NCBI GenBank assembly: GCA_000702685.1
Contig: JNJD01000006.1
Coordinates: 186,001 to 250,000 of the forward strand
Source of the DNA: Lachnospiraceae bacterium AC2028
Lineage (GTDB): Bacteria; Bacillota; Clostridia; Lachnospirales; Lachnospiraceae
DNA: 64,000 nucleotides
Reading direction: 5' to 3'
The stretch's first letter is position 1. Each line of letters begins with the position of its first letter. The notes beneath the pieces are model-generated. The model did no database searches. It was not told the DNA's origin and saw only the letters and a program-made list of their open reading frames with translations. Below, piece after piece: positions 1 to 64,000 of this stretch. Made by a program: the position numbers and the translations under genes.

Positions 1-760
1 TGATCCCCTTAACAGGTAAGGGTTTGACAGATACGGATGACGCCTTTCCGACAACGGAAATAAATCCATTGTCGGCACTTATTTCCGCAGCAAAAGGATC
101 GGATGATCTGTGAATCTCATAATTACGGAATTTTATCTCAAACTGATATCTGTCGCCTTCCCTGACACCCGGGATAAACAGCTCGAAAACACCGAGTTCG
201 CCTCTTTTGCACATCTGATGGATGCGGCCGTCCCATGAATTGAAATCACCGATGACACTGATCCTCATTGCAGAGGGTGCATAAACGGCAAAAAGAGTAC
301 CTTCCTCACCGTCAAGTGTCATGGGCTTTGCACCGAGGATATCGGAAGCATCCGTGCAGGTACCTTCGGTTATCTTACGGATATCTGATTCTTTGAGTAT
401 ATCCTTATGTCTGTAAGGATCACCGCATCTTAAGACTTTCTTTTTGAGAGTGCGTCCGTCTTCCTGTCTCTTTTCATAGGTGACGATATATGTATAGGGG
501 CCGGGATCCTTCGTGGGAAGAAGCTGTGCATAGAAGCCGTCGTCATCGGCAACTTCCATTTTGGTCTCACAGAAATCTCCGGTCTCGCCACGATCCTTCC
601 ATCTTACGACAACAGAATCGGAACCCGGGAAATATGCCTGGAGAAGTGTTGTCTGTCCCTTGGCATGTGGTCCGAGAAGATCCTGAGGATGGGAACATTC
701 GGAGTAAATGACCTCCTCTATGAACGCCCAGTCCATAAGCTTATATAATCTCTTGTTCAT
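1..760 (-). CDS. glgB: 1,4-alpha-glucan branching enzyme GlgB, N-terminal part (runs off the window)
   Basis: Forms alpha-1,6 branches in glycogen in the cytoplasm. About 253 codons are visible; the catalytic GH13 barrel lies beyond base 1. Reading from the ATG at 760 the protein begins MNKRLYKLMDWAFIEE and contains the early GlgB signature HPQDLLGPH and, further on, the CBM48-like stretch VIGDFNSWDGR, which is typical of branching enzymes that carry two N-terminal beta domains. The start is supported by a strong AGGGGG ribosome binding site just upstream. It follows the DUF1015 gene by 26 bp on the same strand, so the two are probably cotranscribed. The assignment rests on the N-terminal domains only; a sister GH13 such as GlgX is less likely because of the GlgB-type N-terminus. 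Confidence 0.85.
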   Translation of the reverse strand, partial: MNKRLYKLMDWAFIEEVIYSECSHPQDLLGPHAKGQTTLLQAYFPGSDSVVVRWKDRGETGDFCETKMEVADDDGFYAQLLPTKDPGPYTYIVTYEKRQEDGRTLKKKVLRCGDPYRHKDILKESDIRKITEGTCTDASDILGAKPMTLDGEEGTLFAVYAPSAMRISVIGDFNSWDGRIHQMCKRGELGVFELFIPGVREGDRYQFEIKFRNYEIHRSSDPFAAEISADNGFISVVGKASSVSVKPLPVKGI

Positions 761-786
761 TTAAAAATCCCCCTGAGAAAAAATGA

Positions 787-2025
787 TCAATCGATCTTGT
801 GCAGGAAAAGACCGCTCCTGAGCTTTGGCTCGAACCATGTTGACTTCGGGGGCATTAAAAGTCCCTGATCCGCAACATTGAAAAGCTCTTCTATCGAAGT
901 GGGGAACATCGAAAAAGCTACTTTCATATCTTCGTTGCATCTCTTTTCGAGTTCCTTAAGTCCGCGGATACCGCCGACAAAATCTATCCTCTTGTCGGTA
1001 CGGGGATCACCAATGCCGAGCACGGGTCCCAGCAATCCGTCCTGAAGCACCGAAACATCGAGTCCCTTTACGGGATCGTCGGACTTTATATCATGATGAG
1101 CACGGAGCTTATACCATTTTCCGTCAAAATACATGCCGAACAGGCCCTTATCCTCGGGAGAATAAAGCTTCTTCGCATCGCAGACCTCAAATCTTTCAAT
1201 GACCTCATTGAAGAACTGTACATCGGTAAGACCGTTAAGATCCTTTACCACTCTGTTATAATCAAGAATCTTAAGCTCATCGCCGGGGAAGATGACACTG
1301 AGGAAATAATTGAATTCCTCATCTCCGGTATATCCGGGATTTTCCTCTCTTCTCTTAAGACCGACTTTGACAGCGCTTGCACATCTGTGATGTCCGTCGG
1401 CGATATAGAGGGAGTCCATGTCGGAGAAAGCCAGTCTGATCGCTTCAACCTTTTCGCTGTCCTTTACGGAAAAGACTCTGTGTCTGATTCCGTCTTCGGA
1501 TGTAAAGTCACAATCGGGCTCACCCTTCTTTACGGCGGCTATTATCGCTGAAAGGATCTCGTTCTTCCTGTATGCCAGGAAGATGGGGCCGGTCTGGAAA
1601 CCTGTGACATCAACATGATTGATCCTGTCCTGCTCTTTGTCGGCACGGGTATTCTCATGCTTTTTGATGACACCGCTCTGATAATCATCGATCGAAGCAC
1701 AAGCAACAATACCGGTCTGAGAACGGCCGTCCATTGTAAGCTCATAAAGATAATATCCGGGATCTCCCGAATCCTCTACAAAGCGTCCGTCCGCGATCCT
1801 TTCGCGGATCATATCTGCGGCCTTTTGATATACTCTGGGATCATAGGTATCCACATCATCGGAAAACTGGGTTTCTGCCCTGTCGATGGCAAGAAAACTC
1901 TCCGGGTTTTCCTTAACTATCTCGCAGCTCTCACTGCGGTTATAAACATCATAGGGAAGTGCTGCGATAACGCTCTCCATACCTTTCTTGGGTCTGTACG
2001 CGTTAAAAGGTCTTACATCAGCCAT
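787..2025 (-). CDS. DUF1015 family protein, serine-pathway neighbour
   Basis: A 412-residue cytoplasmic protein of the DUF1015 (COG4198) family, starting MADVRPFNAYRP. The family has no function I can state with certainty. Two conserved patches are visible: KKHENTRADKEQDRINH (about residues 121-137) and YIADGHHRCASA (about 207-218). The DGHHR core resembles the motif of ParB/Srx-fold proteins, a group that includes ADP-dependent free serine kinases (SerK, SbnI). Its neighbours are serA and serC, separated from it here by one small plus-strand gene; no serB-type phosphatase gene is in the window. A role in serine or phosphoserine metabolism is therefore an inference from context and motif. The start is preceded by AAAGGTG, and a sigmaA promoter is visible at 2086-2114. 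Confidence 0.85.
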   Translation of the reverse strand: MADVRPFNAYRPKKGMESVIAALPYDVYNRSESCEIVKENPESFLAIDRAETQFSDDVDTYDPRVYQKAADMIRERIADGRFVEDSGDPGYYLYELTMDGRSQTGIVACASIDDYQSGVIKKHENTRADKEQDRINHVDVTGFQTGPIFLAYRKNEILSAIIAAVKKGEPDCDFTSEDGIRHRVFSVKDSEKVEAIRLAFSDMDSLYIADGHHRCASAVKVGLKRREENPGYTGDEEFNYFLSVIFPGDELKILDYNRVVKDLNGLTDVQFFNEVIERFEVCDAKKLYSPEDKGLFGMYFDGKWYKLRAHHDIKSDDPVKGLDVSVLQDGLLGPVLGIGDPRTDKRIDFVGGIRGLKELEKRCNEDMKVAFSMFPTSIEELFNVADQGLLMPPKSTWFEPKLRSGLFLHKID

Positions 2026-2085
2026 TGATCAGATCACCTTTCGATTAGATTTATCCGCAGGAAAGCGGATTTCAAAGACCTATTT

Positions 2086-2114
2086 ATTTTATCATCAATA
2101 AAATGTTCAAACAA
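2086..2114 (-). promoter_or_regulatory. SigmaA promoter of the DUF1015 gene
   Basis: On the minus strand a TTGTTT -35 (2109-2114) and TAAAAT -10 (2086-2091) are separated by exactly 17 bp. The leader of about 55 nt holds a small hairpin, ATCCGC...GCGGAT (2053-2070). The -35 box overlaps that of the divergent promoter serving the small plus-strand gene. Confidence 0.55.
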
Positions 2115-2134
2115 GCAAAAGGCTGTGCTATAAT
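2106..2134 (+). promoter_or_regulatory. SigmaA promoter of the 87-residue small gene
   Basis: TTCAAA -35 (2106-2111), 17-bp spacer, and a consensus TATAAT -10 (2129-2134) preceded by an extended -10 TGC. Transcription would begin about 18 bp before the GGGGGG ribosome binding site of the gene at 2159. Confidence 0.65.
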
Positions 2135-2158
2135 ATCAAAAAAGACGGGGGGATAAAA

Positions 2159-2422
2159 ATGACTGCCGAACAACGCGAAATGCTCAAAAGGATCAACGAC
2201 TATGCCAATGAGGTAATGCCGGACATCGATCCTCAGAAAACACCGATATCCTATCAGCTCGATAAGCTCACCCCGATAATGAAGAAGATCGGTGAGGAGC
2301 AGGATAAATCCCTTAGCGATGTCTTTATAGAATATATGGATCTTGCAAGCGAGTTCGCAATGGAAATGGAGAATAAGCTTCAGGAATCGCTCAAGGACAT
2401 CGAAGACGACGACAAGAAATGA
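2159..2422 (+). CDS. Small acidic helical protein, function unknown
   Basis: An 87-residue protein that I do not recognise. It starts MTAEQREMLKRINDYANEVM and ends in the acidic run DIEDDDKK. The sequence is rich in Glu, Asp, Met and Lys, has no Cys and no hydrophobic segment, and would be mostly alpha-helical and cytoplasmic. It is a real gene rather than a shadow: it has its own promoter with a perfect TATAAT, a strong GGGGGGA ribosome binding site 5 bp before the ATG, and its own rho-independent terminator 7 bp after the stop. It sits, divergently oriented, between the DUF1015 gene and serA, breaking what would otherwise be a serC-serA-DUF1015 run. Confidence 0.8.
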   Translation: MTAEQREMLKRINDYANEVMPDIDPQKTPISYQLDKLTPIMKKIGEEQDKSLSDVFIEYMDLASEFAMEMENKLQESLKDIEDDDKK

Positions 2423-2428
2423 ATCAAG

Positions 2429-2460
2429 AGTCAGGAGAAAAATCTCCTGACTTTTTTATT
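2429..2460 (+). terminator. Terminator of the 87-residue gene
   Basis: Perfect 10-bp stem (AGTCAGGAGA / TCTCCTGACT) with an AAAA loop followed by a T-rich tail. The stem sequence is nearly the same as that of the serA terminator 50 bp away. Confidence 0.9.
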
Positions 2461-2479
2461 GCTCTGCGGGTCCTGCAGC

Positions 2480-2516
2480 AAAAAAACAGAGTCAGGAGAA
2501 GTTTTCTCCTGACTCT
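2480..2516 (-). terminator. Terminator of serA
   Basis: Perfect 13-bp stem (2488-2500 with 2504-2516), 3-nt loop, and on the minus strand a run of seven T (2480-2486) after one base. It lies 17 bp beyond the serA stop and shares its GTCAGGAGA core with the convergent terminator at 2429-2460. Confidence 0.9.
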
Positions 2517-2532
2517 TTCTTATTATTTCGTC

Positions 2533-3699
2533 TTAGCCCTTTACGACTCTTACTCTGATAACGCCTTCAGCTGCAGCGAGCTTCTCAACGAGAGACTCGG
2601 TAGGTACATCATCAAGATCGAGAAGTGTTACGGCATAATCTCCTCTTGACTTGTTCATCATATCGGAGATGTTGATCTTCTCAGCACCGATAACTGCGGT
2701 GAACTGGGTGATCATGTTAGCCTGGTTCTTGTGGAATACTTCAACTCTTCCCTTATTGTCGCAGGGTCCCATGTCTATAGCGGGATAGTTAACGGAATTC
2801 TTGATGTTTCCGTTGTTGAGATAATCCATGATCTCGGCAACAGCCATCTTAGCACAGTTATCCTCGGACTCTTCGGTACTTGCTCCGAGATGGGGAGTAA
2901 GGATGACTCCGGGCTGGCCTGCGGTGGTTGCATTGGGGAAATCGGATACATATCTTGCTACCTTGCCGTTCTTGAGAGCCTCAAGCATATCGGTCTCGGA
3001 AACAAGAAGATCTCTTGCATAGTTGATGACGACAACGCCGTCCTTCATCTGGGAGATAGCTTCACGGTTGATGGTTCCCTTTGTTGAATCAAGAAGGGGA
3101 ACATGGATGGTGATGTAATCGCACTCCTTATAGATCTCTTCTACCTTCTCAACATGCTTTACATTTCTGGAAAGGTTCCATGCTGCATTTACGGAAAGAT
3201 AAGGATCGTATCCGTAAACTTCCATTCCGAGATGGATAGCTGCATTTGCAACCTTAACGCCGATGGCACCGAGTCCGATGACACCGAGCTTCTTGCCTGC
3301 GATCTCGGTTCCTGCGTAGTTCTTCTTCTGCTTCTCTGCAGTCTTGGCAATATCCGCATCGGATGCATTTTCCTTGATCCACTCGATACCGCCTACGATA
3401 TCTCTGGCTGCAAGGAGCATGCCGGCAAGGACGAGCTCTTTAACGCCGTTAGCGTTTGCACCGGGGGTATTGAAAACAACGATACCCTTCTCTGCGCACT
3501 TATCAAGAGGGATATTGTTGACTCCGGCACCTGCTCTTGCTACGGCAAGAAGATTGTCGGGAAGCTCCATCTCATGCATGGAAGCGCTTCTTACAAGGAT
3601 ACCCTCTGCTTCGTCTACCTTATCGGTAATATGGAAATCACCGGTCAGATCGGCAAGACCGACCTGTGAAATGGGATTAAGGCAATTGATCTTAAACAT
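2533..3699 (-). CDS. serA: D-3-phosphoglycerate dehydrogenase with ACT domain
   Basis: Catalyses the NAD-dependent oxidation of 3-phosphoglycerate, the first step of serine synthesis. The 388-residue protein shows the Rossmann motif GLGAIG (142-147), the substrate Arg in NYARD (229), the catalytic His in TPHLGASTEES (270) and a C-terminal ACT domain (about 320-388) of the kind used for serine feedback in this family. The segment around residues 252-258 reads SDFPNAT, where the usual catalytic Glu (PTEP or DFPNPE in relatives) is not obvious. It follows serC by 24 bp, in pathway order reversed, and ends at a strong terminator, so serC-serA is one operon from the promoter at 4846-4874. Confidence 0.95.
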   Translation of the reverse strand: MFKINCLNPISQVGLADLTGDFHITDKVDEAEGILVRSASMHEMELPDNLLAVARAGAGVNNIPLDKCAEKGIVVFNTPGANANGVKELVLAGMLLAARDIVGGIEWIKENASDADIAKTAEKQKKNYAGTEIAGKKLGVIGLGAIGVKVANAAIHLGMEVYGYDPYLSVNAAWNLSRNVKHVEKVEEIYKECDYITIHVPLLDSTKGTINREAISQMKDGVVVINYARDLLVSETDMLEALKNGKVARYVSDFPNATTAGQPGVILTPHLGASTEESEDNCAKMAVAEIMDYLNNGNIKNSVNYPAIDMGPCDNKGRVEVFHKNQANMITQFTAVIGAEKINISDMMNKSRGDYAVTLLDLDDVPTESLVEKLAAAEGVIRVRVVKG

Positions 3700-3723
3700 G
3701 AAAAACTCCTTTCAATAAGCCGA

Positions 3724-4806
3724 TCAAGCGTTCTCGGCTTCAAATTTCTTCATGAACTCAACAAGCTTCTCAACACCCTCTTTAGGCATGGCGTTGTAGA
3801 TGGAAGCTCTCATACCGCCGACGGTTCTGTGACCCTTAAGGTTAACGAAACCTGCCTCGGTTGCTTCCTTGACGAACTTGGCGTCAAGCTCTTCGTTACC
3901 GGTAACAAAAGGAACGTTCATAAGAGATCTGTCTTCCTTTACGACGGTTCCCTTGAAAAGCTTGGAAGAATCAAGGAAATCATAAAGGATCTTGGCCTTC
4001 TCTTCGTTTCTCTTCTTCATCTCCTCAAGTCCGCCCATCTTCTTGAGCCACTTGAATACCTTGCCGCAGATGTAGATGGTGTAGCAGGGAGGAGTGTTGT
4101 AAAGGGAATCGTTGTCTGCCTGGGTCTTCCACTTGAGCATGGTGGGAGTTCCGGGAAGGCACTCGTCGGTGATGAGATCCTCTCTGATGATGGCGATAAC
4201 GCATCCTGCAGGTCCAACGTTCTTCTGAACACCGCCGTAGATTACGCCGTACTTGGTCACATCAACGGGCTCGGAAAGGAAACAGGATGAAACATCGGAA
4301 ACAAGGATCTTGCCCTTGGTGTTGGGAAGAGTCTTATACTTGGTTCCGTAGATGGTGTTGTTCTCACAGATGTATACGTAATCCATATCATCGGTGATGG
4401 GAAGATCGGAGCAGTCGGGAATATAGCTGAAGGTCTTGTCAGCGGATGAAGCAAGCTCAACAGCTTCACCGTAGATCTTAGCTTCCTGATATGCCTTCTT
4501 AGCCCACTGTCCGGTGATGATATATCCGGCTTTCTTATTCTTCATCATATTCATGGGAACTTCTGCGAAGAACTGTGAAGCTCCGCCCTGAAGGAAGAGA
4601 ACCTTGTAATTGTCAGGAATATTCATAAGCTCCCTGAGATCTGCTTCAGCTTCTTTAATGATGGTATCGTAAACCTTGGATCTGTGACTCATCTCCATAA
4701 CGGACTGACCGGATCCCTTATAATCCATCATCTCTTCTGCTGCTTCTTTGAGAACCTCTTCAGGTAATACTGCAGGTCCCGCCGAGAAATTATAAACTCT
4801 TGACAT
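3724..4806 (-). CDS. serC: Phosphoserine aminotransferase
   Basis: PLP enzyme that converts 3-phosphohydroxypyruvate and glutamate to phosphoserine and 2-oxoglutarate, the second step of serine synthesis; the same enzyme usually also serves pyridoxine synthesis. The 360-residue length fits the family. Visible features are the N-terminal YNFSAGPAVLPEEVL, the substrate-binding MSHRS (about residues 39-43), and the PLP lysine in GGVQKNVGPAG. The ATG at 4806 is preceded by a consensus TAGGAGG ribosome binding site. It is the first gene of a serC-serA operon, with a good promoter directly upstream. Confidence 0.96.
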   Translation of the reverse strand: MSRVYNFSAGPAVLPEEVLKEAAEEMMDYKGSGQSVMEMSHRSKVYDTIIKEAEADLRELMNIPDNYKVLFLQGGASQFFAEVPMNMMKNKKAGYIITGQWAKKAYQEAKIYGEAVELASSADKTFSYIPDCSDLPITDDMDYVYICENNTIYGTKYKTLPNTKGKILVSDVSSCFLSEPVDVTKYGVIYGGVQKNVGPAGCVIAIIREDLITDECLPGTPTMLKWKTQADNDSLYNTPPCYTIYICGKVFKWLKKMGGLEEMKKRNEEKAKILYDFLDSSKLFKGTVVKEDRSLMNVPFVTGNEELDAKFVKEATEAGFVNLKGHRTVGGMRASIYNAMPKEGVEKLVEFMKKFEAENA

Positions 4807-4845
4807 TTTTTAACCTCCTAATGTGGAAAAAATATTAACTTCTTT

Positions 4846-4874
4846 AAAATATTCTTTTTAGAGCCTTAAGTCAA
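4846..4874 (-). promoter_or_regulatory. Promoter of serC-serA
   Basis: Minus strand: TTGACT -35 (4869-4874), 17-bp spacer, TATTTT -10 (4846-4851). The -35 abuts the stop codon of the upstream transpeptidase gene; no terminator is seen between them, so some read-through is possible. Confidence 0.5.
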
Positions 4875-6299
4875 CTAATAATCATAAACGACGACAGGTG
4901 TTCCTATCTCTATATTCTCATAGACCGTTCTTGCCGCATCCTTGCACATATTGATACAGCCGTGGGAACCGTCATAAGTATAGATATCGCCGCCCCATTC
5001 ATCCCTCCAGTCCGAATCATGCAATCCGTAGCCTCGGAAATAGGGCATCCAATAAGAAACAAAATCTATATAGTCTCTTCCGTACAGATATGTATCGGTA
5101 TATTTGCCGCTTATCGCAAATACTCCTCTCGGAGTCGTCCATCCCTTGGGGATATCTCCGGATACAATATCCGTCTCAAGAATGAGCTGTCCGTCTTTGT
5201 AGTAATACATATACTGATCCGAAAGATCGACTTCGACATATGTATCACCGATATCGTTCAATCCCCTGAAGGTTGCTTCATGGATATACCTGGGGATATG
5301 CACATCGGGTTCTCCGTCCCTTATCGCATCGGAGTGGATCATATCCTTCAGAAACTTCAGCTCGGCATTACGGTCAAGCTCGGTTCCGTAAGTAGAATAA
5401 AAAGCCGGGATCGTAACAGTCTTGCCGTTAGTTGCCTTGAACTGCCTGTCCAGACCGTATGTATCATAGGCCTCGCACAGATCGTCGATCCACTTTTCAA
5501 CTGCCTCATCATCAATGATGTAATCGCCGTTTTCATCCTTAGCGGGCATGCCGTTTTCCGAAACGATCAGAAAGCTCATTACCTGCGGATCAAAAGAAAT
5601 CTTCTCGGCGCCCATATCATATACAAGATCGGTTGTAAGGAAACCTGAAAGCTCTTCCCACTCTTCCTGAGCGGCTTTCTCCGAATTGGAATACGGCTCA
5701 TCCATATAATAGGAATCATCGAGTACTAAAAGCGTGGTCCCTTCCGAGATATTCCTGTTGAGTGCCGCAAGGACAAGATCAAGATTTACACGGTCCGAGT
5801 GATTATCGAATACTCCGTATCCGGTTTCTTTATCGAATACTATCTTGTAGACCGGAGTATCATTTCTTTCTTTTTGCACAAGATCAAGCTTTTCAAATTC
5901 GGACCTGAGCTTATCACTGTTATAGGTTATATTGATCTCATCCCCTATATACACTGAAGTAAGCATTGCTTTCGGCCAGAGAAAAGCATTCTCTCGTGAT
6001 TTGATGTTATATACACCTTTGCTCAGATCGACATTCAGATCCACCGAAGCGGGATCGATGACCGATTCGCTTCCGTCTGCCCAGACTATCTTTATATCGG
6101 GATATCTGATATTGGCATTGGCTTCGGCAGCTACGGAATCCGCGGTCCTGCCCGTTGCATAAACTCCGTAGATCCAGGTATTGGGCAGAAATCTGTTCAT
6201 GAAATAGAACGAGACCGCCACATACGTAAGAAGCAAAAGACCGAAAATGATCGAGATCAGGGTAATAAACTTTTTCAGATTCTTGGGAGCCCGGGACAT
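4875..6299 (-). CDS. Membrane-anchored L,D-transpeptidase (YkuD family)
   Basis: Probably forms 3-3 cross-links or other modifications in peptidoglycan outside the membrane. The 474-residue protein has one N-terminal transmembrane segment (about residues 10-33), a long extracellular part compatible with a PG_binding_4-type domain, and a C-terminal YkuD domain. The catalytic motif is clear: His in GYGLHDSDWR followed by GSHGCINM with nucleophile Cys at about 448. The start is only 7 bp after the ilvB stop, with AAAGGAA inside the end of ilvB as ribosome binding site, so it is cotranscribed with the branched-chain amino acid genes although unrelated in function. The precise cross-linking specificity cannot be told from sequence. 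Confidence 0.92.
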   Translation of the reverse strand: MSRAPKNLKKFITLISIIFGLLLLTYVAVSFYFMNRFLPNTWIYGVYATGRTADSVAAEANANIRYPDIKIVWADGSESVIDPASVDLNVDLSKGVYNIKSRENAFLWPKAMLTSVYIGDEINITYNSDKLRSEFEKLDLVQKERNDTPVYKIVFDKETGYGVFDNHSDRVNLDLVLAALNRNISEGTTLLVLDDSYYMDEPYSNSEKAAQEEWEELSGFLTTDLVYDMGAEKISFDPQVMSFLIVSENGMPAKDENGDYIIDDEAVEKWIDDLCEAYDTYGLDRQFKATNGKTVTIPAFYSTYGTELDRNAELKFLKDMIHSDAIRDGEPDVHIPRYIHEATFRGLNDIGDTYVEVDLSDQYMYYYKDGQLILETDIVSGDIPKGWTTPRGVFAISGKYTDTYLYGRDYIDFVSYWMPYFRGYGLHDSDWRDEWGGDIYTYDGSHGCINMCKDAARTVYENIEIGTPVVVYDY

Positions 6300-6306
6300 T
6301 GAACGA

Positions 6307-7980
6307 TCATTCCTTTATGTCATTAGCATCAAACACTTCGCTTAAAGGTGCTCCGGCGGGAACCATCGGAAATACCTTGTCATCTTCGGGAATGATGCAC
6401 TCGATGAGAACGGGTGCCTTAGCGGCGATAGCCTCTTCAAGGGCCTTAGCCACTTCTTCCTTCTTCGTAACCTTTATAGCCTTGCAGCCGAGTCCTTCAG
6501 CAACCTTGCAGAAATCAACGGCATCATTGAGCACCGTCTGGGAGTATCTCTTTCCGTAGAAAAGAGTCTGCCACTGTCTTACCATTCCGAGAACATGGTT
6601 ATTGATAACGATCTCGATAATGGGGATGTTGTATCTTGAAGCGGTGGCAAGCTCATTCATATTCATTCTGAAGCATCCGTCACCTGCGATGTTTACACAG
6701 ATCTCATCGGGACGTCCGACCTGTGCACCGATACATGCGCCGAGACCGTATCCCATTGTTCCGAGACCGCCGGATGAAAGGAAGGTCCTGGGCTTGGTGT
6801 AATGATAATACTGTGCGGCCCACATCTGATGCTGGCCTACATCAGTGGTAACGATAGCCTTTCCGTCGGTAATGCGGTCAAGCTCGGAAATGATATAAGG
6901 GCATGAAAGCTGGCTGTCGTCATATCCGAGAGGATACTTCTTCTTAAGTTCTTCTATATGGCTCATCCACTCGTTGTGATTCTGCTTTGTGATAAGAGGA
7001 TTAAGAGCACTGAGAGTCTTCTTGAGATCGCCTACAAGGCTTGCATCCACGCGGATATTCTTATTGATCTCAGCGGCATCGACATCGATATGAACGATCT
7101 TTGCATTTTCGGCAAACTTCTTGGGATTGCCGGTAACTCTGTCGGAGAATCTTGCGCCGAGTGCAACAAGAAGATCGCATTCGGTCACTCCGAGGTTGGA
7201 AGCCTTGGTTCCGTGCATTCCGATCATTCCGGTATAGCGGTCGGAATTTCCGTCAAAAGCACCCTTACCCATAAGCGTATCGCAAACGGGTGCGTCAAGC
7301 AGATCGGCAAGCTGTGCAACTTCTTCGGAAGCATCTGAAATAATAGCACCGCCGCCAACATAGATGAAAGGCTTCTTAGCCTTGCAGAGCATCTCGGCAA
7401 CAGTGTTAAGATCATTATCATTATATGAAACCTGTCTCTCGGGTTCAGCGGGATTAACGGGTTCATAATCGGTAACGGCTGCGGTAACATCCTTGGTGAT
7501 ATCAACAAGCACGGGGCCGGGACGTCCGGTCTTCGCAATCTTGAATGCCTTGCGGATGGTGGGTGCAAGATCGTTGACATTCTTAACAATGAAACCATGC
7601 TTTGTAATGGGCATGGTAACACCGGCAATATCGATCTCCTGGAAAGAATCTTTACCGAGTGCGGGAAGATTAACATTTGCGGTGATCGCAACAAGGGGAA
7701 CGGAATCCATATATGCGGTCGCGATGCCGGTTACAAGATTGGTGGCACCGGGACCTGAAGTAGCCATGACCACACCGACCTTGCCGGTTGCTCTGGCATA
7801 ACCGTCGGCAGCATGTGCCGCGCCCTGTTCATGACTTGTAAGCACGTGCCTGATCTCATCCTGATGCTTGTAAAGAGCATCATATACATTAAGTATGGTT
7901 CCTCCGGGATAACCGAATACGGTATCTACTCCCTGTTCCTTGAGACAGGCTATTACAATCTCTGATCCGTTCATCTCCAT
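6307..7980 (-). CDS. ilvB: Acetolactate synthase large subunit
   Basis: Thiamine-diphosphate enzyme that condenses pyruvate with pyruvate or 2-oxobutyrate, the first common step of valine, leucine and isoleucine synthesis. The 557-residue length is typical. Motifs seen are the N-terminal FGYPGGTILNVYDAL, the catalytic Glu in SHEQGAAH, TSGPGATNLVTG, and the ThDP-binding GDGCFRMNMNEL ending in NN. It follows ilvD by 47 bp and is preceded by TAGGAGA. No ilvN regulatory subunit gene is next to it, so the regulatory subunit, if used, is encoded elsewhere. A catabolic acetolactate synthase (AlsS) is less likely given the ilvD-leuB context. Confidence 0.95.
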   Translation of the reverse strand: MEMNGSEIVIACLKEQGVDTVFGYPGGTILNVYDALYKHQDEIRHVLTSHEQGAAHAADGYARATGKVGVVMATSGPGATNLVTGIATAYMDSVPLVAITANVNLPALGKDSFQEIDIAGVTMPITKHGFIVKNVNDLAPTIRKAFKIAKTGRPGPVLVDITKDVTAAVTDYEPVNPAEPERQVSYNDNDLNTVAEMLCKAKKPFIYVGGGAIISDASEEVAQLADLLDAPVCDTLMGKGAFDGNSDRYTGMIGMHGTKASNLGVTECDLLVALGARFSDRVTGNPKKFAENAKIVHIDVDAAEINKNIRVDASLVGDLKKTLSALNPLITKQNHNEWMSHIEELKKKYPLGYDDSQLSCPYIISELDRITDGKAIVTTDVGQHQMWAAQYYHYTKPRTFLSSGGLGTMGYGLGACIGAQVGRPDEICVNIAGDGCFRMNMNELATASRYNIPIIEIVINNHVLGMVRQWQTLFYGKRYSQTVLNDAVDFCKVAEGLGCKAIKVTKKEEVAKALEEAIAAKAPVLIECIIPEDDKVFPMVPAGAPLSEVFDANDIKE

Positions 7981-8027
7981 GGTTCGTAATTCTCCTAAAT
8001 CATATTAATTCAGATCTAAAGTTAAGA

Positions 8028-9698
8028 TCATTTCTTCGGTATCTCAAGAACTGCACCGCGGTTTCCGCTGGTAACGAGCTCTCTGTATCTTGCAAGATAT
8101 CCGGTATTGACCTTGGGCTCTCTGGGCTGCCATGCTTCGCGGCGCTTAGCCATCTCCTCATCGGAAACCTTTACATCAAGCTTTCTGTTAGGAATATCGA
8201 TGGAAATGATATCTCCTTCCTGTACAAGAGCGATAGGTCCGCCGACGGCAGCTTCGGGTGATACATGTCCGATGGATGCGCCTCTGGATGCACCTGAGAA
8301 TCTTCCGTCTGTGATGAGAGCAACGGATGATCCGAGACCCATTCCGGCAATTGCGGAAGTGGGATTGAGCATCTCTCTCATTCCGGGGCCGCCCTTAGGT
8401 CCTTCATATCTGATGACCACAACATCACCTGCAACGATCTTTCCGCCCTTGATGGCTGCGATAGCATCTTCTTCACAATCAAATACTCTCGCGGGTCCTT
8501 CGTGTACGAGCATCTCGGGAACGACTGCGGACTGCTTTACAACACCGGTATCGGGAGCAAGGTTACCTTTAAGTACTGCGATTCCGCCTGTAGCCATATA
8601 AGGATTGTCGATGGGACGGATTACCTCGGGATCACGGTTGATGCAATTCTTTATATTCTCGCCGATGGTTGTTGCATTAGCCGTCATGCAGTCCTCTTCG
8701 ATGAGTCCCTTCTTGGAAAGCTCATTCATTACCGCGTATACGCCGCCCGCTTCGTTGAGGTCTTCCATATAAGTGGGACCTGCGGGTGCAAGATGGCAGA
8801 GGTTGGGAGTCTTTGCGGAAAGCTCGTTGACCATCTCCATGTTGAGCTCAACACCTGCTTCTTTTGCGATAGCGGGTATGTGGAGCATGGTATTGGTTGA
8901 GCATCCGAGAGCCATATCAACTGTAAGAGCATTCTTGAATGCCTTATCGGTCATGATGTCCCTGGGACGGATATTCTTTTCAACGAGTTCCATGATCTTC
9001 ATTCCGGCATGCTTTGCAAGTCTGATACGCTCGGAATAAACTGCGGGGATTGTTCCGTTTCCCTTAAGGCCCATACCGATTGCTTCGGTAAGGCAGTTCA
9101 TGGAGTTTGCGGTATACATGCCCGAGCATGATCCGCATGTGGGGCAGACCTTCTCTTCGAACTCGGTAAGCTCTTCCTTGGTCATGTTGCCGGCGGCATA
9201 TGTACCGACTGCTTCGAACATTGAAGAAAGGCTTCTCTTTTTACCGTGTACGTGACCTGCGAGCATGGGGCCGCCGGAAACAAATACGGTGGGAATATTG
9301 ACACGTGCCGCTGCCATAAGAAGGCCGGGAACGTTCTTGTCACAGTTGGGGATGCATACGAGTCCGTCAAAACCGTGAGCCATGGCCATACACTCGGTAG
9401 AGTCTGCGATAAGGTCTCTGGTGACAAGACTGTACTTCATTCCGATATGTCCCATTGCAATACCGTCGCATACGGCGATCGCAGGGAAAAGAACCGGAGT
9501 ACCTCCGGCCATTGCAACACCGAGCTTAACTGCTTCGGCGATCTTATCGAGATTCATATGTCCGGGAACGATCTCGTTATATGATGTAACGATACCGATC
9601 AGAGGACGCTTTCTCTCTTCTTCTGTCATTCCAAGTGCATTAAAAAGACTTCTGTGGGGCGCCTGTGCGTCACCGACTTTTACGGAATCACTTCTCAT
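8028..9698 (-). CDS. ilvD: Dihydroxy-acid dehydratase
   Basis: Iron-sulfur dehydratase that makes the 2-oxo acids of valine and isoleucine from dihydroxy acids. The 556-residue protein carries the cluster-ligand regions [10 protein letters not shown] and [19 protein letters not shown], the conserved [15 protein letters not shown] near the N-terminus, and the C-terminal [21 protein letters not shown]. The ATG at 9698 follows AGGAGAGG. It lies between leuB (upstream, 41 bp gap) and ilvB (downstream), forming a leuB-ilvD-ilvB operon. Confidence 0.97.
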
Positions 9699-9739
9699 TG
9701 ATTTACCTCTCCTACACTGTTTGATCAGTATGAACTGAA

Positions 9740-10825
9740 TTATTTGATCCTTTCGCAGATAAGATCACCCATCTGAGTACATCCTACCTTGGTGCAACCT
9801 TCGGAATAAATATCTCCGGTCCTGAAACCGTCTTTAAGAACCTGCTTTACCGCAGCTTCGATGGCATCGCCTTCTTTATTCAGGTCAAAAGAAAACTTGA
9901 GCATCATTGCCGCGGATAGAACGGTTGCGATTGGATTGGCGATATCCTGTCCGGCAATATCCGGAGCCGAACCGTGGCTGGGCTCATAGAGTCCGAACTT
10001 GGTTTCATTAAGTGATGCGGATGAAAGCATTCCGATCGAACCGGTTATCATACTTGCTTCGTCGGAAAGAATATCACCGAACATATTCTCGGTAAGGACC
10101 ACATCAAACTGTGCGGGATCCTTGACGAGCTGCATTGCACAGTTGTCCACGAGCATATTTTCAAGCTCTACATCGGGATAATCCTTGGCAACTTCTGCGG
10201 TAACGGCTCTCCAGAGTCTTGATGAATCAAGGACATTGGCCTTATCTACGGAAGTGACTTTCTTTTTTCTCTTCCTTGCGGCTTCGAATGCCTTGATGGC
10301 AATTCTTCTTATTTCTTCTTCATTATATGTAAGTGTATCAACGGCGGTCCTGAGTCCGTCGACAACCTCGGTATGTCTTGCTCCGAAATAAAGTCCGCCC
10401 GTAAGCTCTCTCATGATGAGAAGATCAAATCCCTTGCCGGAGGTCTCGCTTGCAAGAGGACATGCATCCGCAAGCTCGGGGAAAAGATATGCGGGTCTTA
10501 AATTGGCAAAGAGTCCGAGCTCTTTTCTGATCTTAAGAAGTCCCGCTTCGGGTCTCTTCTCGGGAGGAAGCTTGTACCAGGGGCTTGTCGTGGTATTTCC
10601 GCCGATGGATCCCATAAGCACTGCATCGGCAGCCTTGGCTGTATCAATAGCTTCCTGAGTAAGGGGCTCGCCGCACGCATCGATCGAAGCTCCGCCCATG
10701 AGGATATCGGTGAAGACCATCTCATGACCGTATACGGATGCTACCTTTTCAAGAACTTTCTTGGCCTGAGCGACTATCTCGGGACCGATCCCGTCACCGG
10801 GAATACATACAATGTTAAGTTTCAT
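9740..10825 (-). CDS. leuB: 3-isopropylmalate dehydrogenase
   Basis: NAD-dependent oxidative decarboxylation of 3-isopropylmalate in leucine synthesis. I place the start at the ATG at 10825 ([16 protein letters not shown]), giving 361 residues, because AAGGAGACGCT lies directly before it; an in-frame ATG 30 bases further upstream has no such site. Motifs include GDGIGPE, GSIGG, the substrate-binding [13 protein letters not shown]-like region, YFGARH, and the metal and cofactor region [16 protein letters not shown] followed by [13 protein letters not shown]. It heads the leuB-ilvD-ilvB-transpeptidase unit; leuA, leuC and leuD are not in the window. Confidence 0.96.
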
Positions 10826-10859
10826 AGCGTCTCCTTTTCGCAAAAAATGCGACATTTCT

Positions 10860-10888
10860 AATTTATCTTATAAAAACGTGAAATTCAA
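10860..10888 (-). promoter_or_regulatory. Probable promoter of leuB-ilvD-ilvB
   Basis: Minus strand TTGAAT -35 (10883-10888), 17-bp spacer, TAAATT -10 (10860-10865), about 30 bp before the leuB start. The leader is too short for a T-box or long attenuator. Confidence 0.4.
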
Positions 10889-10933
10889 GGGGCGTATTTA
10901 TCCTTTTTCTTTAATTTATGCTTTTTTTATGAG

Positions 10934-10986
10934 GTGAATGAGGGGGACGGTTCCGGTGAATGAGGGGGACAGTTCCTGCGCTCATC
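10934..10986. repeat. REP-like GGGGGACgGTTCC repeat, two tandem units
   Basis: Two 22-bp direct units (10934-10955 and 10956-10977), each GTGAATGAGGGGGAC followed by GGTTCC or AGTTCC, then TGCGCTCATCC, so that ATGAG of the second unit can pair with CTCAT. The same core recurs inside the oxidoreductase gene at 37.3 kb and at 63.9 kb, so it is a dispersed repeat family. It lies between the yajC terminator and the leuB promoter, in the otherwise empty 247-bp gap. Confidence 0.8.
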
Positions 10987-11016
10987 CCGGCACTGACGTT
11001 TTGAACCTAAGTCCGT

Positions 11017-11054
11017 AAAAAGATAAAAGCCCCCGGGCATTCGCCTGAGGGCTT
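11017..11054 (-). terminator. Terminator of yajC
   Basis: Minus-strand stem of 12 bp with one mismatch and one G-T pair (11027-11038 with 11043-11054), 4-nt loop, then a T-rich run. It is 19 bp past the yajC stop. Confidence 0.85.
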
Positions 11055-11072
11055 AAAAGGATCATCAGCTGT

Positions 11073-11420
11073 TTATTTCTTGGAATCGGAATCGGATGAA
11101 GAAGCCTGTCCGGGCTTTTCTACCTTGGCGATAGCCGACTTTTCCATGGGAATACGGCAGTTGCGGTTATTACCGAATTCAACGATGACCATATCGTCCT
11201 GGATATCGATGATTGTTCCGTAGAATCCGGAAGTGGTGCATACGATATCGCCGTTCTCAAGTGTGGAGAGCATCTCCTGGGTCTTCTTCTGCTCTTTCTT
11301 CTGGGGTCTCATAAAGAAGAACCAGAGAGCAAAGATCAGAACACCGTATATAAGGACCATTGAAAGAATGGATCCGGTAGCATCGCTAGAAGCATCAGCT
11401 GTAAGAAGCAAAAAGTTCAT
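11073..11420 (-). CDS. yajC: Preprotein translocase accessory subunit YajC
   Basis: Small single-pass membrane protein associated with the SecDF-Sec translocase. The 115-residue protein has one hydrophobic segment (about residues 17-37, LSMVLIYGVLIFALWFFF), followed by MRPQKKEQKK and the cytoplasmic core LENGDIVCTTSGFYGTI that typifies YajC. The C-terminus is a Ser/Asp-rich tail. The ATG at 11420 follows CGGAGG. Its own promoter is at 11473-11501 and a terminator follows. YajC commonly follows tgt; here a CAP-domain gene has been placed between them. Confidence 0.95.
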   Translation of the reverse strand: MNFLLLTADASSDATGSILSMVLIYGVLIFALWFFFMRPQKKEQKKTQEMLSTLENGDIVCTTSGFYGTIIDIQDDMVIVEFGNNRNCRIPMEKSAIAKVEKPGQASSSDSDSKK

Positions 11421-11472
11421 TTATAAATCCTCCGATAAATTTCTGTTTGCGTTAATACCCGCAACATGTCTG

Positions 11473-11501
11473 ATGATACACGATATCCGTCAAAGTATCA
11501 A
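11473..11501 (-). promoter_or_regulatory. Promoter of yajC
   Basis: Minus strand TTGATA -35 (11496-11501), 17-bp spacer, TATCAT -10 (11473-11478), each matching consensus at five of six positions. The -35 overlaps the 3' approach of the CAP gene stop at 11511. Confidence 0.55.
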
Positions 11502-11510
11502 ATAAAATAT

Positions 11511-12329
11511 TTATGACGAGAACATCTGTACCCAGTAATATCTGTAAGGAGCCGAAGGATTATAGAAATATCCGACACCCAGTCTGGTATAACGTGCATT
11601 GAGGATATTGGCTCTGTGACCCGAACTGTTCATCCAGGAATTCATGACCTCCTGGGGTGAGCGCTGGCCTGCTGCAATGTTTTCTCCGAGAGCTCCGGGA
11701 TTGGTAACTGCGGTAAAGCAGCTGCTTCCGTCAGGTCTTGTATGTGAAAAATACACGGAGATCTCCTGAGCTCTTACTGCGGCACCGGGTCCGAGATTAA
11801 CGGAATCCCAGGCTAAAGGTGCAAGACCGTATTTAGCTCGTTCTGCATTTACAAGATCGAGAACCTGCATTTCAACGCCGGATGCAGCAACCGTAGGAAC
11901 TGATACGGCTGCGGTTGAAGCCCCACCGTTTTCCGCAGCGGCATTTGGAAATCTTCCCTCAGCCTTTCCGCAAAGATCGTAATGCATCTTAAGAAGTGTG
12001 GGATCTGTTCCGAAAACAGCGGCAACATCGGGATATCTTGCGGCATAATATGCGGCATCGAATGAATCTCCGGACGTGGTTCCGGTAGTGCCTGCGCCGG
12101 GTGCATAGGGAAGTCTTCCCTCAGCCTTTCCGCAGACTACATAATGAAGATAAAGCCAGTTTGCATCGGTTCCGAATGCGGCAACAACATCGGGATTGTT
12201 CTGTGCGTAGTACGTGGCATCAAAAAGCTGTCCGTCAGCCATTTTCACGGGAGCGGCATTTACCTTCAATACACCGAAAGAAAAAATGATAAGTAAAAAT
12301 GCGGCAATTGATATGAGATGTTTCTTCAT
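11511..12329 (-). CDS. Secreted CAP-domain protein with two N-terminal repeats
   Basis: Exported protein of unknown role carrying a CAP (SCP-like) domain. I start it at the ATG at 12329 (MKKHLISIAAFLL), preceded by AAAGGAGG, giving 272 residues. Residues 1-26 form a signal peptide ending near VNAA. Two repeats of about 40 residues follow, each of the form FDAxYYAxxxPDVxAxFGTD...HYxxCGKAEGRxP. The C-terminal half (about 150-272) is the CAP domain, with LVNAERAKYGL, SHTRPDGSSCFT, GENIAAG and SSGHRANIL, the usual conserved His and Glu positions. It overlaps nothing functional: the longer in-frame ATG at 12353 would overlap the tgt stop. Many Clostridia encode such proteins; substrates are not established. 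Confidence 0.92.
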   Translation of the reverse strand: MKKHLISIAAFLLIIFSFGVLKVNAAPVKMADGQLFDATYYAQNNPDVVAAFGTDANWLYLHYVVCGKAEGRLPYAPGAGTTGTTSGDSFDAAYYAARYPDVAAVFGTDPTLLKMHYDLCGKAEGRFPNAAAENGGASTAAVSVPTVAASGVEMQVLDLVNAERAKYGLAPLAWDSVNLGPGAAVRAQEISVYFSHTRPDGSSCFTAVTNPGALGENIAAGQRSPQEVMNSWMNSSGHRANILNARYTRLGVGYFYNPSAPYRYYWVQMFSS

Positions 12330-12349
12330 GGATATTCCCTCCTTTCGGA

Positions 12350-13489
12350 TCAATCCGATCCGTTAAGATCATCGATCAGTGCATTCTTGAATTCTTTATA
12401 TCTTCCTTCATCTATGGCATCCCTTATCTCTTCCATAAGATGATTGTAGAAATACAGATTGTGGAGCACACACAGCCTTAGTCCGAGCATTTCACCGGCT
12501 TTATGCAGGTGACGTATGTATGCTCTGGAATATCTCCTGCATGCGGGACATCCGCACCCTTCCTCTATGGGTCTGTCATCCTCGGCATATTTTGCATTAT
12601 TGATGTTGATCTTACCGTGATGCGTATAGAGATGTCCGTGCCGTCCGTTCCTCGAAGGATATACACAGTCGAACATATCTATTCCTCTGTCCACGGCTTC
12701 GAGAATGTTGGCCGGAGTACCCACGCCCATAAGGTATCTGGGTTTGTCTTCGGGAAGAACGGGAGCGGTATTATCGATAACATCATACATCTCCTCATGA
12801 CTCTCACCGACCGCAAGTCCTCCGATGGCATAACCGGGAAGGTCAAGCTCCGATATCCTCTTTGCGTTCTCAATACGGATATCGTTAAAAACCGCACCCT
12901 GGTTAATACCGAAGAGAAGCTGATCCTTATTGATGGTATCTTCAAGCAGATTAAGCCTTTCCATTTCGGCCTTGCATCTTTCAAGCCATCTTTCGGTGCG
13001 CTGCACGGAAGAAAGAACGTAATCCCTTTCGGCTTTTGAAGGAGGACATTCATCGAAAGCCATTGCAATGGTCGATCCCAGATTACTCTGGATCCTCATG
13101 CTCTCTTCGGGACCCATGAAAATCTTATGCCCGTCGATATGACTTCTGAAAGTGACTCCCTCTTCCTTGATCTTTCTCATCGTAGCAAGGGAGAAAACCT
13201 GGAACCCGCCGGAATCGGTGAGTATCGGTCTCTTCCAGTCCATAAACCTGTGCAGTCCGCCGAATCTCTTGATGAGTTCATCCCCCGTACGGACGTGAAG
13301 ATGATATGTATTCGAAAGCTCTACCTGGCATCCTATATTCTCAAGATCCTCGGAACTGACTCCTCCCTTGATGGCAGCGACGGTTCCGACATTCATAAAA
13401 AGAGGGGTCTGAACGGTTCCGTGTACGGTGATCAGCTCTCCTCTTCTTGCATTTCCGTCTTTTTTGATAAGCTTAAAATTCGAACTCAA
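12350..13489 (-). CDS. tgt: Queuine tRNA-ribosyltransferase
   Basis: Exchanges guanine 34 for a queuine precursor in tRNAs with GUN anticodons. The 379-residue protein has LTDSGGFQVFS with the active-site Asp, FDECPP, the nucleophile region GIDMFDCVYPSRNGRHG, and the zinc site CGCPACRRYSRAYIRHL. The motif usually written GINQGG reads GINQGA here. The start is a TTG at 13489, well supported by GGGAGGAAG seven bases before it, and it overlaps the stop of the preceding peptidase gene, indicating translational coupling. The queuosine precursor genes are not in the window. Confidence 0.96.
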   Translation of the reverse strand: MSSNFKLIKKDGNARRGELITVHGTVQTPLFMNVGTVAAIKGGVSSEDLENIGCQVELSNTYHLHVRTGDELIKRFGGLHRFMDWKRPILTDSGGFQVFSLATMRKIKEEGVTFRSHIDGHKIFMGPEESMRIQSNLGSTIAMAFDECPPSKAERDYVLSSVQRTERWLERCKAEMERLNLLEDTINKDQLLFGINQGAVFNDIRIENAKRISELDLPGYAIGGLAVGESHEEMYDVIDNTAPVLPEDKPRYLMGVGTPANILEAVDRGIDMFDCVYPSRNGRHGHLYTHHGKININNAKYAEDDRPIEEGCGCPACRRYSRAYIRHLHKAGEMLGLRLCVLHNLYFYNHLMEEIRDAIDEGRYKEFKNALIDDLNGSD

Positions 13490-14574
13490 AATACTTCCTC
13501 CCAGAATTCTTCAAGGGTAAGTCCCTTAAAAGTCATATATGCCGCAGCTTCCCTGCCGACATATCTGAAGTGCCAGGGTTCATATTCGATCGTGGTTATA
13601 TATTCCTTATCCTTGGGATATCTGAGTATGAAACCATATTTATAGCAATTCTCGGCCAGCCACAATCCTTCCTTGGTCTCGCCAAATCCTTCGCCGAGAT
13701 GGGCATATTCATTATTTACGATATCAAAAGCAAGACCTATCTGATGCTCGCTTGTTCCGGGAAGCGTAACAGCTTCGGCCGCAAGCTGATATGCATCGAA
13801 ATAATTCATGCCGGATGACATATACTTTCCGAGATCGTAATTGAAAAGATTCTCCTGTTTGTCACCGGACCTGTAAGGCGAAACGATCCAGATGTTCATT
13901 CCCGCGCTTCTGGCATCACGGAGCATCAGAACAAGATCATCGATGACTCTCTCATCACACTGAAGATTTGCGGTAAGATCTCCGAGAGGAAAATCATAAT
14001 CGGAAGGGACCGAATGCTGTTTGTTTACCAGAATAAGCCTCCAGTCATCCTTCTCAAAAACAAGACTGTCAAGATCCGTCTCTTCATAAGAAGATATACC
14101 GGTAACCGTCTCTTCAGGTATCTGATCAAGTATATCTTGGAGAATGTCATCGGTATCTATGGCAATGACTTCCTGTCCTTCGGAATTGGTGCTGACCATA
14201 CTTCCGAGACCTTCGGAATCCCCGACCGCGAAATCATCACTGAAAAGTATCCTCGCCTCATCGGCGGTCATGACGTTGGAATCCTCCTCGGCAAGCGAGA
14301 TTGACTCATCAAGTTCGCTGAAATCGATAATGCCGAGATTGGTCACCGAACCGGTAAACAGGGGAAAAGAAAAACTGCAGAAAGCGGTAAAGCAAAGCAG
14401 CGAAGTGCACAGCAGAACGAATTTCAGCATGTGCTCTTCACAGAAATCACACAGATCTATCCAAAAGAACCATCCCCTCTTTATCAGCGGAGAAAAGAAT
14501 CTGTATGTCTTATTCTTTCTGCCTCGCTTCCTTATCTCGGCAGAAACACGTTCTTTTCTCGTCTGATTTATCAT
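13486..14574 (-). CDS. VanY-type D-alanyl-D-alanine carboxypeptidase (M15B)
   Basis: Probable zinc peptidase that trims the terminal D-Ala from peptidoglycan stem peptides. The 362-residue protein has an N-terminal cytoplasmic basic stretch (RKRGRKNKTYRF), one transmembrane segment (about residues 50-75), an acidic linker, and a C-terminal VanY domain (about 195-350). The M15 signature is clear: SPYRSGDKQENLF, SEHQIGLAFDI (His and Asp zinc ligands) and EPWHFRYVG (catalytic Glu and His ligand). The start codon overlaps the stop of the lactonase gene (ATGA), with GGAG upstream. It is therefore extracellular, membrane-anchored and part of the aroC-to-tgt run. Confidence 0.92.
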   Translation of the reverse strand: MINQTRKERVSAEIRKRGRKNKTYRFFSPLIKRGWFFWIDLCDFCEEHMLKFVLLCTSLLCFTAFCSFSFPLFTGSVTNLGIIDFSELDESISLAEEDSNVMTADEARILFSDDFAVGDSEGLGSMVSTNSEGQEVIAIDTDDILQDILDQIPEETVTGISSYEETDLDSLVFEKDDWRLILVNKQHSVPSDYDFPLGDLTANLQCDERVIDDLVLMLRDARSAGMNIWIVSPYRSGDKQENLFNYDLGKYMSSGMNYFDAYQLAAEAVTLPGTSEHQIGLAFDIVNNEYAHLGEGFGETKEGLWLAENCYKYGFILRYPKDKEYITTIEYEPWHFRYVGREAAAYMTFKGLTLEEFWEEVF

Positions 14575-15689
14575 TGATTCTCCAGAATCTCTCGTTCGTC
14601 ATCGGAACACAATTTATGAATGAGGATACAGTTGGGCGTATTGACCTTTACAAACCCTCCGTTCATGATCATGGTTCCGTTCTCAATATCAAGCTTGAAG
14701 AATGACATCTCGTTGGATTCATGATTGAGTGATACGAGGAACTTATTGCCGGGAAGGATTTCGGCATCTTTAGGGTAATCACCGGATACGGGAAGAAGAA
14801 GCTTCTTTTCAAGCATTCCGGTATTGGGATCCGCTGAGAAGATTGCTACGGAATTATCACCGGCAATCGTTGTCAGGATGTACTTGTAATCGGTAGAAAA
14901 TGAAAGAGCACTAATCGCTGAATTTACACCGCTCTCACGCTTGACGACATCAACTGTCTGTATCTTCTCGAATACGGGAGCCTTGCCGTCAAAGGTGTAT
15001 TCATAAACATCTATCTTGCAGGTCGCTTCAAGACAGATATAGATAAATCTTCCGTCCTTGGAAAGCTTTATCTGACGGGGTGAAGATTCAAGCTGGCATC
15101 TGATGATATCGACAAGCTTGATCTTGCCGGTATCATGGTTGAGTTCATAAACGTTGACATGATCCATTCCCTGATCGGCAACAAGGATATATCTGTTGTC
15201 ATGGGTCATTCTCGCACTTGCGATATGGGGACGGAAGTTTCTGTCAGCCATGGATCCGAGACCCTTATGAAATACTTCATCGGTGATCTTACCTACACCG
15301 CCGTTATCCTTAAGATGGAGTACGGTGAGTTTTCCGTCATGATATCCCGCAACCATCAGATACTTGTCGGTATAATCCGTCGCTAGATAGCAGCCTCTCA
15401 TACCGTTGATTGGAGCAAAGTTTATAAGATCGAGGGTTCCGTCCTCTGCGATCTTGTATGATTCAACACCAAGGTCAGTGATCGAATAGAGATACTTGCC
15501 GTTGTGTGAAGTTGTGATGTAGGAAGAATTGGAGATCTCGACTTCATCCTTTTCGGTAAAGCGGCCCGTTTCCATGTTTACGTCGTATACTTTGATACCG
15601 TGGTTATCTCCCATGGTATAAGTCGATACATACGCAACATACTTGTCCTTCGAAGCTGCCTTTGTTGTTTTTTTATTTTCTTCAGCCAT
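14571..15689 (-). CDS. Lactonase-like seven-bladed beta-propeller protein
   Basis: Member of the 6-phosphogluconolactonase (YbhE/Pgl, lactonase_7) beta-propeller family, cytoplasmic, about 372 residues. Repeated blade motifs are seen, such as YITTSHNGKYLYS, ASARMTHDNRYILVADQG, PRQIKLSKDGRFIYI and ALSFSTDYKYILTTIAGD. The N-terminus is Lys/Glu rich (MAEENKKTTKAASKDK). I choose the ATG at 15689 because the upstream GTG at 15698 lies inside the AGAGGTGG ribosome binding site. Whether it truly hydrolyses 6-phosphogluconolactone is uncertain, as no other oxidative pentose phosphate gene is near. It lies 15 bp after aroC. Confidence 0.85.
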   Translation of the reverse strand: MAEENKKTTKAASKDKYVAYVSTYTMGDNHGIKVYDVNMETGRFTEKDEVEISNSSYITTSHNGKYLYSITDLGVESYKIAEDGTLDLINFAPINGMRGCYLATDYTDKYLMVAGYHDGKLTVLHLKDNGGVGKITDEVFHKGLGSMADRNFRPHIASARMTHDNRYILVADQGMDHVNVYELNHDTGKIKLVDIIRCQLESSPRQIKLSKDGRFIYICLEATCKIDVYEYTFDGKAPVFEKIQTVDVVKRESGVNSAISALSFSTDYKYILTTIAGDNSVAIFSADPNTGMLEKKLLLPVSGDYPKDAEILPGNKFLVSLNHESNEMSFFKLDIENGTMIMNGGFVKVNTPNCILIHKLCSDDEREILENQ

Positions 15690-15704
15690 AATATCCACCT
15701 CTGG

Positions 15705-16808
15705 TTATTTATTGTAAATGCCGACAAGATTATCGATACGGGATGTTGCTCCGTACATTAAGCTGTCCAAAACGGTCACCGCACACATGCTTTCGAGTAC
15801 CACTACGGCTCTCGGTACAATGACCGGATCGTGACGCCCGTGTATCTCAATCTCGGTATTTTCTCCGGAAGAATTGACTGTCTTCTGGGCTCTGGAGATC
15901 GACGGTGTGGGCTTTACGCTTGCTCTTACGATGATATCCGAAGAATCGCTTATACCGCCGAGAATACCGCCTGCGTGATTGCTCTTCTTGGAGATCCTGC
16001 CCTTGCTGCCGGCTTTGAACTGATCGTTGTTCTTGCTTCCGACAGAAGCCGCCGCAAGTGTTCCGTCTCCTATCTCAACGGCCTTGACAGCACCGATGCT
16101 CATTACAGCCTGTGCAAGAAGTGCATCCAGTTTATCGAAGACCGGATCTCCGACGCCTGCGGGAACTCCCTTAATGATACATTCCATAACCCCGCCGCAT
16201 GAATCGGATTTATTCTTCATATCGGCTATATACTCAAGGGCTCTGGCATTTGCAGTTACGTCCGGCATAGCTGTCGCATTTGCAAGTACGGCGCTTCTGG
16301 AATATTCGCTGAGATCGGCTTCCACCGGACCTATCGCCCTTGTATAAGCTTCAACGGTTATACCCAGCTGTTTGAGTACCTTGGCAGCCACGGCACCTGC
16401 GATGACTCTTGCCGCCGTTTCCCTTCCGGAGCTTCTGCCTCCGCCCCGGTGATCCCTGAAACCGTACTTGGCATCATATGTCATATCCGCATGTCCGGGT
16501 CTGTATATATCCTTCAGATCATCGTAATCGTTCGAATGCTGATCCGAATTCCTTATCATCACACTGATCGGGGTGCCCGTTGTCTTTCCTTCGAAAACTC
16601 CGGAAAGGATCTCCGCCGTATCGGATTCTTTTCTCGCAGTTGCAACCGCGGCATTGCCCGGTTTTCTTCTGTCGAGATAAGGCTGGATATCGCTTTCGGA
16701 AAGCTCAATTCCCGCGGGGCATCCGTCAATGACGCAGCCGAGTGCGGGGCCGTGCGACTCGCCCCAAGTTGTGATCCTGAAAATTCTTCCGAATGAAGAA
16801 CCTGCCAT
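15705..16808 (-). CDS. aroC: Chorismate synthase
   Basis: Converts EPSP to chorismate with reduced FMN, the last step of the shikimate pathway. The 367-residue protein starts MAGSSFGRIFRITTWGESHG, the standard signature, and shows RRKPGN, RPGHADMTYDAKYG, DHRGGGRSSGRETAARV and the C-terminal GRHDPVIVPRAVVVLE with the catalytic Asp. It begins one base after the stop of the DUF5662 gene and is preceded by AGAGGAC. No other shikimate gene is adjacent. Confidence 0.97.
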   Translation of the reverse strand: MAGSSFGRIFRITTWGESHGPALGCVIDGCPAGIELSESDIQPYLDRRKPGNAAVATARKESDTAEILSGVFEGKTTGTPISVMIRNSDQHSNDYDDLKDIYRPGHADMTYDAKYGFRDHRGGGRSSGRETAARVIAGAVAAKVLKQLGITVEAYTRAIGPVEADLSEYSRSAVLANATAMPDVTANARALEYIADMKNKSDSCGGVMECIIKGVPAGVGDPVFDKLDALLAQAVMSIGAVKAVEIGDGTLAAASVGSKNNDQFKAGSKGRISKKSNHAGGILGGISDSSDIIVRASVKPTPSISRAQKTVNSSGENTEIEIHGRHDPVIVPRAVVVLESMCAVTVLDSLMYGATSRIDNLVGIYNK

Positions 16809-17396
16809 TTAGTCCTCTTTTCCTATTCTATGTCCGTATCTTTTGGACATTTGGTGTCTTATAAGCCTGTATGTTTTATCCTCGCCGTATTTTGCAAGGA
16901 ATTTCAGATATTTAAGAAGATCTCTTCTGGTATTTGGATGCATGGGGAGCATCTCTATACCGCTGTTAAAATACTCAAGCGGTGATGCGTCCGTATAATC
17001 CTTACCCTTATAAACCTTCGAAGCGGCTATTCTGTCGATCACCATCTCGGCAAAATATCTGTAAGGCATCTCAACCGGTATCAGCACATCTTCATCGGGA
17101 TCCTCACCGCGGGTATTGTAATCTATCCAGTACTCGTAATGATGCTTGTTGCGGCCTTTGTGATGAAGCCATGCCGCGGAATAGCCGTTATCTTCACGTT
17201 CGGCATTGTTGGGACTTCTCGTGCCCTGATAATATCTGACCCCGACAAGAAATTCCGAAGGTGAATATTTTGAAAGGTCATGCACGATACCCTGAAAATA
17301 AAGTCCCGACTTAAAACATCCTTCACAGACAAGAATTTTATGCCTGGTGATCGTAAGGAAATGACCTATGAATCTTGAAATAAAAGGAGGTTTCAT
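16809..17396 (-). CDS. DUF5662 family protein
   Basis: A 195-residue protein that matches my recollection of the DUF5662 family, for which no function is established. It is rich in His, Tyr and Trp: visible conserved-looking patches are VHDLSKYSPSEF (about residues 38-49) and LHHKGRNKHHYEYW (about 77-90), which could be metal-binding histidine clusters in a helical fold. There is no signal peptide or convincing membrane segment. Its start overlaps the stop of the GH13-like gene by 4 bases (ATGA) and it ends immediately before aroC, so it is translationally coupled on both sides. Confidence 0.8.
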   Translation of the reverse strand: MKPPFISRFIGHFLTITRHKILVCEGCFKSGLYFQGIVHDLSKYSPSEFLVGVRYYQGTRSPNNAEREDNGYSAAWLHHKGRNKHHYEYWIDYNTRGEDPDEDVLIPVEMPYRYFAEMVIDRIAASKVYKGKDYTDASPLEYFNSGIEMLPMHPNTRRDLLKYLKFLAKYGEDKTYRLIRHQMSKRYGHRIGKED

Positions 17397-19213
17397 TTAA
17401 CTGCTTTCTCTGCGGCAGGTTTCTTGATTTCCGTTTTGACCGTCTCGTAAAAGACTACGGTCCTGCCGGGTATTACTTTCTCAAACTGATCCCTGGATGC
17501 ATTCTTGGTATCGGAGGCTACGGACTTTTTATCCGTAAGTGCGGGATCTGTCGAAAGGATCATATTCCAGTCAAAGCCTTTGGGAGGTCTGGGAAGTGCA
17601 AGCTTGGTGCTCTCCCAGTTCATATTAACGGCGGCGTACAAAAGCCTTCCGTCTTTTTCGCAAAGCATTATCCCGAAGGATCTTGAATAGTATTCGGCCG
17701 ATACTCTCCATGCGGTATCGGAGTGATAGCTTATCTCGGGGAATCCGGTTCCCGAAGTGTCCGTCATATAAAGCTCTTTGTCACAGTGCAGTACGCTGTG
17801 ATTCTTGCGGAGATCATGCAGCTGTCTTAAGAAAGATGTAAGACCCGAATTCTTCTCTTCATCCTTCCAGTCAAGCCAGGTCACCTGGGAATCAATGCAG
17901 TATGGATTATTGTTACCCTTCTGGGAATTGCCGAATTCGTCACCCATGAATATGAGCGGGGTTCCGGCGCCGAGCATAAGGAGCGAATACGCATTCCTGA
18001 TCTGCTTTTCCCTGAGGTCCTTCACCTTCTTTTTCCTGGAAGGGCCTTCCTCGCCGCAGTTCCAGCTGAAGTTATAATCGCTTCCGTCGCGGCCGTCCTC
18101 GCCGTTTTCCTCATTATGCTTACGGTCATAGCTGACCATATCCATAAGGGTGAATCCGCGGTAGCTGGAAAAGAAATTGATACGTCCGTATTCCTCGGGA
18201 TTTGAACGGAGCTGGGCAAGCACATCGGAAACCTGTCCGTCATCGCTCTTGAGAAGCTTCCTGAGCGGATACCGGAAATCATCCGAATAGTATCCGATAA
18301 CTCTCCTGTCACCGGGCTTTCTGATATTATCGAAATTGATGCTCTCAATATGATCGGAAAGTATCTTCGTGCCTGCAAGCATCGGATCGGAAGCAACAAG
18401 TCTCATAGGGATATTCATACCCATGAGATGGAATGCATCGACGTGGAAATTGACCACCCAGTAACGAAGGATCTCAAGTATCTCGGCTTCGGGGAAATCT
18501 TCCGCAAAATAAAACTGCATGCAGATCTCCATATTCCTCTTATGAAGTGCTTTTACAAGATCCTTGAATTCACGAACGGGATCCCCCGTATATGCATACG
18601 CCGCTTTGGGAGCGTAATAAAATCCCGGTTTGTAACCCCAGTAATTAAGCCTCTTTGTTTCTTCATCCCAGTCTTCGAAATCATAAGCCGGCTGAAGTTC
18701 AACGGTAGTAATACCTATGCTCTGAAGATGATCGAGCTTTTCGGCCATCCCGGAGAAGGTACCCTTGCCTTTTACTCCCGAGCTCTTTGACCTGGTAAAT
18801 CCTCTTACGTGAAGAAGATACCAGAAGCTGTCTTCATACTTAAGAGCGGGAAAACTGTCATCTTCCCAGTCATAATCCTCATCATAGATAAGTGCTTTCA
18901 AAGGCTCCTTAAGTTCTTCACCGTAATGGTCGCCCGAAAGAAGTCTGAGAGCTCTTTTATCGGATATGAGCTTTTTGCCGATGTAGTACAGATACGAAGT
19001 CTTGCCGGGATCAATGTCCGGAACGGTCTTACAATAGAGATTTCCAATGCGGTCAGAGCTTTCAAAAGCAATCTTTCGAAGCTCTTCTCCGGACTTAAGA
19101 TCATAGAGGATGATACCGCAATCCGAAGAGCTTGTTTCAAGGCAGAAACGCACTCCGGCGGCGGTCACCTGGGTGATCAGCGGAAATATATAATTAGACC
19201 TGTTCCTGTTCAT
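17393..19213 (-). CDS. Glycogen-debranching-like GH13 protein lacking catalytic residues
   Basis: A 606-residue isoamylase/GlgX/pullulanase-type GH13 homologue that appears catalytically dead. The fold is recognisable from GITTVELQPAYDF, LNYWGYKPGFYYAP, GFTLMDMVSYDRKHNEENGE, NFSWNCGEEGP and TPLIFMGDEFGNSQ. The four GH13 active-site regions are degenerate: region I reads MEICMQFYFAE instead of DVVxNH; region II reads VDAFHLMG, replacing the GFRFD Arg by His and the nucleophile Asp by Met; region III (KILSDHIE) lacks the Glu in place; region IV reads NFFSSYRG instead of xxHDG. The start is the ATG at 19213 with TGGAGT before it, since the ATG at 19237 lies at the predicted transcription start. 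Possible role: glycan binding or regulation of glycogen metabolism (inference). Confidence 0.88.
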   Translation of the reverse strand: MNRNRSNYIFPLITQVTAAGVRFCLETSSSDCGIILYDLKSGEELRKIAFESSDRIGNLYCKTVPDIDPGKTSYLYYIGKKLISDKRALRLLSGDHYGEELKEPLKALIYDEDYDWEDDSFPALKYEDSFWYLLHVRGFTRSKSSGVKGKGTFSGMAEKLDHLQSIGITTVELQPAYDFEDWDEETKRLNYWGYKPGFYYAPKAAYAYTGDPVREFKDLVKALHKRNMEICMQFYFAEDFPEAEILEILRYWVVNFHVDAFHLMGMNIPMRLVASDPMLAGTKILSDHIESINFDNIRKPGDRRVIGYYSDDFRYPLRKLLKSDDGQVSDVLAQLRSNPEEYGRINFFSSYRGFTLMDMVSYDRKHNEENGEDGRDGSDYNFSWNCGEEGPSRKKKVKDLREKQIRNAYSLLMLGAGTPLIFMGDEFGNSQKGNNNPYCIDSQVTWLDWKDEEKNSGLTSFLRQLHDLRKNHSVLHCDKELYMTDTSGTGFPEISYHSDTAWRVSAEYYSRSFGIMLCEKDGRLLYAAVNMNWESTKLALPRPPKGFDWNMILSTDPALTDKKSVASDTKNASRDQFEKVIPGRTVVFYETVKTEIKKPAAEKAVK

Positions 19214-19239
19214 TCGCAAACTACTCCATAATCCCATAA

Positions 19240-19268
19240 ATTATATCGCAAATTCGCACTATTAACAA
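19240..19268 (-). promoter_or_regulatory. Promoter of the GH13-like gene operon
   Basis: Minus strand TTGTTA -35 (19263-19268), 17-bp spacer, perfect TATAAT -10 (19240-19245). It implies a start point near 19233, so translation begins at 19213. Confidence 0.65.
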
Positions 19269-19312
19269 GAAAAAACGGCAATTTTCAGACAATAAAATAC
19301 CCCCGAAATCCC

Positions 19313-19347
19313 GCGAAATATTTCCGGTAAAAAGAATAATATTTCGC
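19313..19347. repeat. Inverted repeat downstream of the FecR gene
   Basis: Perfect 10-bp arms GCGAAATATT and AATATTTCGC with a 15-nt loop, flanked by CCCCCG and CCGGGG that could extend the stem. It lies 53 bp past the FecR stop and may act as a weak terminator, although no T run follows closely. Confidence 0.5.
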
Positions 19348-19399
19348 AGGACCGGGGATCAAAAACCAAATAATCGGATTACAAAGCAAGATCGGCAAT

Positions 19400-20797
19400 T
19401 TAAGTCCTTACAAACCTGATACCATAGAAATCTAATCCGTCAGCATCTACATCAACATCAAACCGCGATCTTTCCAGACCGATAATGGTCTGAGCGGGAG
19501 CAATCCTGGCATGATACTGATTCAGAACATCCGTTGTATACCACTCTACCTGTATGTCATGGTATCCTCCGCCTACCAGTGTTTCAACCAGACCGGTACC
19601 ATCACTGTAAAACTCAAAATACAATATATCTGTATCCTGACCGGGAACAGGCTCATATCTGCCGACGAGATCATATTCGGGTTCTTCGGGAGCTGATGCG
19701 GTTTCCGTACCTTCTTTGCAGAATACGTTTGAAAGCCAGTACAGTCTTCCGTCCTCATAAAACAGTCCGGCATCATGCATATCGTCTTCGCAGTCAATGC
19801 TTACCATTGCGGTAACATCAATATATTTCCAGGTAAAATCAAATTCTTCCACACTGTCTTCGTAAACGTAATAAGCGCTTCCTGTCAGGTCATCGTTAAA
19901 GGTCAGTGTCCTTTCGACAACATTGTTGCTTTCGGATAATTCAGGATCAAGATGCCAGATTCCGACTATTTCGGCAGCAGCGCCCTCAGCAACAACGGTT
20001 TCGGAATCTCCTTCATCACCGGTTATCTGACCATCATAAACCTCTTTCAGATTCAGAAGTATATCCTTATCCCAGCCGGCATCACCGACAACCTCATCAA
20101 GAAGATCATCGTCTCCCGTTATCTCGAACAATGCATCTTCAGGAAGATCATACTCCGTAATATCCTCTACTATAATCTCGGGACCGTCGTCCGTCATGAT
20201 AACGGTAAGCTTCTGACCCGCTTTAACCTTGCGCTGATCATCTTCACCGGAATCGGGATCCTCTACATATACCATTACCTTGCCGCTTGTAAGATAAAGT
20301 ACGGGATAACCGTCCTCGCTCTCCCTTACATAGCCGGAGGTTCCACGGATACCGATGACCATGGTCGAAGTTGCTATCTCGAAAGATTCATCATCATCGA
20401 GATCCCTTGCGATATTAAAGAACAGGTCTCCCTTCTCAAGAGACAGTTCAATGCTTTTTCCGCTCTGATAAAAACCGACGGTACTCTTTTCCATTACTGT
20501 GACCATACGGTCTTCATCGAGAAGAACCCAGGCCTTACTCTCCTTGCCGGTCTTAAGCTCGCTGCCTCCGAATATCCTCTGGTCCTTTTTAAGCTCAATA
20601 TTTCTTCCGGATTCGGCTGAGATCGTAACATCGCCTTCATAATCGGAGAGTCTGATAGTTGAAGCCTTCATCACAATGGAATATATAAGGAAAAATATAC
20701 CCGTCAGTAAAAGAAGCCATATGATAACCACAACAATGATTATGGATGTCTTTGAAAACTTCTTACCGCCGAGTTCCTCGGTTTTTGAATCACTCAT
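19400..20797 (-). CDS. FecR-domain membrane protein
   Basis: A 465-residue single-pass protein with a FecR-type domain but no sigma factor or receptor gene nearby, so it is not a classical Fec regulator. A hydrophobic segment covers about residues 18-43 (IIIVVVIIWLLLLTGIFFL). The FecR part (about 48-200) shows KDQRIFGGSELKTGKESKAWVLL, LEKGDLFFNIA and MVIGIRGTSGYV, the last being the family hallmark. The remainder is acidic and extracellular, with a C-terminal half containing two lipocalin-like stretches (VGIWHLDPE and VGRYEPVPGQD), possibly a repeated beta domain. It has a good ribosome binding site (AAGGGGG) and a divergent promoter region shared with the helicase. Confidence 0.82.
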   Translation of the reverse strand: MSDSKTEELGGKKFSKTSIIIVVVIIWLLLLTGIFFLIYSIVMKASTIRLSDYEGDVTISAESGRNIELKKDQRIFGGSELKTGKESKAWVLLDEDRMVTVMEKSTVGFYQSGKSIELSLEKGDLFFNIARDLDDDESFEIATSTMVIGIRGTSGYVRESEDGYPVLYLTSGKVMVYVEDPDSGEDDQRKVKAGQKLTVIMTDDGPEIIVEDITEYDLPEDALFEITGDDDLLDEVVGDAGWDKDILLNLKEVYDGQITGDEGDSETVVAEGAAAEIVGIWHLDPELSESNNVVERTLTFNDDLTGSAYYVYEDSVEEFDFTWKYIDVTAMVSIDCEDDMHDAGLFYEDGRLYWLSNVFCKEGTETASAPEEPEYDLVGRYEPVPGQDTDILYFEFYSDGTGLVETLVGGGYHDIQVEWYTTDVLNQYHARIAPAQTIIGLERSRFDVDVDADGLDFYGIRFVRT

Positions 20798-20830
20798 AAA
20801 TGTCCCCCTTACAAAACTGTCGACCTCTTG

Positions 20831-20859
20831 ATTATAAACCCTTTGTATTTTTATAGAAA
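20831..20859 (-). promoter_or_regulatory. Probable promoter of the FecR gene
   Basis: Minus strand perfect TATAAT -10 (20831-20836) with a poor TTTCTA -35 (20854-20859) at 17 bp. It overlaps the likely divergent promoter of the helicase (TTGATT 20828-20833, 18 bp, TATAGA 20852-20857 on the plus strand). Confidence 0.45.
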
Positions 20860-20881
20860 TATGATATCATATGACCACTTT

Positions 20882-20917
20882 AAAGCCCCCGGAGAAGGCT
20901 TCTTTTCCGGAGGCTTT
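20882..20917 (+). promoter_or_regulatory. Terminator-like hairpin that buries the helicase ribosome binding site
   Basis: 12-bp stem with one mismatch (20882-20893 AAAGCCCCCGGA with 20906-20917 TCCGGAGGCTTT), loop with its own GAAG/CTTC pairing, then a run of T ending at the ATG (20920). The 3' arm contains CCGGAGG, the only plausible Shine-Dalgarno sequence, 6 bases before the start. Confidence 0.75.
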
Positions 20918-20919
20918 TT

Positions 20920-22764
20920 ATGTTCGATAAAACAGGTCTGAACGACCAGCAATACGCTGCCGTAACTTATGATCACGGCAATCTCCTTCTTGCTGCCGGT
21001 CCGGGTTCGGGCAAGACGCATACTATGACTGCCAGAATTCTGTATCTGATCGAAGAAATGCAGACAGATCCTTCTTCGATACTTGTCATCACATTCACAA
21101 AGGATGCTGCTCTTTCCATGCAAAAACGGTTCGGCCGCATGTCCGACCGGTTCTATCCCGTCAATTTCGGTACATTTCATTCAGTCTTTTATCACATGAT
21201 AAGTGAATATAAAAGGAACGATCCGCCCAAGCTTATCTTCGATAAGAACAAGATTCAAATGGCCTCGGGAGTGATAAGGAAATTCATGGGCAGATCATAT
21301 GAAGCGGATCAAAAAGGATCGGTCCGCAGTCTGCTGTCGGCAATTACATATTACAAAAACACCCTTAACAGTGATGATTCATCACTACTGCTTCCCGAAG
21401 AATGCAGATCGGGTTTTCCCGATATGTTCGCATATTACGAAGCGATCAGAAAGAAAACGGGACAGATGGATTTCGATGATATGGTGTATGACTGCAGAGA
21501 ACTTCTGATGAAAGACAAAGCTTTTATAAGAAAGTGGAAAAACAGGTTCAAAAGCATTCTTATAGATGAATTTCAGGACATCAATCCCATACAATACGAA
21601 ACAATAAAACTCCTTGCCGGATCAAAAACTGCTGTATTTGCCGTGGGTGATGACGACCAGTCAATATACGGTTTCAGAGGAGCACAGCCGGGTATTCTTA
21701 AGAAATATACGGAAGAAATGAACGCGAAGCTCCTTCATCTTGATACCAATTACAGGAGTACGGACCAGATCGTCAGATCTTCGCTCGCTGTCATCGAAGA
21801 AAGTAAGGACCGCATACATAAAAATCTCATCTCGTCAAAAAAAGAAAACGGATCAGTGACAGTCTGCGGATTTGATGATCGCACTTCGGAATATGAGCAT
21901 ATGGTTCAGGTCATAGAAGATAAATCAGTTTCGACTGCCGTGCTGTTCCGTACAAACCTCGAGATGCAGGGCTTTGCTTCATACCTTACCACACGTGGGA
22001 TTCCATACCTAATCAGGGAGAAAACGGACAGCTGCTTCGAACATTTTATAATGAGGGATATCATTTCATATATGAAACTTGCGTCGGGGTCGGCGGATGA
22101 AAACGATCTCAAAACTGTCATCAACAGACCTCAGCGTTATATAAACGAAGAATGCATTATAGGCAGCGAAGGCAGTATTGATACTGTGATAGATAAAATA
22201 AAGACTAATCCCGGTATTAAAAACGTCGCTGCAAAACATCAAAAACTGTGTGAGCTTAAAAAAGATCTTAAGTTCATGGCCGGCCTGACACCTTCTTATG
22301 CTCTTACATATCTGTACAAAAAAATGGGATACGAAAAATACATTAGATCACTTGCATCCGGTGATGATAAAAAACTTTCGGAATACATAAGCGTAATGGA
22401 TAAAGCACTTGAGATCTCATCAATGGCCGATGATGCAGAAAGTTTTTTTGAACTGAAGAACAGATATGAAGATGATCTGAAGAAAGCAGGAAAAAAAGAA
22501 AGGACCGGCGGAGCCGTAAATCTGATGACGGTTCACGCATCCAAAGGTCTCGAATTCGGCAGGGTGATAATTCCGGATTGTAACGAAGGGAACTTCCCTC
22601 ACGGCAGAATGCCGGATGAAAATACAGTCAATGAAGAACGGCGTATATTCTATGTGGCAATGACAAGAGCGATATCCGATCTGGAAATCTGTTACATCAA
22701 ACAGACCGGAAATTCGAAATATGTACCAAGCAGATTTTTAAATCCGTTGATTAATTTTAGTTAA
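20920..22764 (+). CDS. UvrD/PcrA-like superfamily 1 DNA helicase
   Basis: ATP-dependent 3'-5' DNA helicase of the UvrD/Rep type, 614 residues, shorter than PcrA (about 740). Motifs in order: Q motif LNDQQYAAV (7-15), Walker A AAGPGSGKTHTM (25-36), motif Ia ITFTKDAA, motif II IDEFQDINPIQ, motif III GDDDQSIYGFRGA, motif IV NYRSTDQIV, motif V VNLMTVHASKGLEF and motif VI YVAMTRA. It lacks the long C-terminal extension of PcrA. The ATG at 20920 must be right, because the Q motif begins at residue 7. Its leader contains a terminator-like hairpin that includes the ribosome binding site. Probable role: DNA repair or replication restart; it may supplement rather than replace a full-length PcrA. Confidence 0.93.
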   Translation: MFDKTGLNDQQYAAVTYDHGNLLLAAGPGSGKTHTMTARILYLIEEMQTDPSSILVITFTKDAALSMQKRFGRMSDRFYPVNFGTFHSVFYHMISEYKRNDPPKLIFDKNKIQMASGVIRKFMGRSYEADQKGSVRSLLSAITYYKNTLNSDDSSLLLPEECRSGFPDMFAYYEAIRKKTGQMDFDDMVYDCRELLMKDKAFIRKWKNRFKSILIDEFQDINPIQYETIKLLAGSKTAVFAVGDDDQSIYGFRGAQPGILKKYTEEMNAKLLHLDTNYRSTDQIVRSSLAVIEESKDRIHKNLISSKKENGSVTVCGFDDRTSEYEHMVQVIEDKSVSTAVLFRTNLEMQGFASYLTTRGIPYLIREKTDSCFEHFIMRDIISYMKLASGSADENDLKTVINRPQRYINEECIIGSEGSIDTVIDKIKTNPGIKNVAAKHQKLCELKKDLKFMAGLTPSYALTYLYKKMGYEKYIRSLASGDDKKLSEYISVMDKALEISSMADDAESFFELKNRYEDDLKKAGKKERTGGAVNLMTVHASKGLEFGRVIIPDCNEGNFPHGRMPDENTVNEERRIFYVAMTRAISDLEICYIKQTGNSKYVPSRFLNPLINFS

Positions 22765-22837
22765 ATTTACGTTTTTCAATAACTTTAATAGATAGTAAAA
22801 TATATATGTTAACGATTCAGACAAGGAGCGTAACATT

Positions 22838-24958
22838 ATGAGTTTTTTCATTAAATATGTAAAAAGAGCGGCAGTCGTAATGCTCGCCCTGATAACGGTC
22901 ATATTATCCGTATCTCCCTATACAGGAACCGGATATGTAAATGCTGCGGGCACTCCCGAAGCTAAAAATGTATCCACCAACCTCTGGGGAAGCGGCGGAC
23001 AGATCTCTTTCGATCTTTCCGGATGCGACGGATACATGACAATTACAGTAGTCGTGGAATTCAATGCCAACGTAAATTCCCCTTCGGGCTGGGGGTTTGA
23101 TACCTATACGGCAAACGGCCAGCAGGTCACAGCTACCGTCAAGGCTGACGGAGCCAATTCATGGGGATTCAATTCCAATGTCGGCATCCAGGTATCGGGA
23201 TCAGGCATCAACAGCGCCAAAGTCGTAAGCGTATCCGGCTCGGGTACCTACAGCGGCAATTCCAACAATAACAACAATAATAATTCGAATAACCAGAACA
23301 ACAACCAGAACAATCAGAATAACGATCAGAACAATGCCTCCAAGCCGGAGTTCTCATCTCCCGCCGTATCCACATACGGAACCGCAGGTGATGACTGGCT
23401 TACAACAAGCGGTGCCAAGATCGTCGATATGAACGGCAACGAAGTATGGCTTACCGGTTGCAACTGGTTCGGTTACAATACCGGAACCAACCTTTTCGAC
23501 GGACTCTGGAACGCCGAGCTTGAAAGCTCTGTCAAAGCAATTGCCGATCACGGATTCAATCTGCTTCGTGTACCCATGTCAGCCGAGCTTCTGCTTGAAT
23601 GGAAGAAAGGCAGCTATCCCACCGCAAATTACAATCACGCATATAACGGCAATCTTAATTCACTCAATTCACTTGAGATCTTCGACTATGTCCTTACCCT
23701 CTGTGAGCAGAACGGCATCAAGGTTATGGTCGATATCCACTCAGCCAACACGGATGCATCGGGGCATAATCATCCTGTATGGTATACCGATAAGATATCG
23801 GAGGATCAGTATATCGAAGCTCTTAAATGGCTTGCCGAAAGATACAAGAATTACGATACCATAATCGCATATGACCTCAAAAACGAGCCTCATGGAAAAG
23901 CAAGCGAACAGACTCATGCCATCTGGAACAATTCCGATGATAAGAATAACTGGAAAAGAGTTGCCGAGAAAGCAGGAAATGCGATCCTCGACATCAATCC
24001 TCACGCGCTGATCGTCATTGAAGGAATCCAGATCTATCCTACGAATCCTTCATCCAACAATTTCACTTCCACCAACGATGCCGATTACTACAATACCTGG
24101 TGGGGCGGAAACCTCATGGCAGTCAAGGATTATCCCATTGATTTCGGAAGCGAATCAAGAAACAGGCAGATCGTCTACTCTCCTCACGATTACGGTCCGC
24201 TCGTATATGAACAACCCTGGTTCACCGGCGGATTCACATACGAATCACTTTATAAAGATGCATGGCATCCTTACTGGCTCTATATCGAAGAGGACGGCAT
24301 CGCTCCCATACTCATCGGAGAATGGGGCGGATTCATGCAGGGAGACAACCTCAAGTGGATGGAGTATATCAGGGACCTTATCGGAAAAGAAAACCTTCAT
24401 CACACCTTCTGGTGCTTCAACGCAAACTCAGGTGATACGGGCGGTCTTGTTAAAGATGATTTCAAGACCTGGGATGAAGAAAAGTACGCTCTTGTAAAAC
24501 CCGTTCTCTGGGCTGATGATGCCGGCAAATTCATAAGCCTTGACCACGTTGTTGCACTCGGTGCAAACGGAATAAGTCTTTCGGATTATTCGGGAAATGC
24601 TCCCAAGCCTGTAATAAATGACGGCACCGTTACGGAAACCGAAGAACCCGTGATCGAAACAAACGATAACACAGTCGCAGACACTCCTTCGGATGTCGAA
24701 GTGGTCGTTGCCGATACAGCAGTCGATCAGGCAGCCAATGCAAATGACAGCGATCCGATGAATATTACACCCGACAATCCCACTGAGAAAAAGGGAATAA
24801 GCCTCGGTCTTCTGGTAGTACTTCTGGTTGTTGCCGTAGCTCTTCTGGGACTTGTCATTATAATGAATTATCATAATATCAAGAAACTGAGATCATCGGA
24901 TGAATTCGATGAAAAGATCGTGCTTGATGACGATTACGATAACAGCGATAAAAAATAG
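22838..24958 (+). CDS. Surface-anchored GH5 endoglucanase (cellulase)
   Basis: A 706-residue exported glycoside hydrolase. Order of parts: signal peptide (1-37, ending near NAAG), an N-terminal beta-rich domain (about 40-137) that may be a carbohydrate-binding module of a family I cannot name, an Asn/Gln linker (142-167), a GH5 catalytic domain (about 175-560), an acidic Thr/Val-rich spacer, a transmembrane helix (653-677) and a short charged cytoplasmic tail. Catalytic residues are Glu350 in DLKNEPHG (acid/base) and Glu495 in LIGEWGG (nucleophile). The C-terminal helix suggests the enzyme stays on the cell surface. AAGGAG precedes the ATG, and a terminator follows. Most likely cellulose or beta-glucan is the substrate; a mannanase cannot be excluded. 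Confidence 0.92.
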   Translation: MSFFIKYVKRAAVVMLALITVILSVSPYTGTGYVNAAGTPEAKNVSTNLWGSGGQISFDLSGCDGYMTITVVVEFNANVNSPSGWGFDTYTANGQQVTATVKADGANSWGFNSNVGIQVSGSGINSAKVVSVSGSGTYSGNSNNNNNNNSNNQNNNQNNQNNDQNNASKPEFSSPAVSTYGTAGDDWLTTSGAKIVDMNGNEVWLTGCNWFGYNTGTNLFDGLWNAELESSVKAIADHGFNLLRVPMSAELLLEWKKGSYPTANYNHAYNGNLNSLNSLEIFDYVLTLCEQNGIKVMVDIHSANTDASGHNHPVWYTDKISEDQYIEALKWLAERYKNYDTIIAYDLKNEPHGKASEQTHAIWNNSDDKNNWKRVAEKAGNAILDINPHALIVIEGIQIYPTNPSSNNFTSTNDADYYNTWWGGNLMAVKDYPIDFGSESRNRQIVYSPHDYGPLVYEQPWFTGGFTYESLYKDAWHPYWLYIEEDGIAPILIGEWGGFMQGDNLKWMEYIRDLIGKENLHHTFWCFNANSGDTGGLVKDDFKTWDEEKYALVKPVLWADDAGKFISLDHVVALGANGISLSDYSGNAPKPVINDGTVTETEEPVIETNDNTVADTPSDVEVVVADTAVDQAANANDSDPMNITPDNPTEKKGISLGLLVVLLVVAVALLGLVIIMNYHNIKKLRSSDEFDEKIVLDDDYDNSDKK
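23262..23340 (+). repeat. Low-complexity Asn/Gln linker repeat in the GH5 gene
   Basis: Run of AAC, AAT and CAG codons encoding an Asn/Gln/Ser linker of about 26 residues between the N-terminal domain and the catalytic domain. Length variation by slippage is likely in relatives. Confidence 0.85.
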
Positions 24959-24977
24959 TTATTCGCAGCAATATAAA

Positions 24978-25009
24978 AGAGAAGGCAGGGTGCCTTCTCT
25001 TTTTTTTTA
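24978..25009 (+). terminator. Bidirectional terminator between the cellulase and gltX
   Basis: Perfect 10-bp stem AGAGAAGGCA / TGCCTTCTCT with a GGG loop and a run of T from 25001 on the plus strand; on the minus strand the stem is followed by TTTATATT, so it can also end gltX. Confidence 0.92.
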
Positions 25010-25023
25010 TGATCATATTCAGC

Positions 25024-26478
25024 TTATGATAACTTTTCAATCGCAGCCTGGATTCTCTTAACGGACTCTTCTTTTCCGAGAAGTTCAAGGATCTCGGTCG
25101 CGCCTGCGGGAGTCATCACTTTTCCTGAAAGAGCTATTCTTACAGGCCACATAACATAACCATTCTTATAACCCTTTTCCTCGGCATATTTAAGAAGTGC
25201 CGCATAAAGTGCATCGTTGGAATAATCATCCTGAGCTTCAAGGATCGGGAGTACGTCGTTAAGGACTGCAAGCGAACCGGCCTCATCGATCTTATTCTTT
25301 TTATTCGTATAAAGCTCGTTCGAATATTCGGGAACAGCTTTGAGGAAATCAACCTGCTCGGCGATATCGGGGAATACTTCGATCCTGGTCTTAACCTTGG
25401 AAGCAACCTTTTTGATATCCATTCCCTGGGGAAGTGCGGCCTCGAGATAAGGCTTAGCCATCTCGAAGAACTTCTCATCGTCCATAGCCTTAAGGTATTC
25501 ACCGTTCATCCATCTGAGCTTCTGGATATCGAAAACTGCGGGCGACTTGCTTATCCTGTGATAATCAAATTCTTTGATAAGCTCATCGAGTGAGAATATC
25601 TCTCTGTTATCTTCGGGTGACCATCCGAGAAGTGCGATGTAGTTAACGATCGCTTCGGAGATGAATCCCTGCTCAAGAAGATCTTCAAACGAAGAATGTC
25701 CGCTTCTCTTGGAAAGCTTCTTATGGTTCTCATCGGTGATGAGAGGAAGATGGATGTACACGGGGCTCTTCCATCCGAACGCATCATAAAGCCTCTGATA
25801 CTTGGGTGATGAAGAGATATACTCATTGCCTCTGACAACATGAGTGATGTTCATTGTATGATCATCAACAACATTTGCGAAATTATAGGTGGGAAATCCG
25901 TCGGACTTGATGAGGATCATATCATCAAGCTCGGAATTATCAACGGTGATATCTCCGTAAAGTTCATCGCTGAAAGTGGTGGTTCCCTCATTGGGGATGT
26001 TCTGCCTGATGACAAAAGGCTTGCCCTCTGCGAGGTTCTTTTCAACTTCTTCCTTGGAAAGTCCGAGGCAATGCTTGTCATATACAGTGATTGTCTTGCC
26101 GTCCTCGGATACTGCGGTCTTAAGCGAATCGAGTCTTTCCTTATCGCAGAAGCAGTAATATGCCTCTCCTTTTTCGATAAGCTCCTTGGCATACTTCATA
26201 TAAATGCCGGTCTTAACTCTCTCGGACTGAACATAGGGTCCTACGCCGCCGTCCTTATCGGGACCTTCGTCGTGATAAAGTCCGGTCTTTTCAAGAGTTC
26301 TGTTAATGATATCGATAGCACCTTCGACAAATCTCTCCTGATCGGTATCTTCGATCCTGAGCATGAAGTCTCCGCCCGCATGCTTTGCAACAAGGAACTC
26401 GTAAAGAGCTGTCCTTAAGTTTCCGACATGCATCTTTCCCGTAGGTGAAGGTGCGTATCTTGTTCTGATCTTTTCCAT
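25024..26478 (-). CDS. gltX: Glutamyl-tRNA synthetase
   Basis: Class I synthetase charging tRNA-Glu (and in many Firmicutes also tRNA-Gln), cytoplasmic. The 484-residue protein begins [20 protein letters not shown], the HIGH-type signature, and contains KKLSKRSG, the KMSKS equivalent, about residue 245. The C-terminal helical anticodon-binding region ends [18 protein letters not shown]. It is the last gene of the proB, cyclo-ligase, proA, gltX run, 19 bp after proA, linking the glutamate-using steps of proline synthesis and charging. No GatCAB genes are seen in the window, so the discriminating nature is open. Confidence 0.97.
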
Positions 26479-26497
26479 ATCTTTAAATCCTTTCGAT

Positions 26498-27748
26498 TTA
26501 TCCTCTTACCTGACCGTTTCCTTCGATACGGTATTTGTAGGAAGTGATCTCCCTGAGACCCATAGGGCCTCTCGCCTGAAGCTTCTGTGTAGAGATTCCG
26601 ATCTCCGCTCCGAATCCGAATTCAAATCCGTCGGTGAACCTGGTGGAAACGTTATGATATACACAGGCTGCATCTACGCGTTCAAGGAACTTCTCAGCGG
26701 TTTTCTCATTCGAAGTAATGATGCTCTCCGAATGATGAGTGCTGTACTTATTGATATGTTCGATGGCTTCTTCTACACAAGACACTGTCTTAACGGAAAG
26801 AATGTAATCAAGGTATTCTTTTCCGAAATCCTCTTCCGTAGCGGCAACGGCTTTTTCTCCAAGCACGCTTAAGGAATCGGGATCACATCTGAATTCAACA
26901 TTCTTCTCGGAAAGCTTTTCATAGAGCTTCGGAAGAAGCGCATCCTTGACATCTTCATGAACAACAAGGCTTTCCATTGCATTACATACGGAAATGCGCT
27001 GGGTCTTGGCATTGAAGATTATATTTACAGCCATATCAAGATCGGCATCTTTATCAACATATACGTGGCAGTTTCCCGTGCCGGTCTCTATTACCGGGAT
27101 CATGGAATTCTCAACGACGGCGCGGATAAGACCCGCTCCGCCTCTGGGAATGAGCACATCGATATGATCCTTCATCTTCATGAATTCGGTCGTTACTGCT
27201 CTGTCTGTGGATTCAATGAGCTGAAGGATATCGGGATTGAGACCTTCATCTTCAAGGACCTTTCTGAGAACCTTTACGATTGCTTTATTTGATTCGATGC
27301 AATCGCTTCCGCCCTTGAGAATGCATGCACTTCCCGCCTTAAATGTAAGCGAGAATGCATCGGGAGTTACATTGGGTCTGGACTCATAGATGATTCCGAT
27401 AACGCCCATGGGAACACGTACCTTGGTAATGTGAAGACCGTTCGGTCTGTCCCATTCATCCATTATCTCGCCTACGGGATCCGGAAGCTTACTTACCTGG
27501 ATAAGGCCTTCATTGATCCCGTCGATCCTTTCGGGAGTCAGCTTAAGCCTGTCCTGCATAGCCTGACTCATACCGTTTGCAACCGCTTTTTCAAGATCCA
27601 GAGCATTTGCCTTAATGATATCGCCGGCAGCCGCTTTAAGTGCATCTGCACACTTTATAAGAACCTCGTTCTTTTTGGCGGTGGGTATGACCGCCGCATC
27701 ATATTTAGCTTTAACAGCTTTTTCACCTAAACCGTAAAGATCGTACAT
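26498..27748 (-). CDS. proA: Gamma-glutamyl phosphate reductase
   Basis: NADPH-dependent reduction of gamma-glutamyl phosphate to glutamate semialdehyde, the second step of proline synthesis. About 416 residues, with the typical [52 protein letters not shown] and catalytic Cys in [11 protein letters not shown] place the start at the ATG at 27748 ([11 protein letters not shown]), because the in-frame GTG at 27754 is part of the AGAGGTGG ribosome binding site. Unusually, proB and proA are separated by the 5-formyl-THF cyclo-ligase gene. Confidence 0.95.
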
Positions 27749-27757
27749 ATCCACCTC

Positions 27758-28366
27758 TTATGCGAAATAAATCCTGAAAGGTCTTACATCACCCTCATCT
27801 TCGGGAATCTCGTATTCAACCATCTGGCATTTATGGCAGACACCTATAGAATGCAGCCTGAGTGTCAGCTTATCTTCGAGGAACCTGTCAAAATATCCTC
27901 CGCCGTAACCGACCCTTTTATTGTATGTATCAAACGCAACGCCGGGCATGATCATAATGTCCTTGTAAGGAAGCATCATCGCATCGGCTTCATTGTATTC
28001 ATACAGCTCACACTCTTCGGAGGGCTCAAGGATCTTGTACTTGCCGAATGAGAAGTTGACCGGATTCACATCGGTAACTTTTCTGAATTCCATCTCCTTG
28101 TGAAAACCATTCGTGGTTATCCTCGGAAGATAGACTTCCTTTTCATCCTTAAGAGCCTGTTCTAGAGCGGGCTTGATATCTATCTCTGAACCGAAGGGCA
28201 TAAATCCGAGTATCTTTCTTGCCTTCTCATAAAAAGGATCGGCAAGGATCTTGGCACATACTTCCTCGGAAGCCGCTTTCCTCTGGATCTCGGAAAGGGC
28301 ATCCCTTCTTGCGATGATATCGGCTCTTATCTGTTTTTTGGTTATTTCCTGTCTGGGATCAGCCAT
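27758..28366 (-). CDS. 5-formyltetrahydrofolate cyclo-ligase
   Basis: ATP-dependent conversion of 5-formyl-THF to 5,10-methenyl-THF, returning a storage folate to one-carbon metabolism; cytoplasmic. The 202-residue size fits the family. The ATP and folate signatures are present: basic N-terminal KKQIRADIIARRDAL, GFMPFGSEIDIKP, and MPGVAFDTYNKRVGYGGGYFDRFL near the C-terminus. It starts 12 bp after proB with AAGAGGA as ribosome binding site. It sits between proB and proA, which suggests cotranscription without a clear pathway link. Confidence 0.94.
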   Translation of the reverse strand: MADPRQEITKKQIRADIIARRDALSEIQRKAASEEVCAKILADPFYEKARKILGFMPFGSEIDIKPALEQALKDEKEVYLPRITTNGFHKEMEFRKVTDVNPVNFSFGKYKILEPSEECELYEYNEADAMMLPYKDIMIMPGVAFDTYNKRVGYGGGYFDRFLEDKLTLRLHSIGVCHKCQMVEYEIPEDEGDVRPFRIYFA

Positions 28367-28378
28367 ATAATCCTCTTA

Positions 28379-29245
28379 TCACTTAAGTATTTCGGAAACG
28401 AATTCCTGAAGCTTGAAATCCTTGTCATAATCTGCGGCGAATGCCGTTCCTACATCCTCACCGGCGATTATCCTTGAAAGGATTGTAAGATCCTTGCTGG
28501 AACAGATGACCATATCGGCTCCCGATTTGGTTGCGATACGTGCCGCGTTGAGCTTGGTACTCATTCCTCCGGTACCCATTCCTGTTCCGGTCGAATCCTT
28601 ACCCATCTCAAGATATTCAGCCGTGATCTTGGGAACCTCATCTATGAACTTTGCATCCGGATTCTTATTGGGATCGTCGGTATAAAGCCCCTCAATATCC
28701 GACAAAAGAATGAGCAGATCGGCACCTACCATGGATGCGACCATAGCCGAAAGAGTATCGTTATCTCCGATCTCGATCTCGTTGGTTGCTATGGTGTCAT
28801 TCTCATTTACGATGGGGATGACTCCCATATCGAGAAGCGCCTTAAAGGTATTGGTGGCATTGTTCCTGTTACCGTCATTGAGAACGGTATCCTTGGTCAT
28901 AAGGACCTGTGCGGGAAGCTGGTTATATTCGGTGAAGAACTTCTCATATATGTTCATCAGCCTTCCCTGCCCGATGGCTGCGCAAGCCTGCTTCTGAGGA
29001 AGCGTAAGCTCATGGGATATCGATCTGTCCCTGCCGTAGCCGATGGCATATTTTCCGGCAGCGATAGCTCCCGATGACACGAGGACAACATCCTTGCCCG
29101 AATTATGGATATCGCAGAGCTGTCTTACCAGAAGCTCGATCCTGGAAAAGTCCATTCCGCCGCTTTCGGGGTGGTTGATGGACGATGATCCGATCTTTAC
29201 GACAATCCTTTTTTTGTTCTTAAAATTCTCTCTTAAATCACTCAT
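28379..29245 (-). CDS. proB: Glutamate 5-kinase, short form without PUA domain
   Basis: Phosphorylates glutamate in the first step of proline synthesis. The 288-residue protein has the amino-acid-kinase fold motifs RIVVKIGSSSI, LVSSGAIAAGK, NENDTIA, GDNDTLSAMVA and GTGGMSTKLNAA. It ends at VSEILK and so lacks the C-terminal PUA domain of the enterobacterial enzyme (about 367 residues), which is common in Firmicutes. The start is preceded by no strong ribosome binding site. A clear promoter lies at 29317-29345, leaving a leader of about 65 nt. Confidence 0.95.
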   Translation of the reverse strand: MSDLRENFKNKKRIVVKIGSSSINHPESGGMDFSRIELLVRQLCDIHNSGKDVVLVSSGAIAAGKYAIGYGRDRSISHELTLPQKQACAAIGQGRLMNIYEKFFTEYNQLPAQVLMTKDTVLNDGNRNNATNTFKALLDMGVIPIVNENDTIATNEIEIGDNDTLSAMVASMVGADLLILLSDIEGLYTDDPNKNPDAKFIDEVPKITAEYLEMGKDSTGTGMGTGGMSTKLNAARIATKSGADMVICSSKDLTILSRIIAGEDVGTAFAADYDKDFKLQEFVSEILK

Positions 29246-29316
29246 TTTTTCATTAAACCGTTAATATAATAATTTCCGAGAAAAAAGCCCTCAGAGTATA
29301 GAAAACGCACTGTTTT

Positions 29317-29345
29317 ACTATAAATCCAAGAGCCTTAACTGTCAA
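29317..29345 (-). promoter_or_regulatory. Promoter of the proB-proA-gltX operon
   Basis: Minus strand perfect TTGACA -35 (29340-29345), 17-bp spacer and TATAGT -10 (29317-29322). The 149-bp gap holds nothing else that I recognise; no T-box features fit in the short leader. Confidence 0.7.
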
Positions 29346-29394
29346 ATATTCTTACTATAATTTATGGAATACTAAAAGCCGTATCCGGGAAGCA

Positions 29395-30210
29395 TTATCT
29401 TCCGATCGTTTCCAGCAATTCTTTATTCCTGTCGAGTGCATTGTAAATACCGTCCTCGGACAGGACTCCCATTTTGAAATATTCCGGGAATTTGCCCTGT
29501 TCGTCCATCCTGAAATCATTCTTCCATTCACGGCTTGAATAATAGCGTTCAAGCTCCCTGACTTTAGGCTGAAAGGCCTTATATCTGGAGATAAGATCAT
29601 CGGTTATCTCTTCCGATTCGGCTTCATAGATCAGTTGATTGAGTTTATCAAGAATCATCTCCATTCTCTCAACTCTGTCCATGGCTTCATCGATATTTCC
29701 GGGACCGCCTATGAATATGCAATATGCTTCATGAACGGCAGCTACAGTGGCAATAAAGCATGCGGCGATGACCAGAACGAATTTGATCTGCCAATGAATT
29801 CCCAATCCGAGTGAAAACAGCATGAAATATACGTAAAATCCGCATATTTTGTTCAGAACCGAATGAACGGTTATAAACCTGTGCAAAACCGTAAGAGATA
29901 CTATTATCGTAGAAAATTTAATGAGTATGATCGCACAGATCCATGTGATCATCCATGTCGGAACAATTATCAGATCAACCAGCCTTAAAAAAACCGCCAT
30001 CGAAAAAGTGATGTCAGCGATCGTATCGAATTTGTCACCGAATTCGGATTCGATTTTCAGACCGCGAGCAACAGCACCGTCAAGGACATCGGTAAGACCG
30101 CCGTAAATATACAGAGCATAATACCATACGGAAAACGCCGGAAAGAACAGGATCATCAGACTGCAGATGACCCTGGATCCCGTTATGATATTAGCCAGAT
30201 TCTTTTTCAT
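29395..30210 (-). CDS. CDP-alcohol phosphatidyltransferase fused to a DUF4298 domain
   Basis: Integral membrane enzyme expected to transfer a phosphatidyl group from CDP-diacylglycerol to an alcohol. The complete family motif is present at residues 41-66: TDVLDGAVAR, eight residues, then GDKFDTIAD, including all four Asp. Five to six membrane segments span about 10-170. The C-terminal part (about 176-268, RVERMEMILDKL to GVLSEDGIYNALDRN) matches my knowledge of DUF4298, a small soluble domain usually found as a separate protein. The start overlaps the stop of the GH51 gene (ATGA), so translation is coupled. The alcohol substrate cannot be told. Confidence 0.85.
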   Translation of the reverse strand: MKKNLANIITGSRVICSLMILFFPAFSVWYYALYIYGGLTDVLDGAVARGLKIESEFGDKFDTIADITFSMAVFLRLVDLIIVPTWMITWICAIILIKFSTIIVSLTVLHRFITVHSVLNKICGFYVYFMLFSLGLGIHWQIKFVLVIAACFIATVAAVHEAYCIFIGGPGNIDEAMDRVERMEMILDKLNQLIYEAESEEITDDLISRYKAFQPKVRELERYYSSREWKNDFRMDEQGKFPEYFKMGVLSEDGIYNALDRNKELLETIGR

Positions 30211-31802
30211 CCTTCAAAGATATAAACATTCCAGGAAAGCGGCTTTATACGAATATTGAATTCACCGTTTTCAAGAGTATAGTTTTCCTCAGCCTTGGGG
30301 CAGATAAATTCATTGCCGAATTCATTCCTGACTTCGAGATTCTCTGCCGTCATGGAAGTTGCCGATACTGCTTTATATCCTTCAAATCCCTTGATATCGA
30401 TCGTCAGAGGATAATCGCTTTCTTCGTTTCTGTTGATCGCAAAGACAGCAAGTCTCCTGCTTTCTTTATCCCATGCGCAAGCTGCGTCGATGTAATTAAC
30501 GCCCTCTTTTCCGGTGTACTGGGATGTATCTTCGATCGCATATCCGGGCATGTCGTAGGTCTCAGAATCAACCTTGACCTGCATTGATGTGCCTTTCGCA
30601 TACTTTATCATCTGTGTGAACGAATGATATGAAGCACTTCTCCAGATATGGTCATGATTGGAAGCCGCAAGCGAAGCAAGTCCGCCGGTCTGGCATCCGA
30701 TCTTGACACGGTCAGCATGACGGAGCATAGCCATCTGAACGGAAGCGGTACTAAGGGCATGGATCATATCACCGCCGGGGAAGATCCTTTCCGGCATATT
30801 GTCGGGATCATGAAGAACATAGGTCCTGTTGGGATCAAACTTATAGTGGTTACGGGCCATATTGTAACGGCCGTATCCGGGATGAAGAGGCTCAAGAGGT
30901 CTTACCATGCATCCGTATTCATCAAGCGAGATCATGACCTTCTTAGGAGATCTGTGCTTGGATGCTACATAATCGATCATCGCAGTAAGGTTATTGATGT
31001 AATCCTCATAATACAGTGATCCTCCGAGAAGAGCCTTGATATCTCCGGGAGGTGCCGAGTGATAATGATGTACGGAAACATAATCAACCACGTCATAGCA
31101 TTTATCGAGAACGGCCTCATCCCATGCGGGGAATGTCTCCATAAACGGAGCCGATGAACCGCAAACAGCTGTCTCTATGGTCTCATCGATCCACTTGATG
31201 GCTTTCGAGGTCTCCAACACTTTATGTCCGTAGCCTTCGGGATTCTTGTCCCATGCTCCGAGCTGCCAGGGACCGTCCATCTCATTTCCCAGATACCACA
31301 TCTTTACATTGTAAGGATTCTCATGTCCGTTCTTCCTTCGAAGATCCGACCAGTAAGATCCTCCTGCGTGATTGGTATATTCAACAAGATCCATTGCATC
31401 CTGTATAGTTCCGGTTCCCATATTCACCGTATAGAGAGCTTCGGTGCCGACCTTCTCGGCCCACTGAAGATACTCATCGTGACCGACTTCATTGGTAATA
31501 TACTGATGCCATGAAGGATCGAGATGTACTTTTCTCTCGGATTTGGGACCAATGGAATCCTTCCACTGCCATGCGGAGCAGAAATTTCCTCCAGGCATTC
31601 TGACAGCGGGAAGTCCGGTTGACTTAAGCGCATCTATGAAATCGGTCCTGAAACCCTGCTCATCAGCCGTCGGATGCTTGGGGTTAAACATAGTTCCGTT
31701 AACGATCGTTCCTATCGGTTCAAGAAATGCGGAAAATAGTCTATCCGAGATCTCACCGATCTCAAACGAGGGATGAACCGTGATCTTAGCATTCTGCGCC
31801 AT
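30207..31802 (-). CDS. GH51 alpha-L-arabinofuranosidase
   Basis: Releases arabinose from arabinoxylan or arabinan fragments. The 531-residue protein has no signal peptide and is therefore cytoplasmic, acting on imported oligosaccharides. Family features are FLEPIGTIVNG near the N-terminus, VRMPGGNFCSAWQWKDSIGP, YLGNEMDGPWQ with acid/base Glu174, VSVHHYH, and SLDEYG with nucleophile Glu295 (the common form is DEWN). The C-terminal beta domain ends PLSWNVYIFEG. AAAGGAGGC precedes the start, and TATAAT-like sequences lie around 31845. It is coupled to a phosphatidyltransferase gene, with no other arabinose gene in view. Confidence 0.94.
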   Translation of the reverse strand: MAQNAKITVHPSFEIGEISDRLFSAFLEPIGTIVNGTMFNPKHPTADEQGFRTDFIDALKSTGLPAVRMPGGNFCSAWQWKDSIGPKSERKVHLDPSWHQYITNEVGHDEYLQWAEKVGTEALYTVNMGTGTIQDAMDLVEYTNHAGGSYWSDLRRKNGHENPYNVKMWYLGNEMDGPWQLGAWDKNPEGYGHKVLETSKAIKWIDETIETAVCGSSAPFMETFPAWDEAVLDKCYDVVDYVSVHHYHSAPPGDIKALLGGSLYYEDYINNLTAMIDYVASKHRSPKKVMISLDEYGCMVRPLEPLHPGYGRYNMARNHYKFDPNRTYVLHDPDNMPERIFPGGDMIHALSTASVQMAMLRHADRVKIGCQTGGLASLAASNHDHIWRSASYHSFTQMIKYAKGTSMQVKVDSETYDMPGYAIEDTSQYTGKEGVNYIDAACAWDKESRRLAVFAINRNEESDYPLTIDIKGFEGYKAVSATSMTAENLEVRNEFGNEFICPKAEENYTLENGEFNIRIKPLSWNVYIFEG

Positions 31803-31904
31803 TTGAAAAAGCCTCCTTTATCGGGAAATAACTTAACAACATAATATTATAATATTCCGGTATATTTTTCTTCTAAAAATTTGTTTAAGAAAAGCAATTT
31901 TTTG

Positions 31905-31940
31905 CAATAAAATACGCAGTTACGAAATGTAACTGCGTAT
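31905..31940 (-). terminator. Terminator of the first tandem secreted-protein gene
   Basis: Perfect 12-bp stem (31912-31923 with 31929-31940), 5-nt loop, then TTTATT on the minus strand, 25 bp past the gene's stop. It separates that gene from the downstream GH51 transcription unit. Confidence 0.85.
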
Positions 31941-31964
31941 AAATTTAGCACATATGCTTTTTGC

Positions 31965-32645
31965 TTATTGAATAGGAGTAATCGGCTCAAGCGGCTCGAT
32001 GACTGTAGTCTCAAAGAAGTTCTGAGCGAGCCAGTAAGGACCGTACCATGGTATCTCGGGTTTAATCTTTCCTTTCACATCATATCCGTGGATCGTGTAG
32101 ATGTACCTATATCCCTTATACTCCGTTGTGAAAATAAGTGTATCTTCCGGATTATCCTCCAACGACTTCAGAATATCATATGTCAATGCTGTTCCGGTGC
32201 TGAATCTGTGAGTATCACCGCCCGGAAGATTGATCAAAGTAATCAGCTCTCTTATACACTTGAAATAGCCTTCAGCAGGAGAATCATTTGATGGAGCATT
32301 ATTTGATGTCACATAAATATAATAAAAGTCATCAGAGTCATCAAAATCAGTGTTAGTTACCAACCAATAACCAAATGGAATATCAACATATAATATTCGA
32401 TTCTCTCCATCAAAAGCATGATCATAAGCAAGTTCATTTAATGAATCATCCCAAATACTCAAATTGCCCGAATAATAAACAATATTTGTATAAACACTAT
32501 CTCCGGTTTGTAATGTCATTCCGGAGTGAATATCATTAATATGATAAGAATTTGCAAACACAGTCATACTAGGCATTCCGAGGACGATGATTGCAACTAA
32601 AAGCAGCGCCAAAAAGCCCTTTTGCCTTACTTTTCTCTCTTTCAT
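31965..32645 (-). CDS. Secreted protein of unknown function, tandem paralogue A
   Basis: A 226-residue exported protein that I cannot assign. It starts MKERKVRQKGFLALLLVAII and has a signal peptide ending near VFANS. The middle (about 35-115) is polar and diverges strongly from its neighbour; the last 90 residues are shared, with LINLPGGDTHRFSTGTALTYD, LEDNPEDTLIF, a YKGYRYIYTIHG strand pattern and the C-terminal WYGPYWLAQNFFETTVIEP. Part of the shared module (LEDNP...TLxF...YKxxxYxxTI) resembles a domain I associate with Lachnospiraceae extracellular proteins. It has AAAGGGG before the ATG, a TTGACG-18 bp-TAGACT promoter near 32710-32740 and its own terminator. Confidence 0.75.
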   Translation of the reverse strand: MKERKVRQKGFLALLLVAIIVLGMPSMTVFANSYHINDIHSGMTLQTGDSVYTNIVYYSGNLSIWDDSLNELAYDHAFDGENRILYVDIPFGYWLVTNTDFDDSDDFYYIYVTSNNAPSNDSPAEGYFKCIRELITLINLPGGDTHRFSTGTALTYDILKSLEDNPEDTLIFTTEYKGYRYIYTIHGYDVKGKIKPEIPWYGPYWLAQNFFETTVIEPLEPITPIQ

Positions 32646-32806
32646 AATCTACCCCTTTGATAATCAAAATCCCCTATTTGCTTAACTACACTAAATCCGG
32701 TTAATCATTTATATATTTAGTCTACATTTCTCTATTTATACTCGTCAAGATGAAACAAATCAAATAATAAAAGAGTATACTTTTAGTATACTGTTTGAAT
32801 AATTTG

Positions 32807-32845
32807 GGAAAAAAAGCGCAGGCATCTATCAGATGTCTGCGCTTT
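32807..32845 (-). terminator. Terminator of the second tandem secreted-protein gene
   Basis: 15-bp stem with one mismatch (32813-32827 with 32831-32845), 3-nt loop and a T run on the minus strand. A second inverted repeat (AGTATAC/GTATACT) lies at about 32774-32792. The 226-bp gap also contains the promoter of paralogue A. Confidence 0.85.
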
Positions 32846-32871
32846 ATATATATAAATCTAGTAGAAAACAT

Positions 32872-33561
32872 TTAGTCAGGTATTACAAGGGGCTCTATAG
32901 GTTCAATGACCGTGGTCTCAAAGAAGTTCTGCGCGAGCCAGTAAGGTCCGTACCATGAGATCTCCGGTGTGATCTTACCCTTTACATCCGCACCAAGTAT
33001 TGTGAAAGTATATTTATTGTTCTTATAAACACACTCGAAAACCAATGTATCTTCGGGATTATCTTCAAGTGCCTTCATAACGCTGTAAGGAAGAGCTGTT
33101 CCGACTCCATAGCCGTGAGTATCACCGCCCGGAAGATTGATCAAAGCTATCAGCTCTCTTATACTCTGGTAGTAGCCTTCAATGGGAGACATATTTAAAG
33201 ATTGAGAACTTACAGGTGGAGCAGAAGTGGGAGAAACATATAATTTATTATAATCATTAGAAGCCGATTTGTCAGTTACAATCCAATAACCATTTGAAAT
33301 TGTTACACTGAGGTAAATTGCCGCGTAGTCATGACCCATCACAGTATTAGAATTTGAAGTTCCAATATATACACACAAATCACCACTGCCTGAACTATCG
33401 TACAAATAAACATCATCACCGCCGGATAATATAGTACCATTAGAAATATCATTAAAATTATATGAATTTGCAAACACAGTCATACCCGGCATTCCGAGAA
33501 CAATGATTGCAGCCAATAGCAGTGCCAAAAACCCTTTTTGTCTAACTTTTTTCTCTTTCAT
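32872..33561 (-). CDS. Secreted protein of unknown function, tandem paralogue B
   Basis: A 229-residue homologue of the neighbouring gene at 31965-32645. The signal peptide (MKEKKVRQKGFLALLLAAII...VFANS) and the C-terminal 90 residues (LEDNPEDTLVF...WYGPYWLAQNFFETTVIEP) are almost the same, whereas residues about 33-120 differ and include a Ser/Gly-rich stretch. Each copy has its own promoter and terminator, so they are expressed separately. The promoter of this copy (33604-33632) is the stronger. The arrangement shows a gene duplication followed by change in the middle part only. No enzyme motif is visible. Confidence 0.75.
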   Translation of the reverse strand: MKEKKVRQKGFLALLLAAIIVLGMPGMTVFANSYNFNDISNGTILSGGDDVYLYDSSGSGDLCVYIGTSNSNTVMGHDYAAIYLSVTISNGYWIVTDKSASNDYNKLYVSPTSAPPVSSQSLNMSPIEGYYQSIRELIALINLPGGDTHGYGVGTALPYSVMKALEDNPEDTLVFECVYKNNKYTFTILGADVKGKITPEISWYGPYWLAQNFFETTVIEPIEPLVIPD

Positions 33562-33603
33562 AATTTACCTCTTTTGAATTATGAAGTTTATACATCATTT
33601 AGT

Positions 33604-33632
33604 ATTTTACCGTCTTGACTACAGACTGTCAA
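33604..33632 (-). promoter_or_regulatory. Strong promoter of secreted paralogue B
   Basis: Minus strand perfect TTGACA -35 (33627-33632), 17-bp spacer, TAAAAT -10 (33604-33609). The -35 and spacer contain an imperfect palindrome, TTGAC-8 nt-GTCAA (33615-33632), which could be an operator. Confidence 0.7.
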
Positions 33633-33646
33633 ACTACATATGGTAT

Positions 33647-34321
33647 TTAAGCACACATTATGTATATAAGGTGTCTGATTCCGTCACGGATCGTTCGAAG
33701 CTTGGGCTTCCTGTCATATTGGCACTTCTTAAGCGTTGCAGAAAATTCACTGATCCTGAGATCATTTCTTGCTGCTTCGGCTATGATCTCGGTCGCAAAT
33801 TCCATTCCGTCGCAAACCAAAGTAAGATCAGGAATAACATTTTTGCTGATAGCCCTAAGGCCGCAATGAAAATCGTAAACTTTAGTACCGAACTTCATCC
33901 TGCCTATCGCTGACAGGAATTTAACTCCGATCCTGTGGGATAAAGGCATAGCTCCTTTTTCCATCTTTCCTGCAAATCTGTTGCCTATGACAAAATCATA
34001 ATCACCGGACAAAATCGGCTCGGAAGCATACATTATCTCTTCAAAGCTGTATGTGGTATCCGCATCGATAAGTACTATCGCTTCACCCTTCGCTTCATTC
34101 AAGCCTCTTCTGAGCGCACTGCCGTATCCTCTCTTTTGTTCGGATACAACTCTCGCGCCGTTTGATGCGGCAATCTCGGCACTTTTATCAGTCGAGCCGT
34201 TATCAACCACAATAACCTCTCCCTCTGTTCCCATATTCTCAATGGCAGCGAAGGCTTCACGGACACATATCCCGACGGTATTCTCTTCATTAAGGCACGG
34301 CATTACAATGCTTATATCCAT
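33647..34321 (-). CDS. Family 2 glycosyltransferase, DPM1-like
   Basis: A 224-residue soluble GT-A enzyme that probably transfers a sugar from a nucleotide or to a polyprenyl phosphate carrier. It starts MDISIVMPCLNEENTVG and shows VVDNGSTDKSAEIA, GYGSALRRG, the metal-binding LIDADTTYSFEE and DYDFVIGNRF, which match the dolichyl-phosphate mannose synthase-like branch of GT2. It lacks the C-terminal membrane helices of GtrB-type enzymes. It lies 44 bp after a polytopic membrane protein gene and completes the run of diguanylate cyclase, membrane protein, glycosyltransferase. Confidence 0.88.
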   Translation of the reverse strand: MDISIVMPCLNEENTVGICVREAFAAIENMGTEGEVIVVDNGSTDKSAEIAASNGARVVSEQKRGYGSALRRGLNEAKGEAIVLIDADTTYSFEEIMYASEPILSGDYDFVIGNRFAGKMEKGAMPLSHRIGVKFLSAIGRMKFGTKVYDFHCGLRAISKNVIPDLTLVCDGMEFATEIIAEAARNDLRISEFSATLKKCQYDRKPKLRTIRDGIRHLIYIMCA

Positions 34322-34365
34322 CCGTGTTGAGAGATCCTTTCATTATCAGAACAATTACGGAACAG

Positions 34366-35700
34366 CTATTTCTTTTTCCTCTTAGGAAGTTCCGAAACAT
34401 ATGCGACAGCAACAACAAGTGCAAATACGGTTCCGCACAGAGCTCTTACAGTAAAGAAATAATGTATGTATGAATGGTTATGCATAACCATGAATCTTAA
34501 AACAGGGATCAATGCGATCAAAAGAAAAGATCCCGCAACTTTTTTATCAAAGCCTTTTCGTCTGTAAACATAAGCGATATATGCGGCAATGATGATAAGG
34601 ATCACTCCCGCAAAAACTCCGCCCGTTCCGTATCCCGCAGGGAACATATTGAGGATGTTACGCATCACGGCGCTATAAACAAATGAAGGAAGCGACATCT
34701 CCGGAAGTCCTTCGGTTTCTCCTCCGAGTCTTTCCGCAATGTGACCTGTAATATATGGCATAACATTTTCCCTGAGAACAATCGCTGAAATAATCCATTT
34801 AGATACCCAGGTTCCGCCGTATCCGATACCCCATACAACAGAATTCTTAGCAATGAACTTAATACCTTTATTCTCGTGATTAAGCCTGATCATAAGAATC
34901 AGTGGCATTGTAAGGGACAGTGTCTCGGCGGTAAGGAAATCAAAATAATTGATCAGCATTGCACCAAGCAGGATCACGAAAGGATACAGATCCTCTTTCT
35001 TTTTATCATGCAGGATAAGAACAGCGATCATCTGTATGATGACTATAGGGTAAATATAAAAGTATTCAAGAGAAAACGGAACGTACCAGGATGATGTAAG
35101 AACAAGACCGAATGCAAGTGCGATGATGCAGTCAAAAAGCTTCTTTCTGATAAGCATGATCACCAACACAGCAAGGAGTATGATAAAGAATATTGTATTC
35201 AGGATATACATACTCTTTATCGGCATCACTAAGTGAAGCAATCTCGATAAAGCAGCGGATCCGTGCCAATATCTCATATACTGCATCATAGCTCCATCCT
35301 GACTCCATTCCGGAAGCGATGTATCAATACCGAGAGCCTCTGTGTCGATATAACGCTCAAAATCCGGATATTTACCGAAAACAGCACGGTGAAAATTGGA
35401 GTTTTCATTATGCAGTTTGGTGAAATGATATGCTGCGAGCATAGTGCTTCTGAGATTATCATCACTGCTTAAATTCCATGCAATATTAAGAGTGATGGAA
35501 TCGGCATAGTGATCGATCTTGGTTGCAGGAACACCCTCTATCGCTTCAAAGAACACTTCTTTTTCACAGAGATATATCGCACTCTCTTTCATATTCTCTT
35601 CTATACTGCTCTGCGGAACGGCCGCAGCAAGAAGCAGGAAGCCCACAAAGAATGCTTCCAATACAGCAAATATACCTATGCCGCAGATAATCTTTTTCAT
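34366..35700 (-). CDS. Polytopic membrane protein, function unknown
   Basis: A 444-residue membrane protein with about ten predicted hydrophobic segments that I cannot assign to a family with confidence. I start it at the ATG at 35700 (MKKIICGIGIFAVLEAFF), directly after the stop of the diguanylate cyclase gene, since the longer frame reads back into that gene. After the first membrane helix comes an extracellular stretch of about 120 residues (KIDHYADSITLNIAWNLSSD), then the membrane core and a Lys/Arg-rich C-terminus (SELPKRKKK). The layout, and the glycosyltransferase gene next to it, suggest a GT-C-like or lipid-linked glycan protein (inference). Confidence 0.75.
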   Translation of the reverse strand: MKKIICGIGIFAVLEAFFVGFLLLAAAVPQSSIEENMKESAIYLCEKEVFFEAIEGVPATKIDHYADSITLNIAWNLSSDDNLRSTMLAAYHFTKLHNENSNFHRAVFGKYPDFERYIDTEALGIDTSLPEWSQDGAMMQYMRYWHGSAALSRLLHLVMPIKSMYILNTIFFIILLAVLVIMLIRKKLFDCIIALAFGLVLTSSWYVPFSLEYFYIYPIVIIQMIAVLILHDKKKEDLYPFVILLGAMLINYFDFLTAETLSLTMPLILMIRLNHENKGIKFIAKNSVVWGIGYGGTWVSKWIISAIVLRENVMPYITGHIAERLGGETEGLPEMSLPSFVYSAVMRNILNMFPAGYGTGGVFAGVILIIIAAYIAYVYRRKGFDKKVAGSFLLIALIPVLRFMVMHNHSYIHYFFTVRALCGTVFALVVAVAYVSELPKRKKK

Positions 35701-35701
35701 A

Positions 35702-36961
35702 TCAGTATTTCCAGTTATTTCTTCCTGCTTCCTTGGCTCTGTAGAGAGCTTCGTCCGCTCTTGCCAGAGTTGATTTGAAATCGGCATCTTCCTTGCTGAA
35801 GAATGCAAATCCCATCGAAGAAGTGATCTTAACATCTTCGGGGAACCCTTCGATCTTAATGGAACGGACGGATTCGAGGATCTTATCCGCTATGGAAGGC
35901 AGGAGTTCTTCCGAAACGTCCTGGAGTATGACTATGAATTCATCTCCGCCCCATCGGATTATCTTATCGGATGATCTGGTACAGTCATGTACGGCGCTGA
36001 CAAACGATCTGAGGACCTTGTCCCCTATCTCATGTCCGTATCCGTCATTAAACTGTTTGAAATGATCGACATCCATCATCAGGATAAGCGTATCCTTCTT
36101 GCCTTCTTTGAATTCATTAAATTCTCTCTCGAGCAGACGGTCCCCGTATAATCTTGAATTGGCTCCTGTCAGAGCATCCCAGTTGAGTTTGTCTTTGAGT
36201 TCGCGGTTCTTCTGCTCATACTCCCTTATGCCAATCCTTCTGTAAACGATCAGGAACAGGAACAGAAGTATCATCCAGGTAAAAACAACAAGCCCCAGGG
36301 TGATCACCTGATATTTAAACACATTATCATGTGCGGTTATTTTATAATGGTCAACATCATCAAGATTTACGCCCATGCATATGATCCAGTCAAATGGCTC
36401 ATAGAGCTTGGCATAGGTTACCTTTTCGGTCACTTCATCCGAATCCAGCTTCTTGAATGCATAATTCTGATAGATCTCTCCGTCTTCAACAATACCCTGA
36501 AGCTCTGTCTCATAGGCTTTCATTCCCATTTGATTGACTTCATTTGTGGACAGATAACAGCCTTCCGTATCCGAAAGATTCGGATGAACCAGTCTTATCG
36601 CATAATCGTCCCCGCCGTTATAATCAAGAACCTTCTGGATCCACATATAGGCTCCGTCAAAATGCTTTTCCTCATAGATCCGCTTATGGGCAATCTCAAG
36701 CATTGCATCTTCCAGCTCGGTTTCATCTGCATCGGGATGAGCGGCAAGGTACTGATCGCATTCACCGTCCAGATAGATAATAAAATTATTAACATACTCA
36801 TAGAGCATGTTCTTCTTGACGGAAAGCGCAGCCTCATACGTCATCTTTGCACTGATATCGGAAACGATCCATGAAAAAGCCGTAATAAGAACTACGGAGA
36901 TCAGAATACCGAGAAGTACAAACAATATGGATCTTTTAACATTATGTTTATTCATTTTCAT
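35702..36961 (-). CDS. Membrane diguanylate cyclase with extracellular sensor domain
   Basis: Makes cyclic di-GMP from two GTP. The 419-residue protein has two membrane helices (about 12-34 and 218-240) bracketing an extracellular Cache-like sensor (about 40-215), followed by a GGDEF domain (about 260-419). The active site reads RWGGDEF (338-342) and is intact; a product-inhibition I-site RSSD (329-332) lies at the proper five-residue distance. Also seen are the DALTGANSR start of the GGDEF fold and MDVDHFKQFND. It is cotranscribed with a membrane protein and a glycosyltransferase, so it may control surface glycan output. The ligand of the sensor is unknown. Confidence 0.93.
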   Translation of the reverse strand: MKMNKHNVKRSILFVLLGILISVVLITAFSWIVSDISAKMTYEAALSVKKNMLYEYVNNFIIYLDGECDQYLAAHPDADETELEDAMLEIAHKRIYEEKHFDGAYMWIQKVLDYNGGDDYAIRLVHPNLSDTEGCYLSTNEVNQMGMKAYETELQGIVEDGEIYQNYAFKKLDSDEVTEKVTYAKLYEPFDWIICMGVNLDDVDHYKITAHDNVFKYQVITLGLVVFTWMILLFLFLIVYRRIGIREYEQKNRELKDKLNWDALTGANSRLYGDRLLEREFNEFKEGKKDTLILMMDVDHFKQFNDGYGHEIGDKVLRSFVSAVHDCTRSSDKIIRWGGDEFIVILQDVSEELLPSIADKILESVRSIKIEGFPEDVKITSSMGFAFFSKEDADFKSTLARADEALYRAKEAGRNNWKY

Positions 36962-36986
36962 GGTTATATGCCTCTCCCCCCGGAGT

Positions 36987-38723
36987 TTAAACCATATTGG
37001 TCACAGCATATTTTCTTATGATCATCTCAGCCCCGCGAATTCCGTCGATGGCTGCGGAGGTTATTCCGCCCGCAAATCCCGCACCTTCACCAAGAGGAAT
37101 TATGCCGCGTATTGATGCCTCAAGACTTTCATCCCTGGGTATCCTTACCGGAGAACTTGTTCTAGATTCAACGCCTGCCATGATGGTTTCGGGTGAATCA
37201 AAACCCGCGATTGTTCTTCCGAACCGGGTCATCCCATCAACAAAAAGCTTATTGATATTATCGTCAAATATGCGTGTCAGATCAGCCCACTCGTACTCAC
37301 CCTTGAACACTGGGGAGACTGTAAACGAGGAAGCAGCTCCGGGTTCACAGTTTGAGTCACAGGGACAGTCCCCCTGACTCAACACAGGATCGACAGCAAA
37401 CGAGGGAGCGGTTTCTGCGTTCACAACTTCGGGGTGAACGGAGGAACCGTCCCCTAGTTCACTGACCTTCTCTTTGAAATCTCCGTACCTCTGCGCCGGA
37501 ATCTTACCGCCCGCAGCTTCGAAGGCTCTTCTTTCAAGACCTCTCTGATACTCTATTCCGGCAAGAGGATGATCGGACGGATAATCGGAAACGGGAATGC
37601 TTACGACTATAGCGGAATTGGCATTCTCCGAATCTCTTCCGCTGTAGCTCATACCGTTTACGACAGTCTCGCCTTCTTCCGATGAAGAATTAACGACATA
37701 ACCTCCGGGACACATGCAGAAAGAAAACACTCCTCTGTCACCGAAATTTGCAGTGAGCTTATAGGGAGATGCACCGAGCACGTCGGCATATTTACAGTCA
37801 CCGTATTGATTCTCATTGATGATTGATTGAGGGTGCTGTACCCTGAAGCCGGCGGCAAAGGGTTTCTGTTCCATCTTAAGTCCGCTGTCATAAAGAGACA
37901 GGTATGTATCCCTTGCGGAATGGCCTATCGCCAGTGCAAGAACAGAGGTCCCTATCTTCTCTGTACTTCCGTCTTTATTTCTTACAATTATCGAAGACAC
38001 GTTTCCACTCTTATCTTCAATGCCCGTAAGACAGGATTCGAATCTGACTTCTCCACCCAGTGCAATGATCTTCTCACGGATGCTCTTAACTATCTGCGGA
38101 AGAATATCCGTTCCGAGATGAGGCATATGGTCGTAAAGTATCTCTTCCGGTGCTCCGTTTTCAACAAAAGTCTTAAGGACTTCGCCTATCCTGCCTTCCT
38201 TATCCTTAATAGATGTAGAAAGCTTTCCGTCGGAAAAAGTTCCGGCTCCGCCCTCACCGAACTGTACATTGCTGTTTGTATCAAGAACACCGGTCTCCCA
38301 GAATCTTTCAACGTCCGCAGCCCTGTCTTCGACACATCTTCCGCGTTCGATAACAAGAGGTTTAAAGCCTGCCTTTGCAAGCTCATAAGCGCAGAAAAGA
38401 CCGGCAGGTCCCATTCCCACAACAACGGGTCTGTCAGTCAGTTCTTCATTTCCGCAATGCGGAAGCACATATTCTTTTTTACGGTAGGAAGATATATTTG
38501 CATTGCGCGAATTTCTCTTAAGAATCTTTTCCTCGTTCACGCAATCCGCCCATACACTGAACACATAGAAAAGTTCGGGCTTTTTTCTGGCATCAAGAGA
38601 TCTTCTTATGATTCCGAACTCATTTATATCAGACGATGAGATCTTAAGTATAGAACAAACAGCCCCCTTAATATCGGGCTGTTTATTACCGACTTTTATT
38701 TTGATCTGATCGATGCGTATCAT
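36987..38723 (-). CDS. NAD(P)/FAD-dependent oxidoreductase with in-frame repeat insertion
   Basis: A 578-residue FAD-binding dehydrogenase-like protein (COG2509 type) of unknown substrate. Seen are the N-terminal region before the dinucleotide motif (VVVGMGPAGLFCAYELAKAG), ERGRCVEDR, FGEGGAGTFSDGKLSTS, FCMCPGGYVVNS and the C-terminal FAD motif SRTSSPVRI...PLGEGAGFAGGITSAA. Between RYGDFKEKVSE and KGEYEWADL (about residues 420-472) lies a Ser/Pro/Cys-rich stretch made of two 25-residue units. In DNA these are tandem 75-bp units, each holding a REP-like hairpin, and they keep the frame open. Relatives known to me are nearer 530 residues and lack this. It is cotranscribed with the flippase and ybeY. 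Confidence 0.9.
   Translation of the reverse strand: MIRIDQIKIKVGNKQPDIKGAVCSILKISSSDINEFGIIRRSLDARKKPELFYVFSVWADCVNEEKILKRNSRNANISSYRKKEYVLPHCGNEELTDRPVVVGMGPAGLFCAYELAKAGFKPLVIERGRCVEDRAADVERFWETGVLDTNSNVQFGEGGAGTFSDGKLSTSIKDKEGRIGEVLKTFVENGAPEEILYDHMPHLGTDILPQIVKSIREKIIALGGEVRFESCLTGIEDKSGNVSSIIVRNKDGSTEKIGTSVLALAIGHSARDTYLSLYDSGLKMEQKPFAAGFRVQHPQSIINENQYGDCKYADVLGASPYKLTANFGDRGVFSFCMCPGGYVVNSSSEEGETVVNGMSYSGRDSENANSAIVVSIPVSDYPSDHPLAGIEYQRGLERRAFEAAGGKIPAQRYGDFKEKVSELGDGSSVHPEVVNAETAPSFAVDPVLSQGDCPCDSNCEPGAASSFTVSPVFKGEYEWADLTRIFDDNINKLFVDGMTRFGRTIAGFDSPETIMAGVESRTSSPVRIPRDESLEASIRGIIPLGEGAGFAGGITSAAIDGIRGAEMIIRKYAVTNMV
37306..37462. repeat. Two 75-bp tandem units with REP-like hairpins inside the oxidoreductase gene
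   Basis: Units 37306-37380 and 37381-37455. Each has a 45-bp coding part (about 65-70% identical between units by eye) and a 30-bp stem-loop. Hairpin A (37352-37382) has arms TTGAGTCA/TGACTCAA around a GGGACAGTCCCCC core; hairpin B (37434-37462) has arms GTGAAC/GTTCAC around GGAACCGTCCCC. The period is a multiple of three, so the reading frame is kept. The core is the same as in the repeats at 10.9 kb and 63.9 kb. Confidence 0.85.
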
Positions 38724-38724
38724 C

Positions 38725-40296
38725 TTACAAAACTTTCAAAATCTGACCAAGGCTGTAAAGAAGTCCTCCGAAGGGCATAAGCTTAAGTTCATATTCCGTA
38801 TAATTTCTGAGAAGAAGAAGTACGGAATGATAAATGATAAGTCCGATAGGAATACAAAGACACAGTGTGAACAGATTGCCAAGATGAGGAGCTGCCGCAT
38901 TTGTAATAAGCAGAAGCGCTATGGCCGTAACAGCACCGGATACGATCGGAAGAAGAACATTTCTAAGCGGATCGAATACCATGCTCATACGAATATATGT
39001 GATCACGCACCATATAGACATTCCGACTATTGAATAGATAAGAACGGAAAGCATAAGTGTCCTGTAGACGGAATGTCCGCCGGAACTGAGCCTGACCGTA
39101 AGAAGACCTGCAAATCCCGCAGCTGCATCGGCGATCATTCTCGGAATACGGTCATCCCTCATTGCGCAGAGATGATCACAGAACCAGTACATTACAAAAG
39201 CAACAGATGCGACAAGCATAAGTATCAGTTCGGTCGTAAGTGAAAGCCCGGCTTCGGAAAGCAGAACCTTGGACAAAAGTTTGGATCCCGAAGCAAAAAA
39301 TGCGGTAAAGAAAACTGCGGTGATAACAACAATATGGATACCGAAATCAAAGAACGCTCTTGAAGATCCCTTTTCATTCTTGCGTACGCTTCCGACCCAG
39401 TTGATGGCCGCGCTTGTTCCGCAGAACATAGAAAGAATGACGGATACCGAAAATGGAATGATCAGCATGCTTACCGATATTCCTATGCTCACGGCATCAC
39501 TTGCGATCATGATGCAAGCAAACAGGAGCAGGCAGAAGAACATTCCGTGAAGCATGCTTCCAAGACGTCTTCTCCAAAGCGTAAAGAAGATATATCCTAT
39601 CCTGTCCTTGCCGGAGAAAGCATCATGCTCTCCCACGCTCTTCATCTTCAGTCCGAGTCTTACAATGAACATGAAAAAGAAAACGAAAGCCTCGGCTATA
39701 CAGAATCCGATAAACAGACCGGCTGCGGCATAGATAAATTTTATATCTTCATCCATAAGGATCTGTCCCGCAATGAATCCCGTGTCATACATGGACTTCA
39801 TAAAAAGCAGACCCGAACCGATCCTGAGAATCTCCCTGAGAATATATGTGATGCAGATTGCCCTGTCTCCCGAAGAGACCGAAGCATACCCGTAAAAATA
39901 TTCATTGATCATACGAAAGAAGAAATAAAGGCCGAGGTAGAATCCGAGAAATCTGCCCTTGGGAAGCCCGAAGAAATCACTCATCGAATAATAAGTGACA
40001 ACGCAGCACAAAACCGCACCAAGGAGTCCCGCAACAAACTGGTTTACAAGACATACGGAAAGTATCGTTCCGGCATTGCTCTTCTGTCCCTTGGATAATC
40101 TGGATCTTATCATTCTGGACATGACATCGGAAAAACCTTCACCGAGCACCATCCATATAAGAGTGCACACAAGATATGCACTTACAAGATATCCGACTCC
40201 CGTATCGCTTAAAAAGAATCTGTATAAATATAGAGAAAGCACAGAGATCAGAAGTGATATGAGTGCTGTTTTTTTCTTGATAATAAATATTTTCAT
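38725..40296 (-). CDS. Polysaccharide flippase-like membrane protein (MATE/MVF type)
   Basis: A 523-residue integral membrane protein with about 12-14 hydrophobic segments. The N-terminal pattern (SVLSLYLYRFFLSDTGVGYL...GEGFSDVMSRMI) and the even spread of helices resemble lipid-linked oligosaccharide or polysaccharide exporters of the MOP superfamily, such as Wzx or SpoVB relatives. Many Cys and Met residues occur in the helices. It starts at the ybeY stop (TGATG) with GAGAGGTG before it, and is followed within 1 bp by the oxidoreductase gene. No glycan cluster is directly adjacent, so the cargo is unknown; the family call is moderate. Confidence 0.6.
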   Translation of the reverse strand: MKIFIIKKKTALISLLISVLSLYLYRFFLSDTGVGYLVSAYLVCTLIWMVLGEGFSDVMSRMIRSRLSKGQKSNAGTILSVCLVNQFVAGLLGAVLCCVVTYYSMSDFFGLPKGRFLGFYLGLYFFFRMINEYFYGYASVSSGDRAICITYILREILRIGSGLLFMKSMYDTGFIAGQILMDEDIKFIYAAAGLFIGFCIAEAFVFFFMFIVRLGLKMKSVGEHDAFSGKDRIGYIFFTLWRRRLGSMLHGMFFCLLLFACIMIASDAVSIGISVSMLIIPFSVSVILSMFCGTSAAINWVGSVRKNEKGSSRAFFDFGIHIVVITAVFFTAFFASGSKLLSKVLLSEAGLSLTTELILMLVASVAFVMYWFCDHLCAMRDDRIPRMIADAAAGFAGLLTVRLSSGGHSVYRTLMLSVLIYSIVGMSIWCVITYIRMSMVFDPLRNVLLPIVSGAVTAIALLLITNAAAPHLGNLFTLCLCIPIGLIIYHSVLLLLRNYTEYELKLMPFGGLLYSLGQILKVL

Positions 40297-40802
40297 CAGT
40301 CACCTCTCGTAATGCCAAGGGATTCAAGTACGGCTTCCTGTTTGGAGAACATGACCTTCTCTTCTTCTTCGGTCATATGATCGTAGCCGCACAGATGAAG
40401 ACAGCTGTGTGCAAGTAAAAATGCCATTTCCCTCTTAACGCTGTGTCCGTATTCTTCAGCCTGTGAGAATATACGGTCTGCATTAAGAACAATATCCCCG
40501 AGTACAAGTTCGCCGCTTTCGGGATCCATGCAGTCTGCTTTTCTATCATCGGATATATCAAAATCGGAAGGCTTATCGAAATCCAGTCCGGGAAAAGAAA
40601 GAACATCCGTAGCGGAATCTATTCCCCTGTATGAGGCATTGAGTTCCCTTATCCCTTCCGAATCCGTGATTATAACATTTACGCATGAAGCATCGGTAGG
40701 AGCCCCCTCCGATGAAAAGGCGCGTTCACATACCGTCCTTATGAGTTCCGATGCATCGAATCCGAAATCGGCATCGGTTTCATTTTCAACGAAGAAAGTC
40801 AT
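40296..40802 (-). CDS. ybeY: Endoribonuclease YbeY (16S rRNA maturation)
   Basis: Zinc-dependent RNase that takes part in 16S rRNA 3'-end maturation and ribosome quality control. The 168-residue protein has SATDVLSFP and the zinc motif HSCLHLCGYDH (His, three residues, His, five residues, His), where the first position after His is Ser rather than the usual Gly. It overlaps the 3' end of the degenerate PgpH gene by 17 bp, with GAGGAG inside that gene as ribosome binding site. The order phoH, pgpH-like, ybeY is the standard Firmicute arrangement. Confidence 0.95.
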   Translation of the reverse strand: MTFFVENETDADFGFDASELIRTVCERAFSSEGAPTDASCVNVIITDSEGIRELNASYRGIDSATDVLSFPGLDFDKPSDFDISDDRKADCMDPESGELVLGDIVLNADRIFSQAEEYGHSVKREMAFLLAHSCLHLCGYDHMTEEEEKVMFSKQEAVLESLGITRGD

Positions 40803-41997
40803 AATAGAGCTTCTCCTCTTTGAATATCTTCTTCATTTCCGTGATGTCGGAAAAAGTGATATCACAATCATCAAATGTTCCCTTTTTGATGAATCTGTCG
40901 AATACGGCATCGATCAGTCTTGACGTATCGATATCGGCATCTTTGTCTTTTTCGAAGACAGCCATGACAGCCATTACCACAGTCTTGGAACATACAAGCA
41001 CCGCTGCTTCCTTAGACGAAAGAGAGATGCCGGGATTCTTGATATAAGCGGTATATTCATCAAGAATGAACCTCAGAGCATTCGTAAACTGCATATCGTC
41101 ATAAAAATCTTCTCTCGAATTCTTTTCCGAAGGAGTCAGTTCATGATAGTATCCGGCACATTTTACAATATCGGTATCGAGTCCGAGCGTAGCCGCAATA
41201 CGGTCACAGAAATATGCGGTATGCAGGCTGACCATATACTTTTTCGGATCTTCGGACTTAAGATTCAGAAGTGTCTCACTTTCGGTATCACAGAGCGTCT
41301 GGTACAGATCGGAATACCTGTACATTATCAGTGTAGAATATCCTCTGAATGCGGAATAGATGACTATAAGTCCGATAAGACAGTTTGCAAGCGGCAGATA
41401 GAAAAGCTGTATCTCCGGTCTGGAATTGATCGTAAGGATGATACCGCACATTTCGCAAACCACAAGACAGCAGGATGAAAGAAATGCCGGATAAGCAAAT
41501 CTCATCTCCGGTCCGAGGGGTAAAAATACGATGACCGAAAATACGCCGCTCACAAGATAGATGAAAAATACGATCACTCCGCATCCGGAAACAAGCGTAG
41601 TTCCGGCAAGAAGGAGGGATGCGATTACAATACCGATCTCGGGTGTTGAAAAAAGCGAGAGCACAACAAAAAGCGGAACGAAAACCCACATTGTATTGGG
41701 GAAAGATGAAAACAGTACGGACAAAAGCATGCTCAGGAAAAGAACCACGCGGAATCTCTTTTCCGCAGCTACAGAAATATCGGGATCCGTATCGGACAGC
41801 GGATAAAACTTTCTGATGCATAACGAGACGGTTCCGCCTATGATGATCGAAAAAACAGCCAGCTGAATAAGCTCGGCGGTATCCTTACCGGAGAGATATC
41901 CTTTTCCGGTAAGAAGCAGAGCATACACAAGCGTAAAAAGAATACCGAACGCTTTAAGACCTGTGCTTTTTGTCTGTGTTCTTTCTTCTGTTCTCAT
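40786..41997 (-). CDS. Degenerate PgpH-type (7TM-HD) protein lacking catalytic ligands
   Basis: Occupies the slot of PgpH/YqfF, the membrane c-di-AMP phosphodiesterase, between phoH and ybeY. The 403-residue protein has about eight membrane segments (10-225) and a C-terminal region matching the PgpH HD domain: SLHTAYFCDRIAATLG, AGYYHELTPSE and SSKEAAVLVCSKTVV followed by KGTFDDCDITFSDI, which parallels the GQFDECDLTL ending of PgpH. The HD pair is HE (285-286), the later metal ligand Asp of the LADSVEAA motif is Lys338, and the segment with the second His pair is missing. The extracellular 7TMR-HDED domain is also absent. Phosphodiesterase activity is not expected; it may be a regulator. It overlaps phoH by 44 bp. 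Confidence 0.8.
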   Translation of the reverse strand: MRTEERTQTKSTGLKAFGILFTLVYALLLTGKGYLSGKDTAELIQLAVFSIIIGGTVSLCIRKFYPLSDTDPDISVAAEKRFRVVLFLSMLLSVLFSSFPNTMWVFVPLFVVLSLFSTPEIGIVIASLLLAGTTLVSGCGVIVFFIYLVSGVFSVIVFLPLGPEMRFAYPAFLSSCCLVVCEMCGIILTINSRPEIQLFYLPLANCLIGLIVIYSAFRGYSTLIMYRYSDLYQTLCDTESETLLNLKSEDPKKYMVSLHTAYFCDRIAATLGLDTDIVKCAGYYHELTPSEKNSREDFYDDMQFTNALRFILDEYTAYIKNPGISLSSKEAAVLVCSKTVVMAVMAVFEKDKDADIDTSRLIDAVFDRFIKKGTFDDCDITFSDITEMKKIFKEEKLYYDFLR

Positions 41998-42940
41998 AAT
42001 CTTCGTAACGTTTTACTATCTTCTGAACGAGAGGATGTCTTACAACATCCTTACTGGTCAGATAGCAGAATGCGATCTCATCCATTCCGCTGAGAACCTT
42101 CGTTGCCACATCAAGTCCGCTGACGGTTCCGGGTGCCAGATCCTTCTGAGTGGCGTCACCGGTCACAACAACCTTGGAGCCGAAGCCTATTCTTGTAAGG
42201 AACATCTTCATCTGGGCGGGTGTGGTGTTCTGTGCTTCATCCAGTATTATGAAAGCATTATCGAGTGTTCTTCCTCTCATATATGCAAGCGGTGCGACTT
42301 CGATAAGACCCTTTTCCATATTTACGCTGAATTTTTCGGGTCCCATTATCTGAAACAGTGCATCATAGAGAGGTCTGAGATAGGGATCGACCTTGCTCTG
42401 AAGATCGCCGGGAAGAAATCCGAGCTTTTCACCGGCTTCAATCGCAGGCCTTGTAAGGATGATCCTTCCGACTTCCTCATTCTTGAAAGCTGTAATGGCC
42501 ATCGCCATGGCAAGATAAGTCTTTCCTGTTCCGGCGGGACCTATTCCGAAAGTGATCATCTTATCCCTGATGGATGAGACATACTGTTTCTGACCCAGAG
42601 TCTTGGGAAAAACCGGTTTGCCCGCTGCTGTATGGCAGATCTGATCGGTCAGAGTCTCACTGAGAACACCGCCGTTATTATCGGACGCTTCTTCAATTGC
42701 GTAATCTACACTTTGTTCTTCCAAATTTCCCACTTTTCCGGTGTAATCCTTCAGATCCATTATCACCGACATAGCCCTGGAGGCATTGTCTTCACTTCCG
42801 TATACATACAGATAACCGTTTCTGGAAACAACTCTTACTTTCATCGAAGATTCGATCTTCTTGATGTATGCATCTCTCATTCCGAAGATGCCGCGCATTT
42901 CCTCATCGGTAAGTTCTGCTTTAAGAGATATCTCTTCCAT
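41954..42940 (-). CDS. phoH: PhoH-like ATPase
   Basis: Cytoplasmic P-loop protein of the PhoH family, often tied to RNA metabolism and cotranscribed with ybeY. The 328-residue protein has an N-terminal KH-like region (about 1-70), KQYVSSIRDKMITFGIGPAGTGKTYLAMA (Walker A GPAGTGKT), RPAIEAGEKLGFLPGDL, the Walker B stretch FIILDEAQNTTPAQMKMF and VVTGDATQKDL. AAAGGATC precedes the ATG. It lies between the pyrimidine nucleoside phosphorylase gene (10 bp before) and the PgpH-like gene. Confidence 0.95.
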   Translation of the reverse strand: MEEISLKAELTDEEMRGIFGMRDAYIKKIESSMKVRVVSRNGYLYVYGSEDNASRAMSVIMDLKDYTGKVGNLEEQSVDYAIEEASDNNGGVLSETLTDQICHTAAGKPVFPKTLGQKQYVSSIRDKMITFGIGPAGTGKTYLAMAMAITAFKNEEVGRIILTRPAIEAGEKLGFLPGDLQSKVDPYLRPLYDALFQIMGPEKFSVNMEKGLIEVAPLAYMRGRTLDNAFIILDEAQNTTPAQMKMFLTRIGFGSKVVVTGDATQKDLAPGTVSGLDVATKVLSGMDEIAFCYLTSKDVVRHPLVQKIVKRYEDYENRRKNTDKKHRS

Positions 42941-42950
42941 TCACGATCCT

Positions 42951-44255
42951 TTATCTTATGACTTCCTTGATAAGCTTCTGTGCTTCGGGTGCATTATCGG
43001 AATATTCATAAGATCCCTTTAATTTATCAAGTGCGGACTCAAGGTTCTTCTCATCGTTATAATATACATATGCAAGTTCATCACCTGCAGTGACCTTGGA
43101 GCCAACCTTCTTCAAAAGTTCTATTCCTACGCTCAGATCAATTACATCTTCCTTGGATGCTCTTCCGCCGCCGAGCATCATGCAGCTTACTCCTACGCTG
43201 TCACATACAATCCGGGAGATATATCCGCTCTTTTCGGCGGTGATCACTTTCTTTTTATCTGCGATCTTAAGAAGTGACGTGTCATAAACCTGTGCGGGAT
43301 CTCCGCCCTGAGCCTTTACGAATTCCGCAAGTTTATCAAGCGCTCTTCCGCTTTCTATCACATCATCTATCATCTTAAGCGCTTCATCTTCGGATGATGC
43401 CTTGCCACCGAGCATGATCATATATGTAGCAAGTGTCTTTACAAGAAGTGTGAAATCCTCGGGTCCCTTGCCGCGAAGAGTATCTATCGCTTCAATGACT
43501 TCAAGAGCATTTCCGACTTTTCTTCCGAGAGGCTGGTCCATATCGCTGATCACGGCGACCATCTTACGGCCCGCGCCCTTTCCGATCGTGACCATCTCCT
43601 CAGCAAGAGCCTTGGAATCTTCGAAGGTCTTCATGAATGCGCCGCTTCCGGTCTTGACGTCAAGTACTATGGCATCGGCACCTGCCGCAAGCTTCTTACT
43701 CATGATCGAGCTTGCGATAAGTGACATATTCTCTACGGTTGCGGTGACATCCCTGAGTGCATAGAGCTTCTTGTCCGCAGGTGCAAGATCTGCGGTCTGT
43801 CCCATAAGAGATATGCCGATATCATTGACATTCTTAATGAATGTTTCGGTGGGTATGGAAACATTGAAACCGTTAAAGCTTTCAAGCTTATCTATGGTTC
43901 CTCCCGTATGTCCGAGTCCCCTTCCGCTCATCTTGGCGATGGGAACACCGCATGCAGCAACGATGGGAGTAAGGGCAATGGATGTCTTATCTCCGACGCC
44001 TCCGGTAGAATGCTTATCAACCTTGATGCCGTTAATTGCCGACAGATCGAGCTTGTCACCGGAATCCGCCATGACATTCGTAAGTGTCAGGGTCTCCCTT
44101 TCATTCATGCCTCTGAAATAGATAGCCATCATAAGGGCAGAAACCTGATAATCGGGGATCTCACCTTTCGTATATCCGTTCACGAAAAAAGAGATCTCTT
44201 CGTCGGTAAGCTCGTTACCGTCTCTTTTTGAGGCAATGATGTCAACCATTCTCAT
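42951..44255 (-). CDS. pdp: Pyrimidine-nucleoside phosphorylase
   Basis: Cleaves uridine, thymidine or deoxyuridine with phosphate in nucleoside salvage. The 434-residue protein begins MRMVDIIASKRDGNELTDEE and carries DKHSTGGVGDKTSIALTPIVA, MSGRGLGHTGGTIDKLES (the phosphorylase signature), and LDVKTGSGAFMKT. GAAAGGAG is found before the ATG at 44255. It cannot be separated from strict thymidine phosphorylase (DeoA) by eye; the Firmicute context favours Pdp. It lies 30 bp after nth. Confidence 0.93.
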   Translation of the reverse strand: MRMVDIIASKRDGNELTDEEISFFVNGYTKGEIPDYQVSALMMAIYFRGMNERETLTLTNVMADSGDKLDLSAINGIKVDKHSTGGVGDKTSIALTPIVAACGVPIAKMSGRGLGHTGGTIDKLESFNGFNVSIPTETFIKNVNDIGISLMGQTADLAPADKKLYALRDVTATVENMSLIASSIMSKKLAAGADAIVLDVKTGSGAFMKTFEDSKALAEEMVTIGKGAGRKMVAVISDMDQPLGRKVGNALEVIEAIDTLRGKGPEDFTLLVKTLATYMIMLGGKASSEDEALKMIDDVIESGRALDKLAEFVKAQGGDPAQVYDTSLLKIADKKKVITAEKSGYISRIVCDSVGVSCMMLGGGRASKEDVIDLSVGIELLKKVGSKVTAGDELAYVYYNDEKNLESALDKLKGSYEYSDNAPEAQKLIKEVIR

Positions 44256-44285
44256 AACTGAAATCTCCTTTCGATAAAACCGTTT

Positions 44286-44915
44286 TTATATTCTTTTTCT
44301 GCAGATGTCCGAAAGACAGCAGTTCTCACATAACGGAGACTGTGCCTTACAGACAGCTCTTCCGTGATCGACGAGTCTGTGGCAGAGACCGCCGGATTCT
44401 TCGGGAGGCACTATCTTTCTAAGCTGCATCTCAACCTTGTAAGGATCCTTCGTTCCGTCACTGAGTCCGATCCTTCCCGACAGCCTTATGCAATGAGTAT
44501 CGCAGACATAGCTTTCCTGTCCGAATACATCACCGAGAATAAGATTGGCACTCTTTCTTCCGACACCCGGAAGCGATAAGAGTTCATCCATCGTATCGGG
44601 AACCACTCCGTCAAAACGCTCCGTAAGTTCCGTCATGCATGCCTTGATATCCCTTGCCTTGGTCTTGAACAGACCGCAGGGCTTGATGAATTTCTCAATA
44701 TCTGTGATCTTAGCCTTTGCAAGCTTTTCGGGTGTGTCATATTTTGCAAATAGCGCAGGTACCGTTTCGTTGACTCTTTTATCGGTGCACTGTGCTGCAA
44801 GCCTTACGCTTACAAGAAGCTGCCATGCCGAATGTGAATCCAGGGTACATACGGAATCGGGATATTCGTTTTTCAGTCTTTTAATAACTTCTTCCGCGAG
44901 CTGTTTTTTTCTCAT
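44286..44915 (-). CDS. nth: Endonuclease III
   Basis: Base-excision repair DNA glycosylase/AP lyase for oxidised pyrimidines. The 209-residue protein has the helix-hairpin-helix LPGVGRKSANLIL with the catalytic Lys, the catalytic Asp in CDTHC, and the [4Fe-4S] motif CKAQSPLCENCCLSDIC (Cys spacing 6, 2, 5) at the C-terminus. Its start codon overlaps the rlmH stop. A standard bifunctional enzyme is expected. Confidence 0.96.
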   Translation of the reverse strand: MRKKQLAEEVIKRLKNEYPDSVCTLDSHSAWQLLVSVRLAAQCTDKRVNETVPALFAKYDTPEKLAKAKITDIEKFIKPCGLFKTKARDIKACMTELTERFDGVVPDTMDELLSLPGVGRKSANLILGDVFGQESYVCDTHCIRLSGRIGLSDGTKDPYKVEMQLRKIVPPEESGGLCHRLVDHGRAVCKAQSPLCENCCLSDICRKRI

Positions 44916-45388
44916 TTATGATACGGTTCTCCGCGCATTATCCTGAACGCTCTGTAAACCTGCTCCGAAAGTATCACTCTCATAAGCTGGTGCGGAAATG
45001 TCATATCCGAAAAGCTCAGCTTCAGATCCGCACGGTCCGATACTTTACCCGATAATCCCAGTGAGCCTCCGATGACAAAAGCTATATCGCTCTTACCTGA
45101 TACAAAAAGATCCGAAAGCATCTGTGAAAATTTCTCGGAATCGTACTTTTTACCCTTTATCTCAAGAGTGATAACATACATTCCGGGATCGATGTTCTTA
45201 AGGATGCGTTCACCTTCGATATCTTTCACGCGTTCGGAAGCCGAGGCTGAATTACCGGTATCCGGTTCATCATCGACTTCGATCACTTTAAAGGTACAAT
45301 ATGCGGACAGTCTCTTGGCATATTCGGCGATCGCATCGCGGTAGAATGCTTCTTTTATCCTGCCTACACATATAAGAGTAATGTTCAT
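44912..45388 (-). CDS. rlmH: 23S rRNA (pseudouridine1915-N3)-methyltransferase RlmH
   Basis: SAM-dependent SPOUT methyltransferase that modifies the 70S ribosome at position 1915. The 158-residue protein has the family start MNITLICVGRIKEAFYRDAI, the knot region FVIGGSLGLSG and the C-terminal FPHQLMRVILSEQVYRAFRIMRGEPYHK, ending exactly as the family does. It overlaps both the preceding small membrane protein gene and the following nth by 4 bp, so the three are translationally coupled. Confidence 0.97.
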   Translation of the reverse strand: MNITLICVGRIKEAFYRDAIAEYAKRLSAYCTFKVIEVDDEPDTGNSASASERVKDIEGERILKNIDPGMYVITLEIKGKKYDSEKFSQMLSDLFVSGKSDIAFVIGGSLGLSGKVSDRADLKLSFSDMTFPHQLMRVILSEQVYRAFRIMRGEPYHK

Positions 45389-45957
45389 TCGTCACTCTCT
45401 TCGTAAAGACTGTCATACAGTTTTTCATCGATCAGATTATCGAGAAAACCGGGATCGATATTAACAAACTTTTTTGCCAGTATATTCTTAAGGCAATCCG
45501 TTCTTTTGAAGAACATGATCTCAGGGGTATCACCTTCGGTAATGCCGGCTTTTTCATCGACCTCAGTCACGGTCAATTCCTCGGATACATATTTAATGAT
45601 CCTGTCTTCGATCGTATTGTCGGATTTTGCTTTCTTTTCAAATATTCCGGCACTCCTGATGGAGCTTATTCCCATCACAAAGAAAAGAATGAATACCGCG
45701 AAAAGCAATCCGTAGCTCATATACGGATTTCCGAGAAATTTCGGTATAATGTCGAACATGGTAAGAATGACGAAAATGATACCCGCACCGCCGAATGCGG
45801 TCAGCAGATAACCTGTCGATCTGTAATCGGTCGCTTTTTCATCATTCTTGACATAAGGAGCTTTTGATATAGATGTATCTTCGGGTTCAGCAGCGGATTT
45901 TTCGGTTTCCTCACTGAACCCGTAGGTCACACTCAGTTCTCTTTCATCACCTGACAT
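45385..45957 (-). CDS. Small membrane protein, function unknown
   Basis: A protein of about 190 residues with a polar acidic N-terminus, two membrane helices (about 52-72 and 80-102 of the protein) and an acidic cytoplasmic C-terminus ending YDSLYEESDE. I do not recognise the family, although similar two-helix proteins occur next to rlmH in Lachnospiraceae as I recall. The start is chosen at the ATG at 45957 (MSGDERELSVTYG), since GGGGAT stands at a proper distance, whereas the ATG at 45966 touches that sequence. It overlaps rlmH by 4 bp. Confidence 0.7.
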   Translation of the reverse strand: MSGDERELSVTYGFSEETEKSAAEPEDTSISKAPYVKNDEKATDYRSTGYLLTAFGGAGIIFVILTMFDIIPKFLGNPYMSYGLLFAVFILFFVMGISSIRSAGIFEKKAKSDNTIEDRIIKYVSEELTVTEVDEKAGITEGDTPEIMFFKRTDCLKNILAKKFVNIDPGFLDNLIDEKLYDSLYEESDE

Positions 45958-45996
45958 ATATTTCATCCCCGATGCAGGTTAATATGTTACGAAAGA

Positions 45997-47385
45997 TCAG
46001 CCTTTAAGATATTCGTCGATCGCCTTTGCAGCTTCCTTGCCGGCACCCATGGCAAGAATAACCGTAGCGGCACCGGTAACCGCATCACCGCCGGCATATA
46101 CGCCTTCTCTGGATGTCTTTCCGGTGGTCTCTTCGGCTACGATGCATTTTCTCTTATTGGTATCGAGACCCTTGGTTGTCATCGAGATAAGAGGATTGGG
46201 GCTGGTACCGAGGCTCATGATAACGGTATCGACATCGATATCGAACTCGGAACCTGCAACGGGCTGAGGGCTTCTTCTGCCTGATTCATCGGGCTCACCG
46301 AGCTCCATACGCACGCATCTGATTCCGTTTACCCATCCCTTTTCATCTCCGAGTATCTCGACGGGATTGGTAAGAAGATCAAAGATGATGCCCTCTTCCT
46401 TGGCATGATGAACTTCCTCGACTCTTGCGGGAAGCTCCTCTTCGCCTCTTCTGTAAACGATGTGAACCTCAGCTCCGAGTCTGAGAGCGGTCCTTGCCGC
46501 ATCCATTGCAACGTTTCCGCCGCCAACGACAGCAACCTTTTTGCTCTTCATGATGGGCGTAGGTGAATCATCACGGAAGGACTTCATAAGATTACTTCTG
46601 GTAAGATATTCATTCGCAGAGAATACACCGTTAAGAGTCTCTCCGGGAATGTTCATGAATCTGGGAAGGCCAGCTCCTGATCCGATGAATACGGCTCTGA
46701 ATCCTTCCTTTTCCATAAGTTCATCTATGGTAACACTTCGTCCTACGACAACGTTGGTCTCGATCTTAACACCGAGTGCCTTTACGTTCTCGATCTCTTT
46801 GGCAACAACTCTCTCTTTGGGGAGTCTGAATTCGGGAATACCGTAGACAAGAACTCCGCCTGCCTGATGAAGTGCCTCGAAAATGGTTACATCGTATCCG
46901 AGCTTTGCAAGATCGCCGGCGCAGGTAAGTCCGCTGGGACCGGAACCGATGACGGCAACCTTGATGCCGTTGGGATCGGCGGTCATCTTGGGCTTAAGAC
47001 CATGCTCCATTGCATAATCGGCAACGAATCTCTCAAGCTTTCCGATCGATACGGGTTCTCCCTTGATGCCTCTGATACATTTGCCCTCACACTGTGTCTC
47101 CTGGGGACATACTCTTCCGCATACAGCGGGAAGTGCAGAGGATCTGGAAATGATATTGTATGCCTCTTCGATATTGCCTTCCTTGATCTGCTGGATGAAT
47201 CCGGGAATATCAATTGAAACGGGGCATCCCTTCATACACTGAGCATTCTTGCAGTTAAGGCATCTGCTTGCCTCGGCCTGAGCTTCTTCAAGGCTGTATC
47301 CGTAGCAGACTTCTTCGAAGTTAGTAGCTCTTACTTTAGCTTCCTGTTCCCTTACGGGTACCTTCTTCATTACATCGACTTCCAT
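45997..47385 (-). CDS. nfnB: NfnB: NADPH-side subunit of bifurcating transhydrogenase (GltA-like)
   Basis: Large subunit of the NADH-dependent reduced ferredoxin:NADP+ oxidoreductase, homologous to the small subunit of glutamate synthase. The 462-residue protein has N-terminal Cys motifs for two [4Fe-4S] clusters (CLNCKNAQCMKGCPVSIDI and CGRVCPQETQCEGKC), an FAD motif VAVIGSGPSGLTCAGDL, an NADPH motif VAVVGGGNVAMDAART and YAGGDAVTGAATVI at the C-terminus. The adjacent nfnA makes the Nfn complex far more likely than a lone glutamate synthase subunit. AAGGAG precedes the ATG at 47385. Confidence 0.93.
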   Translation of the reverse strand: MEVDVMKKVPVREQEAKVRATNFEEVCYGYSLEEAQAEASRCLNCKNAQCMKGCPVSIDIPGFIQQIKEGNIEEAYNIISRSSALPAVCGRVCPQETQCEGKCIRGIKGEPVSIGKLERFVADYAMEHGLKPKMTADPNGIKVAVIGSGPSGLTCAGDLAKLGYDVTIFEALHQAGGVLVYGIPEFRLPKERVVAKEIENVKALGVKIETNVVVGRSVTIDELMEKEGFRAVFIGSGAGLPRFMNIPGETLNGVFSANEYLTRSNLMKSFRDDSPTPIMKSKKVAVVGGGNVAMDAARTALRLGAEVHIVYRRGEEELPARVEEVHHAKEEGIIFDLLTNPVEILGDEKGWVNGIRCVRMELGEPDESGRRSPQPVAGSEFDIDVDTVIMSLGTSPNPLISMTTKGLDTNKRKCIVAEETTGKTSREGVYAGGDAVTGAATVILAMGAGKEAAKAIDEYLKG

Positions 47386-47434
47386 TTATATGATCTCCTT
47401 AAGAATAATGTTTATGTTACATTGAATGTCCGGA

Positions 47435-48310
47435 TCAGCAATTGCCGCATCCGCCGTGATGGGTTGCACCTTCCTGAAGTTCAAGAAGCTTTCTTCCCTC
47501 TTCGGTCTTGTACATAGCCTGACGTCTCATCGATTCGTCAAAGTTTACAAGCCATCCGTCGAACTCGGGTCCGTCGATGCAGGCGAATTTGATCTCGTCA
47601 CCTACATGTACACGGCAGGCTCCGCACATTCCGGTTCCGTCGACCATTATGGGGTTCATGGAAACGATAGTGGGGATATTAAGCTGTTTGGTAAGCTGTA
47701 CGGCAAATTTCATCATGATAAGGGGACCGATCGCGATACATTTTGTATATGTCTTTCCCTCATCGATAAGAGACTGAAGGCAGACACATACGTTACCGCT
47801 TCTTCCGTACGATCCGTCATCGGTTGTGATATAAACATTCTCGGCTACGGATTTGAAATCCTCTTCAAGAATGACAAGATCTTTATTTCTCGCACCGATT
47901 ATGACATCGGCAGGAACTCCCTGCTCTTTGAGCCACTTGAGCTGGGGATATACAGGCGCGGTTCCGACACCGCCGGCTATGAAAATGATCTTTTCTTTCT
48001 TAAGATCATCCACACTCATCTCACAAAGTTCGGAAGGGCATCCCAAAGGGCCGACGATATCGTTGAACGAATCTCCTTCTTTCAGATCAGCCATAAGAGT
48101 GGTTGAAGCGCCGATGGTCTGGAATACGAGAACTATGGTTCCCTTCTCCCTGTCGTAATCGCATATGGTAAGAGGGATTCTCTCACCGTCTTCAGAGCCT
48201 CTGACAATGACAAACTGTCCGGGAAGACATCTGTCAGCCGTTCTCTTTGCTTCGACTTCCATTCTGATGATGTTGTCCGTAAGATAGGATTTTGTTAAGA
48301 TCTTGTACAT
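47435..48310 (-). CDS. nfnA: NfnA: NAD-side FAD/[2Fe-2S] subunit of bifurcating transhydrogenase
   Basis: A 291-residue ferredoxin:NADP reductase-fold protein, related to PyrK and sulfide dehydrogenase beta subunit, that forms the electron-bifurcating Nfn complex with NfnB. Motifs include RIPLTICDYD (FAD), FIAGGVGTAPVYPQL (NAD binding), YGRSGNVCVCL and the [2Fe-2S] ligands in MCGACRVHVGDEIKFACIDGPEFDG. A short Cys/His tail, GATHHGGCGNC, ends the protein. It lies 49 bp before nfnB, in the order nfnA-nfnB. The complex couples NADH and reduced ferredoxin to NADPH formation in anaerobic fermenters. Confidence 0.93.
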   Translation of the reverse strand: MYKILTKSYLTDNIIRMEVEAKRTADRCLPGQFVIVRGSEDGERIPLTICDYDREKGTIVLVFQTIGASTTLMADLKEGDSFNDIVGPLGCPSELCEMSVDDLKKEKIIFIAGGVGTAPVYPQLKWLKEQGVPADVIIGARNKDLVILEEDFKSVAENVYITTDDGSYGRSGNVCVCLQSLIDEGKTYTKCIAIGPLIMMKFAVQLTKQLNIPTIVSMNPIMVDGTGMCGACRVHVGDEIKFACIDGPEFDGWLVNFDESMRRQAMYKTEEGRKLLELQEGATHHGGCGNC

Positions 48311-48336
48311 TTTGTTTCCCTTTCCACATTTCGTGT

Positions 48337-49563
48337 TTATTCATCAATACCCGGATCGGTATTGTCTGTGTTCTCATTGCCTGATATGTCCGGATCACTG
48401 TTTCCGGTATCATCCACCGTATACATCCGTACCGCATCCTCGGGAATTTCCAGCAGGACGGGCTGTCCCTCATCATCGAATATATATGCGGCTCCGTCTA
48501 TGTTCACACCGCAGATGATGAACAATCCGGTTTCGGGGTTCAGTACACAGGGAGTTCCGTCAACGACATATATACCGTTTCCGATATCAATTATCTCATG
48601 CATGACAGGTTCATCATCCTGTGTCGGTTCGAGAACCTCATAAAGCTCTTCGCTCTCTATGACGTAATTGACTTCTGAGATAGGGCTCCATACACCGTGA
48701 TCATTGACCGCACTGACCTTGATATGATATTCACCCTTGGTCAGAAGCAGGGGAACTATATATTCAAAGGAGTCCTCATTCGGCTCGGTTCCGTCCAGTG
48801 TATAGTAGATCCTGGCATTGCCCGGAACAGTTATCTTAAGAAGCTGATCCGTTCCGTAATAACCGCTGTCGAGATTGAATTCGGGTATCATCAGACAGTA
48901 GTCGATGTATTTTTCCTTGATCTCAAGGTTATTGCAGGTCTGCAGAAGATCCGCCATCGAAACATAATCTTCACTCTCGAAATAGATGGCAAGAAGACCT
49001 TCATAAGCTGTCGCATTCTGTTCCGATGTTGCAAAAGGAAGACTTGCTACCTGCAGCAGAGTATTTTCATACTTGACGGTATCGCCGTTATCCTTGTACA
49101 GGAGAGCAAGATACAAAAGCACATCAACGTCACTGCTTTCCTTAGCTTCAACGTCCTCCAAAAGACCTACGGCTTTTGCGATATCACCGTGCTCCGCAGC
49201 TTCCCTCGCCTGCTCAAACAGATACTCGGTTCCCGAAGATCTGTTGAAAAAAGCAAGTCCTGCGGTAACAAGTATCAAAGTAAGTACCGCGATCAGAGCA
49301 AATCTGATCCACCCCATTCTATGCTTTTTTTCCGGTACGGGAGCCGCGCTTTCCCTGACGGGCATTTCATCGTTCGCACCTTCGGGAGATCTTCCGAAAT
49401 CGGCTTCATCGTCATCAAGATCACTGAGCAGATTTTTAACGGTATCTTCCGCTTTCTTCTCGGCGAATTCCTTGAAGTCGGGAACGATATGGATATCCTG
49501 ACCGCACTTTTCGCAGTACAGAGAGCCTTCAGGTATCTCAGCTCCGCATTTTTGACATTTCAT
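48337..49563 (-). CDS. Membrane protein with zinc ribbon, TPR-like and chitobiase C-terminal-type domains
   Basis: A 408-residue single-pass protein without a known function. Parts in order: N-terminal zinc ribbon CQKCGAEIPEGSLYCEKCG (1-21), acidic cytoplasmic linker, membrane helix (about 85-107, RFALIAVLTLILVTAGLAFF), an extracellular TPR-like helical region (about 113-220, EHGDIAKAVGLLEDVEAK), a stretch typical of chitobiase/beta-hexosaminidase C-terminal domains (ARIYYTLDGTEPNEDSFEY, about 255-275) and an acidic Asn/Asp tail ending PGIDE. Similar layouts occur in Lachnospiraceae cell-envelope proteins. It lies between folD and nfnA in an otherwise metabolic run. Confidence 0.8.
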   Translation of the reverse strand: MKCQKCGAEIPEGSLYCEKCGQDIHIVPDFKEFAEKKAEDTVKNLLSDLDDDEADFGRSPEGANDEMPVRESAAPVPEKKHRMGWIRFALIAVLTLILVTAGLAFFNRSSGTEYLFEQAREAAEHGDIAKAVGLLEDVEAKESSDVDVLLYLALLYKDNGDTVKYENTLLQVASLPFATSEQNATAYEGLLAIYFESEDYVSMADLLQTCNNLEIKEKYIDYCLMIPEFNLDSGYYGTDQLLKITVPGNARIYYTLDGTEPNEDSFEYIVPLLLTKGEYHIKVSAVNDHGVWSPISEVNYVIESEELYEVLEPTQDDEPVMHEIIDIGNGIYVVDGTPCVLNPETGLFIICGVNIDGAAYIFDDEGQPVLLEIPEDAVRMYTVDDTGNSDPDISGNENTDNTDPGIDE

Positions 49564-49586
49564 ATGATCAGTGTAAGTTTATGAAA

Positions 49587-50429
49587 TCAATCTTCACAAA
49601 CGGATGATAGACAATTGTACATGAGCATTGCGATGGTCATAGGTCCGACGCCTCCGGGAACCGGAGTAATGGCCGATGCAACAGGTTCAACCGATGCATA
49701 GTCAACATCACCGCAGAGCTTTCCGTCTTCCATTCTGTGAATGCCGACATCTATGACAACGGCTCCATCCTTGACATACGATGCATCTATGAACTTAGGC
49801 TTGCCGATCGCAACGACAAGTATATCTGCTCTCTTCGTAACTTCCTTAAGATCTTTGGTACGTGAATGGCATACGGTAACCGTTCCGTTTTCTTTAAGAA
49901 GCAGCATGGACATAGGCTTTCCTACGATGTTACTTCTGCCGACAACGACACATTCCTTGCCGCTTATCTCTATATCCGATCTCTTGAGGAGCTGTATGAC
50001 ACCTGCCGGAGTGCAGCTTACAAAACCTTTCTTACCGATCGAAAGCTTTCCGACGTTAACGGGATGGAATCCGTCAACATCCTTGTCGGGAGAAATGGCA
50101 TCGAGCACTTTATCTTCATCCATTCCCTTGGGAAGGGGAAGCTGAACAAGTATTCCGTTTACATCATCCCTTTTATTGAGTTCATCGATAAGCTCAAGAA
50201 GCTTTTCTTCCGAAGTATCGGCGGGAAGTTCGTAAGAAAGGGATCTTATTCCGCAATATTCGCAGGCTTTCTTTTTATTCTTGACATATACCTGTGAAGC
50301 GGGATCCTCTCCTACAAGGATAACTGCAAGTGTAGCGGTTATTCCCTTTGAAGCAAGTTCGGCTGTCTTTGCCTTTATCTCATCCTTTACAGCAAGTGAT
50401 ATTGCTTTTCCGTCTATGATCTTAGCCAT
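49587..50429 (-). CDS. folD: Methylene-THF dehydrogenase / methenyl-THF cyclohydrolase
   Basis: Bifunctional NADP-linked enzyme that interconverts methylene-, methenyl- and 10-formyl-THF. The 280-residue protein has the catalytic YVKNKKKACE region (Tyr and Lys), GILVQLPLPKGMDE, DKDVDGFHPVNVGKL, VVVGRSNIVGKPMSMLL and TPVPGGVGPMTIAML. It follows fhs by 17 bp with AGAGGA upstream. With Fhs and the nearby 5-formyl-THF cyclo-ligase it forms the one-carbon folate supply of this cell. Confidence 0.97.
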   Translation of the reverse strand: MAKIIDGKAISLAVKDEIKAKTAELASKGITATLAVILVGEDPASQVYVKNKKKACEYCGIRSLSYELPADTSEEKLLELIDELNKRDDVNGILVQLPLPKGMDEDKVLDAISPDKDVDGFHPVNVGKLSIGKKGFVSCTPAGVIQLLKRSDIEISGKECVVVGRSNIVGKPMSMLLLKENGTVTVCHSRTKDLKEVTKRADILVVAIGKPKFIDASYVKDGAVVIDVGIHRMEDGKLCGDVDYASVEPVASAITPVPGGVGPMTIAMLMYNCLSSVCED

Positions 50430-50446
50430 TTTAAATCCTCTGTTAA

Positions 50447-52114
50447 TTAGAATAATCCGGTTATCTTGCCTTCATCGTCGACATCTATCCTGTATGCCGC
50501 AGGTGATTTGGAAAGTCCGGGCATTGTCATAATGGAACCGGTAAGAACAACAACAAAACCCGCTCCGGCACTTACATACACTTCCCTTACATGGAGTTTG
50601 AAATCCGAAGGTCTGCCGAGAAGTGCGGGATCGTCGGAAAGTGAATACTGGGTCTTCGCCATGCATACGGGAAGCTTTCCGAATCCCATTTCTTCGATCT
50701 TGGCGATCTGCTTGGCTGCGGCCGAAGCTATATCGACACCGTCAGCGCCGTAGATCTTCTTTGCAACGGCTTCAATCTTCTCGGTGATGGAAAGCTCGTC
50801 GGGATAGCAGAATCTGAAGTCGGACTTTTCCTCGGTTGCTTTGATAACAAGTTCGGCAAGTTCGGTTCCGCCCTCTCCGCCTTTCTCCCAGACACGTGCA
50901 ACGGACATCGTGCAGTCCTTGGACTTGCAGTACTGTCTTACAAATTCGATCTCGGCATCGGTATCCGAAACGAATGCATTGAGTGCGACAACAACCGGAA
51001 GTCCGTAGCTCTGAATATTCTCGATATGCTTTCCGAGATTTTCGATTCCCTTCTTGAGAGCATCGAGATTCTCCGTCCCGAGCTGATCCTTGGGAACGCC
51101 ACCGTTATATTTAAGTGCTCTTACTGTTGCAACAAGAACCACAGCACTGGGATTAAGGCCTGCCTGTCTGCACTTGATATCGAGGAATTTCTCTGCGCCG
51201 AGATCTGCTCCGAAGCCTGCTTCTGTTATGCAGTAATCTGCAAGTTTAAGAGCGGTTCTGGTAGCGATGACGGAGTTACATCCGTGAGCGATATTTGCAA
51301 AGGGTCCGCCGTGAACGATGGCGGGGGTATGCTCGAGCGTCTGTATGATATTGGGTCTGATCGCATCCTTTAAAAGTGCGGTCATTGCACCGACTGCCTG
51401 GATATCCTCTGCGGTAACGGGATTACCGTCGAGATCGTAAGCAACAATTATCCTGCCGAGTCTTCTCTTAAGATCCTTAAGATCTTCGGCTAGACACAGA
51501 ACAGCCATGATCTCACTTGCAACGGTAATGACAAAATGATCTTCCCTTACGAATCCGTCGCTCTTGCTTCCGAGTCCTACAACAATATTACGGAGAGCTC
51601 TGTCATTCATATCCATGCATCTCTTCCAAACAATGCTTCTGGAATCGATCCTCTTGACATTGCCCTGCTGGATATGGTTATCGAGAAGTGCGGCAAGCAG
51701 ATTGTTCGCACTTGTTATGGCGTGAAAATCACCGGTGAAATGAAGGTTTAAGTCCTCCATGGGAACTACCTGAGCCATGCCGCCGCCGGCAGCTCCGCCC
51801 TTGATACCGAAGCAGGGTCCGAGTGAAGGCTCTCTTAATGCTATGATTGCTTTTTTATCAAGCTTTGCAAAAGCCTCGCCGAGTCCTACGGTAACGGTAG
51901 TCTTGCCTTCTCCGGCGGGAGTAGGATTGATAGCCGTAACGAGAATGAGCTTTCCGTCCTTATTGGATGAAAGCTTCTTTATACACTCATCCGTAAGCTT
52001 AGCCTTATACTTTCCGTACAGATCGAGGTCATCCTCAGAGATCCCGACCTTGGCAGCTACCTGCGCAATGGGAAGCATTGTACATTCCTGTGCGATTTCA
52101 ATATCAGATTTCAT
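50447..52114 (-). CDS. fhs: Formate-tetrahydrofolate ligase
   Basis: ATP-dependent formation of 10-formyl-THF from formate. The 555-residue protein has the P-loop [54 protein letters not shown] and the C-terminal [20 protein letters not shown]. It is the first gene of fhs-folD, 29 bp after ftsK stops, with AGGTGG before the ATG. In a fermenter it feeds purine and methionine pathways; no acetogenesis genes are seen here. Confidence 0.97.
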
Positions 52115-52143
52115 TCTTTTTCCACCTGTAAAAAATTTATTGG

Positions 52144-55119
52144 TTACTCGTCTCCGCCTCTCTTAGAAGCAAGAAACGCATCAAACATTTCTTCTGTCAT
52201 CAGGATATCCCTGGGCTTGGTGCCCTGTTCCTGCCCGACGACTCCGTTATCCGCAAGTTCATCCATGATCCTGGCCGCACGGTTAAATCCGATCTTGAGG
52301 ACTCTCTGAAGATATCCGATGGATGCCTTTCCGCTGCGGATAATGTATTTGCCGGCTTCCGCAAAAAGCTCATCTCCGAAAACGGAATCCCTTGATGAAG
52401 ACATCGATGAAGCGGATGAAGACACGCTCGGATCCACTCCGTTTTCAATGTCGATGATGCGCTTTTTCAGATCATCTATACCGTCAACTCCTTCAAGAGG
52501 ATTTCTGAATGAGGAATTGCGGTATTCATTGCGAAGCCTTGATGTTATATCGGTAACTTCCTTGTCGGAAACAAATGCTCCCTGTAATCTTTCCGGCTTC
52601 ATCTTGCCCTTCGGATAAAAGAGCATGTCACCCTTTCCGAGAAGCTTCTCTGCTCCGACCGTATCAAGTATTGTCCTGGAATCAACACCGGATGAAACGG
52701 CGAATGCAACACGGCTCGGCATATTTGCTTTGATAAGACCGGTGATGACATCAACCGAAGGACGCTGCGTTGCGACTACCAGATGCATTCCGCACGCTCT
52801 TGCAAGCTGTGCCAGACGTACGATCGATTCCTCGACTTCCTTCGCTGCGACCATCATCAGATCGGCAAGCTCATCAATGATGATGACGATCCTGGGAAGC
52901 TTTCTGAGAGCGGGTGTGAGTGAATCGCTCTCCTCATATGTATCAGCGGGAACGGGATCTCTTCTGCCGGAATTCACATCTTCAACATATGTGTTATAGC
53001 CTTCTATATCCCTTACTTCCCTGTCGGCAAAGAGACGGTATCTTCTCTCCATCTCGCTTACCGCCCACTTGAGCATCTCGGAAGCAGCCTTGGGTTTGGT
53101 AACCACATCAAACGGAAGATGAGGTATTCCGTTATATACCTTAAGTTCAACAACCTTGGGATCAACAAGCATAAGCTGTACATCCTCGGGCGATGACTTA
53201 TAAAGAAGGCTCAGTATGAGCGTATTGATACATACCGACTTACCGGAACCGGTTGTACCTGCGATCAGAACATGAGGGAAATCGGCGATGTTCGCAACAA
53301 CGGTCTTACCCTCGATATCCTTACCTACGGCAAAAGAAAGAGAATCCTTGGACTTCCTGAATTCGGAACTGGAAAGGAGATCTCCCAGGAATACCGGTTC
53401 TGCTTTCACGTTCGGAACCTCGATACCGATAGCACTCTTTCCGGGAATGGGAGCTTCGATCCTGATATCCGTAGCGGCAAGTGCCATCTTGATCTCATCG
53501 GAAAGGCTTACGATCTTGGAAAGCTTGGTTCCCTGAGTAACCGTAAGTTCATATCTTGTGACGGTGGGACCCTTGCTGTAATTGCCCATCTCGGCTTCGA
53601 TGCCGAACGATGCAAGCGTCTCTATCAGTTTGGTCTGAACATCCTTGACCTCATTAGCGGAGCCCTTGCCCTGACCACCACCTTTTTTAAGCATATCCAG
53701 TCCGGGAGTTTCGTATCTGAATTTTCCGATGGGCTTTTTAGGCTTTTCGGGAGCTGCCGGTGTGATCGATGCCTTGGGAGCACTTACCGGTGCTGCAGGC
53801 TTTTCGGGCGCTTTTACTGTAGGACTTACTGCAGGCTCGACAATCGGAAGAGGTGCCGTATCATATTTATCGAATTCATTTGTCAGATTGATCCTGTGAT
53901 CTGATTTGACGGGAACTCTTTCGAAACCGAGTTCATCGTCGCCGGATGCATCATAGGATCCTTCATCATATTCTTCGGTATAGGTTTCGCCCGAAGGACC
54001 GGGGCGCTTATCCGGATCGTACCAGGTACCCGATGCATCGTCTGCGGGTTCATCATAGTAACCGTCATCTTCCGAGTAAGACAGTTCATGCATCTCACCG
54101 GTATGCTTTTCCCTGAACTGTTCACCGTGTTCGGGAGCTCTGGTTGCTCTGAGAAGTTCCATTGCATCCCTGGTCTCTTCTTTTTCTTTCTTTTCGGCTT
54201 CCTTCTTAAGCCTTCCGTCTTCGGTGCGCTTTCTGACATTATTCTTCCAGTTCTCGAAGCTTCCCGAAACGGATTCGAATACTTCCTTCTTGCCCGAACG
54301 CTCTCTGCGCATCTTCTCGGTCACGGTAAGAGCATTGGTTGAAGGAACATCTTCGGGATTTTCATCGGCATAATCATCCGAAGATCTGTCCGGAAGTGCG
54401 AGAGGCTCCTCACTCTGTTCAAGGCGGAGTCTCTTCTCTTCGCGTCTTGCGCGTGAATTTTCGATCAGCTCTCCGGATCTGTCCGATGCATTCATAAGTA
54501 TCGTCTTGAACAGTTCCGCAAAGAATGTCTTATTGATCGCAAAAAGGCAAACGATAAGGAGAAGAAGACAGATGATTACGCATCCCGCTTTTCCGATATT
54601 TTTGATCAGTGCAAAAGAAAGACTTCCCGAAATGACACCGCCGCCGTTTCTGCCTTCTGCGGAGAGTCTGTAGAGATCGCCTGCGTTATAGCTGTCAAGC
54701 TTAGCGGCATTTCCCGATAACAGATCGGAAAAGATACCCAAGATCAGAAACAGTCCGATCGCACCGGTCATTCGTACGGGAAGAAGGTAATCCTTTTCTC
54801 CCATATAAAGTCCCCATACAATCATTCCGCCGATGAATACGGGAGCTATGTAGCTTTCAAATCCGAACGCGCCGAAAAAGACGGATGAGATCTTATCTCC
54901 GACTCCGCCGCACACGCCGAAATTACACAGAGACAAAAACAGGGCGACGCCTATCGTAATGACCGTGATAAGTACATTACGCGAGCCGTCGTCATCATAT
55001 CCGCTTCCGTCTCTTGAACCGCCTCTGGGTGCGGATGAAGGTCTTGATCCTCCCTGCCTTGCACCTCCGCCGGAGCGGCTGCGGTTATTTGAATTGTTTC
55101 CGGTAGGTCTTGATGCCAT
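52144..55119 (-). CDS. ftsK: FtsK/SpoIIIE-family DNA translocase
   Basis: Membrane-anchored ATP-driven DNA pump for chromosome segregation at division or sporulation. The 991-residue protein has a Ser/Arg/Gly-rich N-terminus, four to five membrane helices (about 48-205), a long charged linker (about 215-500), then the motor with [12 protein letters not shown], Walker [14 protein letters not shown], Walker [14 protein letters not shown] and [21 protein letters not shown], and a C-terminal gamma winged-helix ([26 protein letters not shown]). The gamma domain reads oriented genome motifs. FtsK and SpoIIIE cannot be told apart by eye. It lies 16 bp after a large membrane protein gene. Confidence 0.95.
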
Positions 55120-55135
55120 ATGTCAGACAGATCCT

Positions 55136-57427
55136 TTAAACATCGAAATCATCATTATCGGAAATATTAATGTCGTAATGGAGTGAAGAGTCATCGACAT
55201 TAATGTCATATTCCATATTCTTGTGCTCGGTCTTCCTTGCGGGATGGGGAATGGGATTATCCAGAAGCACCGCACCGTTAGGTGCGATCTCAGGCTTCTT
55301 CTCTTCCGCTTTGGGAGCAGGTACTTCCGGAGCTTTCTTCTCGATGACTTCGGGTGCCTTGTCTTCCTTCTTGGCAGAAGCTTCATCCTGCTTAGCCTTA
55401 TCCTTATCCATGTAAGACTGTGCCCATGCACCGGGTCTTCTTCTGAACTCAGGTCTGAGCTGAGGCTTTTGATATGTATATGTACTGTAGGTCTTGGGTC
55501 TTTCGGGCTGTTTTTCTTCGGTCTTTGCAACGGTCTTGTCTTCGGTCTGAGACGCAGTCTTGTCTTCGCTTTGAGCCGCAGGCTTTTCCTCTGTCTTTTC
55601 CGCTTTCTGTGGCGAAGTATTATCCTCAGTCTTTTCCGCGGGCTTTTGGGCATTCATTATGCCTGATGCGACAGGCTGATTGCTTGCCGTATCGGAAGCT
55701 TCATGTCCGGCGGCCTCCGCATCACGTGCAGCCTTTGCCGCAAGTGCCGCTTCGGAAAGATGGACTCTCGGAACTTTTTCAACTGCGGGAGCAAATCCTG
55801 AAAGTGTCGATGCAGAATCTACCTGAGCGGGTCCGGAAAGTGTCGATGAATGAACCGTCTGTGCAGGTTCCTGCTGAGCCGCCTTATCCTGAGCCGCTGC
55901 ATGAGCCCTGGCTATCGGAGCGGAATCAAAAGCGGGATATTCGAATACATCTTCTTTCTTTTCCTCGGCTTTTGTCTCTGCAGGCTTTGCAGATTCCGCA
56001 TTTGATTGAACGGTTGAATTTTCGGCTTTGGGTGCCGATCCTGCTTCCGCTTTGGGTACGGATGCGGGAATTTCCGATGTATCCGTCATGCCCTCTCCGA
56101 TATCACCGAAATCTTCGGGCGAAAGATCCGTGCCGCTCTTGACACCGGCAGGTACATAGCCCTTATCGGGTGCCGTAAATTCGTTATCATACATTTCGGA
56201 GCTGGCTTTAAAAATATCTCCCTGTATCTGATCGGGGAACAGTTCCCTGAAAGCGGTTCCCGCAAACAGCGCCGCGAATGCAAAGAATATCTCTCTTCCG
56301 TCATTCTCGAGATAGGTGAGCCCGAAATTATTGATGAGCGTTACCACAATGACGGAAAGAAGAAGTATGGTCTTGGAATCGTTCTCTGCAAGGAAGCATA
56401 CAAAGAGGCCGATCGAAACTATCACAGCGATGATGGTAACCTCGGCATATGAAGTCAGATATGTGAATCCGAACGTGAATCCCTTAGAAGGACCGTACAG
56501 AGAAATTATTGCATTAAGAACATCCGAAGGATTGGATGAACTGAAATACGAATCAACGAATATCAGAAGTACAAGTCCGAAAATAACAGAGATAAGCGTA
56601 AAGAGCATTTTACGAAGTCTGAGGCTCAGATCGGTATCTTCATCGGACAGATCGTTGAGCATGATGCCCACGATGAAGGGAATAAGCACAAGTCCGATGA
56701 TATCCGCATAGATACAAACTGCGGTAAGAAGTCCGGCAACAAGATAACAGACGAACTTGCCTCCGGTTGCGGGCACACAGGTGCTGATCGCAAAAAGAGC
56801 AAGCATCACTAACAGAAAAACAAGATTCCTTGAATTGAGCGTAAGAGCTTCGTGAACCGAGAAACCGGTGATGGTCCAGAATCCGGTAAAGAACAGAGCC
56901 GGGATGATCCCGAGCATCTTGCGGAAAGCAAAGAAACCGAGGGCAACCGAAGCAAGCTGAAGAATGCAGTTAAATATGGCTGCTACGAAAATACGGTTCC
57001 CGAACAGAAAAAAGATTGCATGGAGACCGGAAATATACCAGTCATCGCATGCATGAATATAATGTGTGAATTCTCCGCCCGTAACTTTGGCGAGATCGAA
57101 ATAAATATTTCCTCCGAGACCGTTCCAGGTATATGAAGCAACCCTGAAGATGATCGAGGCAATGATCAATACCGCAAAAACAAGAAGACCGAGAGTGTCT
57201 CCTTTTTCAAAGATAGCTTTGACCTGGTCGGAATTCGCAAAGAGCGAAAAGACTTTCCAGAGGATAAGTCCGAGAACGGCAAATACCCCGAATGCTATAA
57301 GTCCGGGCAGATAGGAATAACCGAACTGCTTGGATGCATCCATTATCGCAAGTATGCAGAAAAGACTTGCTACCAGAACAAATATTGCATTGGTGACAAT
57401 GCTTACTTTAGTCTTCCGAAGATTCAT
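55136..57427 (-). CDS. Large polytopic membrane protein with repetitive charged tail
   Basis: A 763-residue protein of no certain family. The first 400 residues hold about ten to eleven membrane helices, with an early extracellular loop (YFDLAKVTGGEFTHYIHACDDWYISG) in the place where GT-C glycosyltransferases often carry acidic active-site residues; that relation is a guess. The last 350 residues are disordered, Ala/Glu/Lys/Pro rich, and contain short repeats such as AEKTEEKPAAQ, EDKTASQT and EDKTVAKTEEKQ. It starts inside the end of the preceding glycosyltransferase gene (20-bp overlap, AAAAGG as binding site). The coupling supports work on the same polyprenyl-linked glycan. Confidence 0.7.
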   Translation of the reverse strand: MNLRKTKVSIVTNAIFVLVASLFCILAIMDASKQFGYSYLPGLIAFGVFAVLGLILWKVFSLFANSDQVKAIFEKGDTLGLLVFAVLIIASIIFRVASYTWNGLGGNIYFDLAKVTGGEFTHYIHACDDWYISGLHAIFFLFGNRIFVAAIFNCILQLASVALGFFAFRKMLGIIPALFFTGFWTITGFSVHEALTLNSRNLVFLLVMLALFAISTCVPATGGKFVCYLVAGLLTAVCIYADIIGLVLIPFIVGIMLNDLSDEDTDLSLRLRKMLFTLISVIFGLVLLIFVDSYFSSSNPSDVLNAIISLYGPSKGFTFGFTYLTSYAEVTIIAVIVSIGLFVCFLAENDSKTILLLSVIVVTLINNFGLTYLENDGREIFFAFAALFAGTAFRELFPDQIQGDIFKASSEMYDNEFTAPDKGYVPAGVKSGTDLSPEDFGDIGEGMTDTSEIPASVPKAEAGSAPKAENSTVQSNAESAKPAETKAEEKKEDVFEYPAFDSAPIARAHAAAQDKAAQQEPAQTVHSSTLSGPAQVDSASTLSGFAPAVEKVPRVHLSEAALAAKAARDAEAAGHEASDTASNQPVASGIMNAQKPAEKTEDNTSPQKAEKTEEKPAAQSEDKTASQTEDKTVAKTEEKQPERPKTYSTYTYQKPQLRPEFRRRPGAWAQSYMDKDKAKQDEASAKKEDKAPEVIEKKAPEVPAPKAEEKKPEIAPNGAVLLDNPIPHPARKTEHKNMEYDINVDDSSLHYDINISDNDDFDV

Positions 57428-58370
57428 CAGTCAAAACCTTTTCAATGTTATATCTGGGTCTGTGTTTAACTTCAATATAGGTCTTGCCTACGTATTTTCC
57501 GACAAGTCCGATGGCAAGAAGCTGCATTCCGCCGAGGAACCATATAGAAATGATTATCGAAGTCCAGCCGGGCTCAACATGTCCGGTGAAATACGAAACA
57601 AGCGCATAGATGAACGCAAGGAATGAAAGGAATACGATCACACATCCGGCTGTCAGTATAAGATCGATGGGTCTTGTCGAGAAAGATGATATGCCGTCGA
57701 AAGCAAGTGCAAGCATCTTCTTGAGAGGATACTTGGAAACACCTGCCGCTCTTTCCTTCCTGTCATAATATACGCAGTCGGTCTTGTATCCGATGAGAGG
57801 AACAATGCCTCTGAGGAAAAGATTATACTCACGGTAATTTGAGAACTGTCTGAGGGCCCTGCAGCTCATAAGTCTGAAGTCGGCGTGATTGTATACGGTC
57901 TTAACGCCCATATGAGCCATCAGCTTATAGAAGGACTGAGCGGTGAACCTCTTGAAGAAGGTATCGGTCTTTCTCTCCTTCCTTACGCCGTAAACAATGT
58001 CACAGCCGTCATGATACTTATCGACCATGTATTCGATGACCGATACATCATCCTGAAGATCCGCATCGATCGAGACGCAGATATCACAGAGATCGGCAGC
58101 GGTGATAAGGCCTGCGGTAAGCGCGTACTGATGTCCGACGTTCCTGGCGAGCTTTACACCATAAACCTGGTAAGGATACTTTTCATGTTCGGCTTCAATA
58201 AGCTCCCAGGTCTTATCCTTACTTCCGTCATTGACAAACATAACGAAGCTGTCCACGGAGATCTTACCCTTATCGATAAGATCGTTGAGAACTCCTCTCA
58301 GAGCTTCGGAGCTCATCTCAAGGACTTCTTCTTCGTTATAGCAGGGTACTACGATAGCAAGACGTTCCAT
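57408..58370 (-). CDS. GtrB/YkcC-type family 2 glycosyltransferase
   Basis: A 320-residue membrane-bound enzyme that most likely loads a sugar onto undecaprenyl phosphate. The GT-A part shows VVPCYNEEEVL, FVNDGSKDKTWELI, ISIDADLQDD (metal-binding DAD) and KLARNVGHQYALTAGL; RKTDTFFKRFTAQSFYKLM and HADFRLMS also fit this group. Two C-terminal helices (about 235-295) anchor it. AAGAGGAG precedes the ATG. It overlaps the polytopic protein gene downstream and follows yebC by 47 bp. Confidence 0.92.
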   Translation of the reverse strand: MERLAIVVPCYNEEEVLEMSSEALRGVLNDLIDKGKISVDSFVMFVNDGSKDKTWELIEAEHEKYPYQVYGVKLARNVGHQYALTAGLITAADLCDICVSIDADLQDDVSVIEYMVDKYHDGCDIVYGVRKERKTDTFFKRFTAQSFYKLMAHMGVKTVYNHADFRLMSCRALRQFSNYREYNLFLRGIVPLIGYKTDCVYYDRKERAAGVSKYPLKKMLALAFDGISSFSTRPIDLILTAGCVIVFLSFLAFIYALVSYFTGHVEPGWTSIIISIWFLGGMQLLAIGLVGKYVGKTYIEVKHRPRYNIEKVLTDESSED

Positions 58371-58417
58371 CTCAACTCCTCTTTTACATTAAGGTCATCA
58401 GGGATAACGATCGGGGA

Positions 58418-59146
58418 TCACTCGTCCCAGTTGTGGTAAACGTTCTGAACATCATCATCCTCATCAAGGATATCGAGGATCCTGTTAAGGCACTTGATGT
58501 CATCTTCGTTGGTAAGTTCTACATAGTTCTGGGGGATCATGGTAACCTCTGCGCTGAGCATGGGAATTCCGGCATCGCAGAGCTTCTTGTTGACCTCATC
58601 GAAGCTGTCGGGATCGGTAAGGATCTCGTAGCTGTCATCTTCTTCGTTGAAATCCTCGGCACCGGCATCGAGTGCGGTCATCATAAGATCGTCTGCGGAA
58701 AGATCGGTCTCTTCCTTGTCGACAATGATCTGGCCCTTCTTATCGAACATGAATGATACGCATCCGGGAGTTCCGACATTTCCGCCGCCCTTGGTAAATG
58801 CAGCTCTTACATTGGCTGCGGTACGGTTCTTGTTGTCGGTAAGGGTATCTACGATGATAGCAATCCCGCTGGGGCCGTATCCTTCATAGGTGATATATTC
58901 GTAGTTAACGTTTCCGCCTTCTCCGGCTGCCTTCTTGATGCCGCGCTCGATGGTATCGTTGGGCATATTGTTGGCCTTAGCCTTGGCAATAACGGTGGCA
59001 AGCTTGAAATTATTGTTGGGGTCGGGGCCGCCTTCCTTGACCGCAACCGCTATCTCTCTTCCGATGATGGTAAAGATCTTTCCCTTTGCGGCATCATTTT
59101 TTTCCTTCTTGTGTTTGATGTTTGCAAATTTGGAATGTCCTGACAT
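58418..59146 (-). CDS. yebC: YebC/PmpR/TACO1-family protein
   Basis: Cytoplasmic protein of a family described both as a DNA-binding regulator and, for some members, as a translation factor that helps ribosomes through proline stretches. The 242-residue protein begins [23 protein letters not shown]; the usual Trp of HSKWANIKH is Phe here. Further signatures are [38 protein letters not shown] and [11 protein letters not shown]. The start has AGAGG before it, and a likely promoter is at 59195-59223. Confidence 0.95.
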
Positions 59147-59194
59147 TTTTAAACCTCTCGTTTCAATTATTTCTTAAATTTATGCAATCAATCT

Positions 59195-59223
59195 ATTTTA
59201 CCATTTAACCCCTGTTTAGTAAA
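59195..59223 (-). promoter_or_regulatory. Promoter of yebC and the downstream run
   Basis: Minus strand TTTACT -35 (59218-59223), 17-bp spacer, TAAAAT -10 (59195-59200). It sits in the 117-bp gap after alr, which shows no clear terminator. Confidence 0.5.
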
Positions 59224-59263
59224 CAAAAAACAACTAAAAGGAGCCATGGTCAAAAGCCTTGTT

Positions 59264-60466
59264 TTATGTGGAACTGAGGGCCAAAACAGGGTTGCCGTGA
59301 AGCGTATAGACCCTGGGTATCCTGGTGCCGATCAGGCAAACGAGCTCATAATTGAACCTGCCCGATTTTTCACCCAGTTCCTCGGCTGAAATATGCTCAT
59401 CTCCGTCATATCCGAGAAGGGTAACGGTCTCCCCTTCTTTTATGTCCTCAAAGCATGAAACATCGATCATGAACTGGTCCATGCATATCCTTCCGAGAAT
59501 GGGGCATCTTTTCCCTCTGACGAGCACTTCCCCCTTTCCGGTAAGGGTTCTGGGATATCCGTCGCCGTATCCGAGCGGAACCGTCGCAACAGTCATCTCC
59601 CTGTCTGCCGTAAAGATACCGCCGTAACTGATGCTCTGTCCTGGATACACCTTCTTGACAAAGGTTATATGACTGAAAAGGCTCATTGCGGGCTTAAGGG
59701 TTATCCTGCTCATATCCACTTCATCCGAAGGAGCAAGACCGTACATTGTAATGCCGGCTCTGACGGCATCCAGATAGGTTTCGGGAAGCTCCAGGATAGC
59801 CGCGCTGTTGGAAATATGCGATATGGGGATAACGGCACCGACCTGCTTTGAAATATCGTCCAGAAATCCCTTGAACTTTGAAAGCTGATCAAGTGCGGAA
59901 GTCTTGTCCTTTTCATCCGCCCTTGCAAGATGGGTAAAGATTCCCTCAACAATGATATTCGGAGCATCAAGGGCTTCTTTTACAAAATCAAGCCCGTTCT
60001 TATCGGGGCTCACACCAATCCTGCCCATACCCGTATCGACCGCGATATGGACTATCGCATTCTTGCCTACGGATGAGGCCGCAGCGGAAAGCCTGACAAG
60101 CGTATCCTTTCTGAAAACCGTGATGCGCACATCTTCGGCTATGAGTTTTTCGTATGAATACGGGAATGTATAACTGAGTATCAGGATATCTTTCCTTATA
60201 CCGTCAGCCCTTAATTCAAGCGCTTCTTCGGCCGTCGCCACGGCATATCCCTTGACGTAGGAAACACTTTCAAGCGCCTTGGCAACCGGAAGGCTTCCGT
60301 GTCCGTAGCCGTTGGTCTTGATGACGGCATACATTCTTGTATCTTTCTTGAGCATGGAATGCATAGAATCCATATTTGAGATGATGGCATCAAGATCCAC
60401 ATATGCCACACCTCTCTCAAATGTCTTTATGCATTCATTGATCTGGTCCTTGGTCTGAACCCACAT
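59264..60466 (-). CDS. alr: Alanine racemase
   Basis: PLP enzyme that makes D-alanine for peptidoglycan. The 400-residue protein has the PLP lysine in YAVIKTNGYGHG (about residue 49), DTGMGRIG, SNSAAILELP, and the catalytic Tyr in SISYGGIF, with GRICMDQFMIDVS near the C-terminus. AAAGGAAG stands before the ATG at 60466. It fits with the L,D-transpeptidase and VanY genes as cell-wall functions in the window, though it is not adjacent to them. Confidence 0.96.
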   Translation of the reverse strand: MWVQTKDQINECIKTFERGVAYVDLDAIISNMDSMHSMLKKDTRMYAVIKTNGYGHGSLPVAKALESVSYVKGYAVATAEEALELRADGIRKDILILSYTFPYSYEKLIAEDVRITVFRKDTLVRLSAAASSVGKNAIVHIAVDTGMGRIGVSPDKNGLDFVKEALDAPNIIVEGIFTHLARADEKDKTSALDQLSKFKGFLDDISKQVGAVIPISHISNSAAILELPETYLDAVRAGITMYGLAPSDEVDMSRITLKPAMSLFSHITFVKKVYPGQSISYGGIFTADREMTVATVPLGYGDGYPRTLTGKGEVLVRGKRCPILGRICMDQFMIDVSCFEDIKEGETVTLLGYDGDEHISAEELGEKSGRFNYELVCLIGTRIPRVYTLHGNPVLALSST

Positions 60467-60484
60467 AACTTCCTTTCGAGGGAC

Positions 60485-61162
60485 TTAGTCCTTCTTTTCT
60501 TCCTGTGCTTTCTTTTCGGCAGCCACTTCCTCTGCGGTCCTGGGATGCTTTTCCTCAGGGTTGTATCTCATGTCGAAAAGATCGACAACATCTGCGCCGA
60601 AAATATCATGCATGTATTTATAGATCTCGTGATTCTTGGCTTCTTTTTCCTGCTTGCGGATGAGGTTCTTTTTGAGTTCGATACGGATATTTCTGATCCA
60701 GTCTTCGAGCTCTTCGATATCATCCGTGTTCTCCTGCATCGTCTCATAGCAGTGTTCCATCGTGATGCAGAGAAGTTCTTTATTGACGCTGTCGATCATA
60801 CGGGGAAGCTCTATCATCTCGTCATCGTATGAATCCAGTTTGTCATTGCATTCTTTTAACAGCCTTTTGTTCTCGGCGATCTTGGATTCGGCATCGTCGG
60901 ATCCGCCCTGATGCTCGTCCATAAGAGAGACGATCTCATCCATCAGACGCCTTTTAACCTTCTTGATCTCACGGGTCTCGGTATTGAGCTTGCCCTGCCT
61001 CTTAAGAAGGTCGTTAAGTTTCTTTTCAAGGCCGCGGATATTCTCATCACCCACTTTTCCGAGAAGGTGATACCATTTCTGATCCAGTGTAAGCGCCGGA
61101 ACATCTTTTCCCCTGAGAGAAATTTCAAATTGTTCTTTTTTATCCTGTCCCGATCTTCCCAT
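60485..61162 (-). CDS. Coiled-coil protein, function unknown
   Basis: A 225-residue cytoplasmic protein with no family I recognise. Nearly all of it is charged and helical: two coiled-coil stretches (about 44-125 and 140-175) flank short hinges, and the C-terminus has ADVVDLFDMRYNPEEKHPRTAEEVAAEKK. Residues 1-40 (GKDVPALTLDQKWYHLL) are less charged and may form a small folded part. There is no signal peptide or membrane helix. It is placed between rex and alr with 2 bp and 18 bp gaps, so it is in the rex operon. The strict conservation of the position in related genomes would be worth knowing. Confidence 0.75.
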   Translation of the reverse strand: MGRSGQDKKEQFEISLRGKDVPALTLDQKWYHLLGKVGDENIRGLEKKLNDLLKRQGKLNTETREIKKVKRRLMDEIVSLMDEHQGGSDDAESKIAENKRLLKECNDKLDSYDDEMIELPRMIDSVNKELLCITMEHCYETMQENTDDIEELEDWIRNIRIELKKNLIRKQEKEAKNHEIYKYMHDIFGADVVDLFDMRYNPEEKHPRTAEEVAAEKKAQEEKKD

Positions 61163-61164
61163 GA

Positions 61165-61803
61165 TTATCTGTTGTTTTCCATATAACTGGAAATGTTGTA
61201 TGAAAGTTTCATAAGACTGTCGGAAAGATGTACATTCTCAACCTGAACATATTCGGGAACATCCAGGTCCACATGCGCAAAATTCCATATAGCCTTGATG
61301 CCGTTTTCAACAAGCACCTTGGCTACGAGTACGGCGCCTTCCTTGGGGATGGTCAGCACCGCGATGTCTATGTCATTGGATCTGATGAAATCCGGAAGAT
61401 CCTCCATGGGGCTTACCTTGACATCCCTGACTTCCGTTCCTATAAGCGCGGGATCTTTGTCAAACATGCCCTTGAGGATGAAGCCCCTCTTTTCAAAGTT
61501 CAGATATCCTCCGAGCGCTTTTCCGAGGTTTCCTGCTCCGATTATGATGAAATTATACTGATGTTCGAGTCCGAGGATCTTGCTGATCTCGGAATAGAGA
61601 TAATCGACATTATATCCGTATCCCTGCTGTCCGAAACCTCCGAAATTGTTAAGGTCCTGACGGATCTGGGATGCGGTCACTTTCATAAGAACGGATAGCT
61701 CCGAAGAGCTGATCCTCTCTACGTTTTTATCCTTCAGTTCACCCAGATAACGAAGATATCTGGGAAGCCTTCCGATTACGGCTTGAGAAATATCCTTATC
61801 CAA
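61165..61803 (-). CDS. rex: Redox-sensing transcriptional repressor Rex
   Basis: Binds DNA when the NADH/NAD ratio is low and represses fermentation and respiration genes. The start is a TTG at 61803 (read as MDKDISQAVIGRLPRYLRYL), with a consensus GGAGG 6 bases before it, giving 212 residues, the normal Rex length. A longer ATG frame from 61899 would run through the promoter. The N-terminal winged helix (about 1-80) has SSSELSVLMKVTASQIRQDLNNFGGFGQQGYGY; the NAD domain has IIIGAGNLGKALGGY and a C-terminal swapped helix. Its promoter contains a candidate self-binding site. Confidence 0.95.
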   Translation of the reverse strand: MDKDISQAVIGRLPRYLRYLGELKDKNVERISSSELSVLMKVTASQIRQDLNNFGGFGQQGYGYNVDYLYSEISKILGLEHQYNFIIIGAGNLGKALGGYLNFEKRGFILKGMFDKDPALIGTEVRDVKVSPMEDLPDFIRSNDIDIAVLTIPKEGAVLVAKVLVENGIKAIWNFAHVDLDVPEYVQVENVHLSDSLMKLSYNISSYMENNR

Positions 61804-61842
61804 AGTACACCTCCGATATAAGTGCATAAAAACCCGAATATC

Positions 61843-61871
61843 ATTATAGATTTGTGTTAAATTCTTGTCAA
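61843..61871 (-). promoter_or_regulatory. rex promoter with candidate Rex operator
   Basis: Minus strand perfect TTGACA -35 (61866-61871), 17-bp spacer and perfect TATAAT -10 (61843-61848). An 18-bp stretch overlapping the -35 and spacer (61854-61871), TTGACAAGAATTTAACAC, matches the Rex consensus TTGTTAA-4 nt-TTAACAA at 11 of 14 arm positions. Autoregulation is an inference. Confidence 0.75.
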
Positions 61872-61930
61872 TTGTGTGAACCCGCCCGTTAAGCCTCACT
61901 TTTTGCGAATTTTATGATATACTTTTGGGC

Positions 61931-63868
61931 ATGTTATTAAGTGTGAACAATATCTCAAAAGAATTCGAAACAGGTCCCGTCCTGAGCGGGGTTTCTTTTA
62001 ACATTGAAAGAAGGCAGAAAACCGCTTTGGTAGGTTCCAACGGATCCGGCAAGACCACTCTGCTCCGCATCATCACCGGCGAATCGGAACCCGATACGGG
62101 CATCGTAACCTACGAAAAAGATTCCTCATTCGGATATCTCGCCCAGGAAGGCACATTTTCCGGCGGAGGTACCATTTTTGAAGAAATGCTTCTGTGCAGG
62201 GCGGAGCTCGTAAAGATGGAGGAAGATCTCCGAAATCTCGAAGCACAGATGGCAAATGCCGAGGATGTGAGCACGATCTGCGACAGATATGAAAAGCTTC
62301 GCACCGAATTCGACCTTAAAGGCGGATATACATTCAGATCCGAGATAGTCGGCGTATTAAAGGGTCTGGGATTCAGCGAGGAAGATTTCGACAGAAAAGC
62401 TTCCACCCTCTCAGGCGGTCAGAAGACCCGTGCGGCACTAGGTGCGATCCTTGTCAAAAAGCCCGACCTGATCATACTGGACGAGCCCACAAACCATCTT
62501 GATATGAACTCCGTCATCTGGCTTGAAAACTATCTTTCGGGCATTGATGCCGCCGTCCTTATCGTCTCCCACGACAGATATTTCCTGGATAAGATCGCTG
62601 ATACCGTCTTCGAACTTGAAAACACCCATGTAAGTTCATTCAAGGGAAATTATTCCGATTATGCCGGCAAAAAGAAGATGCTCTTCGAAGCACAGATGAA
62701 GGCATACATCAATCAGCAGCAGGAAATAAAGCACCAGGAAGCCGTAATAGAAAAACTCAAAAGCTTCAACAGGGAAAAATCCATCAAGCGTGCGGAGAGC
62801 CGCGAAAAAGCACTTGAAAAGATTGAAGTACTCGACCGTCCCGAAGTCATCAATAACGAGATCAATTTAAGATTCAAGCCTTCCAAGGTTCCCGGGAACG
62901 ATGTCCTGACTGTGGAGAATCTGTCAAAATCCTACGACGGACGTACTCTTTTTAAGGATATGAACGTTGAGATAAAACGCGGCGAACATGTCTGCATCAT
63001 CGGAGACAACGGAACCGGAAAGACTACATTTCTCAAGATCCTGAACGGTCTGGTATCACAGGATACAGGTTCATTCAGCTGGGGAACAAATGTAGAGACC
63101 GCATATTACGATCAGGAACACCTGGTGCTCGATCCCGACAAGACGATCTACGATGAGATCTCCGATGCCCATCCGGATATGACGATAACCCAGATCAGGA
63201 CCGTGCTTGCCGCATTCCTTTTTACGGACGAAAGCGTCTACAAGGAGATAAAGCTCTTAAGCGGCGGCGAAAAAGGCCGTGTAAGTCTGGCAAAGCTGAT
63301 GCTCTCCGATGCCAATTTCCTCATTCTCGATGAGCCTACCAATCATCTCGATATAACGACAAAAGAGATACTTGAGCAGGCGCTTTCGGAATTCGAGGGA
63401 ACCATAATCTGCGTATCGCACGACAGATATTTCGTAAATAAGATCTCGACAAGGATCATAGAACTTCACGAAGGTTACTTCGATAATTACATTGGCAATT
63501 ATGATTACTACCTTGAAAAGAGAGAGGATGTAAGAAAGGCGAGTGACGTTCACAGAGAAGGTCCCGCTTCCTCCGCTTCATCTTCTGCTCCGGCCGCATC
63601 CGATACCGCTGTATCTTCGGGAGACAATGCCGCAGACTGGAAAGCACAGAAAGCAATGCAGGCCGAAGCCCGCAAGAAAGCAAATGATCTCAAGAAGTGT
63701 GAGGACAGGATCACTGAAATTGAGGGCGAACTTGCAGAGATCGAAAGCAAAATGGCTGAGCCCGATATAGCAACAAGCCCATCAAAACTGAATGAGCTAG
63801 TGAAAAAACAAAACGAACTCAATACCGAACTCGAAGACCTCATGGAAAAATGGGAGGCTCTGAGTTAA
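61931..63868 (+). CDS. ABC-F family ATPase
   Basis: Ribosome-associated type soluble ATPase with two nucleotide-binding domains and no membrane part. About 645 residues from the ATG at 61931 (MLLSVNNISKEFETG). Domain 1 has Walker A GSNGSGKTT and signature LSGGQKTR; domain 2 has Walker A GDNGTGKTT, LSGGEKGR and DEPTNHLD. A linker (about 245-320) and a C-terminal Ala/Ser-rich coiled coil follow. It resembles the Uup/YdiF group; antibiotic resistance is not indicated by anything seen. No ribosome binding site is visible, and a TATACT-like -10 lies about 8-13 bases before the ATG, so the mRNA could be almost leaderless. Confidence 0.92.
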   Translation: MLLSVNNISKEFETGPVLSGVSFNIERRQKTALVGSNGSGKTTLLRIITGESEPDTGIVTYEKDSSFGYLAQEGTFSGGGTIFEEMLLCRAELVKMEEDLRNLEAQMANAEDVSTICDRYEKLRTEFDLKGGYTFRSEIVGVLKGLGFSEEDFDRKASTLSGGQKTRAALGAILVKKPDLIILDEPTNHLDMNSVIWLENYLSGIDAAVLIVSHDRYFLDKIADTVFELENTHVSSFKGNYSDYAGKKKMLFEAQMKAYINQQQEIKHQEAVIEKLKSFNREKSIKRAESREKALEKIEVLDRPEVINNEINLRFKPSKVPGNDVLTVENLSKSYDGRTLFKDMNVEIKRGEHVCIIGDNGTGKTTFLKILNGLVSQDTGSFSWGTNVETAYYDQEHLVLDPDKTIYDEISDAHPDMTITQIRTVLAAFLFTDESVYKEIKLLSGGEKGRVSLAKLMLSDANFLILDEPTNHLDITTKEILEQALSEFEGTIICVSHDRYFVNKISTRIIELHEGYFDNYIGNYDYYLEKREDVRKASDVHREGPASSASSSAPAASDTAVSSGDNAADWKAQKAMQAEARKKANDLKKCEDRITEIEGELAEIESKMAEPDIATSPSKLNELVKKQNELNTELEDLMEKWEALS

Positions 63869-63881
63869 CTAACGGATTCGC

Positions 63882-63911
63882 AGGGGGGACGGTTCCGTGT
63901 TTAATAAACAC
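63882..63911. repeat. REP-like GGGGGACGGTTCC repeat with adjoining palindrome
   Basis: Core GGGGGGACGGTTCC (63883-63896) is followed directly by the palindrome GTGTTTAATAAACAC (63897-63911). It fills the 60-bp gap between the ABC-F gene and the next gene. It has the same core as the copies at 10.9 and 37.3 kb. Confidence 0.7.
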
Positions 63912-63928
63912 ATATAAGGAGGTACCAA

Positions 63929-64000
63929 ATGGACCCGTCTGTCAGAGCAAAATACGATATCACTTATGTACGATCATTCCTGAGACCCGATGCAAATGAA
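63929..64000 (+). CDS. Start of an unidentified gene (runs off the window)
   Basis: An ATG at 63929 with a strong AAGGAGG 7 bases before it opens a frame of 24 codons to the end of the window, beginning MDPSVRAKYDITYVRSFLR. Too little is visible to name the product. Confidence 0.65.
   Translation, partial: MDPSVRAKYDITYVRSFLRPDANE

What the first reader, a model, noticed from the sequence alone, without database searches (positions are those of the whole stretch)
37306..37462. REP-like hairpin units domesticated in-frame within an oxidoreductase gene
The coding sequence of a COG2509-type FAD oxidoreductase holds two 75-bp tandem units (37306-37380, 37381-37455). Each unit repeats a native-looking coding segment (SSFTVSPVFKG-like and PSFAVDPVLSQG-like) and carries a palindromic hairpin with a GGGGACnGTnCC core. 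The period is 25 codons, no stop occurs on the coding strand, and the flanking family motifs remain intact. It looks like a dispersed palindromic repeat that inserted into a gene, was duplicated with part of the host sequence, and now encodes a Cys/Pro/Ser-rich loop. In-frame coding REP elements are rare; the strong hairpins could also affect mRNA or translation.
Basis: partly seen in the sequence, partly recalled or inferred. Interest (0 to 1): 0.8.

Follow-up and report, generated by a model that had tools for sequence, protein, structure and literature searches.

The report
Mobile DNA palindromes inside an enzyme
In an unnamed relative of rumen Lachnospiraceae bacteria, short mobile DNA palindromes that normally sit between genes have landed in reading frame inside an enzyme gene, where they now encode a floppy loop; two other genes of this bacterium carry such copies too.

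Summary
The gene (window 36990-38723, minus) encodes a VP0956-like FAD protein. Its loop at residues 417-473 holds an intact family-A palindrome, a decayed inverted family-A unit, an intact family-B palindrome and perhaps a second decayed family-A unit: not two copies of one 75-bp unit. The genome holds 126 core matches in 76 clusters, 71 of them outside predicted genes although ~91% of the window is coding. Each family lies beside its own Y1 (RAYT/TIRYT-like) transposase gene. The loop is shorter (60-114 nt against 171) in nine relatives of the two nearest clades. One close relative (G013) shows family-A units at the same codon, on two contig ends; two more carry decayed traces. The model has the insert below pLDDT 50 between confident parts. 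QueH (N-terminal linker) and an ABC exporter (linker between domains) also carry in-frame copies, and related species carry other palindrome families in that ABC linker. In-frame REPs inside genes are already published (GTAG/CGTC types, Rickettsia). New here are the GGGGAC type and its repeated occurrence in the same linkers. Most likely tolerated, near-neutral linker growth; no function shown.

The parts
   Evidence: Pfam FAD-depend_C E=1.2e-62; PDB 3nlc E=3.7e-119; invariant residues kept. The COG number was not tested.
37305..37475 (-). expanded loop, residues 417-473, 171 nt against 60-114 nt in nine relatives of the two nearest clades
   Evidence: loop taken from after RYGDF to before KGEYEW; residues 426-463 pLDDT<50
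37434..37462 (-). intact family-A unit, read as SELGDGSSVH
   Evidence: 0 mismatches to GTGAACNNGGGGACGGTTCCNNNGTTCAC
37396..37424 (-). decayed inverted family-A unit, read as VNAETAPSFA
   Evidence: 21 of 29 identical to the inverted consensus, 0 of 2000 shuffles as good; at the corresponding place the G013 contig C73 has an intact inverted unit
37353..37381 (-). intact family-B unit TGAGTCAGGGGGACTGTCCCTGTGACTCA, read as LSQGDCPCDS in the frame that is stop-free in this family
37321..37348 (-). possible second decayed family-A unit, similar to 37396-37424; read as CEPGAASSFT
   Evidence: back halves alike (32 of 43, 0 of 2000 shuffles) but only weakly like the consensus (58 of 2000 shuffles as good)

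Best explanation
The segment is a nested set of short transposase-mobilised palindromes (REP-like, closest to the GGGGWSAS/TIRYT type) that inserted in frame into a surface loop of a FAD protein. Shown by sequence: (1) family-A units are, or were, in this loop in four genomes of one five-genome clade: here one intact and one decayed; in G013 intact units on the two contig ends at this place; decayed traces in G006 and G010; the fifth genome, G016, has no match to the gene. (2) A family-B unit is present here, with a small duplication of the decayed back half. (3) Each piece is read in a stop-free frame. Inferred: an inverted family-A pair was there in the ancestor of the clade; copies are made by the two Y1 (HUH-tyrosine) transposases beside which the two families lie; insertions that broke genes were lost, so only in-frame ones in flexible linkers survive; the inserts then decay by point change and deletion into ordinary linker sequence. 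I take the loop to be nearly neutral for the enzyme.
For: Dispersed family. Placement: 71 of 76 clusters outside predicted genes, window coding fraction 0.915; of the 5 inside, 3 are genuine in-frame units (FAD, QueH, ABC), 1 is a core without the palindrome arms, 1 only overlaps a predicted gene start. Transposases: two Y1_Tnp genes, both matching NCBIfam REP_Tyr_transpos below its cut-off (65.8 and 56.4 of 80 bits), with family A beside one and family B on both sides of the other. Shorter state: loops of 60-114 nt in nine relatives of the two nearest clades. Shared site: G013 contig ends inside family-A units on both sides, open frame on each side; G010 and G006 loops score 13 against the unit (codon-shuffle p 0.001 and 0.002) and beat every other window of their own gene. 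Loop: pLDDT<50 at 426-463; blocks 411-420 and 471-480 at 97 and 90. The same process elsewhere: QueH and ABC linkers.
Against: Y1_Tnp was found in only 2 (G000, G015) of the 11 same-genus genomes that hold family A; many are incomplete drafts, so this may be missing data. The two family-A units nearest their transposase gene are in the same, not inverted, orientation. The traces in G006 and G010 are weak one by one, and in the inverted-repeat test G010 and the cut-off G013 loop are not significant (p 0.299, 0.367) and G006 only p 0.038. G029, outside the clade, has FAD likeness at p 0.010 and tops its gene; G001 (QueH, p 0.011) and G021 (QueH, tops its gene at a score of only 7.5) show the level of chance hits. 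Loops also grow without palindromes (G028 114 nt, G007 204, G020 213). G006, G010 and G013 are listed at 5% contamination, and G010 has three QueH hits. That the two G013 contigs adjoin is inferred. Low pLDDT is also expected where few sequences align. No expression or protein data.
Confidence: 0.88

Rival explanations
1. Linker hot spot: some linkers of this genus are preferred landing sites, so they capture palindromes of different families again and again, and this is a main source of new linker sequence.
For: The ABC linker carries inverted pairs in G000, G013, G014 and G015 (inverted-repeat scores 17, 20, 26, 25; all p 0.002, the floor of 500 codon shuffles), with different arms (near GTGAAC/GTTCAC in G000, GAAACA/TGTTTC in G013, TGAAAC/GTTTCA in G014, CTGACAA/TTGTCAG in G015). 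G014 has no family-A unit at <=3 mismatches and has another pair and a single unit of its own family in the 317 kb read. Two families are in the FAD loop.
Against: Tolerance alone (only linkers survive insertion) would give the same picture. Only three genes were studied, and all three were found because this genome has units in them. The G000 and G013 pairs may be one insertion with changed arms. In G015 the family was seen nowhere else in the 68 kb read.
Confidence: 0.35
2. The hairpins act at the RNA level inside the coding region (pausing, mRNA stability), and that is why intact units persist.
For: Intact units fold well as single strands (DNA parameters); units outside genes sit close to gene 3' ends (42 of 70 within 40 bp), as has been proposed for RNA-acting REPs (PMC3733652, section 15).
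Against: In G006 and G010 the palindromes at this site have decayed while the frame stayed open, which speaks against selection on the hairpin.
Confidence: 0.07
3. Ordinary hypervariable protein loop; likeness to dispersed palindromes is chance.
For: The loop varies in length in relatives, also in genomes without family A (up to 213 nt in G020).
Against: 0 mismatches in 24 fixed bases to a family with 61 strand matches and 0 control matches, plus a second family in the same loop.
Confidence: 0.01
4. Assembly artefact in a repeat.
For: The same place breaks the assembly in G013.
Against: In G000 the place is inside an 806-kb contig, holds two different families, and another genome has a family-A unit at the same codon.
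Confidence: 0.03

Closest known systems
Intragenic GTAG/CGTC REPs, 'REP-decorated' proteins (PMC3733652; found passages and sections 15 and 16 read)
   Same: Short palindromes, mostly intergenic, in some cases wholly inside ORFs; [quoted passage not shown] suggested to be harmless in flexible linkers or loops; in recB of two Xanthomonas species at about the same site.
   Different: Those units have a GTAG or CGTC end tag; these do not. The parts read describe intragenic GTAG and CGTC units only.
TIRYT / TIRtron repeats (PMC3733652 section 16; subclass 2.1 of PMC6006769, section 20 read)
   Same: Y1 transposase gene flanked by repeats, many with the motif GGGGWSAS, some self-complementary and repeated in the genome as dimers or clusters. 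Family B (GGGGACAG) fits the motif; family A (GGGGACGG) has one mismatch.
   Different: The sections read do not report such repeats inside other genes; here three genes carry them in frame.
Rickettsia palindromic elements (RPE) (passages in PMC10969869; PMC3733652 section 15; the original Ogata paper is not held)
   Same: Palindromic mobile repeats inserted in frame in unrelated genes; PMC3733652 equates RPE-4 and RPE-6 with intragenic CGTC repeats.
   Different: RPEs as first reported are ~150 bp (PMC10969869 passage); these units are 29 bp and lie beside Y1 transposase genes.
In-frame REPs inside tnpAREP genes, subclass 2.4 (PMC6006769 section 13 read)
   Same: REP insertions that keep the frame and fall in a peripheral extension.
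   Different: The host gene there is the transposase itself.

Membership tests
REP (repetitive extragenic palindrome), general sense | 20-40 bp palindrome, dispersed in many copies, mainly extragenic | tested here: met
   29-bp units; 48 and 78 core strand matches; 71 of 76 clusters outside predicted genes
REP (repetitive extragenic palindrome), general sense | occurs as inverted dimers (BIME/REPIN) | tested here: met
   e.g. C6:613825/613857, C6:630671/630703, C11:119688/119733
GTAG or CGTC REP super-families | GT[AG]G or CGTC tag at one end of the hairpin | tested here: not met
   units begin GTGAAC or TGAGTCA; hence not filed in these super-families
TIRYT-associated repeats (GGGGWSAS) | flank a Y1 transposase gene | tested here: met
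   family B about 108 bp upstream of the predicted start and within 5 bp of the stop; family A overlapping the stop codon and about 290 bp upstream (positions)
TIRYT-associated repeats (GGGGWSAS) | GGGGWSAS motif | tested here: inconclusive
   family B GGGGACAG fits; family A GGGGACGG has one mismatch
TIRYT-associated repeats (GGGGWSAS) | flanking repeats inverted to each other | tested here: inconclusive
   inverted for family B by its central base (GGGGACAGTCCC / GGGGACTGTCCC on +), same orientation for family A
TIRYT transposase (subclass 2.1) | HUH motif and catalytic Tyr in a Y1_Tnp domain | tested here: met
   Y1_Tnp E=1.3e-15 and 4.2e-10; HVH and an RYI..NP stretch visible in both translations (motif assignment from recall)
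TIRYT transposase (subclass 2.1) | C-terminal helix-turn-helix domain | tested here: inconclusive
   weak HTH_23 match (E=0.0016, under cut-off) for the family-A enzyme, none for the family-B enzyme
REP-decorated protein | unit wholly inside a conserved gene, frame kept, homologues without it | tested here: met
REP-decorated protein | decorated protein is made and works | not testable with these tools
   no expression data

The most novel reading that the evidence does not exclude
In this Lachnospiraceae genus, inter-domain linkers and surface loops grow by repeated in-frame capture of Y1-transposase palindromes. The same linker independently takes units of different families in related species, and the inserts then decay into ordinary-looking disordered linker. 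So part of the 'random' linker sequence of these proteins would be dead mobile DNA that can be dated species by species.
Probability: 0.4. Interest if true: 0.6.

Novelty: new variant of a known kind. Interest (0 to 1): 0.48.

Why it matters
In-frame REPs inside genes were known from surveys of other REP types. Here one site can be compared across relatives: shorter loops without the palindromes, intact units (G013), half decayed with a second family added (this genome) and nearly erased (G006, G010). That gives a path from mobile DNA to protein linker that can be ordered on a tree, and three genes in which it can be tested by deletion. It also shows that GGGGAC-type (TIRYT-like) palindromes can enter genes.

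Tried and rejected
A single duplicated 75-bp unit was rejected: two families and only 35 of 75 ungapped matches. Chance likeness was rejected. A duplicated native segment as the source of PSFAVDPV was set below a decayed inverted unit (G013); for SSFTVSPV it stays open. Intergenic cores that fall in long but low-scoring reading frames, such as the 589-aa frame around C6:537841 or the 5' extension of the 777-aa frame at C9:66576, were not counted as inside genes. The gene caller was a crude codon-score script, trained on the same stretches. Of the 5 clusters inside predicted genes, C7:110638 (a long helicase-like frame; the name AddA is from recall) has the core without arms, and C11:119696 overlaps only a predicted gene start. 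Rows dropped: of the 30 genomes with a match to the FAD protein, the G024 match (a distant paralogue by its score) and the two G030 pieces were left out of the alignment; in the ABC set G026 counts twice, as two pieces of one gene. Literature: the five core strings gave 6 hits, unrelated by title and abstract start; 'repetitive extragenic palindrom' with Lachnospiraceae gave 8, none on this by title and abstract start; some searches gave the precedents cited or nothing closer among the rows listed. These are searches of one open-access library only.

Full report
What was checked. The window is G000:C6:186001-250000, from a 2.77-Mb genome of 14 contigs. The gene on the minus strand, 36990-38723, is open for 578 codons. 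It matches Pfam FAD-depend_C (E=1.2e-62) and PDB 3nlc, VP0956 (E=3.7e-119). The closest named records that encode a relative are Lachnospiraceae without species names, several from rumen or other gut samples; the organism itself is not named by any tool.

The repeat. Two related palindrome families are dispersed in the genome. Family A is GTGAACnnGGGGACGGTTCCnnnGTTCAC; family B is near TGAGTCAnnGGGACwGTCCCnnTGACTCA. The joint core has 65+63 matches against 2+0 for the reversed control: 48 of family-A type (control 0) and 78 strand matches of the type GGGGACWGTYCC (control 1+0). The whole family-A unit with up to 3 mismatches in 24 fixed bases has 61 strand matches and control 0. The 126 family-type core matches in the stretches held fall in 76 clusters.

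Where they lie. A simple codon-score gene caller gave a coding fraction of 0.915 in the window. 71 of 76 clusters lie outside predicted genes and 5 inside. Three of the five are real in-frame units: this FAD gene, a QueH gene and an ABC exporter gene (Pfam QueH and ABC_membrane/ABC_tran). One is a core without palindrome arms, one overlaps only a predicted gene start. If placement were random, 5 or fewer of 76 would have a chance of about 1e-69 (assuming independence and my crude caller). Of 70 intergenic clusters with both neighbours, 42 have the core within 40 bp of a gene 3' end; 45 are in unidirectional, 21 in convergent and 4 in divergent gaps.

The mobiliser. Two Y1_Tnp genes are present. 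One, on the minus strand, has a family-A unit overlapping its stop codon and another about 290 bp upstream. The other has family-B units on both sides (positions). Both match the NCBIfam model REP_Tyr_transpos, below its cut-off. In the genus, Y1_Tnp was found in 9 of 31 genomes and family A in 11 of 31, but both in only two (G000, G015). This is against a tight link, or reflects missing sequence in draft genomes.

Anatomy of the insert. In coding order: an intact family-A unit (37462-37434), a decayed inverted family-A unit (37424-37396; 21 of 29 identical, 0 of 2000 shuffles as good), an intact family-B unit (37381-37353), and a further stretch (37348-37321) whose half-unit resembles that of the first decayed unit (32 of 43, 0 of 2000) but is only weakly like the consensus (58 of 2000). 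The family-A consensus is stop-free in 4 of 6 frames and family B in 2 of 6; the units here are read in stop-free frames. So the peptide holds SELGDGSSVH, VNAETAPSFA, LSQGDCPCDS.

History of the site. The loop varies among the 28 same-genus sequences aligned (own included). It is 171 nt here, 138 in G010, 111 in G006. On a tree of the FAD and ABC proteins with the loops cut out (31 rows, quick method, SH-aLRT only), G000, G006, G010, G013 and G016 form one clade (99). In the sister clade the loop is 60 (G029), 72 (G027), 90 (G023) and 114 nt (G028); in the next clade 63 in G001, G014, G015 and G017 and 96 in G026. G013 (82% identical over the part on its contig) has a contig ending inside a family-A unit at the same codon, and another contig beginning in an inverted family-A unit followed by the rest of the gene; both sides are open. 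G010 and G006 loops keep traces (score 13 each; codon-shuffle p 0.001 and 0.002) and beat all other windows of their own gene; so does G029, weaker and outside the clade (score 11, p 0.010). G016 has no match to the gene. One insertion in the ancestor of the clade, later decay, and a second family added in G000 is the simplest account.

Structure. The AlphaFold model (20 sequences, mean pLDDT 84.6) has residues 426-463 under 50, with blocks 411-420 and 471-480 at 97 and 90. In VP0956 the same place is a short connection. So the insert is most likely a disordered loop, with the caveat that few sequences align there.

Not a single case. QueH: the whole inverted pair, GEQGDGSHVHFVNGGTVPLFT, lies before the conserved LLHSCCAPC motif; relatives without it read like SENAGRVLLHS. 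Family-A likeness at codon-shuffle p of 0.004 or less is seen in G000, both tested G010 copies, G006, G016, G029, G027 and G028; it is not seen in G013, G023 or G017, and G015 gave no QueH match. ABC: G000 and G013 carry pairs; G014 and G015 carry pairs with other arms; G010, G029 and G030 show likeness to family A (p 0.009, 0.005, 0.001); G016, G017, G023, G027 and G028 do not. G006 gave no ABC match at the cut-off used. In an inverted-repeat scan of the held stretches of G000, only QueH and ABC have strong inverted repeats (score 15 or more) inside predicted genes; the decayed FAD pair scores 11. In the inverted-repeat test of loops, two loops of other genomes (G004 QueH, G008 ABC) also reached p 0.002 and 0.006 with 9-bp stems, and G010's second QueH copy and the G011 ABC loop p 0.020 and 0.026; I read the G004, G008 and G011 ones as the chance level.

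Known or new. Intragenic, frame-keeping REPs are in print for GTAG and CGTC types (PMC3733652, sections 15 and 16 and passages read; PMC6006769, sections 13 and 20 and passages read), and for Rickettsia (passages in PMC10969869). Repeats with GGGGWSAS next to Y1 transposases are in print as TIRs of TIRYT genes. I found no report of that type inside other genes in the parts read or in the searches. Hence: new variant of a known kind.

Most likely working. Copying by the Y1 enzymes, loss of frame-breaking hits, survival in linkers, slow decay. Copying, the ancestral pair and neutrality are inferred; placement, frame, families, shorter loops and the shared site are shown.

Noticed in passing
window 10933-10976: Two head-to-tail 22-bp units GGTGAATGAGGGGGACRGTTCC, a family-A-like array between two predicted genes.
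   Followed up: partly
window 63885-63896: A further family-A core outside predicted genes, without the usual arms.
   Followed up: partly
L090:4747-5460 (G000:C6:630073-630786): QueH gene with a complete in-frame inverted pair of family A just before the LLHSCCAPC motif.
   Followed up: yes
L125:6567-8348 (G000:C11:122191-123972): ABC exporter with two family-A units in frame between the membrane and ATPase domains.
   Followed up: yes
L158 (G014) and L162 (G015), ABC linker: In-frame inverted pairs with other arms (TGAAAC/GTTTCA; CTGACAA/TTGTCAG): other palindrome families in the same linker of related species.
   Followed up: partly
L039:1105-1866: The stop codon of the family-A transposase gene is the TGA inside the GTGAAC arm of the adjoining family-A unit.
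   Followed up: partly
G011 and G020: G011 has 76+79 core matches (control 9+3) but no family-A unit at <=3 mismatches, so perhaps another family; G020 has 11+12 (control 7+2).
   Followed up: no
G010:C22, C23, C78: Three QueH hits in one draft genome, perhaps a mixed assembly.
   Followed up: no
L142, same loop of the FAD protein: A long loop with internally repeated peptide (LLSDKRLLSDK, ELKTVADSLKT) in a more distant homologue: the site seems open to other kinds of insertion too.
   Followed up: no
window 3260-3288, 23287-23335 and 55533-55596: Three other short tandem arrays (15-, 21- and 24-bp periods).
   Followed up: no
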